From Actinomycetota bacterium (GTDB lineage: Bacteria; Actinomycetota; Thermoleophilia; Solirubrobacterales; Solirubrobacteraceae): a DNA stretch of 44,348 nt. The position numbers and the translations under genes were made by a program. The DNA is taken from contig JADDQZ010000046.1 in the NCBI GenBank assembly GCA_016781085.1, forward strand, positions 1 through 44,348. The letters run 5' to 3'. This document shows positions 1-44,348 of the stretch, piece after piece; the first letter of the stretch is position 1, and each line of letters starts with the position of its first letter. Under the pieces are notes generated by a model. It searched no databases. It was given only the letters and a program-made list of their open reading frames with translations, and was not told the DNA's origin.

Positions 1-100
1 CCTCCCCCTCCGCTGAAGCTGCGAGATCGACGCCTTCCAGGGCCACTCCCCGCGTCGATACCGGCGAGCGACGCCGCCGAGGGCAAAGAAGAGGGCAAGC

Positions 101-1756
101 GTGGACATCACGTTGCCGTACCTAGCCCTTTCCGAAGCCGCGTCGGCCGCTCCCACTAATCTCGCTTCCGTGGCGATCGACTTTGCCCTGGCGCCCGCGA
201 CGGTTCCCCTTGACCTTGTGCTCGCGGCCGCCACGCCGGCGGGGATGATCCCGCAGTGGCTCAAGTTGACGGGAGTCGTCGCAGCGGCGGCGCTCGCGGC
301 TGCGGCGGTCCTCGCTGGATCCGTGCGCGCCCGCGCCGTAGCCATGCTCGGTGCGCTGGTGGTCTCACCACTGCTGCTGTTGGCCGAAGTTTGGGACAGT
401 CCGCAAGTCTCCGCGCTGACGGCGCGGCCGGCGCTGGTGGGCGGCGCGCTTGTCGTGGGTCTCGCGGCGGTAGCCGTCCTCGCCGTCATCTTTGCGCGGC
501 GCCCCAATGCCTTTGCGCTCGCCGCCGCCGCCGCGCTGCCGTTTCGCGTCCCGATCGAATTGGGTGGAACGACGGCGAACCTGCTGCTTCCGCTCTACCT
601 CGTCGTCGGCACCGGCGCGCTCGGATGGGCGATCCCGCGGTTGCGCCGCTCGAATCGTGGCCAGGAGGACAAGCCGGCGGGATGGCTAGAGCGCCTGCTG
701 CTTGGCTCGGTCGTCCTCTACGCCGTTCAGGCCGTCTACTCCACCGACCCGAGCAAGGCGCTCTCGCAAGTCGTGTTCTTCTACGTCCCATTCGCCGTGC
801 TGTTCGCCCAGTTGAAGTCGCTGGATTGGAGCCCGCGGCTGGTCGGGCAGTCCTTCGCCGTGCTGGTCGGGCTCGCTTTGATCTTCGCGGCGATCGGATT
901 CGTGGAGTACGCGACGCGCGAAGTGTTGTTCAACCCCAAGGTCATCGCGTCGAACCAGATGCAGGAGTACTTCCGGGTCAACTCCCTGTTCTTCGATCCG
1001 AGCATCTACGGGCGCTTTCTCGCCGTCGTGATGCTTGGCCTGGCCGCGCTGCTGATCTGGTCCGAGCGCGAGAAAGTCGTGCTGGCGACCACTGCTGGCC
1101 TGGTCATTCTGGCCGGCGGACTGCTGCTGACGCTTTCCCAATCGAGCTTCGCCGCGCTGCTGGCCGGGCTTGGAACGCTGGCCCTGCTGCGCTGGCCGCC
1201 GCGCTGGATCCTGCTGGCTGGTGCCCTGGTCGTGGCAACGGGGGTCTCCCTTGTCTTGTTCGCACCCAGCTTGATCGGCGTTGATCTGACCAGCCGAGAA
1301 ACCGCCAATCGCGCCAGTTCGGGGCGCCTGAAGCTGATCGACGGTGGAGTGAAGCTTGTTTCCGCCCGCCCGCTGATCGGCTGGGGATCGGGTTCCTTCG
1401 AGCGCGAATACCGGCGAGTCGAGAAAGTCTCCAGCCCGCGCGCGAGCGCTGCCTCGCACACCATCCCGGTGACCATCGCTGCCGAACAGGGCGTGTTCGG
1501 CCTCGCCTTGTACTTCGCGTTCCTGGCCGTCGCGCTCAGGCGGCTGCTCGCCGGAGCCCGCCGTGACTTGAGGCGCGCCGCCATCGCCGCCGCTTTCGTC
1601 GCCCTCACCGCGCACACGTGGATGTACGCCGCCTTCTTGGAAGACGCGATGGCCTGGGCGCTTCTGGCCGTGGGCGCGACCCTGGCCGCGGCCGCGCCGC
1701 CGCCGATTCGCGCGCGCCAGCGTGAGCGCCGGCGCGAACCCGTGCCAGTCGGCTAG
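101..1756 (+). CDS. O-antigen ligase / Wzy-like polytopic membrane protein
   Basis: 551 aa ORF, many TM segments, C-terminal 'RPLIGWGSGSFEREYRR...ASHTIPVTIAAEQGVFGLALYFAFLAVAL' typical of Wzy_C/O-antigen ligase proteins. Confidence 0.8.
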   Translation: MDITLPYLALSEAASAAPTNLASVAIDFALAPATVPLDLVLAAATPAGMIPQWLKLTGVVAAAALAAAAVLAGSVRARAVAMLGALVVSPLLLLAEVWDSPQVSALTARPALVGGALVVGLAAVAVLAVIFARRPNAFALAAAAALPFRVPIELGGTTANLLLPLYLVVGTGALGWAIPRLRRSNRGQEDKPAGWLERLLLGSVVLYAVQAVYSTDPSKALSQVVFFYVPFAVLFAQLKSLDWSPRLVGQSFAVLVGLALIFAAIGFVEYATREVLFNPKVIASNQMQEYFRVNSLFFDPSIYGRFLAVVMLGLAALLIWSEREKVVLATTAGLVILAGGLLLTLSQSSFAALLAGLGTLALLRWPPRWILLAGALVVATGVSLVLFAPSLIGVDLTSRETANRASSGRLKLIDGGVKLVSARPLIGWGSGSFEREYRRVEKVSSPRASAASHTIPVTIAAEQGVFGLALYFAFLAVALRRLLAGARRDLRRAAIAAAFVALTAHTWMYAAFLEDAMAWALLAVGATLAAAAPPPIRARQRERRREPVPVG

Positions 1757-1815
1757 GACTCGCCACGCTCCGGGCGGTACGGCCGGACCACACCAGTGGC
1801 GCTAGCGTCTCCACG

Positions 1816-2493
1816 ATGCCGCTCGACGAACTCGCCCATCAGCTCAGGCCCGCCGCGGGAGAACCGGCGGGCGCCCTTGTCTTGATGCATGGGCGCGGAG
1901 CCGACGAACGCGACCTTGCCCCGTTGTTCGACGTGCTGGATCCCGAGCGGCGCCTGCTTTGCGTGGCTCCGCGCGGGCCGCTCAACCTGCCGCCCGGTGG
2001 ACGGCACTGGTACATCGTGCGTCAAGTCGGCTTTCCTGATCCCGAGACCTTTCACTCCTCGTTCGCAACGCTCGAAAGTTGGGTTGGGGCGTTGGCCGAA
2101 GAGACCGGCGTGCCGATCGAAAATACGGTCCTCGGCGGCTTCTCGCAGGGCGCGGTGATGTCATGGGCGCTGGGCATCGGGCCCGGCCGGCCGCGTCCTG
2201 CCGGCATCCTGGCTCTGAGCGGATTCATGCCGACCGTGCCTGGCTTCGAGTTGCAAGAGGACTTGAGCGCGCTACAGGCCGCGATCGCGCACGGCTCCTT
2301 CGACCAGGTCATTCCGGTTGAATTCGGCCGTCAAGCGTGCGAGCGAGTGCAAGCCAGCGGAGGATCGGCGCTTTATCTCGAGACGAACGTCCCGCACACG
2401 ATCGATCCGGCCGTGATCGCCGACGTGGTCGCGTGGTTGCGAAGCCGGACGAGCGGCACTACGAATGAGCACCGGAGCGCTGGAAGCCAGTAG
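1816..2493 (+). CDS. alpha/beta hydrolase, phospholipase/carboxylesterase family
   Basis: LMHGRGADERDL oxyanion region and GGFSQGAVMSW nucleophile elbow; 225 aa. Confidence 0.85.
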   Translation: MPLDELAHQLRPAAGEPAGALVLMHGRGADERDLAPLFDVLDPERRLLCVAPRGPLNLPPGGRHWYIVRQVGFPDPETFHSSFATLESWVGALAEETGVPIENTVLGGFSQGAVMSWALGIGPGRPRPAGILALSGFMPTVPGFELQEDLSALQAAIAHGSFDQVIPVEFGRQACERVQASGGSALYLETNVPHTIDPAVIADVVAWLRSRTSGTTNEHRSAGSQ

Positions 2494-2515
2494 CGCGCTG
2501 TAGGGCCGCAGCGCG
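2494..2515. terminator. putative bidirectional terminator hairpin between convergent genes
   Basis: CGCGCTG-tagggccg-CAGCGCG, 7 bp stem directly after the stop codon of the + strand esterase and before the end of the convergent GT39 gene; no U-tract. Confidence 0.4.
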
Positions 2516-2535
2516 GTAGGGCGTTTGTTTCCTCG

Positions 2536-4245
2536 CTAGTCGAACGAGTCGGGATCGGCCTGCGGCAATCCCGGCGGCGCCGGCAGCTTCACAGGCCGCC
2601 CGCCCACGTCTTGACTACAGGAGTCGAGGCGATGGACCTTCACCTCGGGTCCCGGGCGCACGTACTCCTGCGGGTAGAACAAGTGCGTCGACCAGTCGAA
2701 GTGAAACGGGGGAGGAGTCGAGTTCGGGTTGTACGGCGAAGCCTGAAAGAGGACGCGCGACTCGCGTTCCAGGCGCCGGTAGTACGCCATCGCCGGGCCG
2801 ACGGCGTCTTGCAAGGCGCGTCCTTTGACGGTGCTCAAAGTCACCACGGTGCAGTAGCCCGCCTTGCGGTAGCGGTCGATCCGCGACGGTTGCAGCGCGA
2901 GAATGAAGCGCTGCGGCGTTCCCCCGGCGACCTGGGTGCGCGGTGGCGCGTTGAACCCCACCGTCAGGCGCTTGTTGAAGTAGCCACTCGGCACACCCGG
3001 CTCGACAACCACGCGCGCGTCGCGCGGCAGCGTGCGGAGCAAGTGCTTGCGCGCGAGGATCCGCGTGTCGTCGCGGCCCTGAAGCCGCACCGTGTGGGCA
3101 CTGGCTTGAAGCGGCTGCGCGATCGTCACGAGCACCAGTACGGCCAGTGCGACGGCACGCAAGGCTGGGCGGGCGGGCACGAGCTCCGCCGCCCGGGCGA
3201 TCGCCACGCCGCCGAGCAGCGCCAGCACGGGATAAGTCGGCATCAGCCAGCGGCCGAAGTGACGGTCGGCGGTGCACAAGTACAGGTACATCACGATCGG
3301 AAAGGCAGCGAGCAGCATCGCGCGGACACGGTCTCGACGCCCTGTCAGGATCAGCCCCGCTCCTGCAGCGAGCGCCGGCAGCACTCCGAAGCCCCAGCCG
3401 AGGCTGCCCACGTAAAACGTGAACGGGTTGCCGTCGCCTTGCCCGAGTTTGGGCAAGTTGGCGGCGGCGTTCTGCTCGCCGAGCTGGTCGAGCGCTTCTG
3501 AGAGCTCGAAGAAGAAGTACGGCGTCGTGACGAAGAAGGTGATCACGGTCACCGCCGCGCAGACGAGCAGGCCGGGTATGACGCGACGATCGCGGCGAAC
3601 ATGCAGCGCCGCCGCGATCAGCAGAGGGACGCCGACCAACCCCGCCGTGTACTTGAACCCGACAGCGAGGCCTACGGCGATGCCCGTGAGCACGTAGTAC
3701 CGCCAGCCCCCGTCCTCATGAGCCCGAATGGCCGCGTAGATGGCGACGACCACCGGCAACAGCACGCCCGTGTCGGTCAGGGCGAAGCGCGAATACGACA
3801 CGGTGAGAAACGAGAACGCGAGCAGCGCCGCCGCTACCGCTCCCGCCGCGGGACTCCAAAGCCGCCGGCCGACTTCAAAGGTGCCCGCCACCGCCGCCAT
3901 GCACAGCACGATGGCGATGACGCGACCGGTCTCGTAGGCGAACGACGGGTTGCGCTCGAGCACTGTGAAGAGCACCCCAGGATCGTCGAAGGGAACCGGT
4001 CCGCGGTCCCAGAACAACAGGGCGGCGTAGACGAGATAAGTGAAGGCCGACGGGTTCTCGAAGTACTCCGGATTGAGCCCGTCGCCGCCGAGCATCTCGA
4101 TCGCCCGGCTGGTGAAGTGCAGCGCCTCGTCGGAGTGGTAGACGTACGGAAGGCCATGGCTGACGTGGTGCAGGCGCAGCAGCGTGCCGGCGACAAGCGT
4201 CGCGGCGAGCAGGACATACGGAAACCATGTGCGTGGCACAGTCAT
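2536..4245 (-). CDS. GT39/ArnT-PMT-like membrane glycosyltransferase
   Basis: 569 aa, N-terminal 'HHVSHGLPYVYHSDEALHFTSRAIEML' acidic loop pattern, multiple TM segments, 'YYVLTGIAVGLAVGFKYTAGL'. Confidence 0.75.
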   Translation of the reverse strand: MTVPRTWFPYVLLAATLVAGTLLRLHHVSHGLPYVYHSDEALHFTSRAIEMLGGDGLNPEYFENPSAFTYLVYAALLFWDRGPVPFDDPGVLFTVLERNPSFAYETGRVIAIVLCMAAVAGTFEVGRRLWSPAAGAVAAALLAFSFLTVSYSRFALTDTGVLLPVVVAIYAAIRAHEDGGWRYYVLTGIAVGLAVGFKYTAGLVGVPLLIAAALHVRRDRRVIPGLLVCAAVTVITFFVTTPYFFFELSEALDQLGEQNAAANLPKLGQGDGNPFTFYVGSLGWGFGVLPALAAGAGLILTGRRDRVRAMLLAAFPIVMYLYLCTADRHFGRWLMPTYPVLALLGGVAIARAAELVPARPALRAVALAVLVLVTIAQPLQASAHTVRLQGRDDTRILARKHLLRTLPRDARVVVEPGVPSGYFNKRLTVGFNAPPRTQVAGGTPQRFILALQPSRIDRYRKAGYCTVVTLSTVKGRALQDAVGPAMAYYRRLERESRVLFQASPYNPNSTPPPFHFDWSTHLFYPQEYVRPGPEVKVHRLDSCSQDVGGRPVKLPAPPGLPQADPDSFD

Positions 4246-4331
4246 GGCGCGGCTACGTTACGACGGACGCGCTCGGAGCTGGTAGCCGGCCCGCGGCGGA
4301 TCAGCGGGCAGCTACCCTTCACGGGCCGTTG

Positions 4332-6149
4332 ATGCTCGCGCATGCGCCTGTACGACTATTTCGCCTGTGCGCGCCGGCGCTGTCGGCTGCGCCGCTTCGC
4401 CTGCTCCTGCTGCTCGCGTTGCTGGCCGCAATGTGCGCTGCCCCGCAAGCCCACGCCGCTTTCGCAGGGAAAAACGGCGTCGTCGTGCACGAGGGAACTG
4501 AGTCCAACCGCGGATCGCTCTACCTGCGGGAATCAACCGGCAACCTCGTCGCCCGGCTGCAAGTCGGGGGCCGCCCGCGTGATCCGGCTTTCTCTCCTCA
4601 GGGGCGGCGTATCGCCTTTGCGCGCGCGGGGAACCTCTGGACCGTCTACGACCGCGGCAGCGGATTGCGGAGCGCGACTACGGGCCCGGAGGGCGACGGT
4701 GATCCAGCCTTCTCCGGGCAGGGGGATGCGCTCGTCTTCACCCGTGGGCCGCGTGGCGCTCGCGATCTCTATCGCGTCGCCATCGACGGAACCCGCCTGC
4801 AGCGGCTCACCTATCGCGCCGCGGATGACTACGAGCCGGCCTGGTCGGCGTCGGGCGCGATCGCGTTTGTCCGCGATACCGCCGCGGGTGACGGGGACCT
4901 GTGGGTGATGGGACCGGATTCTTCTAGCTCCGCGGTCCGCGTCACGGAGGGGGACTTCGACGACCGCTCGCCATCGTGGTCGCCCGACGGGCGCCTACTG
5001 GCCTTCACACGTCGCGAAAACGGCCGTCGCGAGTTGCGCATTGTGGGCGTCGAAGACGGCGAAGTGGCGCCGCTCAGGGTGCGCAACGAGCGCAACGGCA
5101 AGCCACTCGACGGCGTCTCGGACCCGGTCTGGTCACCTGACGGGCGCCGCGTCGTCTTCTCGGCCGGTCTGCGTGGGCGCACGCGCCTTTACGTCGTGAA
5201 AGCAAGCGGCGGAAAGGCGCGAACCATCAGCCTCGCTCGTGCGGGCGCCCAAGCGCCCGACTGGCAGACGGTCAGCCAGGAACCGGTCGTCGCCGCGGTG
5301 GGAGACATCGCCTGTCCTCCCATCGATCCCGGCTATGGCGGCGGCGAGGGCATCGTGGATCGCTGTCGCCAGCGCCATACCTCCGAGCTCGCCGCGAACA
5401 TGGACCTGGCCGGAGTGCTGATGCTCGGCGATCTTCAGTACCCCGACGGCAATCTCGCGGCGTTTCAGCAGTCCTTTGAGCCGACGTGGGGACGGATGAA
5501 GGATCTGATGTTCCCGGTGCCGGGGAACCACGAATACCGCGTTCCCGGGGCGGCGGGCTACTTCGACTACTTCAACGGTCCGGGACGCCCGACCGGGCAG
5601 GCCGGTTCACGCGACGCCGGCTACTACTCCTTTGACCTCGGCTCGTGGCATGTGGTCGCGCTCAATTCGCAGTGCGCTCATCCGCCCCGCCGGCCGACCG
5701 CGACCGGGTGCGCGGCAGGATCGCCGCAGGAGCAATGGCTGCGAGCGGATCTCGCCGCCAATCCGGCGGCCTGCACGCTCGCCGTCTGGCATCACCCTTT
5801 GTTCAGCTCGGGGATCCAACAGCCCAGCGAACCCATGCGCCCGATCTGGCGTGCGCTTCACGAGGCCGGGGCGGACGTGATCCTCAACGGTCACGATCAC
5901 GCCTACGAGCGCTTTGCGCCACAGAGCCCCGAAGGCGTCGCCGATCCTGCCACCGGTCTCCGTCAGTTCATCTCCGGGGCGGGTGGCTATTCACACCAGG
6001 AACTATTCGTGCCCGAAGCCAACAGCGAGGCGCGCAACGCGCAGGACTTCGGGGTGCTGCGACTCGTCATGCGCGAGGGCGGTTACGACTGGCAGTTCGT
6101 GACCGAGCACGGCGCCGTGGCTGACTCTGGCAACGCGGCCTGCCACTGA
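4332..6149 (+). CDS. secreted TolB/WD40-like beta-propeller fused to C-terminal metallophosphoesterase
   Basis: ATG at 4332 gives a signal-peptide-like N-terminus (LLLLLALLAAMCAAPQAHA); 'DRSPSWSPDGRLLAFTRRE', 'DPVWSPDGRRVVFSAG' propeller repeats; then 'AVGDIACPP..MLGDLQYPDG..VPGNHEY..NGHDHAYERF' metallophosphatase motifs. Confidence 0.85.
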   Translation: MLAHAPVRLFRLCAPALSAAPLRLLLLLALLAAMCAAPQAHAAFAGKNGVVVHEGTESNRGSLYLRESTGNLVARLQVGGRPRDPAFSPQGRRIAFARAGNLWTVYDRGSGLRSATTGPEGDGDPAFSGQGDALVFTRGPRGARDLYRVAIDGTRLQRLTYRAADDYEPAWSASGAIAFVRDTAAGDGDLWVMGPDSSSSAVRVTEGDFDDRSPSWSPDGRLLAFTRRENGRRELRIVGVEDGEVAPLRVRNERNGKPLDGVSDPVWSPDGRRVVFSAGLRGRTRLYVVKASGGKARTISLARAGAQAPDWQTVSQEPVVAAVGDIACPPIDPGYGGGEGIVDRCRQRHTSELAANMDLAGVLMLGDLQYPDGNLAAFQQSFEPTWGRMKDLMFPVPGNHEYRVPGAAGYFDYFNGPGRPTGQAGSRDAGYYSFDLGSWHVVALNSQCAHPPRRPTATGCAAGSPQEQWLRADLAANPAACTLAVWHHPLFSSGIQQPSEPMRPIWRALHEAGADVILNGHDHAYERFAPQSPEGVADPATGLRQFISGAGGYSHQELFVPEANSEARNAQDFGVLRLVMREGGYDWQFVTEHGAVADSGNAACH

Positions 6150-6174
6150 CGCGCCTCGGCTCGGCCAGCCAGCC

Positions 6175-6193
6175 CGCCCCCGCCTCGGGGGCG
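6175..6193. terminator. putative bidirectional terminator hairpin
   Basis: CGCCCCCG-cct-CGGGGGCG perfect 8 bp stem between convergent stops (6149 + / 6220 -); no U-tract. Confidence 0.45.
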
Positions 6194-6219
6194 GTGCGCC
6201 TCGACCGTCACCGTCGGCT

Positions 6220-7317
6220 TCAGGCCAGCAGACGCTCGTACAGCGCCAGGGTCTGGCGGCCGATAACATCCCAGGAATAGGGGCCGGCGGCCGCGGCACG
6301 TGCGCCGGCGGCGTAGCGCTCACGCAAGTCGTCGTCTTGCAGAAGCTCACGCAGGGCGGCGCGTAGCGCGTCCGGGTCGCTCGGCGGCACGAGGTGGGCG
6401 GCGCCGATGGCGCCGACGTCGCGGAAGCCGCCGACGTCCGTGGCAAGGATCGGCTTGCCGAAGGCCAGTGCGGTGTAGAGAACGCCGGAAGCCTCGATCG
6501 CCCGGTAAGGCAAGACGATCAAGTCGGCGCGGCGGAAGAAGGCGGGAAGCTCGGCGTCGGTGATAAAGCGCGGGACGAAGCGCGTGCGCGCGGGCGGGTT
6601 GGCGGTCAATTCCGCGGTCGGCATGCGCGGAAGGCCGGCGACCCACAGCTCGGCGTTCTCAATCCCGTTCCACGCCTCGAGCAACACATCGATGCCGTGG
6701 TACGGGCGCCAAACGCCGAAACACAGGACGACAGGCCCCTCCACGGCGGCAAGGTCCGCCGGCAGTGGCTGCTCGTCCGGCTGATTGGTGAGGTAGTCGA
6801 AGACGCCGTGCGGAATCAGCTCGACTTTCTCTGCCGGCACGCCGAGCTCGTCGACGAGCCGGGACCGACCGTGCGAGGTGTGGGTGACGACTGCATTCAC
6901 GCGGTCATACAGGCGCCGCCGTCCCCAGCGTTGACCCGGCTTGGGATGACGCGGAAGGATCTCGTGGGCGGTCAACAGCTTCGGCTGGCTGGACGGCAGC
7001 AGCTGCGCATCGAGCGCGTCGACCGGAAGCCATTGGAAGTGCACGACATCCGCCTTTGAAGCGCAGGCGCGGTAGCGCAGCATGTCCGGCACGTGTTGTG
7101 CCAGCTTCGCCAGCGTCCGAACCCGATGGACGTCGGTGCGAGGAGTCCAGGAGTAGAAGCTCTCGCGACGCGTATAGCCCTCGACTGCGGGCACTGGGCC
7201 GTAAGCGAACGTGCTCGTTATCAGCTCCACATCAGCGCCCGCACGCGCCACAGCGGCACATAGCGCGTGGTCGTAGGGCGGGGCGAAAGCGGAGGGATCT
7301 ACGACGTGGGCGCGCAT
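6220..7317 (-). CDS. GT4-family glycosyltransferase
   Basis: 'VVLCFGVWRPYHGIDVLLEAW' and 'FRRADLIVLPYRAIEASGVLYTALAFGKPILATDVGGFRD' GT4 donor-binding pattern. Confidence 0.85.
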   Translation of the reverse strand: MRAHVVDPSAFAPPYDHALCAAVARAGADVELITSTFAYGPVPAVEGYTRRESFYSWTPRTDVHRVRTLAKLAQHVPDMLRYRACASKADVVHFQWLPVDALDAQLLPSSQPKLLTAHEILPRHPKPGQRWGRRRLYDRVNAVVTHTSHGRSRLVDELGVPAEKVELIPHGVFDYLTNQPDEQPLPADLAAVEGPVVLCFGVWRPYHGIDVLLEAWNGIENAELWVAGLPRMPTAELTANPPARTRFVPRFITDAELPAFFRRADLIVLPYRAIEASGVLYTALAFGKPILATDVGGFRDVGAIGAAHLVPPSDPDALRAALRELLQDDDLRERYAAGARAAAAGPYSWDVIGRQTLALYERLLA

Positions 7318-7404
7318 CGCGCGGCATGGTAACCGTGCGACGCGCGCCCGTTGGGCGGTCGCAATCGCGCGACCGCAGGACCGTGAGGTCTTAGAACCGT
7401 GCCG

Positions 7405-8739
7405 CTAGCAGTGCGCGCGGCCCCAGGAGTCGCAAGCCACCGTGACGTCGGTTTGCGAGCGCAAGCTGACGGTGTTGCCGCCGTCGGCCAGGACGTACGC
7501 TCCGCGGCCCAGGAAGCGCTCCAGCGGCGCGCTCTGGGAGGGCGAGCCGTCCATCCAGATCCGTAGCTCTTGACCGGGTGCCAGCTGGCTGCCGGCGCCG
7601 AAGGGGTATCCGAAGATGAACTTCTCGCGGTTGCCGCCGAGGTGGAGCTTCAGGACGTGGCCGTCGAGATCGACCGGTCCGCCCGAGACGTTACGGACGG
7701 TCACCGATTCCGGCGTGGTCGGATGAGCGGTCACTCGCACCGCGCCGGCCAGGGGAGTGGAGCAATTGAAGACGCACGGGTACATCATCGACGCGCGCAA
7801 GTCGCCCTGAGGATCGAAGAGGTAGGCGCCATCGCCGCTGGAGCGCAGGCGGTCGGCGTTCTCGAACACCGCGGAACGCTGGCACCAGTAGAAGCGCTGG
7901 CCGGTGTTGGTGCCGCAACCGACGTGCAAGCGAACGGTGCCGCCGGCCGGGACGACAGCGCCCGCGGGGAACTCGTAGCCGGGGACCTTGCGGGCGTTGT
8001 AGATCAGCCATGAGTCGCGCACCCACCAGCCGGCGAGCGGGACGTCCGTGGTCCCGGTGTTGCGGATGTCGACCCATTCGCCGTTGAGGTTGTCGGAGTC
8101 GTTGCCGTCGGCATCCCATTGGACGTAGACCTTGAGCTGAGCTTCCGGCGAGGGGCCGGCGCCACAGGCGGCCGGGTTGTACATGCCACGCTGAGCGCCC
8201 GCGGCCTGCTCGGCCAGGTTGTGGTACTCGCGGTTGTGCGCGTTTTCGGTGCCGTTGGGCAGCCACAGCGCAAGGCCCTGCTCCATCACGACGCGGCCCA
8301 GATCGACCCAGCGACCGCCCGATCGCACGGCGACCGAACGGCGCAGCCGGTGCCCGGTGACGCTGTTGCGGTTCTGCGCGGCAAGCCGGACACGCCCGCG
8401 AGCCCGCTTGATGTAGCTCTCGACCAGCGATGTCGCCGCCAAGCCGTGGCAGGCGCCGCGACGACGATTGGGATACTTGCTGTACCGGCTCAGCTCCATC
8501 GCGTTGATGCCGGTGAAGCGGATCGATTTGATCGCCCTTGAACCATCGTTGTCGATGTCGACTTGGATGGTGTCGCCATCGGCGACGAAGGTCGTCTTGG
8601 CGGTCCAGAAGTAACAAACCGGCTTCGCTTGCCCTTCGATGCATGGTCCTCGTGAAGCGGCCTGCGCGGCAGGAGAGAAGAACAAGACGGGCAGGGCGCC
8701 GATCAGGCCGGCGAGGATGGCGAGCAGCAAGCGGGGCAT
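7405..8739 (-). CDS. secreted thermonuclease (SNase)-like domain plus lamin-tail domain protein
   Basis: N-terminal signal-like hydrophobic stretch; 'VADGDTIQVDIDNDGSRAIKSIRFTGINAMELSRY'; C-terminal 'NLNGEWVDIRNTGTTDVPLAGWWVRDS' LTD motif. Confidence 0.75.
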   Translation of the reverse strand: MPRLLLAILAGLIGALPVLFFSPAAQAASRGPCIEGQAKPVCYFWTAKTTFVADGDTIQVDIDNDGSRAIKSIRFTGINAMELSRYSKYPNRRRGACHGLAATSLVESYIKRARGRVRLAAQNRNSVTGHRLRRSVAVRSGGRWVDLGRVVMEQGLALWLPNGTENAHNREYHNLAEQAAGAQRGMYNPAACGAGPSPEAQLKVYVQWDADGNDSDNLNGEWVDIRNTGTTDVPLAGWWVRDSWLIYNARKVPGYEFPAGAVVPAGGTVRLHVGCGTNTGQRFYWCQRSAVFENADRLRSSGDGAYLFDPQGDLRASMMYPCVFNCSTPLAGAVRVTAHPTTPESVTVRNVSGGPVDLDGHVLKLHLGGNREKFIFGYPFGAGSQLAPGQELRIWMDGSPSQSAPLERFLGRGAYVLADGGNTVSLRSQTDVTVACDSWGRAHC

Positions 8740-9008
8740 GTGATCTCTAATCGGCGTAACAGGGGGGTTACTTGACCGGCCCCCGCAACGGCGTGAGAGC
8801 CGCCGCGACGACGCGCATCCCCGCGGGCGCGCGAGGGCGTGTAGCGGGGACGAGCGTCAGGCGGCGCTCAGCGAGCCGCTCGGCTACGCCCTAGGCTAGC
8901 GTTCGCCCGGACGTGCGGCCGCCTTGCCTTACCGGCAGGTGCGCGCCGTGGAGCGCTACCGCCGCGCGCATCTCTAGCCTCTCATCCCTTGCCGATCCTG
9001 CCTCGCCG

Positions 9009-10280
9009 ATGAAGATACGTCTGCTGATAGCCAACGCCTACGTGGGCGGTGGCACGGCTCGAACGATTTCGAGCACCGCGTCAGCGCTCGCCCAGCGTGG
9101 GCATGACGTCGAAGTCGTGAGCGTGTTGCGCCGGCGAGAGAAGCTGACGTTTCCCATGGATCCGCGAGTGCGCGTGATCCCGCTCGTCGACGAGTGGTCG
9201 CACAAGCAAGGGCTCGAACCGTCGGGCGGATTCAAGGGAGAGTTGCGCGACCGTTGGCGCGAGGTGGCCGCGCCGCGTCGCAGCATCATCGGGCACCGCC
9301 GCGACGGCCGCACCGAGGAGTGGAGTGTCTACACCGATCTGGAACTGCTGCGGTTCGTGCTTTCGGTCCGCGACGGAGTGCTGGTGGGAACCCGTCCCGC
9401 GATCAATCTCGTGATCGCGAAGTTCGCCCGCCCCGGCGTCGTTCGCGTGGCACAAGACCACATGAACCTCGGGTCCTACAGGCCGCCGCTGCGCAGGTCG
9501 ATCGCGCGGTGGTACCCGCGGCTTGATGCTGTGGTGACGCTCACCGAGCGCGACGCCCACGAGTACGACGCGTTGTTGAAGGGCTCCACCCGAGTCCTGG
9601 CCATTCCCAACGGCGTTCCCGACCTTGGCGGCCACCGGGCCACGCTCGACTCGAAGGTCGTCATCACCGCCGGGCGCCTGGCCAAGCAGAAGGGCTATGA
9701 CCGCCTGCTTCCGGTATGGGCGCGCGTGGCGGCCCAGCGGCCCGACTGGCGCCTGGAGATCTACGGTGCCGGCCCGGTCGAGGATGCGCTGAAAGAACAG
9801 CTGGAAGCGCTCAACCTACAGGGCAGTGCCAAGCTGAAGGGCCGTACGTCTGAGCTTTTCGAGCGCATGGCCGAGTCGTCGCTCTACGTCATGACTTCGC
9901 GCAAGGAAGGGCTTCCGATGGTGCTGCTGGAAGCCATGGGGGTCGGCCTGCCCGTCATCAGTTACGACTGTCCAACAGGCCCGCGCGACATCATCACCGA
10001 CGGCGTCGACGGCTACGTGGTGCCCAACGGCGACAAAAAGGCCCTCGAGGCGCGCATGCTCGAGCTCATGGACGACAAGGACAAGCGCGTGCGCATGGCC
10101 GAAGCGGCCCGCCAAAAAGCCGAGAACTTCGAAGTCGCCAAGCTCGCCGAGCGCTGGGAAGGGCTTTTCCGGGAGCTCTCAGACGCCAAGCGCCTGAACA
10201 ATGGGAGTGCCTCGCGGCCGCGTCTCGAGCAGGCCAGAAAGGGCGCCGCCCTGCTTCGCCAGAAGCTTGGTCAACGGTAA
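9009..10280 (+). CDS. GT4-family glycosyltransferase
   Basis: ATG 9009 'MKIRLLIANAYVGGGTARTISSTASALAQRGHDVEVVSV' and 'ESSLYVMTSRKEGLPMVLLEAMGVGLPVISYDCPTGPRDII'. Confidence 0.88.
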   Translation: MKIRLLIANAYVGGGTARTISSTASALAQRGHDVEVVSVLRRREKLTFPMDPRVRVIPLVDEWSHKQGLEPSGGFKGELRDRWREVAAPRRSIIGHRRDGRTEEWSVYTDLELLRFVLSVRDGVLVGTRPAINLVIAKFARPGVVRVAQDHMNLGSYRPPLRRSIARWYPRLDAVVTLTERDAHEYDALLKGSTRVLAIPNGVPDLGGHRATLDSKVVITAGRLAKQKGYDRLLPVWARVAAQRPDWRLEIYGAGPVEDALKEQLEALNLQGSAKLKGRTSELFERMAESSLYVMTSRKEGLPMVLLEAMGVGLPVISYDCPTGPRDIITDGVDGYVVPNGDKKALEARMLELMDDKDKRVRMAEAARQKAENFEVAKLAERWEGLFRELSDAKRLNNGSASRPRLEQARKGAALLRQKLGQR

Positions 10281-10323
10281 CCAACCCGGCTCGCTCAACG
10301 AGACCTCGCGGTAGGTGACGGGC

Positions 10324-11253
10324 TCAACCCGAAGTCGGCTGCACCTGACCGAGGGCGTTCTGCGCCGCGGGCAGGTTCCCGCCGTCGGCCGCCATATAGC
10401 CCCATGCCATGCACAGCGGCCGCAGTTCGGCCGGGATCTCATGCGCCGGGGGAGGTGGCTGCGCCGGTTGCACCTGGCCCGTCTTAATCTTGCCCGCCCA
10501 GTCACCAAGGCCAGCCTTGTAGCGGCCGTGGTTGTGCTGGCCGTAGTCGGTCATACCCGGTTCCCACTGCAGATCAAGGAAGTCGCAGATACGCCGCGTC
10601 TGGGCTTCAGGATTGTTGGTGACGTCCTCGTAGCGCACGGTCAATCCGGTGTGGTGCTGGCGCGCCCGTTCGAGCGCCTCGCCGTAGCGCAGGATCGTTT
10701 CCACGCTGTCTTTTGACTTCGGCCGCAGGTTCTGACGTGATCGAACGATGGCGGCCGGGTGGCGAAGCAGGAAGATGAACTGGGAGTCCGGCCAGCACTC
10801 CTTGATCCGGTCAGCGATGAAGACGTCGCTCGGAGTCTTGTTGACGAGCTGGCGCTTGCCGCTGTTGCTGAGCTCGCGGTGCAGGATGCGGTCCCACAGG
10901 AGGTACTCGAGCTTCTCGTTGTCGAGCCTGATCTCCTTCATCGCGCGCACGGCCCATTTGTTCTTGAGCCTGACGTCGACTGCTCGCAGGTGCAGCTCCT
11001 GCGGCGCGTGAATCTGCGAGTGGCTGTTGAGCAACACGCGCAGAAGCGTCGATCCCGACCGAAGCGTTGAAAGGATGAAGGCGGGCGACTCGACAAGGCG
11101 GTCGCTGGAGGCCTTGCGCCGGCGGCGACGACGACGCTGGGCGTGCGCCCCTTCGGCCTTGGTCAGCTGGTAGCCCGTCGCCCGCGTCAGAGCGGTGTTG
11201 ACCGAGCCCTTCCAGTCCTCCGGCAGTTTGACAGGCAGATTCACGGCCAGCAA
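10324..11253 (-). CDS. sulfotransferase family protein
   Basis: 5'-PAPS loop-like 'FILSTLRSGSTLLRVLLNSHSQIHAPQEL' and 'FIFLLRHPAAIVRSRQNL'. Confidence 0.85.
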   Translation of the reverse strand: MLAVNLPVKLPEDWKGSVNTALTRATGYQLTKAEGAHAQRRRRRRRKASSDRLVESPAFILSTLRSGSTLLRVLLNSHSQIHAPQELHLRAVDVRLKNKWAVRAMKEIRLDNEKLEYLLWDRILHRELSNSGKRQLVNKTPSDVFIADRIKECWPDSQFIFLLRHPAAIVRSRQNLRPKSKDSVETILRYGEALERARQHHTGLTVRYEDVTNNPEAQTRRICDFLDLQWEPGMTDYGQHNHGRYKAGLGDWAGKIKTGQVQPAQPPPPAHEIPAELRPLCMAWGYMAADGGNLPAAQNALGQVQPTSG

Positions 11254-11322
11254 GGCTACCGCTCACGCGGCTTCGAGGACAGCATGGCGCCCGGTAGACT
11301 CGCCGCCTGAAAGGGTGCCGCC

Positions 11323-13608
11323 GTGGCCGTACAACCAATAAGACGACCGACCATCGAAGTTCTGGCGACGCTCTTCTCCGAGGGCGCTGCCGTCCCGGCA
11401 TCCGTGCGGACCGTGGAGATCGCGCCGAGCGGTGAGGTGGTCGTTCGCGGCAGCGCGGGAGTGCAAGCCCAAGCGCTGTCGATGCCGAAGGCGAAGATCA
11501 TCCTGCGCCACCGCCGGTCCAAGCGAGAGCGTGTATGGCCAGTCGTCGCGCTGGGAACGGACTTCGAGGCGGCGGGTTCGTTCGCGTGCCGAGGGCCGGC
11601 CACCGACTGGCTGGGAGCCTGGGACTTGTACTTGGCGCTTCCCGGCGAGGATCTCCGGCGGCTGGCTGTCGCCGACGCCAAGGAGCTGCCCACGCCGATT
11701 GCGGTTCCCCACGGCGACGGCGGTTGTGTCGTGCGCTCTTTCGCCACTTCCAACGGCTACCTGAGGTTCGCGCTGCTGGACTTGTCCGAGCGTGCGGCGA
11801 TCGACCGCGTCGAGATCACGCGGGACACGCTGACCGTGGTGGCCAGACTGCCGGAATCAAAGGTCGATGCTCACGACGACGCGCGCCTTCTGTGCGTACA
11901 TCGCCAGAGCACGGAAGCCATCGCCGTCTCGGTGGCCGCCTTGCCGGGACAGCCATTCTCGGCGAGCTTTCAGTTGTGCGACCTCGTCCGCGACAGCGAC
12001 GGAACCGACTACTGGGACTTCTATCTCGGAGCCGGCGAGCGGCGGCTGCGTTTGCGCGCGCCGCTCGACGACGTGCCCGACAAGACGAGAGTCGTCGTCT
12101 TTCCCGAGCGTCGCGTGGCTTGCGACGGCCTCGAGCGGCGGTTGCGTCCCTACTACAACCGCAACGAGGATCTCAGCGTCCGCTCGCGGGCGGTGCGCTT
12201 TCCCGGGGCGGCGACCACCCAAGAGGAATCCGACGAGGACGCCGGCCGGGCGCCCGAAGACAAGGAAGCATCCGAATCGATGGACGCCTTTGAGAACAGT
12301 TCTTGGCATGGGCGTGGCCGGCGCTGGTGGACTCCGCTGGTCGCCGAGCCGCGCAGGGCGCTTATCCGTGCGATCGGAAAAGTCCTGCATTCCGGCGCAC
12401 GGCCGGCGCCCCCGGGGCAGGGGCGGACCAAAGTCGTGATCGTCCTCATGAGCTCGTACGGAATGGGCGGCACCATCCGCACGGTGCTCAACCTCGCGGG
12501 CTATCTGGCCGGCGAGTACGACGTCGAAGTGGTCAGCGTCACGCGCCGCCGCGACACGCCCTTCCTGCCGACGCCAAAAGGAGTGACGTTCAGGTTCCTC
12601 TCCGATCGCCGGCCGGGAATCGTGGGGTCGCGCATCAACCGCCTGCTCGATTCCCTCCCGAGTGTGCTCATGCCTGAGGAGGACTTCGGGTTTGCGACGT
12701 CGTCGCTGTGGACGGACTTGGGGTGGCTGCGCACATTGCGCGCGCACCGGTCCGGCGTTCTCATCACCACGCGGCCGGCGTTCAACATGCTCGCCGCTGA
12801 GCTGGCCGCTCCGGATGTGCTCACAGTCGGGCAGGAGCACATGCACTACCACGCACACCGGCCCGGCCTGGCGGTCGAAATACGGCGCTCTTACGGCAAG
12901 CTCGACGCGCTTGCCGTACTGACCGAAGACGACCGACGGGACTACGGCGAGCTGCTGCGCAAATATCCAACGCGCGTCGTGCGCATTCCCAACGCGCTGC
13001 CCGAGCTCGAAGGCGGCCGCTCGACCCTCGAGCAGCCGATCATCGTCGCCGCCGGGCGGATGACGCGCCAGAAGGGCTTTGACCTTTTGATCGAAGCCTT
13101 CGCCGCGGCCGTGGCGGACCATCCGGAGTGGGTTCTGCGGATCTTCGGAGCCGGGCCGGCGCGTCGCCGGCTGGCGCGTCGGATCCTCGAACTGGAGCTC
13201 TACAACAACGTGCTGCTGATGGGGCCGACGCGCAAGCTCGGCGAAGAGCTCTCCAAGGCGTCGATTTTCGCACTCAGCTCTCGCTACGAGGGTTTCGGGA
13301 TGGTCCTACTCGAAGCGATGAGCAAGGGCGTCCCAGTGGTGTCGTTCGACTGCCCGCGTGGGCCAAACGAAATCGTCCACGACGGCCAAGACGGGTACCT
13401 CGTCCCCGCCGAAGACGTTCCGGCCTTCGCCATCGCGTTGAAGAAACTGATGAGCGATGGCGAGCGAAGGCGCCACATGGGTGAAGCCGCGCTGACCACC
13501 GCCGCTTCTTTCGACATCGAAGTAGTCGGCAAACAGTGGTCGGAGTTGCTTCGCGCGCTACCAGTTGGCGGTGGCGCGGCTTTGCCGCAACTCGAGCCGA
13601 TACGGTAG
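11323..13608 (+). CDS. large GT4 glycosyltransferase with ~370 aa N-terminal extension
   Basis: C-terminal half 'SSYGMGGTIRTVLNLAGYLAGEYDVEVVSVTRR' and 'ASIFALSSRYEGFGMVLLEAMSKGVPVVSFDCPRGPNEIV'; N-terminal half unrecognised, beta-rich in appearance. Confidence 0.85.
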   Translation: MAVQPIRRPTIEVLATLFSEGAAVPASVRTVEIAPSGEVVVRGSAGVQAQALSMPKAKIILRHRRSKRERVWPVVALGTDFEAAGSFACRGPATDWLGAWDLYLALPGEDLRRLAVADAKELPTPIAVPHGDGGCVVRSFATSNGYLRFALLDLSERAAIDRVEITRDTLTVVARLPESKVDAHDDARLLCVHRQSTEAIAVSVAALPGQPFSASFQLCDLVRDSDGTDYWDFYLGAGERRLRLRAPLDDVPDKTRVVVFPERRVACDGLERRLRPYYNRNEDLSVRSRAVRFPGAATTQEESDEDAGRAPEDKEASESMDAFENSSWHGRGRRWWTPLVAEPRRALIRAIGKVLHSGARPAPPGQGRTKVVIVLMSSYGMGGTIRTVLNLAGYLAGEYDVEVVSVTRRRDTPFLPTPKGVTFRFLSDRRPGIVGSRINRLLDSLPSVLMPEEDFGFATSSLWTDLGWLRTLRAHRSGVLITTRPAFNMLAAELAAPDVLTVGQEHMHYHAHRPGLAVEIRRSYGKLDALAVLTEDDRRDYGELLRKYPTRVVRIPNALPELEGGRSTLEQPIIVAAGRMTRQKGFDLLIEAFAAAVADHPEWVLRIFGAGPARRRLARRILELELYNNVLLMGPTRKLGEELSKASIFALSSRYEGFGMVLLEAMSKGVPVVSFDCPRGPNEIVHDGQDGYLVPAEDVPAFAIALKKLMSDGERRRHMGEAALTTAASFDIEVVGKQWSELLRALPVGGGAALPQLEPIR

Positions 13609-13649
13609 GTCACAGTGAAGGCCGCGATCACAGCGAGCGAGCGGCGCCG

Positions 13650-16106
13650 TTGAGTGCTGCCTCTTCCGAGCGAGCAACCGCCACCGAGCGCCCTCGCCGC
13701 GTAAGCAGCCGCCGAGCCTCGCATCCGCGGGCGACGACTGCTGCCGGCACTTCGGCCATCCTGCTCGCGACGACTGCTTCCAACGAGCACGATTGCGCGG
13801 CCACGCTCGAGATCGACGGCACGACGATTCTCGGCCGGTTGCTCGAGCAGCTCGAGACGCTCGAAGTTGCGCGCGCATCGATCATCACGCGGCCTCAATG
13901 GGTCGCAGCGCTCGAACGCGCCGCCGCTGCGAGCGGCATCGAAGCGAAGGTGGTAGGCAGCGAAAGCGTCGCGAGTGACCTCCGCGCGGTTGCCGACCTT
14001 GCCACCGCCGCTCCTCGATCACTGCTGATTGCCCGCGGCGATGCGCTGACTCAGCGCGAAGCGCTTGCGGGCCTGTTCGCGGATCCGCGCATCGTCACCG
14101 GAATCCTCGTCAGCGGCTCCAAGTCGCGGGGCGCGTGGTCGTTTCGAACGCGATCGGCGCGCGGTCGTGTCATCGGAGCTGCCTCGCCGTATCACCGCGA
14201 AGACGGCAGCGGGCCGTACTTTCTCGGCCTGCTGAAAGTCGACGCGCGGGACCGTTCAGCACTTGTTTCCGTCGCCCAGCGCTTGGCTGACATGGTGCAA
14301 GCGCCTCCGCCCCTGTGGAAAGAGGAGTTCAAGCGCAAGTCGACCGAATGGCGGATGCGCCTGTGGAGCGCGGCCCGCGAGGATCCGACGGCACCGAGAC
14401 CAGGGCCGGAAGTGTGGCCTTCGCTGCCATTGGACGAGCAGGCGACGGAGCTGCTCGGCCGCCGGGTCGAGGTTTCGCGCAACGACGTGGTTTCTCTGCT
14501 GCTCGTCGGGCTCGTGCGGTCGGACGTCCAGATCGCTGCGCGCCACCTCCGTGGCTTCTACTACGGCCGCCCGTTGTCTCGTCAAGCCGTCGACGAAGCG
14601 TCACAGGCGCTGGGGGAGCTCGACGAGGACGAAGTAGCGCTCGACGCCGCGGTCAAGGGCTCAGACGGGTTCTTCACCACCTTCTTCGTCAGCACTTATT
14701 CGCGTTACATCGCCCGGTTCGCGGCCCGGCGCGGCTGGACGCCGAACGCCATCTCGGTCGTGTCGATGCTCGTGGGAATCGCGGCGGCGGGAGGTTTCGC
14801 CACCGGTTCGCGCACCGGCCTGGTGGTGGGCGCGGTGCTCGCTTACTTCGCGTTCATGCTCGACTGCGTCGACGGTCAGCTCGCCCGCTACACGCGGCAG
14901 TTCTCGAAGCTGGGGGCGTGGCTGGATTCCGTACTCGACCGCGCGAAGGAGTACGTCATCTTCGCGGGCCTGGCGCTGGGCGCCACGCGTGGCTTCGACG
15001 ACAACGTGTGGCTGTTGGCGGCTTCCGCTATGGCGCTGCAAACCGCCCGTCACGCACTTGACTTCTCTTACAGCGCGGGCCAACGCGCCGTACTCGCTTC
15101 GACCAAGCCACTGCCGCTGGAGCAGCCCGGCGGTTCACGCGGCGCGCCGGCGTCGGCCTCCGAAGACGGAGAGCTTGCGGGCGTGGTCGAGACGGAGCCG
15201 GCGGCAGTGCCACGGTCGCGGCGGCGGGCGGCCCGTGCAGTCGCCCGCCGCCTGCTGCGTACGCTTGGCCGCCTCGACCGCTGGCGTCTGACTTACTGGG
15301 TGAAGCGCATCATCGTGCTGCCGATCGGCGAGCGCTTCGGCTTGATTGCCGTCACGGCGGCCTTCTTCAGCCCCCGCGTCACGTTCCTCGCGTTGCTGTC
15401 GTGGGGAGCGGTGGCGGCGGCGTACGCCCTGCTCGGCCGCATGGTGCGGTCCGTGGTGCGATCGCATGACAAGGGCCGCGACGTGTCTGGTGCCTTCAAC
15501 GCGCTGCAGACCTACCGCGACGACGGTCCGCTGGCGCGGGCGATCGGCGCTGTGGCGGCGAAGGCCGTCCCGCTCAACGAGGTCGCGCTGGCTTTGATCG
15601 GCGCCGGCGTGCTCGCGGCCGCAGCGGCTACGCTCAAGCAGCCGGTTCCCGACTTGCTCTTGGCGGTGGTCGCGGCAGTCGTGCTCATAGGTGCCGGGTC
15701 GGCGCGCTCGCACTTCGGCCGCTTCGCCTGGGTCGTGCCGCCGTTGCTGCGTGCGCTCGAGTACGGGTTTTTGATCCGGCTGACGGTGCTGGCCGAGCCG
15801 GATGCCTTGCCGCTGTGCTTTGCGCTGCTGGCGGCACTGGCCTTCCACCACTACGACACCGTGTATCGGATCAGGCAGCAGGGAGTGGCGCCGCCGCATT
15901 GGATCGGCTTGATCGGCGGCGGCTGGGACGCCCGGATGCTGATCGCCGTCGTCCTCGCCGCGGTCGGCCTGCTCGGCCCGGGAATGCTCGTGGCCGGGGC
16001 GGTACTCGGCACCATCTACGTAACTGAAAGCATTTCGGGGTGGCGCCGGCACGTTCGGGCCGCGCGCCCCGCCGTAGTAGACGAAGAGGAGGGCGCAGAC
16101 GAATGA
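13650..16106 (+). CDS. multidomain CDP-alcohol phosphotransferase: N-terminal nucleotidyltransferase-like domain, central CDP-OH-P transferase, C-terminal membrane domain (DUF5941-like)
   Basis: 'DCVDGQLARYTRQFSKLGAWLDSVLDR' matches D-x2-DG-x2-AR-x8-G-x3-D-x3-D; N-terminal NTase-like fold pattern; start codon uncertain (TTG 13650 proposed; the ORF track opens at 13536 inside the previous gene). Confidence 0.75.
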   Translation: MSAASSERATATERPRRVSSRRASHPRATTAAGTSAILLATTASNEHDCAATLEIDGTTILGRLLEQLETLEVARASIITRPQWVAALERAAAASGIEAKVVGSESVASDLRAVADLATAAPRSLLIARGDALTQREALAGLFADPRIVTGILVSGSKSRGAWSFRTRSARGRVIGAASPYHREDGSGPYFLGLLKVDARDRSALVSVAQRLADMVQAPPPLWKEEFKRKSTEWRMRLWSAAREDPTAPRPGPEVWPSLPLDEQATELLGRRVEVSRNDVVSLLLVGLVRSDVQIAARHLRGFYYGRPLSRQAVDEASQALGELDEDEVALDAAVKGSDGFFTTFFVSTYSRYIARFAARRGWTPNAISVVSMLVGIAAAGGFATGSRTGLVVGAVLAYFAFMLDCVDGQLARYTRQFSKLGAWLDSVLDRAKEYVIFAGLALGATRGFDDNVWLLAASAMALQTARHALDFSYSAGQRAVLASTKPLPLEQPGGSRGAPASASEDGELAGVVETEPAAVPRSRRRAARAVARRLLRTLGRLDRWRLTYWVKRIIVLPIGERFGLIAVTAAFFSPRVTFLALLSWGAVAAAYALLGRMVRSVVRSHDKGRDVSGAFNALQTYRDDGPLARAIGAVAAKAVPLNEVALALIGAGVLAAAAATLKQPVPDLLLAVVAAVVLIGAGSARSHFGRFAWVVPPLLRALEYGFLIRLTVLAEPDALPLCFALLAALAFHHYDTVYRIRQQGVAPPHWIGLIGGGWDARMLIAVVLAAVGLLGPGMLVAGAVLGTIYVTESISGWRRHVRAARPAVVDEEEGADE

Positions 16107-16834
16107 TCGGCATGGTTCTCGCGGCCGGTCAGGGTCAACGGCTACGTCCGCTGACGATCGGACTGCCGAAGACGTTGTTGCCCGTCGCCGACGAGACGAC
16201 GATCCTCGACAACGCGCTGGCGAACCTACGCTCCGTCGACATCGACGAAGTGGTGATCGTCACCGGCTTTGCCGCCGAGCGCATCCAAGAGCAGGCCCCC
16301 GCCCTTGAGCAGCGCTTCGGCGTGCGGCTCGAGCTGGTCTACAACGACCGCGCCGAGGAGTGGAACAACGCCTACTCGCTCTGGCTGGCGCGGCAGTTCT
16401 TCGGCGAAGGCGTTCTCCTCGTCAACGGCGACACGGTGCATCCCGTGAGCGTGGAAGAGCGCCTGCTGGCGGCCCGCGGGCCGGACATCGTCTTGGCACT
16501 CGACGACGCCAAGTCGCTCGGTCAAGAGGAGATGAAGGTGGTGCTCGCCGAAGACGGCGGCATGCAGCGCATCAACAAGCAAGCCGATCCGCAAGCTTCA
16601 GACGGTGAGTACATCGGTCTCACGTTGATCGAGCCGCAGGCGGCGGCACCGCTGGCCGACGCCCTGGAGGCGACATGGCGGCGGGATCCCGGGCTGTACT
16701 ACGAGGACGGGTACCAGGAGTTCGTCGACCGCGGCGGATTCATCGGCGTGGCGCCGATCGGCTCGGTCGAGTGGGTCGAAGTCGACAACCACGACGACTT
16801 GGCCCGGGCCAAGGAGATCGCGTGCCAGTACTAG
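16103..16834 (+). CDS. sugar/polyol-phosphate nucleotidyltransferase (LicC/IPCT-like)
   Basis: 'MIGMVLAAGQGQRLRPLTIGLPKTLLPVADETTILDNAL' signature and 'EWNNAYSLWLA'; ATGA overlap with the preceding gene. Confidence 0.85.
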   Translation: MIGMVLAAGQGQRLRPLTIGLPKTLLPVADETTILDNALANLRSVDIDEVVIVTGFAAERIQEQAPALEQRFGVRLELVYNDRAEEWNNAYSLWLARQFFGEGVLLVNGDTVHPVSVEERLLAARGPDIVLALDDAKSLGQEEMKVVLAEDGGMQRINKQADPQASDGEYIGLTLIEPQAAAPLADALEATWRRDPGLYYEDGYQEFVDRGGFIGVAPIGSVEWVEVDNHDDLARAKEIACQY

Positions 16835-17946
16835 CCCGCATGGCGGCCCTGCCGCTGAGCGTCGACGTGCGCGGCGGCGCGGTCAGTGGACTCGGCGCGC
16901 TTCTGTGCGACCAGCGGATCTCGGCCAACGGGCATGTCGCGGTGGCGGTCGGTCGTGGTCAAGGCGAGGAAATCGCTCGCGTGCTCGAGCTCGAACTCCC
17001 GGAAGCAGATGTGTTCCTCGTGCGCGACGGCACCGTCGACGCGGGACAGGAGCTTGCGGCCTCGCTGCGCCGTGGCTCTTATGACGCCGTCGCGGGCATC
17101 GGCGGCGGCCGCACGCTCGACGTCGCCAAGTATGCCGCCAGCCACACCGGCCTCCCGATGGTCAGCGTGGCTACAAGCCTTGCCCACGACGGGCTCGCCT
17201 CGCCGGTCGCTTCGCTCGAGCACGGCAACCACAAAGGCTCTTTCGGCGTCCACACGCCGATCAGCGTGGTCGTCGACCTCGACTACGTCCGCCGCTCGCC
17301 CCTCGACCAGCTGCGCTCGGGCATCGGAGACGCCATCTCGAACCTCAGCGCGCTGGCCGATTGGGAGCTCGCCAGTCGCCAGCGGGGTGAGCCCTGGGAC
17401 GGCGTCGCCGCCGCGCTGGCGCGCTCGGCAGCGGAATCGCTGCTCTGGCAGAGCGACCCCCTTGACGACGAGCGGTTGCTCACCACGCTGGCCAACGGCC
17501 TGATCCAGAGCGGTCTGGCAATGGCGATCGCCGGCAGCAGCCGCCCTTGTAGCGGTGCATGCCACGAGATTGCTCACGCCGTCGACGCGCTGTACCCGCA
17601 CACGAGCAGCCATGGCGCCCAAGTCGCGGTCGGGATGATGTTCGCGTCGTTTCTGCGTGATGACCCGGCTCTGACAGCAATCGACGCCTGCCTGACGCGT
17701 TACGGTGTGCCGCGCCTGCCGGCCGACCTCGGGCTCAGCGACGAGCAATTCGTGGCGGCCGTGGTTCGCGCTCCTTCCACCCGGCCGGATCGCTACACGA
17801 TCCTCGAGCACTTGGCGCTCGACGAGAACGAGATCCGCGAGCGCGTCGAAGCGTTTCTGAGCACGTTCGCCGCGGCGCCGAATGGGACCAGCAGCGCGCC
17901 GCTTCCGCTGGCGCCCTCGGGCCCCGGGCTATCCTCAAAAATATGA
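16822..17946 (+). CDS. sn-glycerol-1-phosphate dehydrogenase-like (EgsA/AraM family, iron-containing-ADH superfamily)
   Basis: 'GIGGGRTLDVAKYAASHTGLPMVSVATSLAHDGLASPVASL' and 'GACHEIAHAVDALYPHTSSHGAQVAVGM'; GTG 16822 has AAGGAG 5 nt upstream and overlaps the NTase 3' end. Confidence 0.85.
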   Translation: MPVLARMAALPLSVDVRGGAVSGLGALLCDQRISANGHVAVAVGRGQGEEIARVLELELPEADVFLVRDGTVDAGQELAASLRRGSYDAVAGIGGGRTLDVAKYAASHTGLPMVSVATSLAHDGLASPVASLEHGNHKGSFGVHTPISVVVDLDYVRRSPLDQLRSGIGDAISNLSALADWELASRQRGEPWDGVAAALARSAAESLLWQSDPLDDERLLTTLANGLIQSGLAMAIAGSSRPCSGACHEIAHAVDALYPHTSSHGAQVAVGMMFASFLRDDPALTAIDACLTRYGVPRLPADLGLSDEQFVAAVVRAPSTRPDRYTILEHLALDENEIRERVEAFLSTFAAAPNGTSSAPLPLAPSGPGLSSKI

Positions 17947-18013
17947 GTTGCCGGTTTGATGCGGCGGCGGTGACGCAGCCGCCGGCCGGACTGTTCTGCG
18001 TGTGCGCGAGGCC

Positions 18014-18880
18014 ATGAGCACGACTGCTGCACCCCCCACACGCGAAGTCGAATCCGACGAACGGCACGTCTACGAGCCACACCGGGTCGGCCTGCCGCCG
18101 ATCGGCCCGTACCTGCGCGCGCTCTGGCAACGCCGCCAGTTCGCGCTGCAGATGTCAAGGACGACGCTGCGCGCGCAGCATTTCAAGTCCGCGCTCGGTC
18201 AGCTGTGGCTGGTCTTGAACCCGCTGCTTTTGACTTTCGTCTACTTCATCCTGGTCAGCATCCTGCGGGAAGGCACGCGCGGCGCCGAGTTCTTCGCACA
18301 CCTGATGGCCGGCCTATTCGCTTTCCAATTCGTGTCCATGTCCGTGCAGCAAGGCGCGAAGTCGGTGACCAAGAGCGGCCGGCTGATCCTCAACACCGCC
18401 TTCCCGCGAGTCCTGTTGCCGATGGCTGCGGTGATGACGTCCTTTATGAAGTTTCTTCCCACGCTACTCGTCTATGCCGTCGTGCATGTCATCGCCGGGT
18501 TGCCGATCGGGTTGCACCTGTTGTGGGTCGTTCCGATGATCGCTCTACTCGTGATCTTTGCCACCGGCGTGGCGATGCTCTTTTCCGCGGCGCAGGTCTA
18601 TTTCCGCGACGTGGCGAGCTTCCTGCCGTATGTCATGCGCATCTGGCTTTACGGCTCGCCGATCCTCTATTACCTGCACGAGGTGCCGGAGCGCTTCCGC
18701 CCGATCATCGACGCCAACCCGCTCACGCCCGTGCTGGCAGCGTGGAGTCAGGTGCTCAACGAGGGTCGCGTGCCCGACACGATGTTGCTGGTCTGGGCCT
18801 CGGCGTGGGCTATCGCTGCCTTTGTCATCGGTGGTCTGTTCTTCATCTCGAGGGAGCGTGAATTTGCCGTTCGGCTCTAA
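18014..18880 (+). CDS. ABC-2-type polysaccharide/teichoic-acid export permease (TagG/Wzm-like)
   Basis: 'QHFKSALGQLWLVLNPLLLTFVYFILVS' and 'MRIWLYGSPILYYLHEVPERFRPIIDANPLTPVLAAW'. Confidence 0.9.
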   Translation: MSTTAAPPTREVESDERHVYEPHRVGLPPIGPYLRALWQRRQFALQMSRTTLRAQHFKSALGQLWLVLNPLLLTFVYFILVSILREGTRGAEFFAHLMAGLFAFQFVSMSVQQGAKSVTKSGRLILNTAFPRVLLPMAAVMTSFMKFLPTLLVYAVVHVIAGLPIGLHLLWVVPMIALLVIFATGVAMLFSAAQVYFRDVASFLPYVMRIWLYGSPILYYLHEVPERFRPIIDANPLTPVLAAWSQVLNEGRVPDTMLLVWASAWAIAAFVIGGLFFISREREFAVRL

Positions 18881-18899
18881 CAGCACGGACACGTTTCCG

Positions 18900-19757
18900 A
18901 TGGCTGACACTGCGGACGCGAGCGCTTCCGGGACCGAAGCGAGGGCGGCGATGATCGAGTCGCCCGCCAGCGCGATGACGCCCTCCAGCACTCCGCTGGC
19001 CATCAAGGTCGACCATGTCTCGGTCACCTACCGGACGACGCTCGAGCGCAGGCCAACACTCCGTGGCACGATCAGGCGGATGGGGCGCCGAGAGCGCTCG
19101 GTGCGTGAAATCAAGGCCATCCGCGACGTGTCGTTCGAAGTCAGTCGGGGCAAGGTCCTTGGCGTCGTGGGCTCCAACGGGGCCGGCAAGTCGACGTTGA
19201 TGCGGACGGTCGCCGGAATCCTTCCTCCGACAGAGGGGCGCGTCGAGGTTCGCGGGCGTGTTTCCACGCTGCTCGCGCTGGGTGTGGGCTTCAACCGCGA
19301 GCTCACTGGACGCGAGAACGTCGTCTTGGGCGGATTGGCGGCGGGCTTGAGTCGCGAGAAGTGCTACGAGAAGTACGACGAGATCGCCGAATTCGCCGAA
19401 CTGGGCGAGGACATGGACCGGCCCATGCGGACCTATTCATCGGGAATGTACGGGCGCCTGGCGTTCTCCGTGGCGGTCAACATGGATCCCGACATCCTCA
19501 TCATCGACGAGGCGATGTCGGTCGGTGACGCGCGCTTCCGCCGCAAATCCTCGGAGAAGATGCGAGAGCTGTGCGGCCAGGCGCGGACCATCCTGTTGGT
19601 CTCCCACTCGCTCGGCAGCATCCGCGCGCTGTGCGACGAGGCAATCTGGATGCACCAGGGTGAGCTGAAGATGTGGGACGAGCCCGACGCGGTGATCGCC
19701 GGCTACACGAAGTTCATGGACGTCCGCGAAGACGCCGTCACGCTCGAAGACATCTAG
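18900..19757 (+). CDS. ABC export ATPase (TagH/Wzt-like)
   Basis: Walker A GSNGAGKST, 'RTYSSGMYGRLAFSVAVNMDPDILIIDEAMSVGDARF'; start uncertain among in-frame candidates. Confidence 0.9.
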   Translation: MADTADASASGTEARAAMIESPASAMTPSSTPLAIKVDHVSVTYRTTLERRPTLRGTIRRMGRRERSVREIKAIRDVSFEVSRGKVLGVVGSNGAGKSTLMRTVAGILPPTEGRVEVRGRVSTLLALGVGFNRELTGRENVVLGGLAAGLSREKCYEKYDEIAEFAELGEDMDRPMRTYSSGMYGRLAFSVAVNMDPDILIIDEAMSVGDARFRRKSSEKMRELCGQARTILLVSHSLGSIRALCDEAIWMHQGELKMWDEPDAVIAGYTKFMDVREDAVTLEDI

Positions 19758-19944
19758 CCCGCGGGCTGCCTGCCCACAGGGATCATACGTCGGCCAAGGC
19801 GACGTCACGCCCGCATACGTCTAACGCCGCTGGGTGCCCACGGGCTCGTAGCCTCGCGAAGACGGCGTCACGCCCGGAGGCATTCAACGCGCTCGGGCGG
19901 CACGATCCTGAAGGCGCCCAGCTTGCGCACGGAGCCGTCGGTTC

Positions 19945-21450
19945 TCAGATTGCAGGCCGCCGTTGCGGGCCTGCGGGCGGCGCGTTCGCGCTTGCAATCG
20001 GCGGGCTGGCTTTGCTCTGAAGACGTCGGCTGTCGGTCTGCCCGCGACGGCTATCGGCCCGCGGACGCCGATCTTCGTCTGTGTCGGGCCGCGTTCGACG
20101 TCCGGCGCCCGGCTTGGGCTTCTTGGAAGCGCCCGCCTTACCGGCCGACTTTGACTTGACGGCTTCTTGCCGTGGCAGGAAGGCGTGCAGGCCGAACGCG
20201 CCGGTCACGAACAGATACCGGCCATCAGAGACGACCGGGTCGTACGCGCCCTGCGGGAACCGGAACGCGCGGCCGCCATCGGAGGTCCTCAACCCGATGG
20301 TCACGCGGCGTCCAAGGTCGGCGAAGTAGACGGTGTCTCCGACGATCGTCGGGGAACCGGAAATCCTGCCACCTGACACATGGCGCCAGCGGACTCGCCC
20401 CGATCGCGCGTCGACGGCGTAGAACCGGCCGTCGTAGGAGCCGAAGAACACGGTCGGACCGACCTTCGGCACGGTGTCGATAGCCGCGGAGGAATACACG
20501 TACCTGCCGGTCTGATACGCCCACGCCAGCCGACCGTTGCGGGCGGAGAACGAGTACATGCGCCCGTCCGTGGCGCCGATGTAGACGCGGCCGAACGCGA
20601 CCGCCGCGGTCGCGTAGTACTCGCCGCCTCGCAACAACGCGCGCGCGGCGTCGTTGTTCCACACCCGCATGCCGTTGGACGCCCTCACGGCCTGCACGCG
20701 GCCACCGTAGTCGCCGAAATACAGCAGACCACCGGAGAACGTCGGGCTTCCCTTGATCGCCCCCGCGGCGCGATACGTCCACTGCACGCGACCCGTCTCC
20801 TCCCGCAGCGCGTACAGCGTTCCGTTCTCGCTGCCGACGAAGACCTTCCCGTTGTGGACCAGTGGTGAAGACTCGGTGCGGCTGGGCAGTGTCCGGGACC
20901 AGGAGATCTTCCCGTCCCGGGCGCGCAGCGACACGACCCGGCCGCGTTTGCTCCCTGTTTCGAGGATCGAGACGTAGAGATGTCCGTCTTCAAAAGCAGG
21001 TGTGGACGCAGCCAGCGTCCCGAGCTTGCGCTTCCAGCGCACTCGACCGGTTCTCTTCACGATGGCGGCGAGCCGGCCGTTGTCGGCCAGCTGGTAGAGG
21101 AAGCGGCCGGCTATCACGGGCGGAAACTCGAGCAGCGCCGGCGCGCGATGCTTCCACACGCGCCGCCAGGGACCGCGGACGGGCTCCTCCGGCTTGAAGA
21201 CCCGGCGGTGATCCTTGGTGTAGCCGTAGCGTGGCCAGACGAAGGAGTCAGCGGCGTCCGCGGCTCGCTTGCGCTTCTTGTTCCCCTTGCCCGGCGCTGT
21301 CGGCGTCGCCGTCGCCGTCGGGGAAGGCTCCTCGAACGCCACGCCGGGATCTGAGACGTCGCCGCGCGGGCGCAGCAGCGCATAGGCAGTCACGGCGCCG
21401 AGGATCAGCACGAGCGCGGCGAGAGCGGCGATCCATCGGCGTTTGGACAC
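19945..21450 (-). CDS. PQQ-binding-like beta-propeller repeat protein, membrane-anchored
   Basis: N-terminal TM, repeats such as 'GKVFVGSENGTLYALREETGRVQWTYRAAGAIKGSP', 'VFFGSYDGRFYAVDARSGRVRWRH'; low-complexity K/R-rich C-terminus. Confidence 0.88.
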   Translation of the reverse strand: MSKRRWIAALAALVLILGAVTAYALLRPRGDVSDPGVAFEEPSPTATATPTAPGKGNKKRKRAADAADSFVWPRYGYTKDHRRVFKPEEPVRGPWRRVWKHRAPALLEFPPVIAGRFLYQLADNGRLAAIVKRTGRVRWKRKLGTLAASTPAFEDGHLYVSILETGSKRGRVVSLRARDGKISWSRTLPSRTESSPLVHNGKVFVGSENGTLYALREETGRVQWTYRAAGAIKGSPTFSGGLLYFGDYGGRVQAVRASNGMRVWNNDAARALLRGGEYYATAAVAFGRVYIGATDGRMYSFSARNGRLAWAYQTGRYVYSSAAIDTVPKVGPTVFFGSYDGRFYAVDARSGRVRWRHVSGGRISGSPTIVGDTVYFADLGRRVTIGLRTSDGGRAFRFPQGAYDPVVSDGRYLFVTGAFGLHAFLPRQEAVKSKSAGKAGASKKPKPGAGRRTRPDTDEDRRPRADSRRGQTDSRRLQSKASPPIASANAPPAGPQRRPAI

Positions 21451-21492
21451 CAGCGCATCGTACGGGGAGCGGCCCTGCGATCATCTTCAGGC

Positions 21493-22290
21493 GTGAAGGG
21501 AACCGGAGCGACTGTCGACGCGCCGACGGTCGCCGAGCTGCGCGCCGCGACCCAGCCCCCCGGCCTGCTCGACCGCAACAGCGGCGAGCACTGGGCCGGA
21601 CGGCTCTACATGCGCCGCGTGTCTCCTTACTTGACACGGCTGCTGCTGCGCACGCCGTTGACTCCCAACGGAGTCACCTGGCTGATGATCCTCGCGGGGC
21701 TGCTGGCTGCCTTGGCCTTGAGCTTTCCCGGCTTGTGGACGGCGTTCGCCGCCTTCGCCTTCATTCAGCTTCAGCTTCTGCTCGACTGCTCCGACGGCGA
21801 GCTTGCGCGCTGGCGCCAGATGGGATCTCCGGTCGGCATCTATCTCGATCGCGTCGGTCATTACGTCACCGAAGCGGCGTTGCCGATCGCGCTCGGGATT
21901 CGGGCCGACGGAGGCTGGGACTCCCTCGGTGGCTGGACGACGTTGGGGCTGATCTGCTCGGTGTTCGTGTTGCTGAAGATGTCTCAGGCGGCGCTGGTGC
22001 ACGTCGCGCGGGCCGAGGCCGGCCGTCCTTTGCTCAAAGACACGGCTGCCGTCGCCGCTCCGCGCGCGTCGGGTCTGCGGCGCGTGCGCCGTGCGCTGGG
22101 CTTCGTCCCGTTCTTCCGCGCGTTCGTTGCCGTCGAGGCGACGCTGCTCGCGCTGGCTGCGGCCGTATTCGACGCCGTGCTGGGGGAGCTGGCGGGAACG
22201 CGAGGTCTGCTGCTGGCGCTCGTCCCGCTGTCGGTGGTGATCGCGGCAGGGCGGCTGTTCGCGATCCTTGCCTCTGACCGCTTGCGGTGA
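21493..22290 (+). CDS. CDP-alcohol phosphatidyltransferase family membrane protein
   Basis: 'DCSDGELARWRQMGSPVGIYLDRVGHYVTEA' (last Asp of the motif is His), multiple TM segments. Confidence 0.85.
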   Translation: MKGTGATVDAPTVAELRAATQPPGLLDRNSGEHWAGRLYMRRVSPYLTRLLLRTPLTPNGVTWLMILAGLLAALALSFPGLWTAFAAFAFIQLQLLLDCSDGELARWRQMGSPVGIYLDRVGHYVTEAALPIALGIRADGGWDSLGGWTTLGLICSVFVLLKMSQAALVHVARAEAGRPLLKDTAAVAAPRASGLRRVRRALGFVPFFRAFVAVEATLLALAAAVFDAVLGELAGTRGLLLALVPLSVVIAAGRLFAILASDRLR

Positions 22291-22379
22291 TCATGCATCG
22301 ACGCCCGCGCGCCGAGTTCGGGCGCGTTCGGTTCCGCGCCGGGTATGCACAAGAGCACACGAACCTTCGAAGGGGCAAG

Positions 22380-22592
22380 ATGAGCGACGACTTCAAAAAG
22401 GGCGACAAGGTGGTGTGGAGCTCCCACGGTCACGACGACACGCCCGGCGTCGTCGTGAAGAAGATCACCAGCGACACCGAAGCGGCCGGTCGTACCGTTC
22501 GGGCCTCTGATGAGGAGCCCCAGTACCTGGTCAAAAGCGACAAGGGCGGCGGTGAGGCCGTGCACAAGCCTTCCGCGCTCAAGCCCCGATGA
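22380..22592 (+). CDS. small HVA1/DUF2945-like protein
   Basis: 'MSDDFKKGDKVVWSSHGHDDTPGVVVKKITSDTEAAGRTVRASDEEPQYLVKSDKGGGEAVHKPSALKPR'; ATG at 22380 preceded by GGGGCAAG. Confidence 0.8.
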   Translation: MSDDFKKGDKVVWSSHGHDDTPGVVVKKITSDTEAAGRTVRASDEEPQYLVKSDKGGGEAVHKPSALKPR

Positions 22593-22732
22593 GCAGTTGC
22601 GGCGGTGCGACCCTTCGGCGCTCAAGCACTGATGAGCAGTTGCGGAGGGACAGAGTCCCGATTAGCGTTTGGATCGATGCACAAGCTTTTGTCCTCAAGC
22701 GCCGATGAGTCCTTCAGCCGGTGCGCCCGCGC
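22561..22732 (+). repeat. degenerate tandem copies of the HVA1-like gene 3' end
   Basis: TGCACAAGCCTTCCGCGCTCAAGCCCCGATGAGCAGTTGCGGCGGTGCG / GGCGCTCAAGCACTGATGAGCAGTTGCGGAGGG / ATGCACAAGCTTTTGTCCTCAAGCGCCGATGAGTCCTTCAGCCGGTGCG. Confidence 0.7.
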
Positions 22733-22774
22733 CGGCATTGAAGCCAAAGCGGACTTGAGGTGTACTGGTCTGTG

Positions 22775-23227
22775 ATGTCCGGGTCTCCCAACGCCGCGCC
22801 GGCCGGCCATAGTGCGTCTGACCGTTCACCCGAAGAGGTCTTGACCGAACCGGCGAAGGTTCCGCCGCATGGATGGCGCGCCCGGATGCGCGCGCGGCCC
22901 AGTTTCAGGCCGGTCTACCGCGTCTGCGTCTTTCTCGTCGGGCTGACGTTCATCATCCTCGGCCTGGCGCTCGCCGTCCTGCCTGGACCGCTGACCATCC
23001 CGCCTGTTCTCCTGGGACTCTGGATCTGGTCACGCGAATTCCGTTTCGCCCAGCGCATATTCGAATCCTTCCTGGAAAGAGCCAAGGAAACGTGGGCCCA
23101 CGCCAAGCGCCACCCGATCAGCTCGACGATCGTGACGGTCGGCGGTCTGGCCGGCGCGGTCGCCATCGGCTGGGCGATGGCTCACTACCAGTTGATCGAC
23201 CAAGCTCGCGAACTCGTCGGAATCTGA
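22775..23227 (+). CDS. PGPGW/TIGR02611-like small transmembrane protein
   Basis: 'LGLALAVLPGPLTIPPVLLGLWIWSREFRFAQRIFESFLERAKETW'; start 22760 (GTG) or 22775 (ATG). Confidence 0.75.
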   Translation: MSGSPNAAPAGHSASDRSPEEVLTEPAKVPPHGWRARMRARPSFRPVYRVCVFLVGLTFIILGLALAVLPGPLTIPPVLLGLWIWSREFRFAQRIFESFLERAKETWAHAKRHPISSTIVTVGGLAGAVAIGWAMAHYQLIDQARELVGI

Positions 23228-23264
23228 GCCAAAGGGCGCGGCTTGCGCTAGGTCTTAGCCCGGC

Positions 23265-23993
23265 ATGGAGCTCTTGGCCGGCGCGATCATCGTCTTCGGG
23301 GCCGCGTTCTTAGGCGGTGTCACCGGCTTTGGCTTCTCGTTGCTCACCACGCCGTTGCTGTTGCTGCTCGGCTTTCCCTTGCCGTTCGTGGTGACCGCGA
23401 ACATGTCGGTCGCCTTGTTCACGCGCATCCCCGTGGTCTACCGCTTCCGCGAGCACATCTCCTGGAGACGGGTTGCGGGACTGGTAGGAGGTTGCATCCC
23501 GGGCCTATGGCTGGGTGCCCAAGTCCTCACTGCGGTTCCTGAGGACACGATCAAAGTGGTCGCCGGCGTAATCGTCATGCTCGTGGCCATCGCGCTGTGG
23601 CGATCGAGGACCACCGCTCCGCCCCGTCCCATCCCGGGCTCGGCCGTCGCGGCTGGCTTTGTCGGCGGCAGCTTGGGCGCCTCGACGTCGCTGAACGGCG
23701 TCGGGCCGATCCTGCTGCTGGCACGCGACAAGGCGTCCCCCAAAGCTTTTCTGGCCGACCTCGGCTTTTACTTCGTGGCAGTCAACGCACTGGGGTTGCT
23801 CGTGCTCTACAGCGAAGGAGCGCTCGTCGAGGAGGTTTTCTATCCCGCCTTTGTCGTCTGGTTTCCCGCATCGGCGGCCGGCAACTTCATCGGAGTCTGG
23901 CTGGCCCCGCGGCTCCCGGAAAGCGTGTTTCGCAATCTGGCCCTGACGGTTATCTTCGTAGCCGGAGCGATGACCGCCGCGACCGCCATCTAG
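23265..23993 (+). CDS. TSUP (TauE/SafE) family transporter
   Basis: 'AFLGGVTGFGFSLLTTPLLLLLGFPLPFVVTANMSVALFTRIPVVYRFREHISWRR' and the second-half repeat 'AAGFVGGSLGASTSLNGVGPILLL'. Confidence 0.88.
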   Translation: MELLAGAIIVFGAAFLGGVTGFGFSLLTTPLLLLLGFPLPFVVTANMSVALFTRIPVVYRFREHISWRRVAGLVGGCIPGLWLGAQVLTAVPEDTIKVVAGVIVMLVAIALWRSRTTAPPRPIPGSAVAAGFVGGSLGASTSLNGVGPILLLARDKASPKAFLADLGFYFVAVNALGLLVLYSEGALVEEVFYPAFVVWFPASAAGNFIGVWLAPRLPESVFRNLALTVIFVAGAMTAATAI

Positions 23994-24003
23994 CATCGCC
24001 TCG

Positions 24004-24942
24004 ATGGCGCGGCGCATCCATCCGGTCGGCGGCAAGGTCGCGCTCATAACCGGCGCGGCGCACGGGATCGGGGCGGCAGCCGGCCACACGCTGGCTGCGC
24101 GCGGGGCGCGTGTGGCGCTGCTCGACAGCGATGGCGACGCGGTGGCTCGCACGGCGGCCGCGTGTCCCGGCAGCGCGGCTTTCGTCGCTGACGTGACAGA
24201 CCGCTCGCAAGTCGACCGCGCGCTTGAAGAAGTGCTCGAGCGCTTCGGCGGCGTGGACGTCGTCGTCGCCAACGCCGGCATCGCCGCGATGGGCTTCGCC
24301 CGTTTTCTCGACCCGGACGATTTCGAGCGCGTCATAGCCGTCAACCTGCTGGGAAGCTGGAACACGCTGTCGGCAACGCTGCCTCACCTGGTGGCGCGCC
24401 GCGGTTACGCGCTGGCGATCTCATCGGTGACTGCGATGATTCACGTCCCGGGACTGGCGGCCTACAGCGCCTCCAAGGCAGGATTAGAGGCGATGTGCAA
24501 CGCGCTGCGCGTTGAAGTTGCTCACCGCGAAGTCGACATCGGCGTCGCGTACTTCTCGTGGATCGACACCGCGATGGTTCGCGGCGCGAACCGATCAGCG
24601 CTTGGCAGCGGCCTGTTGGCGGCGGCCAAGCCGCCGCTGCACCGCGTCTATCCCGTTCAAGACGCTGCCGATGCTGTTCTGCGGGCGGTCGAGCGGCGAT
24701 CGCGCACGGTCTCGCATCCACCGGCGCTGCGGGCCTTGCTGCCACTGCGCGGGGTGCTTCAGCCTCTCGTCGACGCGCAGCTGCGCCGGCTCGCGCCGGG
24801 AATGGAAGCAGCGGCCGAGCGCGCTGCGGCACGTCGCCCCGAGAGAAGCGGCGCCGGATGTGGCGGCGCTGGTGAGATCGCCAACTCAGGCGACGCTGGT
24901 GAGATCGCCGACTCACAACCGCGGGCTGGCGCCCGGCGCTAG
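24004..24942 (+). CDS. short-chain dehydrogenase/reductase
   Basis: 'KVALITGAAHGIGAAAGHTLAARGARVALLD', 'YALAISSVTAMIHVPGLAAYSASKAGLEAM'. Confidence 0.9.
   Translation: MARRIHPVGGKVALITGAAHGIGAAAGHTLAARGARVALLDSDGDAVARTAAACPGSAAFVADVTDRSQVDRALEEVLERFGGVDVVVANAGIAAMGFARFLDPDDFERVIAVNLLGSWNTLSATLPHLVARRGYALAISSVTAMIHVPGLAAYSASKAGLEAMCNALRVEVAHREVDIGVAYFSWIDTAMVRGANRSALGSGLLAAAKPPLHRVYPVQDAADAVLRAVERRSRTVSHPPALRALLPLRGVLQPLVDAQLRRLAPGMEAAAERAAARRPERSGAGCGGAGEIANSGDAGEIADSQPRAGARR
24862..24915 (+). repeat. 2 x 27-nt tandem repeat at the SDR 3' end
   Basis: GGCGGCGCTGGTGAGATCGCCAACTCA then GGCGACGCTGGTGAGATCGCCGACTCA, encoding GGAGEIANS-GDAGEIADS. Confidence 0.9.
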
Positions 24943-24952
24943 GGTCGGAGCC

Positions 24953-26155
24953 ATGGACGACGCGACCCTCGAACGCTTCGCGGAGCTGATCGTGAGCTTC
25001 GGAGCCAACGTCCAGCCCGATCAGATCGTTTCCATCGCCTGCGAGCCCGGCAAGGAGCCGTTGGTCCGGGCAATCGCCGCCAGCGCCTACCGGCGCGGGG
25101 CCCGTTTCGTCGACGTCAGCTGGTTTGACCCGTGGGTCAAGCGCGCGCGCATCGAGTACGCGCGGGAAGAGACGCTCGATTACGTGCCGCCCTGGCTGGG
25201 GGAGCGTGTTCTGGCCCTCGGCGAACACCGAGCTGCGCGCATCGCCCTGTCCGGGCCAGCTGCGCTTGGGCTCTTGCAGGACCTCGATCCCGTCCGGGCG
25301 GGCCGCGACCGACTGCCAGCTGTCAAGGAAAGCGGCCAAGTGGTCTCGGATCGCACGACGAATTGGACGATCGCCCCATGCCCTACGCCGGCTTGGGCGC
25401 AGCTGGTGTATCCCCGGCTGGCACGCGACGCGGCGCTAGCGCGATTGGAGCGCGAGCTGCTGCACGTGTGTCGACTCGACGAGGACGACCCCGTGGCGGT
25501 CTGGCGTCGCCGCGCCGATCGGCTGGTGTCCGTCGCACAGCGACTGACCGCGCGGCGCTTTGATGCCATTCACTACGAGGGCCGCGGCACGGACCTCACC
25601 GTCGGGTTGCTGGCCAGCGGCACATGGCAGGCGGCGCGCTTTGAAACCGTCGACGGGATCGCGCACATGCCGAACATCCCCACCGAAGAAGTCTTCACCA
25701 GCCCCGATCCCCAGCGCGCCGACGGGCACGTGACGTCGACCAAGCCCTTGGTATTGATCGACGGCTCGGTCGTGCGCGGCTTGCGGGTGCGCTTCGAGGG
25801 TGGGAGGGCGGTGTCGATCGACGCCGAGGAAGGCGCGGAGACGTTGCGCACCGTCTGCGCCTCTGACGACGGCGCCGCCCGGCTTGGCGAGGTAGCGCTT
25901 GTCGACGGAGAAGGCCGCATCGGCGCGCTCGAAACCGTCTTCTACGACACGCTGCTCGACGAGAACGCCGCCAGTCACATCGCCTTCGGGCGCGGCTTCG
26001 AGTTCGTCGTTTCAGACGAGCGTGAGCGGGCCCGAGTGAACGAGAGCGCCTTGCACATCGACTTCATGATCGGCTCGCCGGAAATGACGGTCACGGGCAT
26101 CACGGCGGACGGTGAACGGGTCCCCGTGCTGGTGCAGGGAAGCTGGGCTTTCTAG
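24953..26155 (+). CDS. M29-family aminopeptidase
   Basis: 'GRGTDLTVGLLASGTWQAARFETVDGIAHMPNIPTEEVFTSPDPQRADGHVTSTKPL' and 'ENAASHIAFGRGFEF'. Confidence 0.9.
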   Translation: MDDATLERFAELIVSFGANVQPDQIVSIACEPGKEPLVRAIAASAYRRGARFVDVSWFDPWVKRARIEYAREETLDYVPPWLGERVLALGEHRAARIALSGPAALGLLQDLDPVRAGRDRLPAVKESGQVVSDRTTNWTIAPCPTPAWAQLVYPRLARDAALARLERELLHVCRLDEDDPVAVWRRRADRLVSVAQRLTARRFDAIHYEGRGTDLTVGLLASGTWQAARFETVDGIAHMPNIPTEEVFTSPDPQRADGHVTSTKPLVLIDGSVVRGLRVRFEGGRAVSIDAEEGAETLRTVCASDDGAARLGEVALVDGEGRIGALETVFYDTLLDENAASHIAFGRGFEFVVSDERERARVNESALHIDFMIGSPEMTVTGITADGERVPVLVQGSWAF

Positions 26156-26203
26156 AGGTGTAGCTCCCTGATCGCCCGCCGCTCGGCGCCCGTATAAGAA
26201 CTG

Positions 26204-27328
26204 ATGAGCAACGCGTTGCAGGCTTCGCTGTTTGATGCGCCGCTGGTGTCGCCGCCCGCGTCGTCCAGGACTTCTCGCCTGCTCGACGTCCAGCGCATCT
26301 ACCTCGAACCGGCCGTGTCCGACTACCAGCGCGGCCGCGAGATCCTCGAGCGTTTCCCGGAGGCCGAGCGGATAGAAGTTCCGTCGCACTGGAAGATCGA
26401 CGGCTTGCACGGAAATCCCGGCAACGTCGAGGACTGGCTGCGCATCAAGCGCGAGCTCCTGGTGCTCGGAGTCAAGAAAGGCGTGTCTTTCCGACCTAAC
26501 GGTCGCAGCAGCGACTTCATCGCTCCCTCACACGCGAACGGCTGCGCGATGGCGTGCTCGTACTGCTACGTCCCGCGGCGCAAGGGCTACGCCAACCCGA
26601 TCTCGGCTTTCGTCAACATCGAGCAGATGCTGCGCGCCACCGAGCGCCACGTCGGCCGCCAAGGAGTCAAGCCGCAGCCCAACCAGTGCGATCCGCACGC
26701 GTGGGTGTATGACATCGGCGAGAACAGCGACTGTTCCGTCGACGCCGCTATTTCTGACAACGTCCGCGACATCGTCGCGCTGTTTCGGGATCTGCCGACG
26801 GCCAAGGCGTCTTTTGCCACCAAGCACGTCAATCGGGACTTGCTGTCATACGACCCCCAGGGCCGCACGCGCATCCGCTTCAGCCTGATGCCGGCGGCCG
26901 TGTCACGCCGGCTGGACGTCCGTACCGATCCGATCGCCACGCGCATCGCCGCGATCAACGACTTCGTGGCGGCCGGCTACGAGGTGCACGTCAACTTCAG
27001 CCCAGTCGTCGTCTACGACGGCTGGCTCGAGGACTGGCGCGAGCTGCTTGAAGCGCTCGACGACGGCATCAGCCCTGCGGCCAAGGAGCAGCTCAAGGCC
27101 GAAGTGATCTTCCTCACCCACAACGACCGCCTGCACGAGACCAATCTCGGCTGGCATCCGCGCGGCGAGGAGCTGCTGTGGCGGCCCGAGCTCCAAGAGC
27201 GCAAGGTGTCGCAGACCGGGGGTCACAACCTCCGCTACCGCCGCGGGATGAAGGGCAAGATGGTTACAGAGCTCAAGCAGCTCATCGGCGAGCGCCTGCC
27301 TTATTGCCAGATCCGCTACGCCTTTTAG
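26204..27328 (+). CDS. spore photoproduct lyase-like radical SAM protein
   Basis: 'RIYLEPAVSDYQRGREILERFPEAERIEV' and CAMACSYCYV (Cx3Cx2C). Confidence 0.85.
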   Translation: MSNALQASLFDAPLVSPPASSRTSRLLDVQRIYLEPAVSDYQRGREILERFPEAERIEVPSHWKIDGLHGNPGNVEDWLRIKRELLVLGVKKGVSFRPNGRSSDFIAPSHANGCAMACSYCYVPRRKGYANPISAFVNIEQMLRATERHVGRQGVKPQPNQCDPHAWVYDIGENSDCSVDAAISDNVRDIVALFRDLPTAKASFATKHVNRDLLSYDPQGRTRIRFSLMPAAVSRRLDVRTDPIATRIAAINDFVAAGYEVHVNFSPVVVYDGWLEDWRELLEALDDGISPAAKEQLKAEVIFLTHNDRLHETNLGWHPRGEELLWRPELQERKVSQTGGHNLRYRRGMKGKMVTELKQLIGERLPYCQIRYAF

Positions 27329-27393
27329 TAGCCGCCGTTCCCCGGGGCGATCTGGTCCCGTCGCCTGTCCCGCGCTAGCCTTGCCGCCTTCCT

Positions 27394-27480
27394 GGAGAGG
27401 TGCCGGAGCGGCTGAACGGGCACGACTGGAAATCGTGTGACGGGGAAACTCGTCCGAGGGTTCGAATCCCTCTCTCTCCG
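27394..27480 (+). tRNA. tRNA-Ser (anticodon GGA)
   Basis: GGAGAGG/TCTCTCC acceptor, GGTTCGAATCCC T-arm, anticodon stem-loop CACGA-CTGGAAA-TCGTG (GGA), long variable arm; no encoded CCA. Confidence 0.95.
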
Positions 27481-27612
27481 CTCGCTTTCGAGCCGAGCCG
27501 GAACCGCCCCGGGGCAGCCTTGAATCCGCCCGGTGTCGACGTCCTCGTCGAGCGTATCCCTGTGAGGTCGCAGGCCATGCGTCTTGGCTCCGCTAAGTTC
27601 TTAGTCTGAAGC

Positions 27613-27700
27613 GGGAGCTCGGGTGCCACCGGGCTGAGAAGGGGGCTGAGGGGCCTCCGACCGCATGAACCTGTCCGGGTAATGCCGGCGAAGGAATTCC
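27613..27700 (+). promoter_or_regulatory. TPP (THI-box) riboswitch
   Basis: 'GGGAGCTCGGGTGCCACCGGGCTGAGA...GACCGCATGAACCTGTCCGGGTAATGCCGGCGAAGGAATTCC' matches the conserved THI element CGGGTGCC/GGCTGAGA/TGAACCTG-TCxGGxTAATxCCxGCGxAGGxA. Confidence 0.95.
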
Positions 27701-27702
27701 GG

Positions 27703-29166
27703 ATGCTTGACACCCCCACGACCGTAATAACGCTTGTCGCCGTTCTGGCGTTCTTCGCCTGGATCGGCGCCCGCGTCGGCCGCGATCGCGATCTGGAGGA
27801 GTTCACGGTCGCGCGCGGGACGCAGAGCGGCACCACGCTCGGCTTGTCTTTCTTCGCGTCCGGCGTTGGTGCGTGGATCCTCTTCGCTCCCCCGGAGATC
27901 GGTTCGTCGATCGGGATTGTCGGCGTCTTCGGTTACGCCATCGCGGCGACGGTGCCGCTGCTCGGACTCGTCCTGGTGGGTGGCCGGTTGCGCCGCGTCA
28001 TGCCGGCGGGCCACAGCCTCATCGACTTCACGCGCTTTCGTTTCGGGCGCACCTTCCACGCGTACGTGCTCGGGGTCACGGTCCTGTTCATGGTCGTCGC
28101 GTTGTGCGCGGAGTTCACCGCGGCCGGCGCCGTGCTCGCACGCCTGTCCAGCGCCGACCCGCGGCTGGGGATCATCGCGCTTGCCGTCGTCACCGCCGCG
28201 TACACGGCCTATGGAGGTCTACGTGCGTCACTGGTGACCGATCGCTGGCAGTCGTACATGTTGTTTGCGCTTCTCGTGGTCGTCGGTGGCGCTGCACTGC
28301 AGAACCTGCCGTCGCTTCCGGAGCAGGGCGCGCGTCCGCTGCGCGAGGTCAACGGCCTTGGCATTCAGGTCGCGCTCACTTTGATCATCGCCGTCACGGC
28401 GCCGAACCTCCTGCACAACGGCTACTGGCAGCGGGTGTGGGCGGCGCGCGACCAGCGCTCGCTCGTGAGGGGAGCTGTGATTGGAGCCGCGACCCGGTTT
28501 CCGGTGGTGTTTCTCGCCGGACTCGTCGGCCTGCTGGCCGCCGAGGCGGCGGTGGAGCTCGGCACGCCGCCGGTGCCGTTCTTCGCGCTGCTGGGCGACC
28601 CTCCGGCGTGGGTGCTCGTCGCGGCGCTGCTGTTGACGGTCGCCTTGTCCGCATCGACTGTCGACACGCTCCAGAACGGGCTGGCCGCTGCGGTGGTGAC
28701 TGAGCGTCCCGACATGGGGCTCATCGGCGCGCGGATCGCGACGGTCCTCTTGACCATCCCGGCGGTCGTCGTGGCCTTCCAGGGCTTCTCGGTCCTGCGC
28801 CTGTTCCTGATCGCGGATCTGCTCGCTGCCGCGACGGTGGTTCCGGCGCTGCTCGGGTTGTGGCCGCGGACAACGTCAGCGGGCGCAATCGCCGGCGCTG
28901 TTGCCGGCCTGGTGGGCGCCGTCGCCTACGGCCTCGTAACCCTGGGTTCGCTTTCGGCCGCGCTCGCGCTTGCTACCTTCGCCGAGGGACCGGCGCTCGG
29001 ACCGTTCGCGAGCGCGCTTGCCGCTTCTGCGCTCGTCACCGTTGTCGTCTCGCTTGTGGGTGGGCGCGATTCGGATCTGTCGGGCCTCGAGCGGGTCGAA
29101 GGTCTGGACGACCGCGAGCTGGCCGTCGGCGAACCCGGGGAGCCTGCGCGCCAAGCCGCCGTATGA
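27703..29166 (+). CDS. SSS-family sodium:solute symporter under TPP riboswitch (candidate thiamin/precursor transporter)
   Basis: 'YTAYGGLRASLVTDRWQSYMLF' and 'VALSASTVDTLQNGLAA' SSS signatures; ATG 27703 preferred because the ORF-track start 27682 lies inside the aptamer. Confidence 0.88.
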   Translation: MLDTPTTVITLVAVLAFFAWIGARVGRDRDLEEFTVARGTQSGTTLGLSFFASGVGAWILFAPPEIGSSIGIVGVFGYAIAATVPLLGLVLVGGRLRRVMPAGHSLIDFTRFRFGRTFHAYVLGVTVLFMVVALCAEFTAAGAVLARLSSADPRLGIIALAVVTAAYTAYGGLRASLVTDRWQSYMLFALLVVVGGAALQNLPSLPEQGARPLREVNGLGIQVALTLIIAVTAPNLLHNGYWQRVWAARDQRSLVRGAVIGAATRFPVVFLAGLVGLLAAEAAVELGTPPVPFFALLGDPPAWVLVAALLLTVALSASTVDTLQNGLAAAVVTERPDMGLIGARIATVLLTIPAVVVAFQGFSVLRLFLIADLLAAATVVPALLGLWPRTTSAGAIAGAVAGLVGAVAYGLVTLGSLSAALALATFAEGPALGPFASALAASALVTVVVSLVGGRDSDLSGLERVEGLDDRELAVGEPGEPARQAAV

Positions 29167-30308
29167 ATGAGCTAGACGCTCGCATCCAGTCCTTCATCGA
29201 GGCGCCCGGCGACCCCGGTCCGGGCGCCCTGGAGGCCCGCTTCAACGCGCTGGCGCTGGAGCTGTTCGCCGACCAATACGAGCGCAACGCGGCCTACCGG
29301 CGCTTCTGTCGCGCTCGGCGTGCCGAGCCTGGGCGCCTACGATCGTGGTGGGAGATCCCCGCAGTTCCGCTGAAAGCCTTCAAGGAGCTGACGCTGGCGT
29401 GCGAGCCGCCGGAAACCGCTGCCGCGGTGTTCATGACCAGCGGAAGCACCGATCCGGCGCGACGCGGACGTAATTACCATCCGCACCTGCGGCTGTACGA
29501 CGCTTCACTGCGAGCGAACTTCGGTGAGTGGTTCCTCCCGGACCGCGAGCGAATGCGCCTGCTCGTGCTCAATCAGCCAGCCGACCAGCAGCCCAACTCG
29601 TCGCTGGCGTACTTCCTGACACGGCTGTTCGACTTCTATGGCGCCTCGGGAAGCGGGTTCTTCATCGGCGAGTCAGGCTTGCACCTCGACTCCCTCGTCG
29701 ACGAGTTGCGCCGAGCCGAAGAAGGCGGCGAGGCGGTTGGGCTGCTGGGCACGTCCTTCGCCTATGTTCACCTTCTGGACGCGCTCCGCGCTGCCGGCCT
29801 GAGCTTTCGCTTGCCGGAGGGAAGCCGGCTGCTCGACACGGGCGGCTTCAAGGGACGCTCGCGCGAGGTGTCTTCCGCGGAACTGCTCGCGCTGTTCGAT
29901 GAGCATCTGGGCATCCCGGCACCTCTCGCAGTCAACTACTACGGGATGACGGAAATCAGCACGCAGTACTACGACCACTCGCTGCGCAGCTTCGTCCAGG
30001 GCTCGACCGCGGAGCCGCGTCACAAGACGGTTCCGCATTGGGCGCGGATCGCGATAATCGATCCTGGAACACGCGAACCGGTGGGGCCCGGAGAGCGCGG
30101 GCTGATCGTGCACTTCGACCTGGCCAATCGGGGCTCTTGCCTCGCCGTGATGGCGGAGGACATCGGGCATGCCGTTCGTGCCGGGACGGCCGGGCCGCAG
30201 GACCCGGGCGGCTTCGTGTTGCACGGACGCGCCGCCGGTACGGAAGCCCGCGGCTGCTCGATCACGCTCGACGAGCTGCTTGCCGCAAACGCGGGGGCGC
30301 GCGCATGA
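29163..30308 (+). CDS. LuxE-like acyl-protein synthetase / adenylating enzyme
   Basis: 'IPAVPLKAFKELTLACEPPETAAAVFMTSGSTDPARRGRNYHPHLRLYDASL' and 'PLAVNYYGMTEISTQYYDHSL'; ATGA overlap with the SSS gene. Confidence 0.9.
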   Translation: MNELDARIQSFIEAPGDPGPGALEARFNALALELFADQYERNAAYRRFCRARRAEPGRLRSWWEIPAVPLKAFKELTLACEPPETAAAVFMTSGSTDPARRGRNYHPHLRLYDASLRANFGEWFLPDRERMRLLVLNQPADQQPNSSLAYFLTRLFDFYGASGSGFFIGESGLHLDSLVDELRRAEEGGEAVGLLGTSFAYVHLLDALRAAGLSFRLPEGSRLLDTGGFKGRSREVSSAELLALFDEHLGIPAPLAVNYYGMTEISTQYYDHSLRSFVQGSTAEPRHKTVPHWARIAIIDPGTREPVGPGERGLIVHFDLANRGSCLAVMAEDIGHAVRAGTAGPQDPGGFVLHGRAAGTEARGCSITLDELLAANAGARA

Positions 30309-31813
30309 GCTCGGTGGTCGTAGCGACAGAGCCGACCCGTGACCTTCAGACCATCGATGGGTTCTTCCTGCCGCAGCTCAGCGAGGAGGAGCTCGCAGAG
30401 CTCGACTGGACGACGCAGAGCTTCGCGGGAGCGGAGCTGCGAATGCCGGTCGTGACGCCGGCTCTCGTCCAAGTGGTCGCTGAGCGGCTGGTCGCCGCTC
30501 AGGCGGAGTTCCTCGCCGATCGTCCTGTGATGGAGATCGCCGACGTGGTCGGCCGCGCGATGAGCCGCTGGTACGACGCGGAATATGCGCCGCGCCGGCT
30601 CGCTGAGGCCCTACTGCCAGAAATCACGGGATACGCCCCGGAGATGGTCCGGCGCGGCCTGCGCCCCTACATGAAGACATTCCGTCGCGATCGCCTGTTG
30701 CGGTTCCTGGCGCAGGATTTCGAGAACCCGTTGGTCCTTGACGGCTTCCAGCCCAATCGCGCGGGCGGTCGCTCCCGCGCGTTCGGCCCGCGCCTCACGA
30801 CGCAGATCTTCGCCGGCAACGTTCCCGGGCTGCCCGCCTGGAACATGATCTGCGCGCTTCTCGTCAAGTCCGCGACACTTGGCAAGTCCTCTTCGCAGGA
30901 ACCGCTGTTCGGCGTCCTGGTCGCGGCGAGCATCGCTGAAGAGGACCCCGGACTCGGCCGTTGCCTCGCCGTCTTGAATTGGCGTGGCGGTGAGGATGAC
31001 GTCGAACGTGCGGCCTTTGAGCGCGCCGACGCCGTGACCGCGACCGGAGGCGTCCGTGCTGTGGAGAGCATCGCCCGACGGGTTCCCGTCGGCGTTCCGT
31101 TCGTCGCATATGGCCACAAGGTGTCGTTCGGTGTGATCGGTCACGAGGCTCTGGCGCTGAACCGCTACGCCGACACGGCCCGGCGTGTCGCCCAGGACGT
31201 CTCCCAGTACGACCAGCAGGGATGCCTCTCGCCGCACGCGGTCTTCGTCGAGCGCAACGGCGCCGTCGACCCGCGGACCTTTGCGGCAGCGCTGGCAGCG
31301 GAGATGGCCCGGTTCGAGCGGGACCGGCCGCGCGCGGTGATCTCCCTCGAGGAGAGCGTCGCCATAGAGGACGTGCGGTCTGGGTACGAATTCCGCGCAT
31401 ACGAGGATCCCGACGCGACGCACGTCCATGCGAGCGCCGACGGCACGGCGTGGACGGTCGTCTACGAGGAACGTCCGGAGCGGTTCGAGCTCTCGCCGCT
31501 CAACCGCGTCGTCCGCGTTCACCCCATCGACGACATCGCCGAGATCGAACGCCGCTTGGCTCCGTTGCGAAGACATCTGCAGACCGCGGGCATCGCCTGC
31601 GCGCCCGACCGCGCCGGTTCCTGGGCCGACCTGCTCGGTCGCTGCGGCGTCGATCGCGTATGTGCGGTGGGGCAGATGCCGCAGCCGGCAGCCGGCTGGC
31701 ACCACGACGGGCGAGGGAGCCTCGCGTCCCTCGTCCGCTGGGTCGACATCGAAGGCGCAGCAGAGACGGAGTTCGAGCGCTACGACCCCGAGTGGACCGC
31801 TCCACGCCCATGA
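30305..31813 (+). CDS. LuxC-like acyl-CoA reductase
   Basis: 'QIFAGNVPGLPAWNMICALLVKSATLGKSSSQEPLFG' and catalytic-Cys-like 'SQYDQQGCLSPHAVFVE'; ATGA overlap with the LuxE-like gene. Confidence 0.9.
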   Translation: MSSVVVATEPTRDLQTIDGFFLPQLSEEELAELDWTTQSFAGAELRMPVVTPALVQVVAERLVAAQAEFLADRPVMEIADVVGRAMSRWYDAEYAPRRLAEALLPEITGYAPEMVRRGLRPYMKTFRRDRLLRFLAQDFENPLVLDGFQPNRAGGRSRAFGPRLTTQIFAGNVPGLPAWNMICALLVKSATLGKSSSQEPLFGVLVAASIAEEDPGLGRCLAVLNWRGGEDDVERAAFERADAVTATGGVRAVESIARRVPVGVPFVAYGHKVSFGVIGHEALALNRYADTARRVAQDVSQYDQQGCLSPHAVFVERNGAVDPRTFAAALAAEMARFERDRPRAVISLEESVAIEDVRSGYEFRAYEDPDATHVHASADGTAWTVVYEERPERFELSPLNRVVRVHPIDDIAEIERRLAPLRRHLQTAGIACAPDRAGSWADLLGRCGVDRVCAVGQMPQPAAGWHHDGRGSLASLVRWVDIEGAAETEFERYDPEWTAPRP

Positions 31814-32643
31814 GCGGGACGCAAGTTCCGCCACCCGGTCCTACCGCGGCACGCCCGCTCCCGCTCGGGTCCAGCGACATGCTCGCCGATCGCGTGGCCC
31901 TCGTCACAGGGGCGAGCAGAGGGATCGGAGCGACCATCGCCCGAGCGCTGGCCGCGCACGGCGCCACCGTGGCGGTCAACTACCTGAGTCGGCACGACCG
32001 CGCGCAGGAGGTCGTGTCGGAGATCCGTGCCGGCGGCGGTCGCGCCGAAGCCTTCGCGGCCGACGTCACCGACGCGGCAGCGGTTTCCGCCATGGCGGCG
32101 AGGGTCAGTGAGCGCTTCGGTCCGGTCAACCTCCTGGTCAACAACGCGCTCCGCGAGTACCGCTTTGACCCGCTCGCCCGCCGCACCGCCTGGGACATCC
32201 CCTGGGAGCATTACGAGCGCCAGTTCGAGGGCAGCCTCGGCGGGGCATTCAACGCTTGCCGTGCCGTCATGCCCGGCATGCGCGACGCCGGCGACGGGCG
32301 CATCGTCAACCTCGTCACCGACCTCATCGAGCGACCCAGCATCGGCTACCACGATTACACGACTGCCAAGGCGGCGCTTCTCGGTTTCTCGCGCAACCTC
32401 GCCGCTGACCTCGGCCCGTTCGGCATCACGGTCAACTGCGTCGCTCCTGGGTTGGTCCACCCGACGGATGCGAGCAACCGGACCACCGACCAGCAACGCG
32501 ACGAGCTCGAAGTGGTAACGCCGCTCCGCCGTCTCGCCAGTCCCGAGGACGTCGCCGGGGCGATTCTCTACTTCGCCAGTCCTTGGTCGTCGTTCGTGAC
32601 GGGGGCCTGCCTGTTCGTCGACGGTGGGCTCGTGATGCGCTGA
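31810..32643 (+). CDS. SDR oxidoreductase (FabG-like)
   Basis: 'RVALVTGASRGIGATIARALAAHGATVAVNY', YTTAK, C-terminal 'FVTGACLFVDGGLVMR'; ATGA overlap with the LuxC-like gene. Confidence 0.9.
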   Translation: MSGTQVPPPGPTAARPLPLGSSDMLADRVALVTGASRGIGATIARALAAHGATVAVNYLSRHDRAQEVVSEIRAGGGRAEAFAADVTDAAAVSAMAARVSERFGPVNLLVNNALREYRFDPLARRTAWDIPWEHYERQFEGSLGGAFNACRAVMPGMRDAGDGRIVNLVTDLIERPSIGYHDYTTAKAALLGFSRNLAADLGPFGITVNCVAPGLVHPTDASNRTTDQQRDELEVVTPLRRLASPEDVAGAILYFASPWSSFVTGACLFVDGGLVMR

Positions 32644-32674
32644 CAGGCCGGCCGTAGGCCTTCACCAGCAGCGG

Positions 32675-32691
32675 CGGCGGCTCTTCCGCCG
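32675..32691. terminator. putative terminator hairpin at the end of the lux-like operon
   Basis: CGGCGG-ctctt-CCGCCG between convergent genes; no U-tract. Confidence 0.35.
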
Positions 32692-32748
32692 AGAACCCAT
32701 GGCCACGGCCGGCCGGCTCGAGCAGGAGTTCCACGGTCGTCGTCGCTC

Positions 32749-33471
32749 TTACCTGTCGCGAAGAACGCCGTCGGCCAGTGCCCCGAACCCGAGGCCGATG
32801 GCCAGCCAGATGGTGCCGCCCACGGCAAGCGAGGCGATTCGGAAGTCGTACAACACCTCGGCAGGGAAGGTGGCCGGGGCTGCCTCGGCCGACGGGAGGA
32901 TCGCCTGAGCGATCGCGACGAGGACGACGAAGACCGCCGCGGCGACGATCGAGGCGTTCCACGGTCCCAGCCGGTTGAGACACTGGCGGCGAATCCGGCT
33001 TGCAGCGATGAGCGCGATGACCGTCACGGCGATCATCGCGATGAACAGCAGACTCCGCGCCTCGATCGTGTCAGCCCCGCCGATGCCCGGCGGATTCGGC
33101 GGATACTTCGTGAAGGGCACCAGCGACACCGCCAGGAAAGCCAGCGCTGCGAGCACGGCAGACGTCGCCCGCGCTCCAGCCGACGACACACGCCCGTAGG
33201 CATACGCGAACACCAACGCGAACAGGCCGCCCATGGCCACCGAGACCAGCACAGTGCCGGTGAGCAACCCGAGCGTCGCCTGCACATTCCGGCTGACGGG
33301 CGCCGGCACGACTTCCGGGTCGGTGCCCTCAGCGAAGTCGATCCCGCGCTGCAGTTGCGGTTCACCCACCAGGTAGGCGACCACGAACGCCAGCACGCCG
33401 GCCGCCACGCCCGCCGCCATCCCTCTCACCAGGAGGGCGCGCACCGTCGCGCCGCCTGAAGTCAATGGCAC
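32749..33471 (-). CDS. cbtA: CbtA, predicted cobalt transporter subunit
   Basis: 240 aa, 'RALLVRGMAAGVAAGVLAFVVAYLVGEPQLQRGIDF' and 'FTKYPPNPPGIGG'; follows CbtB and a cobalamin riboswitch. Confidence 0.85.
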   Translation of the reverse strand: MPLTSGGATVRALLVRGMAAGVAAGVLAFVVAYLVGEPQLQRGIDFAEGTDPEVVPAPVSRNVQATLGLLTGTVLVSVAMGGLFALVFAYAYGRVSSAGARATSAVLAALAFLAVSLVPFTKYPPNPPGIGGADTIEARSLLFIAMIAVTVIALIAASRIRRQCLNRLGPWNASIVAAAVFVVLVAIAQAILPSAEAAPATFPAEVLYDFRIASLAVGGTIWLAIGLGFGALADGVLRDR

Positions 33472-33677
33472 GGGAACGAGAGCAGGTGGCGCGCGTCGTG
33501 AACGAATTCGTGCACCGCGCCGCCGTCGCCGACGAGTGACACGGCGCCGCCCTCGGCGCCGACGAAGAACATGACCACGCCCAGCACGGCGCCGGCCAGC
33601 ACCGCGTACGGGAGCAGCTCGCGCGGGGATGCCACCGGAGCCCGTGTCGCGTCTCGTTCGATAACCAGTTCGGGCAT
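33462..33677 (-). CDS. cbtB: CbtB, predicted cobalt transporter subunit
   Basis: 71 aa single-TM protein with C-terminal 'VHEFVHDARHLLSFPCH' His motif; SD GAGGAGG upstream; cbtA overlaps its 3' end. Confidence 0.85.
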   Translation of the reverse strand: MPELVIERDATRAPVASPRELLPYAVLAGAVLGVVMFFVGAEGGAVSLVGDGGAVHEFVHDARHLLSFPCH

Positions 33678-33704
33678 TTGGGATACCTCCTCGGGATCAC
33701 GCGT

Positions 33705-33828
33705 CCCGGTGTTGGGTCGTTTGGCGCGACGATGCAGGGTCTGGCTGTCGGACACCTCCGGCATCCGCTTCACAGTGGCGCGACCGCGCCGGAATCCCAC
33801 CGGCTTCCCCATCTCCAAGCGCGGGGCG
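33705..33828 (-). promoter_or_regulatory. cobalamin riboswitch upstream of cbtBA
   Basis: Reverse strand 'GGGGAAGCCGGTGGGATTCCGGCGCGGTCGCGCCACTGTGAAGCGGATGCCGGAGGTGTCCGACAGCCAGACCCTGC': conserved GGxGxxAxTCC, CGCCACTGT and B12-box-like AGCCAGACCCTGC. Confidence 0.9.
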
Positions 33829-33909
33829 AGCATACCCCAGCGACCGCCGAGCGCAACCGCCGATCGGCGCTGCTCGGCGTCCCGGGGTCGAACCGGCGCC
33901 GGGTATGCT

Positions 33910-34050
33910 GCTGGCCGTAAGCGCCACGACCCGAGGAACCCGATGCGAATTCGGGACGGTCGCGCCACTGTGACCGCCCTTCGAGGCGGAAGTCAGGAAC
34001 TCGGTCGGCGCGTTGTCCGTCTACGGGAACGCGTTATTCCCAGGGAGGTG
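33910..34050 (+). promoter_or_regulatory. cobalamin riboswitch upstream of cobG
   Basis: 'AAGCGCCACGACCCGAGGAACCCGATGCGAATTCGGGACGGTCGCGCCACTGTGACCGCCCTTCGAGGCGGAAGTCAGGAACTCGGTC'; 3' boundary approximate. Confidence 0.9.
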
Positions 34051-34055
34051 TCGGG

Positions 34056-34109
34056 ATGGGCAGGAAGCTCTCCCGTGCGATCGTCATGAGACGCGCGAGA
34101 TGCAGTTGA
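34056..34109 (+). CDS. putative 17-aa leader peptide MGRKLSRAIVMRRARCS
   Basis: ATG at 34056 with GGGAGG at 34043-34048 (7 nt spacing); stop TGA 34107-34109 overlaps the cobG start at 34100. Confidence 0.45.
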   Translation: MGRKLSRAIVMRRARCS

Positions 34110-35392
34110 TCGAGGATCGTTGTCCCGGGGTGCTGCGGCTTCATGTCGCTGCCGACGGTTGCCTCGCCCGTGTGCGGCTGCCTGGCGGGCGCATCACCGC
34201 GGACGGACTGCGCGCCATCGCGGACGTGGCGGGGCTGGGCAATGGCCTCGTTGAGCTCACTTCGCGTGCCAGCGTGCAGATCCGTGGCTTGCGAGACGGT
34301 GATCGAGCGGCGGCGGCCGATCGCCTGTCAGAGGTCGGTCTGCTGCCGTCGCCGTCGCACGAACGGGTGCGCAACATCATGGCGAGCCCGCTCGGCGGCC
34401 GGGACGTGACTGCGCTGCTGCGCACGGACGAACTCGTCGACGCGCTCGACCGCAGACTGTGCGCGCTTCCTCGCCTGGCGGCGCTTCCCGGGCGTTTTCT
34501 TTTTGCGGTGGATGACGGCAGTGGTGCGCTGCGGCAGGACACCGGCGACGTCACACTGCGCGCGGAAGCAGACGACGCAGGAGAAGTCGCTCTGCGCCTG
34601 CATCTGGCGGGGGCACCGACGACGATCGCCGCTTCGCCGCGGGCGGCCGCCGAGCTTGCGCTAGCGGCAGCGCACGCGTTCTTGACCATGCTCGCCGAAC
34701 GGCCGGTGACAGGGAGCCGACCGGCCTGGCGCATCGCCGACCTGCCGGCGGCCGACGTGGAGCGTCTGGCTCGGCGGCTCGGCGGCGACATGGCCCACCC
34801 GCCCGCCGGTGAGCCAGACGACGTTGAGGACAGCATGCGCCGACACCGACACGGAACGACGATGGCGCCCGGCGTCGTCGAGCAAGTCGACGGCCGCCGC
34901 GCCGTCACGGCCCTCGTTCCGCTCGGGCGCACGGCGGGCGAAACGATCGCCGCGCTGGCCGAACTCGCCGACGACGAGCAGGGCTCCGTCCGCTTCTCGC
35001 CGTCGCGGACGGTCAGCGTCGTTGACGTCGTCCCGTCGCGGGCGTCTCGCGTCGCCGCTCGCCTCGCCGGCATGGGCCTCGTGATCGACGCCGATTCCGG
35101 CTGGCACGGTCTCAGCGCATGCGCCGGCCTGGGCGCATGCGAGAGCGCGCTTGTGGACGTCCGCGCCACTGCAGAACGTCGCGCCGCGGCGCGCGACCAT
35201 CTCGTGCCGGCGCGAGCCGGCTCGGAGCACTGGTCGGCGTGCGAGCGGGGATGTGGCCGCCCTGCGCGCACGGAGCGCACCGTCACGGCCACGGGCGAGG
35301 GCCTTGAAGTCGCCTGGGGAGGGGAGCGCTTCGGCGTCGGCTCGGTCGACGCCGCGCTCGCCTTGCTGGAACGTGAGGACGCACGCCGGTGA
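34100..35392 (+). CDS. cobG: precorrin-3B synthase CobG
   Basis: Sulfite/nitrite-reductase-like repeats ('LVELTSRASVQIRGL', 'SVRFSPSRTVSVVDV') and 'SACAGLGACESAL...SACERGCGRP' Fe-S/siroheme Cys pattern. Confidence 0.85.
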   Translation: MQLIEDRCPGVLRLHVAADGCLARVRLPGGRITADGLRAIADVAGLGNGLVELTSRASVQIRGLRDGDRAAAADRLSEVGLLPSPSHERVRNIMASPLGGRDVTALLRTDELVDALDRRLCALPRLAALPGRFLFAVDDGSGALRQDTGDVTLRAEADDAGEVALRLHLAGAPTTIAASPRAAAELALAAAHAFLTMLAERPVTGSRPAWRIADLPAADVERLARRLGGDMAHPPAGEPDDVEDSMRRHRHGTTMAPGVVEQVDGRRAVTALVPLGRTAGETIAALAELADDEQGSVRFSPSRTVSVVDVVPSRASRVAARLAGMGLVIDADSGWHGLSACAGLGACESALVDVRATAERRAAARDHLVPARAGSEHWSACERGCGRPARTERTVTATGEGLEVAWGGERFGVGSVDAALALLEREDARR

Positions 35393-36018
35393 GCCACGAC
35401 TACGTCCGCGACGGTCAGGAGATCTACCGGCGGTCGTTCGCGATCATCCGCGCGGAAGCCGATCTCGCGGGCGTCGAGCCCGTTCTCGAGCGCACGATCG
35501 TGCGAATGATCCACGCCTGCGGCATGGTCGACCTGCCGCAAGACGTCGTCGCGTCCGCAGGCTTCGGTGCGGCAGCCGAAGTCGCGATCCGCAACGGCGC
35601 ACCGATCCTCTGCGACACCAGCATGGTCGCGTCGGGGATCACGCGATCGCGTCTGCCGGCGGGCAACGATGTCGTCTGCACCTTGAACGACCCGGGCATC
35701 GCTCAGCTTGCCGCGCGACTCGAGACGACGCGCACGGCAGCCGCCATCGAGCTTTGGAAGCCGCGCTTGGAGGGCGCTGTGGTCGTGATCGGCAATGCCC
35801 CCACTGCGCTCTTTCACCTGCTTGACATCGTCGCCGACGGCGCGGCGCGGCCTGCTGCGGTCATCGGCGTGCCGGTCGGCTTCGTGGGCGCCGCGGAGTC
35901 CAAGGTCGCGCTCTCCCAGAACGCGAGCAGCCTGGAGCACCTGGTCGTACTCGGTCGCCGCGGCGGCAGCGCGATCGCAGCGGCGGCCGTCAACGCCCTG
36001 GCGAGCATGGCCGAATGA
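35389..36018 (+). CDS. cobH: precorrin-8X methylmutase
   Basis: 'VVASAGFGAAAEVAIRNGAPILCDTSMVASGITRSRLPAGNDVVCTLNDP' and 'VIGVPVGFVGAAESK'. Confidence 0.93.
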   Translation: MSHDYVRDGQEIYRRSFAIIRAEADLAGVEPVLERTIVRMIHACGMVDLPQDVVASAGFGAAAEVAIRNGAPILCDTSMVASGITRSRLPAGNDVVCTLNDPGIAQLAARLETTRTAAAIELWKPRLEGAVVVIGNAPTALFHLLDIVADGAARPAAVIGVPVGFVGAAESKVALSQNASSLEHLVVLGRRGGSAIAAAAVNALASMAE

Positions 36019-37535
36019 GCGCCGACGGCGGACGTGTGGGCCGCCTCTTCGGGGTCGGCGTGGGACCCGGAGACCCGGAGCTTGTGACACTCAAGGCCCG
36101 GCGGCTGATCGGCGCCGCCGACGTGGTGGCCTATACGGGGGCTCGGCACGGGCACAGCGTCGCGCGGGCCATCGCCGAGCCTCATCTGTCTGCGGACGTC
36201 ATCGAAGTCGCGTTGACGTACCCGGTCACCACCGGCACGACGGACCACCCCGGGGGGTACGAAGGCGCAATCGCGGAGTTCTACGACGAGTGTGCGGCGA
36301 CGCTCTCCGCCCATCTCAACGCCGGCCGAGACGTCGTCGTGCTCTGCGAGGGCGACCCGTTCTTCTACGGCTCGTACATGTACCTGCACGATCGCCTGGC
36401 CTCACGCTACGCGACCGAAGTGGTCCCCGGGATCACGTCGTTCAGCGCTGCCGCGGCCACCGCGGGAACGCCGCTCGTCAGGCGCGACGACATCCTTACG
36501 ATCCTTCCGGGCACGCTGCCCGAGGATCTGCTCACGGCGCGTCTGCGCTCGAGCGACGCCGCGGTGGTGATGAAGCTCGGCCGGACGTTCGAGCGCGTGC
36601 GCCAGGCAGCGCAGGAGGCCGGTGTCGCAGAGCGGGCGATCTACGTCGAGCGCGCGAGCTCCAGCGCAGAGCGATCGTCGCCGTTGAGCGAAGTCGACGG
36701 AGACGTTCCCTACATGTCCCTGGTCCTCGTCCCGGGGAAGCCCGGGACAGCGGCAGGGGGATCGCCCGAGGAGCGCCGACGGACGGGCAGCGTCACCGTC
36801 GTGGGGCTCGGACCGGCAGGGCGCCAGTGGCTCACGCCTGAGGCAGAGGCCGAGCTCGCCAATGCCGATGCCCTGATCGGCTACAAGACCTATCTGGACC
36901 GCGTGCCGCAGCGTACGGGCCAGCAACGGCATCCCAGCGACAACCGCGTCGAGATCGACCGCGCGCGGCACGCGCTCGAACTGGCGGTAACCGGGTCCCG
37001 CGTCGCCGTCGTGTCCTCGGGCGATCCGGGAATCTTCGCGATGGCTTCCGCCGTGCTCGAAGCGGTCGAGGCGGCGCCCCCGCCTGTGTCGGACGTGCCC
37101 GTTCGGGTCGTGCCGGGTCTTTCCGCGATGCAAGCCGCCGCTGCACGCGTGGGCGCCCCGCTCGGGCATGACTTCTGCGTCATCTCTCTTTCCGACATCT
37201 TGAAGCCGTGGGAGATCATCGAGCGCCGGCTCGCGGCGGCAGCCGAGGCCGACATGGTGCTGGCGCTCTACAACCCTGCGTCTCGCACCCGGCGAGAGCA
37301 GTTGCGAAGCGGTGTCGAAGTCTTGCGCCGGCATCGTGCGCCTGACACGCCGGTGGTCGTCGCCCGGGCGGTCGGCTCCGATCAGGAGGCCATCACGGTC
37401 TCCTCGCTGGCCGACCTCGATCTCGACGTGATCGACATGCGGACCTTGCTGATCGTGGGCGCCTCCACGACCCGCGTCGTGGCGCGTGACGGTGTCCCGC
37501 CGCTGGTCTACACGCCGCGCCGATACCCGCTCTGA
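36015..37535 (+). CDS. cobIJ: bifunctional precorrin-2 C20-methyltransferase / precorrin-3B C17-methyltransferase (CobI-CobJ)
   Basis: CobI half 'GVGVGPGDPELVTLKARRLI..VLCEGDPFFYGSYMYL', CobJ half 'VTVVGLGPAGRQWLTPEAEAELANADALIGYKTYLD..VVSSGDPGIFAMA'. Confidence 0.93.
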   Translation: MSADGGRVGRLFGVGVGPGDPELVTLKARRLIGAADVVAYTGARHGHSVARAIAEPHLSADVIEVALTYPVTTGTTDHPGGYEGAIAEFYDECAATLSAHLNAGRDVVVLCEGDPFFYGSYMYLHDRLASRYATEVVPGITSFSAAAATAGTPLVRRDDILTILPGTLPEDLLTARLRSSDAAVVMKLGRTFERVRQAAQEAGVAERAIYVERASSSAERSSPLSEVDGDVPYMSLVLVPGKPGTAAGGSPEERRRTGSVTVVGLGPAGRQWLTPEAEAELANADALIGYKTYLDRVPQRTGQQRHPSDNRVEIDRARHALELAVTGSRVAVVSSGDPGIFAMASAVLEAVEAAPPPVSDVPVRVVPGLSAMQAAAARVGAPLGHDFCVISLSDILKPWEIIERRLAAAAEADMVLALYNPASRTRREQLRSGVEVLRRHRAPDTPVVVARAVGSDQEAITVSSLADLDLDVIDMRTLLIVGASTTRVVARDGVPPLVYTPRRYPL

Positions 37536-38260
37536 ACCCAATCCAGGGCGGCAGCGACGGTCGTCACGGTCGCCACGTCGGGACGCGCTGGACGACGGAC
37601 GATCACCACCGGAACGCTCCGCGCTTGCGCTGCCGCGAGCTTGGCCTCGGTCTGCGAGCCCCCACTGTCCTTGGTCACGAGCACGTCGAGGCCATGGGCG
37701 TCGAAGAGCGCGAGTTCCCGCTCGAGCGTGTACGGACCGCGATCGAGCACCAGCAGGTGGCGGGGCGGCAGCGCAACCTCCGGCGGGTCGACGCAGCGGA
37801 TCAGAAACCAGGTTCGCTTGTCGTGCGCGAACGCTCCCAGCCCCTGCCGGCCGCTGGTCACAAACGCGCGCGATCCGATTTCGGGCACCGCGACAGCGGC
37901 TTGGCCGAGGTCGTCCACCCAGTGCCAGTGGTCACCCTCGACCGGCGACCAGCCCGGCCGCTCCACCCGCAGCAACGGAACAGCGACGGCAGCGCAGGCT
38001 GCCGCCGCCGACACCGACATGCGCTCGGCAAAGGGGTGGGTCGCGTCGACGACCGCGGCTATCCCCTGCTCGTCCAGCCAGCGCGCCAGTGCTTCCGGTC
38101 CCCCGAAGCCGCCGACACGCACTTCGCCGGCGGGCAGGCGCGGGCGCGACACGCGACCGGCGAGCGATGACACCACTGGCACGCCCGCGCGGTCGAGTTC
38201 GCCGGCGAGCTCGCGCGCTTCGCCCGTGCCGCCGAGGATGAGGACGCGCGGAGAACTCAT
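37508..38260 (-). CDS. cobK: precorrin-6A reductase CobK/CbiJ
   Basis: 'VLILGGTGEARELAGELDRAGVPVVSSLAGRV', 'AVVDATHPFAERMS', 'VLVTKDSGGSQTEAKLAAA'. Confidence 0.92.
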   Translation of the reverse strand: MSSPRVLILGGTGEARELAGELDRAGVPVVSSLAGRVSRPRLPAGEVRVGGFGGPEALARWLDEQGIAAVVDATHPFAERMSVSAAAACAAVAVPLLRVERPGWSPVEGDHWHWVDDLGQAAVAVPEIGSRAFVTSGRQGLGAFAHDKRTWFLIRCVDPPEVALPPRHLLVLDRGPYTLERELALFDAHGLDVLVTKDSGGSQTEAKLAAAQARSVPVVIVRRPARPDVATVTTVAAALDWVQSGYRRGV

Positions 38261-39021
38261 CTCCGTCTTCGGCGCAGCAGGTAGATGTCGAAGATCCAGC
38301 CTTTGCGCCGCTTGGCGTCCTCGCGCTCGGCCAGGATGGCAGACGAGACGTCGGCAAGCGCTCCAGAGATCAGCAGCTCGTCAGGAGTCCCCAGATACGC
38401 GCCCCAGTAGATGTCGAGGTCGTCGGCCGGGATGCGGGCGAACGCGGCTCCGGGATCGAGCATGACGACGACATCGTCGACGTCCTCGGGCATCCCGTTG
38501 GCCAGAAGGCGCGCCGGCGTGATCTGCACGGCGCTGCCGACGCGGTTCAAGGAGATGCGATGACGTGCGGTCAGCGCGTGCACGCTGCTGACGCCGGGAA
38601 TCACCTCGAACTCGAGGGCGAAGGTCGCCCGCCGTCGGATCTCCTCGACGACCGTAAGGGTGCTCTCGTACAGGGAGGGATCTCCCCACACGAGAAAGGC
38701 CCCGCACTCACCATCGCCGAGTTGATCACCGACGGCGGCTTCCCAGAGCTCGACGCGCGCCGTGCGCCAGCGGCCGACTTCGCCGCCGTAGTCCGTGGCA
38801 TCGCGCCACGGCCGCGGTGGGTCGGAAAGCTCAACGGTGCGAAACGGGCGGTCGCCGCGATGGCTCTTGACCAGTTGACGCCGGTGGGAGACGAGCTCCT
38901 GCGGACCGTCCTCCTTCGTCACGACGAAGAGGACATCGAAGGTGCCGAGCGCGCGGGCGGCCTGGAGCGTCAGGTGATCGGGATCGCCGGCGCCGATGCC
39001 GATCAGCAACAGCCGCCGCAC
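38257..39021 (-). CDS. cobF: precorrin-6A synthase (deacetylating) CobF
   Basis: 'LLIGIGAGDPDHLTLQAARALGTFDVLFVVTKEDGPQELVSHRR' and 'FLVWGDPSLYESTLTVVEEI'. Confidence 0.92.
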   Translation of the reverse strand: MRRLLLIGIGAGDPDHLTLQAARALGTFDVLFVVTKEDGPQELVSHRRQLVKSHRGDRPFRTVELSDPPRPWRDATDYGGEVGRWRTARVELWEAAVGDQLGDGECGAFLVWGDPSLYESTLTVVEEIRRRATFALEFEVIPGVSSVHALTARHRISLNRVGSAVQITPARLLANGMPEDVDDVVVMLDPGAAFARIPADDLDIYWGAYLGTPDELLISGALADVSSAILAEREDAKRRKGWIFDIYLLRRRRR

Positions 39022-39022
39022 G

Positions 39023-39775
39023 TCAGCCGCCCGCCACGCGGTCGCGCTCGCTCGAATAGAGATGGCTCGGGCGGAAGTTCCGCGTGGCGAGGGCGGGTCC
39101 GACGAGGATGGTCGCGGTGCGGCTGATGCCGGCGTCGCGGACCTGGCCGGCTATGTCGGCGAGTGTCCCGCGCAGCACGCGCTCGTCCGGCCAGCTCGCG
39201 CGCGCCACCACGGCGGCGGGGCAGTCGGCGCCGTAGTGCAAAGCGACGACGCCGACAATCTCCTCGATCGCCTGGGTGCCGAGGTGGATCACCAGCGTGG
39301 CGCCGTGTGCGGCGAGCGAGGCAAGATCCTCGCCGGCCGGCATGGCGGTCGATCGGCGGCTGTAGCGGGTCAGGATCACGGTCTGCGCCACTTCCGGCAG
39401 AGTCAGCTCGCATCCCAGCGCGGCGGCAGACGCGGCGAACGCGGGCACGCCGGGTGTGACGTCCCAGGCGATGCCGTGCTCGTCGAGACGGCGTATCTGT
39501 TCGGCGACGGCGCTGTAGATCGATAGATCGCCGGAGTGCAGCCGCGCGACGTCGACGTCGCGATCCCGGGCGGCGACGCATTCGGCGATGATCTCGTCGA
39601 GGTCGAGGTGCTGGGTGTCGACAAGCCGCGCTCCGGCCGGTGCATGTTCGAGGATCTCCTGCGGCACCAGCGCGCCGGCATAGAGGCAGACCGGCGATGC
39701 CGCGATGATCCGCTGGGCGCGCAACGTCAGCAGGTCGGGTGCTCCCGGGCCGGCGCCGATGAAGTGGACCTTCAC
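39023..39775 (-). CDS. cobM: precorrin-4 C11-methyltransferase
   Basis: 'MKVHFIGAGPGAPDLLTLRAQRIIAASPVCLYAGALVPQEILEHAP' and 'VARLHSGDLSIYSAVAEQIRRLD'. Confidence 0.93.
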   Translation of the reverse strand: MKVHFIGAGPGAPDLLTLRAQRIIAASPVCLYAGALVPQEILEHAPAGARLVDTQHLDLDEIIAECVAARDRDVDVARLHSGDLSIYSAVAEQIRRLDEHGIAWDVTPGVPAFAASAAALGCELTLPEVAQTVILTRYSRRSTAMPAGEDLASLAAHGATLVIHLGTQAIEEIVGVVALHYGADCPAAVVARASWPDERVLRGTLADIAGQVRDAGISRTATILVGPALATRNFRPSHLYSSERDRVAGG

Positions 39776-40990
39776 TCAAGCTTCCTTGCGGGCCGACCAC
39801 TGGACGACGGGCATCTGAGCGCGCCAGCCGGTGAACCCGCCGATCGGCTCGGCATGGGCGATGTCGATGCGCGCGAGTGTCCCGCCGTGCTTGTGGCGGG
39901 CGTCGAACACGATCTGCTCGCCTTCGAGCGTGACGGTGTTGGCCACAAGCCGCCCTCCGGCCGCCAACGCCGACCAGCAACGGTCGATGAGCGCGGGCGT
40001 GGTGATGCCTCCGCCGACGAAGACGGCGTCGGGTGCCGACAGACCCTCGAGAGCGGCAGGAGCGCGACCGACGAGCACGTCGAGTCCAGGAACCCCGAGC
40101 GCGGCGGCGTTGGCCCCGATCCGCGCAGCGCGGTCGGCACGCGCCTCGATGGCAATGGCGCGCGCGGTCCGCTCGCAGCGCAACCACTCGATGCTGATCG
40201 AGCCACTGCCCGCGCCCACATCCCACAGCAGCTCACCCGGTTGGGGAGCGAGCGCGGCCAGGGTCGCCGCGCGAACATGGCGCTTGGTCAGCTGGCCGTC
40301 GGAGGAGAACGCATCGTCGGGCAGGCCGGGCACACGCGCGTAGGCCGGGGCACCTGGATCTGTCCGGGGCTCGATCGCAACCGAGTGCAGTGGATCGGCG
40401 AGGTCGTCACCCCACGCTTGGGCGGATGACTCGATGACGCGCTCGAGCGGCCCACCGAGTTGCTCCAGGACAACGAAGCGGCTGGGGCCGAAGCCCCGGT
40501 CGCGCAGCGCTTTTGCAAGCTTGGCGGCTCCATCCCTGCCGGTGACGTAGGTGATGATGCGCCGGCCCGGTTGCAAGGAGCGGACCACGACCGCCGGTGG
40601 CCGCGCGACCGCGCTGACGAGCTCGACGTCGGCCGCGGGCCATCCCAGGCGCGCGCAGGCGATGGCAAACGCCGAGGGGTGCGGGAAAATGCGCACGCGC
40701 GCTATTCCTGCCCGCCGGACGAGCGTCGCGCCGATGCCATGGAGCATGGGATCGCCGCTGGCCAGCACACATGTAGCTCCCTCGGTCCGGGTGACGATCG
40801 CGTCGAGCAAGGGATCCATCGGCGAAGGCCAGGCGCGGGTCCGAGGGACGTCCGACGGGAGCAGTGCGAGCTGGCGTGCGGCTCCAATCACCTCGTCCGC
40901 AGCACGTATCGCCACGCGGGCGCCTTCGCCGAGCCCCGCCCACCCGTCCGCTCCGATTCCGACGACCACGATCGGACCGCCGGGTGTCAT
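39776..40990 (-). CDS. cobL: precorrin-6Y C5,15-methyltransferase (decarboxylating)
   Basis: CbiE half 'VVVGIGADGWAGLGEGARVAIRAADEVIGAARQLALLP' plus CbiT half 'LLWDVGAGSGSISIEWLRCERTARAIAIEARADRAARIGANAAALG'; start at 40990, not the 41848 of the ORF track. Confidence 0.92.
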   Translation of the reverse strand: MTPGGPIVVVGIGADGWAGLGEGARVAIRAADEVIGAARQLALLPSDVPRTRAWPSPMDPLLDAIVTRTEGATCVLASGDPMLHGIGATLVRRAGIARVRIFPHPSAFAIACARLGWPAADVELVSAVARPPAVVVRSLQPGRRIITYVTGRDGAAKLAKALRDRGFGPSRFVVLEQLGGPLERVIESSAQAWGDDLADPLHSVAIEPRTDPGAPAYARVPGLPDDAFSSDGQLTKRHVRAATLAALAPQPGELLWDVGAGSGSISIEWLRCERTARAIAIEARADRAARIGANAAALGVPGLDVLVGRAPAALEGLSAPDAVFVGGGITTPALIDRCWSALAAGGRLVANTVTLEGEQIVFDARHKHGGTLARIDIAHAEPIGGFTGWRAQMPVVQWSARKEA

Positions 40991-42609
40991 GCGGTTGCCC
41001 CGATGGCGCAGGCGAGAGCGTCGGCCAGATGCGCGTTCTCGGTGGGGCTGCGGGCCGTCAACCTCATGTGATTCGCGGTCAGGCCCGGAAAGGACGCCGC
41101 CGGGCGCACCGCGACAGCGCGATCGCGTAGCGCGGCGAGGACCGCGGGCCCGTCGCGGACCTCGACGAGACAGAAGTTGGCGGCGCCGTGCCAAGTCCGT
41201 ATGCCGTCGATGGTGCCGAGCCGCTGCGCCAGGTCCTCGCGCTCGAGCGCGGCGCGCTGGGACACGGCGGCGAGGGCATCCGGGCGAGCGGCGGCCGCGC
41301 ACAGCGCAGCGAGGTCGAGCGTGTTGGCCGACCAGGGGGGACGGACGGCCCGTAGGCGCGCGGCAAGCGGCGAGGCGGCGAGCGCGTAGCCGACACGCAG
41401 CCCGGGAACGGCCAGCACCTTGGTCAGCGACCGCACGACGATCACGTCGTCGAGCGGCTCGCCTGCCAGCGAGCCGGGCTGGCCCGGGACGAGGTCCATG
41501 AAGGCCTCGTCCACGACAACCGTGCGGCCCGGGCGTCGCAAGGCCAGGATGGAGGACGCCGGATCGAGCGTCCCGCTGGGCGAGGCGGGATTGCCGACGA
41601 CGACGAGATCGGCCGCGTCGGGCACGGCGTCGGGATCGAGAGCGAAGCCGGCGTCCGGATCGCGGTGGACGCGGACGACGGGAATCCCGTGCGCGTGCAG
41701 TCCCGCTTCGGCTTCGGTGAACGCGGGATGAACGCAGGCCGCTAGCGCCGGGCGCAGCGCTGGACCCAGCAGCCAGAGCGCTTCGGCGCCGCCGTTGGTG
41801 GGAACCACCTCGTCGCGGCGGCGCGCGTGCAGCGCGGCGAGGGCGCACAACGCCTCGTCTTCGCGTGGGTAGGTGTGCGCCCCGGTCTCCAGCGCCACGT
41901 CCAGCGTTTCGCGCAGCCAGTCCGGTGGGCCGCCCGCGATCACGTTGACAGCGTGATCGGCGTCCCCGGGCCGCACATCGCGGTCGCCGTGGCGGCGCAG
42001 CGAGGGATCAGGGGTGACAACGGGCGGAGGGTCGGGCGCCAGCGCCGGTGAAGGTGTGTCTCCAACCGGCGCACCGAGCGGCACGACGCGGCCGGCCACG
42101 ACGTAGTCGACGCGCTGCGCACGAGCTGCGAACCGCTGAGTCGCCTCGCCCAGCACGTCGAGCCAAGCGCGTGCGCCAGCGTCCGAAGGCAGAAGTCCCT
42201 CGCCGGCCTGCTCGCACACCACGATCGCGGCTCCCGCGTCTCCCAGGGCAGACACGGCCCGGTCGATCTCCCTCAGGATCATCTCCTGCGCGCCCCGCAG
42301 CACGTCGCCGTCACCCCCGAACGCACCAAGCTCGTGCAGGCAGGCGGCGATCCAAGGACCGAGTCCGTCGAGCAGGACGCACTTCCCGGCCGCATCGGAA
42401 AGGGCGTGCGCGAGCTCAGTCCCTGCTGAGACGGTCTGCCAGCCGCATGGCCGGCGCTCGACGTGTCCTCGGATGCGGTCGGCCATCGACGGGTCTCCGT
42501 CGTCGGCAGTGGCGACGTAGCGTACCGGCAGCCCGGAGCCGCCGGCCAGACGCTCGGCATGTGCGCTCTTGCCGGAGCGCGTGCCGCCCACGACGACGAT
42601 CACGCTCAC
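40987..42609 (-). CDS. fused adenosylcobinamide kinase/guanylyltransferase (CobU-like) and threonine-phosphate decarboxylase (CobC/CobD-like aminotransferase fold)
   Basis: N-terminal 'SVIVVVGGTRSGKSAHAERLA'; C-terminal 'VPTNGGAEALWLLGPALRP', 'VVVDEAFMDLVPGQPGSLAGEPLDDVIVVRSLTKVLAVPGLRVGYALA'; one continuous frame from GTG 42609. Confidence 0.88.
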   Translation of the reverse strand: MSVIVVVGGTRSGKSAHAERLAGGSGLPVRYVATADDGDPSMADRIRGHVERRPCGWQTVSAGTELAHALSDAAGKCVLLDGLGPWIAACLHELGAFGGDGDVLRGAQEMILREIDRAVSALGDAGAAIVVCEQAGEGLLPSDAGARAWLDVLGEATQRFAARAQRVDYVVAGRVVPLGAPVGDTPSPALAPDPPPVVTPDPSLRRHGDRDVRPGDADHAVNVIAGGPPDWLRETLDVALETGAHTYPREDEALCALAALHARRRDEVVPTNGGAEALWLLGPALRPALAACVHPAFTEAEAGLHAHGIPVVRVHRDPDAGFALDPDAVPDAADLVVVGNPASPSGTLDPASSILALRRPGRTVVVDEAFMDLVPGQPGSLAGEPLDDVIVVRSLTKVLAVPGLRVGYALAASPLAARLRAVRPPWSANTLDLAALCAAAARPDALAAVSQRAALEREDLAQRLGTIDGIRTWHGAANFCLVEVRDGPAVLAALRDRAVAVRPAASFPGLTANHMRLTARSPTENAHLADALACAIGATA

Positions 42610-43967
42610 GCTGTCGCCGCTTCCAAAGAGGCCGCGTGGGCGAACGACGACGCGAGGCCTGGAAACGCTGCCCAGTGGACGTGCAGGTAGCCGGCCTGCA
42701 CCCCGCCCTCGACGACGCCGTCGGGGCGCTCGGCTCCTCGCGCCTGGAGCGTCCACGCGTGGCGCGGGTTGTCTGCCCAGAGCTCGACACGCGAGTAGTG
42801 GAACTCGTGGCCGCGCACGCGCTCGTCGGCTCCCAGCCAGGGCGTGGCCGTCGCCACGGTGGCCTCGCGATACCCGAGGCTCAGGCGCTCGCCCATCGTC
42901 GCGCGTGCGGCCAGTACGCCGCACATCTCCCGGCCGTCAAGGGACTCGCACAGGTACAGCAGCCCGCCACATTCAGCGAGCACGGGACGTCCGGCCGCGG
43001 CGAACGCCGCCACGGAAGCTCGCATCCTCGCGTTCGCGGCCAGTTCGTCTCCGAACACCTCAGGAAAGCCGCCGGCGAGGATCAGCGCGCCCGCGTCGTC
43101 GGGCAACGCCTCGTCGGTCAGCGGATCGAAGGCCACGAGCTCTGCCCCCGCGGCTTCAAGGAGCTCCAGGTTCTCCTGATAGTGAAACGAGAACGCCGGA
43201 CCCCGGGCGATGGCGATGCGTGCTGCGCGGTGCGCCGGTCGGGCGGCAGCGGGCTACCAGACGGGGCCAGGCGCCGAGGGAGCGCTGAGGGCCAGCCGTA
43301 CGAGCCCCTCGAGATCGGCGCAGCCCACCATCGCTTCGGCCAGCGCCGCGAGCGCCGCTCTTGCGCTCTGCTCGCGCTCCACCACGGGGACGAGCCCCAA
43401 GTGGCGCTCGGGCGTGCGCAAGGCGGCGTCGCGCCGCACCACTCCCAGGACAGGTGTTCCGAGTGGTTCGACCGCCTCGCGCAGGAGCTGCTCGTGGACG
43501 TCGGAACCGACCTTGTTGAAGATCACTCCCGCTACGCGCAGTTCGGGATCGAAGCTGCGAAAGCCGTGCACGACCGCCGCGGCGGAACGGGCCATCGCGG
43601 CCGCATCGACGACGATCACCACGGGTGCCTCGAGCAACTTGGCGACGTGCGCCGTGGATGCCAGCTCGCCGCGTCCCGAGGCGCCGTCGAACAGTCCCAT
43701 CACGCCTTCGATGACTGCGATGTCGGCTCCAGAGCTGCCGTGGCGCACGAGCGGCGCGATCAGCTCCGGGCCGCTGAGGAAGGCGTCGAGGTTGCGCCCC
43801 GGCCGTCCCGAGGCGAGGGCGTGGTGGCTCGGGTCTATGTAATCCGGCCCGACCTTGAAGCCCTGCACGCGCAGACCGCGCGCGCGCAGCGCACCGATCA
43901 AGCCGCAAGCAATGCTGGTCTTGCCCGCGCCCGAACTCGTGCCGGCGATGACGATGCGGGGGATCAC
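42606..43967 (-). pseudogene. cobB: cobyrinate a,c-diamide synthase (CobB/CbiA) interrupted by in-frame TAG at 43254-43256
   Basis: N-part (43254-43967, GTG start) 'IPRIVIAGTSSGAGKTSIACGLIGALRARGLRVQGFKVGPDYIDPSHHALASG'; same-frame C-part 'RIAIARGPAFSFHYQENLELLEAAGAELVAFDPL...LAECGGLLYLCESL' continues after the TAG. Confidence 0.8.
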
Positions 43968-44348
43968 GAGACGAGAGCCCCGGCCAGGGAATCTTGCGAC
44001 GCCGCGTGGCGCTCCGTCAAGCGCGCCGCAGCGAATGCCTCGTGAGCGGCGAAGGATCCCGTGGCCGCCGACCAGGTCAGGCAGGGGACGGGAGTGGCGT
44101 CGTGTTCGCCGGTGACCGGGTCGCAGCCGTGGTCGGGGCACACCTGGAGCGTTCCGCGCGCTGCGGTCACGGCCTCCGACAGCGGGGCGATGACCTCGTG
44201 GTCAGCGCGTTCGAGAACGGCGACCTTGAGTGCCGGGTCACGGGCGTGCGCGGCCTCGTCGGGGCCGCCGACGTGAACGATCACGCGGCGGGCACCGGCG
44301 GTGATCGACCCGAGCGCGCTTGCCGTCTTCGCCGCGAGGTCGCTGTCG
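43964..44348 (-). CDS. partial: ApgM-like (cofactor-independent phosphoglycerate-mutase/alkaline-phosphatase superfamily) phosphoesterase, 5' end outside window
   Basis: 'VIVHVGGPDEAAHARDPALKVAVLERADHEVIAPL' and 'VCPDHGCDPVTGEHDATPVPCLTW'; frame open to the window edge. Confidence 0.7.
   Translation of the reverse strand, partial: DSDLAAKTASALGSITAGARRVIVHVGGPDEAAHARDPALKVAVLERADHEVIAPLSEAVTAARGTLQVCPDHGCDPVTGEHDATPVPCLTWSAATGSFAAHEAFAAARLTERHAASQDSLAGALVS

Follow-up and report, generated by a model that had tools for sequence, protein, structure and literature searches.

A putative thiamin salvage operon combining a TPP riboswitch with LuxE-like, LuxC-like and SDR enzymes

A four-gene operon beneath a TPP riboswitch, found in a 44,348-nucleotide stretch of DNA from an Actinomycetota bacterium (the window), probably forms a TPP-repressed salvage module that reduces some thiamin-related carboxylate to an alcohol, a function assigned in the absence of biochemical or expression data. 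The likeliest substrate is 4-amino-2-methylpyrimidine-5-carboxylate, whose reduction would yield HMP for ThiD to act on; this identification stays tentative, at a little under an even chance. With slightly more reserve, the operon may belong to a horizontally mobile, undescribed vitamin B1 pathway spread over three phyla, in which a LuxE-LuxC reductase and an SDR, served by exchangeable importers, recover HMP from its oxidised acid, and in which the pyrimidine carboxylate is a genuine vitamer of B1 that soil, plant and fermented-food communities exchange. If this is true, oxidised thiamin fragments are usable vitamers, genome-based prediction of B1 auxotrophy and vitamin exchange changes, and a whole pathway has been hidden by misannotation, the cassette genes being currently labelled as bioluminescence, fatty-acid or acyl-CoA proteins. 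Oxidised thiamin fragments are known breakdown products in animals and soil, and the question is directly testable, with few genes involved and each candidate substrate a simple compound.

The operon lies on the forward strand and begins with a gene for an SSS-family sodium:solute symporter of 487 amino acids (27703-29166; Pfam SSF, 40.3 bits), the probable substrate importer, followed by genes for a LuxE/PaaK-like acyl-adenylate ligase of 381 amino acids (29163-30308; Pfam LuxE, 63.5 bits), a LuxC-like acyl-thioester reductase of 502 amino acids (30305-31813; Pfam LuxC, 316.6 bits), and an SDR oxidoreductase of 277 amino acids (31810-32643; Pfam adh_short_C2, 191 bits) proposed to carry out the aldehyde-to-alcohol step. 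All four reading frames are open, and consecutive genes are joined by 4-nt ATGA overlaps (29163-29166, 30305-30308 and 31810-31813). A preliminary description had reported a near-canonical TPP aptamer ahead of four genes overlapping in this way, and both the aptamer and the three overlaps are confirmed, but the aptamer begins 12 nt before the start given there. For the symporter, the ATG at 27703, directly past the aptamer core, is most likely the start in place of 27682, judging from the sequence, because the residues that follow from it (MLD, MLG or MVG) are conserved as the protein start in relatives. Its statement that no luxA or luxB luciferase genes adjoin was borne out, none of the ten neighbouring window proteins scanned having a luciferase domain. 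Promoter and terminator scans gave results at chance, and PADLOC returned nothing of note.

The aptamer (27601-27713, forward strand) was matched by cmscan over the full RF00059 covariance model (1-105) with 63.1 bits and an E-value of 3.4e-10, passing the gathering threshold of 54.3 bits, and it includes the conserved aptamer core. Minimum free energy folding of the leader gave no excess stability (z 0.37) and was uninformative; identification of the riboswitch therefore relies on the covariance model together with its conservation among relatives, several of whose aptamers score below gathering (43.8-53 bits) yet align at full length or across the core. The conserved 3' segment of the aptamer contains AGG(G/A)A, here AGGAA (27692-27696, forward strand), about 11 nt before the symporter ATG as counted from its A, which is a likely Shine-Dalgarno sequence; the corresponding distance is 11-14 nt across the window's own locus and nine checked actinobacterial loci whose aptamer directly precedes the SSS gene. 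Without data on the response to TPP, this aptamer-embedded Shine-Dalgarno is inferred to be a translational OFF switch: at high TPP the aptamer would hide it, and the four translationally coupled genes would be off. Elsewhere in this genome, further TPP sites lie ahead of ThiOSG, ThiC, a THI5-type ABC and TenA.

The LuxE (PF04443) and LuxC (PF05893) domains are both present with their catalytic cysteines. The LuxE-like protein has the motifs TSGST and NYYGMTE and an acyl-acceptor cysteine, Cys365 (codon 30255-30257), that is invariant in 13 actinobacterial LuxE-like sequences and in a cross-phylum alignment; it matches LuxE of known structure (7xc6_E, E 3.3e-23), and its predicted structure, of modest confidence (pLDDT 77.8), was placed by fold search nearest to PaaK-type ligases, several of them with aromatic acids. 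No phage was found carrying a copy of this protein. The LuxC-like protein matches LuxC of known structure (7xc6_A, E 1.2e-28) and carries a catalytic Cys307 (codon 31223-31225) that is invariant in LuxC-like alignments, and the SDR motifs TGASRGIG and Y183-x3-K187 are conserved across aligned cassettes. In the proposed mechanism, the symporter would import a thiamin-related carboxylic acid, the LuxE-like enzyme would form the acyl-AMP and pass the acyl group to its own Cys365, the LuxC-like enzyme would accept it on Cys307 and, using NAD(P)H, convert the thioester into the aldehyde, and the SDR would reduce the aldehyde to an alcohol used in thiamin synthesis; the direction of these reactions and the entry of the product into thiamin synthesis are both inferred.

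Adjacent genes for a LuxE-type ligase and a LuxC-type reductase, conserved acyl-carrying cysteines and acid-to-aldehyde chemistry are shared with the LuxC-LuxE(-LuxD) fatty acid reductase of luminous bacteria (PDB 7xc6), from which the cassette differs in having a TPP riboswitch, an SDR as third enzyme, a dedicated transporter, no adjoining luciferase genes, and enzymes that fall below the NCBIfam LuxE and LuxC equivalog cut-offs. AMP-forming activation of small aromatic acids and the fold match of the LuxE model recall the PaaK-type aryl-acid AMP ligases and carboxylic acid reductases, except that the cassette probably moves the acyl group onto cysteines of its proteins, with LuxC as a separate reductase, instead of to CoA or a carrier domain. 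In its TPP control and its combination of a transporter with salvage enzymes, the cassette is like the TPP-riboswitch salvage operons (ThiM-ThiE-ThiD, TenA, ThiXYZ/ThiY, CytX and ThiV), and in Arthrobacter it adjoins, in divergent orientation, a TPP-controlled ThiM-ThiE-ThiD operon. To our knowledge, no known thiamin salvage enzyme reduces a carboxylate, and the recognised thiamin genes do not include LuxE, LuxC or SDR. Among the open-access papers searched there was no description of the cassette, nor any paper that links a TPP riboswitch to LuxE plus LuxC or that takes up the pyrimidine acid, and the main text of a 2013 regulon survey contains no LuxE, SSS or reductase.

Related LuxE-LuxC-SDR cassettes, found by protein similarity alone without use of the riboswitch in the search, are present in Actinomycetota, Pseudomonadota and Bacillota, and a TPP riboswitch lies upstream in 26/26 cassettes with upstream sequence available: that of the window, L010-L020, G468 in L065, and 13 plasmid cassettes of Azospirillum, Pantoea, Pseudomonas, Lactiplantibacillus, Levilactobacillus, Priestia and Niallia. 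Homologous cassettes lacking the riboswitch, which the preliminary description had named as grounds for refutation, were thus not encountered among the 26, and of the LuxC/LuxE relatives outside the cassette clade 0/10 have a TPP riboswitch. The distant LuxE matches G132 and G165 (264 bits) stand alone and lack the RGCS motif at the C-terminus; they were taken as outgroup, and their genomes contain no TPP match at all. L010 and L018, which have no SSS gene, and Pantoea L074, L080, L084 and L085 have no transporter in the operon, and their riboswitch directly precedes luxE; it also does so in Azospirillum and Priestia, where the transporter is downstream. The position of the riboswitch before luxE where the SSS gene is missing indicates that it is the enzymes that are linked to thiamin and that the link is not a transporter artefact, which supports the TPP-controlled carboxylate-reduction or salvage operon originally suggested. 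The identity (distance) matrices of LuxE, LuxC and SDR correlate at 0.94-0.97 (Mantel 0/5000), showing that these enzymes are inherited together; the transporter, in contrast, is exchanged.

Transporter type varies between cassettes, being SSS, NMT1/THI5-type ABC, NCS2 nucleobase permease, or none. The window symporter is 55-64% identical to the SSS proteins of nine related cassettes; its model is of modest confidence (pLDDT 66.5), too low for a comparison of pockets, and a fold search with it returned only generic SSS transporters. The NCS2 permease gene overlaps luxE in lactobacilli and is just upstream of the cassette in Niallia. An NMT1/THI5-type binding protein accompanies the cassette in Azospirillum and Priestia; the best family match of these proteins is SsuA (sulfonate), with scores under its cut-off, so their substrate is not fixed. 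The SSS transporter ThiV, the likely HMP importer of SAR11, is controlled by a TPP riboswitch (PMC11452348), and the window transporter meets these criteria of family and control for a ThiV-type HMP symporter, with neither orthology nor HMP transport demonstrated.

The pyrimidine acid fits best because of the nucleobase and THI5-type transporters, the presence of ThiD in 13/13 cassette genomes, the failure to find ThiM in three cassette genomes or a genuine thiamin pyrophosphokinase (TPK); the PaaK-type neighbours of the LuxE model and the likely role of ThiV in HMP import also point to it. A pyrimidine carboxylate and thiamin acetic acid had both been offered as examples, and the evidence leans to the former over the latter, the exact substrate being undetermined. 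Against the pyrimidine acid, the Niallia operon is headed by ThiW (TIGR02359, 175 bits), named for thiazole transport, which favours a thiazole acid. The candidate is 4-methylthiazole-5-acetate, a known thiamin breakdown product that the same module would reduce to hydroxyethylthiazole (HET) for phosphorylation by ThiM. This substrate is unlikely without being negligible: ThiM adjoins the Arthrobacter cassette, though along with ThiE and ThiD, and occurs in 9/12 cassette genomes, but it was not found in the draft genomes of the window (G000, whose only HK match is ThiD itself), G398 and G407, where HET would be unusable by the known route, and NCS2 nucleobase permeases would be odd carriers of a thiazole. 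ThiG, also in 9/12 cassette genomes, does not discriminate between substrates. Slightly less probable is direct reduction of thiamin acetic acid back to thiamin, a vitamin repair in which a single pathway would restore the whole vitamin, consistent with TPP control; soil bacteria reportedly oxidise thiamin to this acid (work attributed to Neal, around 1970). The exchanged transporters, however, are not known thiamin transporters, and no convincing TPK was found in 13 cassette genomes (two had no match and the others short weak matches of 31-40 bits in long frames; other thiamin kinases were outside the search). One of these matches was scanned, that in the window's genome, and it proved to be SteA-like, so a genuine TPK is not claimed.

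Operation of the module in reverse, oxidising a thiamin-derived alcohol to an acid, is very improbable: the SDR and LuxC steps are chemically reversible in principle, but ATP-dependent ligase chemistry favours acid activation, the usual effect of a TPP riboswitch is to repress thiamin synthesis or import genes whereas removal of an excess would need the opposite logic, and in the window's genome the operon shares its regulon with ThiC, ThiOSG, TenA and THI5-type uptake. It is just as hard to credit that the riboswitch serves the transporter only, with an unrelated reductase of fatty acids or other carboxylates carried along. LuxE and LuxC are indeed best known for long-chain fatty acids, as in the closest solved structures, and lone TPP-controlled SSS transporters are known (PMC11452348), but the riboswitch stands directly before luxE in operons without a transporter or with one downstream, the enzymes are constant while the transporters change, and the long-chain equivalog cut-offs are far from met (NF052244 for LuxE, 48.5 of 550 bits; NF052251 for LuxC, 96.6 of 750 bits).

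For the preferred reading of a pyrimidine acid reduced to HMP, the comparison with thiC proposed in the preliminary description was run and proved uninformative. ThiC is missing from 8/12 cassette genomes, but its absence is the norm in Geodermatophilaceae (105/115 lack it, cassette or not), and the inference from ThiC absence to pyrimidine salvage was therefore dropped. Within this family, the cassette is associated with the presence of ThiC (3/6 versus 7/109, p 0.008).

The TPP aptamer (27601-27713 on the forward strand, 63.1 bits, above the gathering score of 54.3) precedes genes for an SSS symporter (27703-29166; Pfam SSF, 40.3 bits), a LuxE-like protein (29163-30308; Pfam LuxE, 63.5 bits), a LuxC-like protein (30305-31813; Pfam LuxC, 316.6 bits) and an SDR (31810-32643; Pfam adh_short_C2, 191 bits), linked by three ATGA overlaps, confirming the riboswitch and four-gene operon of the preliminary description. 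In the window and in related SSS-led operons, a conserved AGG(G/A)A of the aptamer lies 11-14 nt 5' of the start codon, a spacing from which translational control by masking of the Shine-Dalgarno sequence within the aptamer may be inferred.

A TPP riboswitch is located 5' of all 26 cassettes (LuxE-LuxC-SDR gene sets, with or without a transporter gene) that have upstream sequence, spanning roughly 14 genera and three phyla: the window, L010-L020, G468 (L065), L073-L081 and L082-L085. L021, which stops short of the promoter, was left out, and the 26 are not independent events, some being closely related. Several of these riboswitches are weak in Rfam (43.8-53 bits), yet they occupy the same position and align to the aptamer core. 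None was found at eight plasmid loci with LuxC of at most 32% identity (L086-L093) or two distant LuxE loci (L056 and L057), even when a model derived from the riboswitch-positive loci was searched at E values of up to 1, and the entire genomes of L056 and L057 gave zero TPP matches. With five TPP sites across the 2.29 Mb of the window's genome, the likelihood of one lying 5' of the cassette by chance is negligible. Cassettes usually lacking the riboswitch would have refuted the preliminary description, but it was present in 26/26, against 0/10 outgroup loci. Streptomyces plasmids carry other LuxE-LuxC pairs without a TPP riboswitch, next to a GNAT acetyltransferase (L089, 1424-5148) or a DUF692 protein (L093, 1403-3981), which we read as separate carboxylate-reductase systems of unknown function.

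The cassette is rare. By protein similarity, the LuxE-like query identified 12 loci in 85,462 species genomes (Rubrobacter, Blastococcus, Geodermatophilus, Modestobacter, Arthrobacter and Brevibacterium), and a Geodermatophilaceae sample added one cassette, that of G468. Clear orthologues occur in 2/398 genomes of a phylum sample, 6/115 Geodermatophilaceae, 2/394 genomes of the family of one Arthrobacter, and 1/232 of the window's order, the one being the window. A tblastn search of 72,556 plasmids yielded 27 records in which LuxC at 37% identity or more occurs together with LuxE at 40% or more, from Azospirillum, Pantoea, Pseudomonas, Lactiplantibacillus, Levilactobacillus, Priestia and Niallia. 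These stand well apart from 24 other LuxC records at 32% identity or less. Plasmids of Lactiplantibacillus plantarum (L077, 1624-6321) and Levilactobacillus brevis (L082, 1441-6138) encode cassette proteins of identical accession, indicating recent transfer between genera. On a Pseudomonas silvicola plasmid (L081, 5707-9281) the TPP riboswitch is intact and luxE and luxC are split into several frames, through either decay or sequencing error.

LuxE, LuxC and SDR are present in every cassette that is complete within its record, and their pairwise identity matrices correlate at 0.97, 0.94 and 0.95, values as high occurring in 0/5000 label permutations. The transporter is exchangeable: SSS in Actinobacteria; in Azospirillum and Priestia, an ABC transporter whose binding protein is NMT1/THI5-like, encoded between luxC and the SDR gene; an NCS2 nucleobase permease, its gene overlapping luxE, in lactobacilli; ThiW and NCS2 in Niallia; and none adjacent in Pantoea, L010 and L018. 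Wherever no transporter gene comes first, the riboswitch is directly ahead of luxE, which argues that the enzymes are the regulated unit. On the Niallia plasmid (L079, 3697-3993), a tandem pair of TPP aptamers scores 85.0 and 72.9 bits; a terminator-like hairpin with a T-run comes after each, and 3' of the pair the gene order is ThiW-NCS2-LuxE-LuxC-SDR. Three Arthrobacter loci (L015, 321-1763; L016, 251-1660; L017, 330-1727) encode, next to ThiM-ThiE-ThiD and the cassette, an MFS transporter under TPP control whose substrate is unknown.

The window's LuxE-like and LuxC-like proteins score far under the NCBIfam cut-offs for long-chain Lux equivalogs (48.5 of 550 and 96.6 of 750 bits). All complete copies aligned retain the AMP-binding motifs and Cys365 of LuxE and Cys307 of LuxC; the SDR retains TGxxRGIG and YxxxK. 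The only PDB sequence relative of LuxE or LuxC is the 7xc6 LuxC-LuxE complex, and the folds nearest to the LuxE model (pLDDT 77.8) are PaaK-type ligases, several of which have structures containing aromatic acids. The chemistry established for these families would take an acid via acyl-AMP, acyl-Cys and aldehyde to an alcohol. The earlier interpretation is supported as far as a TPP-controlled carboxylate-to-alcohol module; its substrate is not settled.

Thiamin gene and transporter content places 4-amino-2-methylpyrimidine-5-carboxylate (HMP-carboxylate) ahead of the other acids: it is compatible with all genomes, ThiD being present in 13/13 cassette genomes and the nucleobase permeases and THI5-type transporters being suited to a pyrimidine. 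The alternative that the cassette reduces 4-methylthiazole-5-acetate draws on ThiW in Niallia and remains open, but must contend with genomes lacking ThiM: in 12 cassette genomes ThiM was found in 9, ThiG in 9 and ThiC in 4 (one a fragment), and the window's genome (89% complete) has ThiC, ThiO-ThiS-ThiG, ThiE, TenA, a THI5-type ABC transporter and ThiD, with no ThiM found. Thiamin acetic acid, also still open, is disfavoured because no recognisable TPK was found: two of the 13 cassette genomes had no match and eleven had short matches of 31-40 bits, of which the one scanned for family was SteA-like; the search did not cover other thiamin kinases. That SteA-like protein, from the window's genome (G000:C29, L094), has a TPK-like catalytic stretch that sets off TPK family matches and can mislead annotation of TPK in Actinobacteria. 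Absence of ThiC was dropped as a telling sign after a family control, in which 105/115 Geodermatophilaceae lacked it; ThiC was commoner in the carriers of that family (3/6 versus 7/109, p 0.008).

ThiV of SAR11, an SSS-family transporter with a TPP riboswitch, is the likely HMP importer (PMC11452348), and the B1 vitamers listed in PMC10881298 (HMP, AmMP, FAMP, HET and cHET) do not include the candidate acids. No description of a TPP riboswitch together with LuxE and LuxC was found in the open-licence literature; earlier mention elsewhere is possible.

Adjoining the operon in this actinobacterial genome is a gene for a spore-photoproduct-lyase-like radical SAM protein (26204-27328; PF20903, 129 bits). 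An AdoCbl riboswitch (33909-34054, forward strand, 54.3 bits) lies 5' of a cobalamin cluster (34013-39775) encoding NIR_SIR, CbiC, tetrapyrrole methylases and CbiJ, with a CbtA cobalt transporter on the opposite strand.
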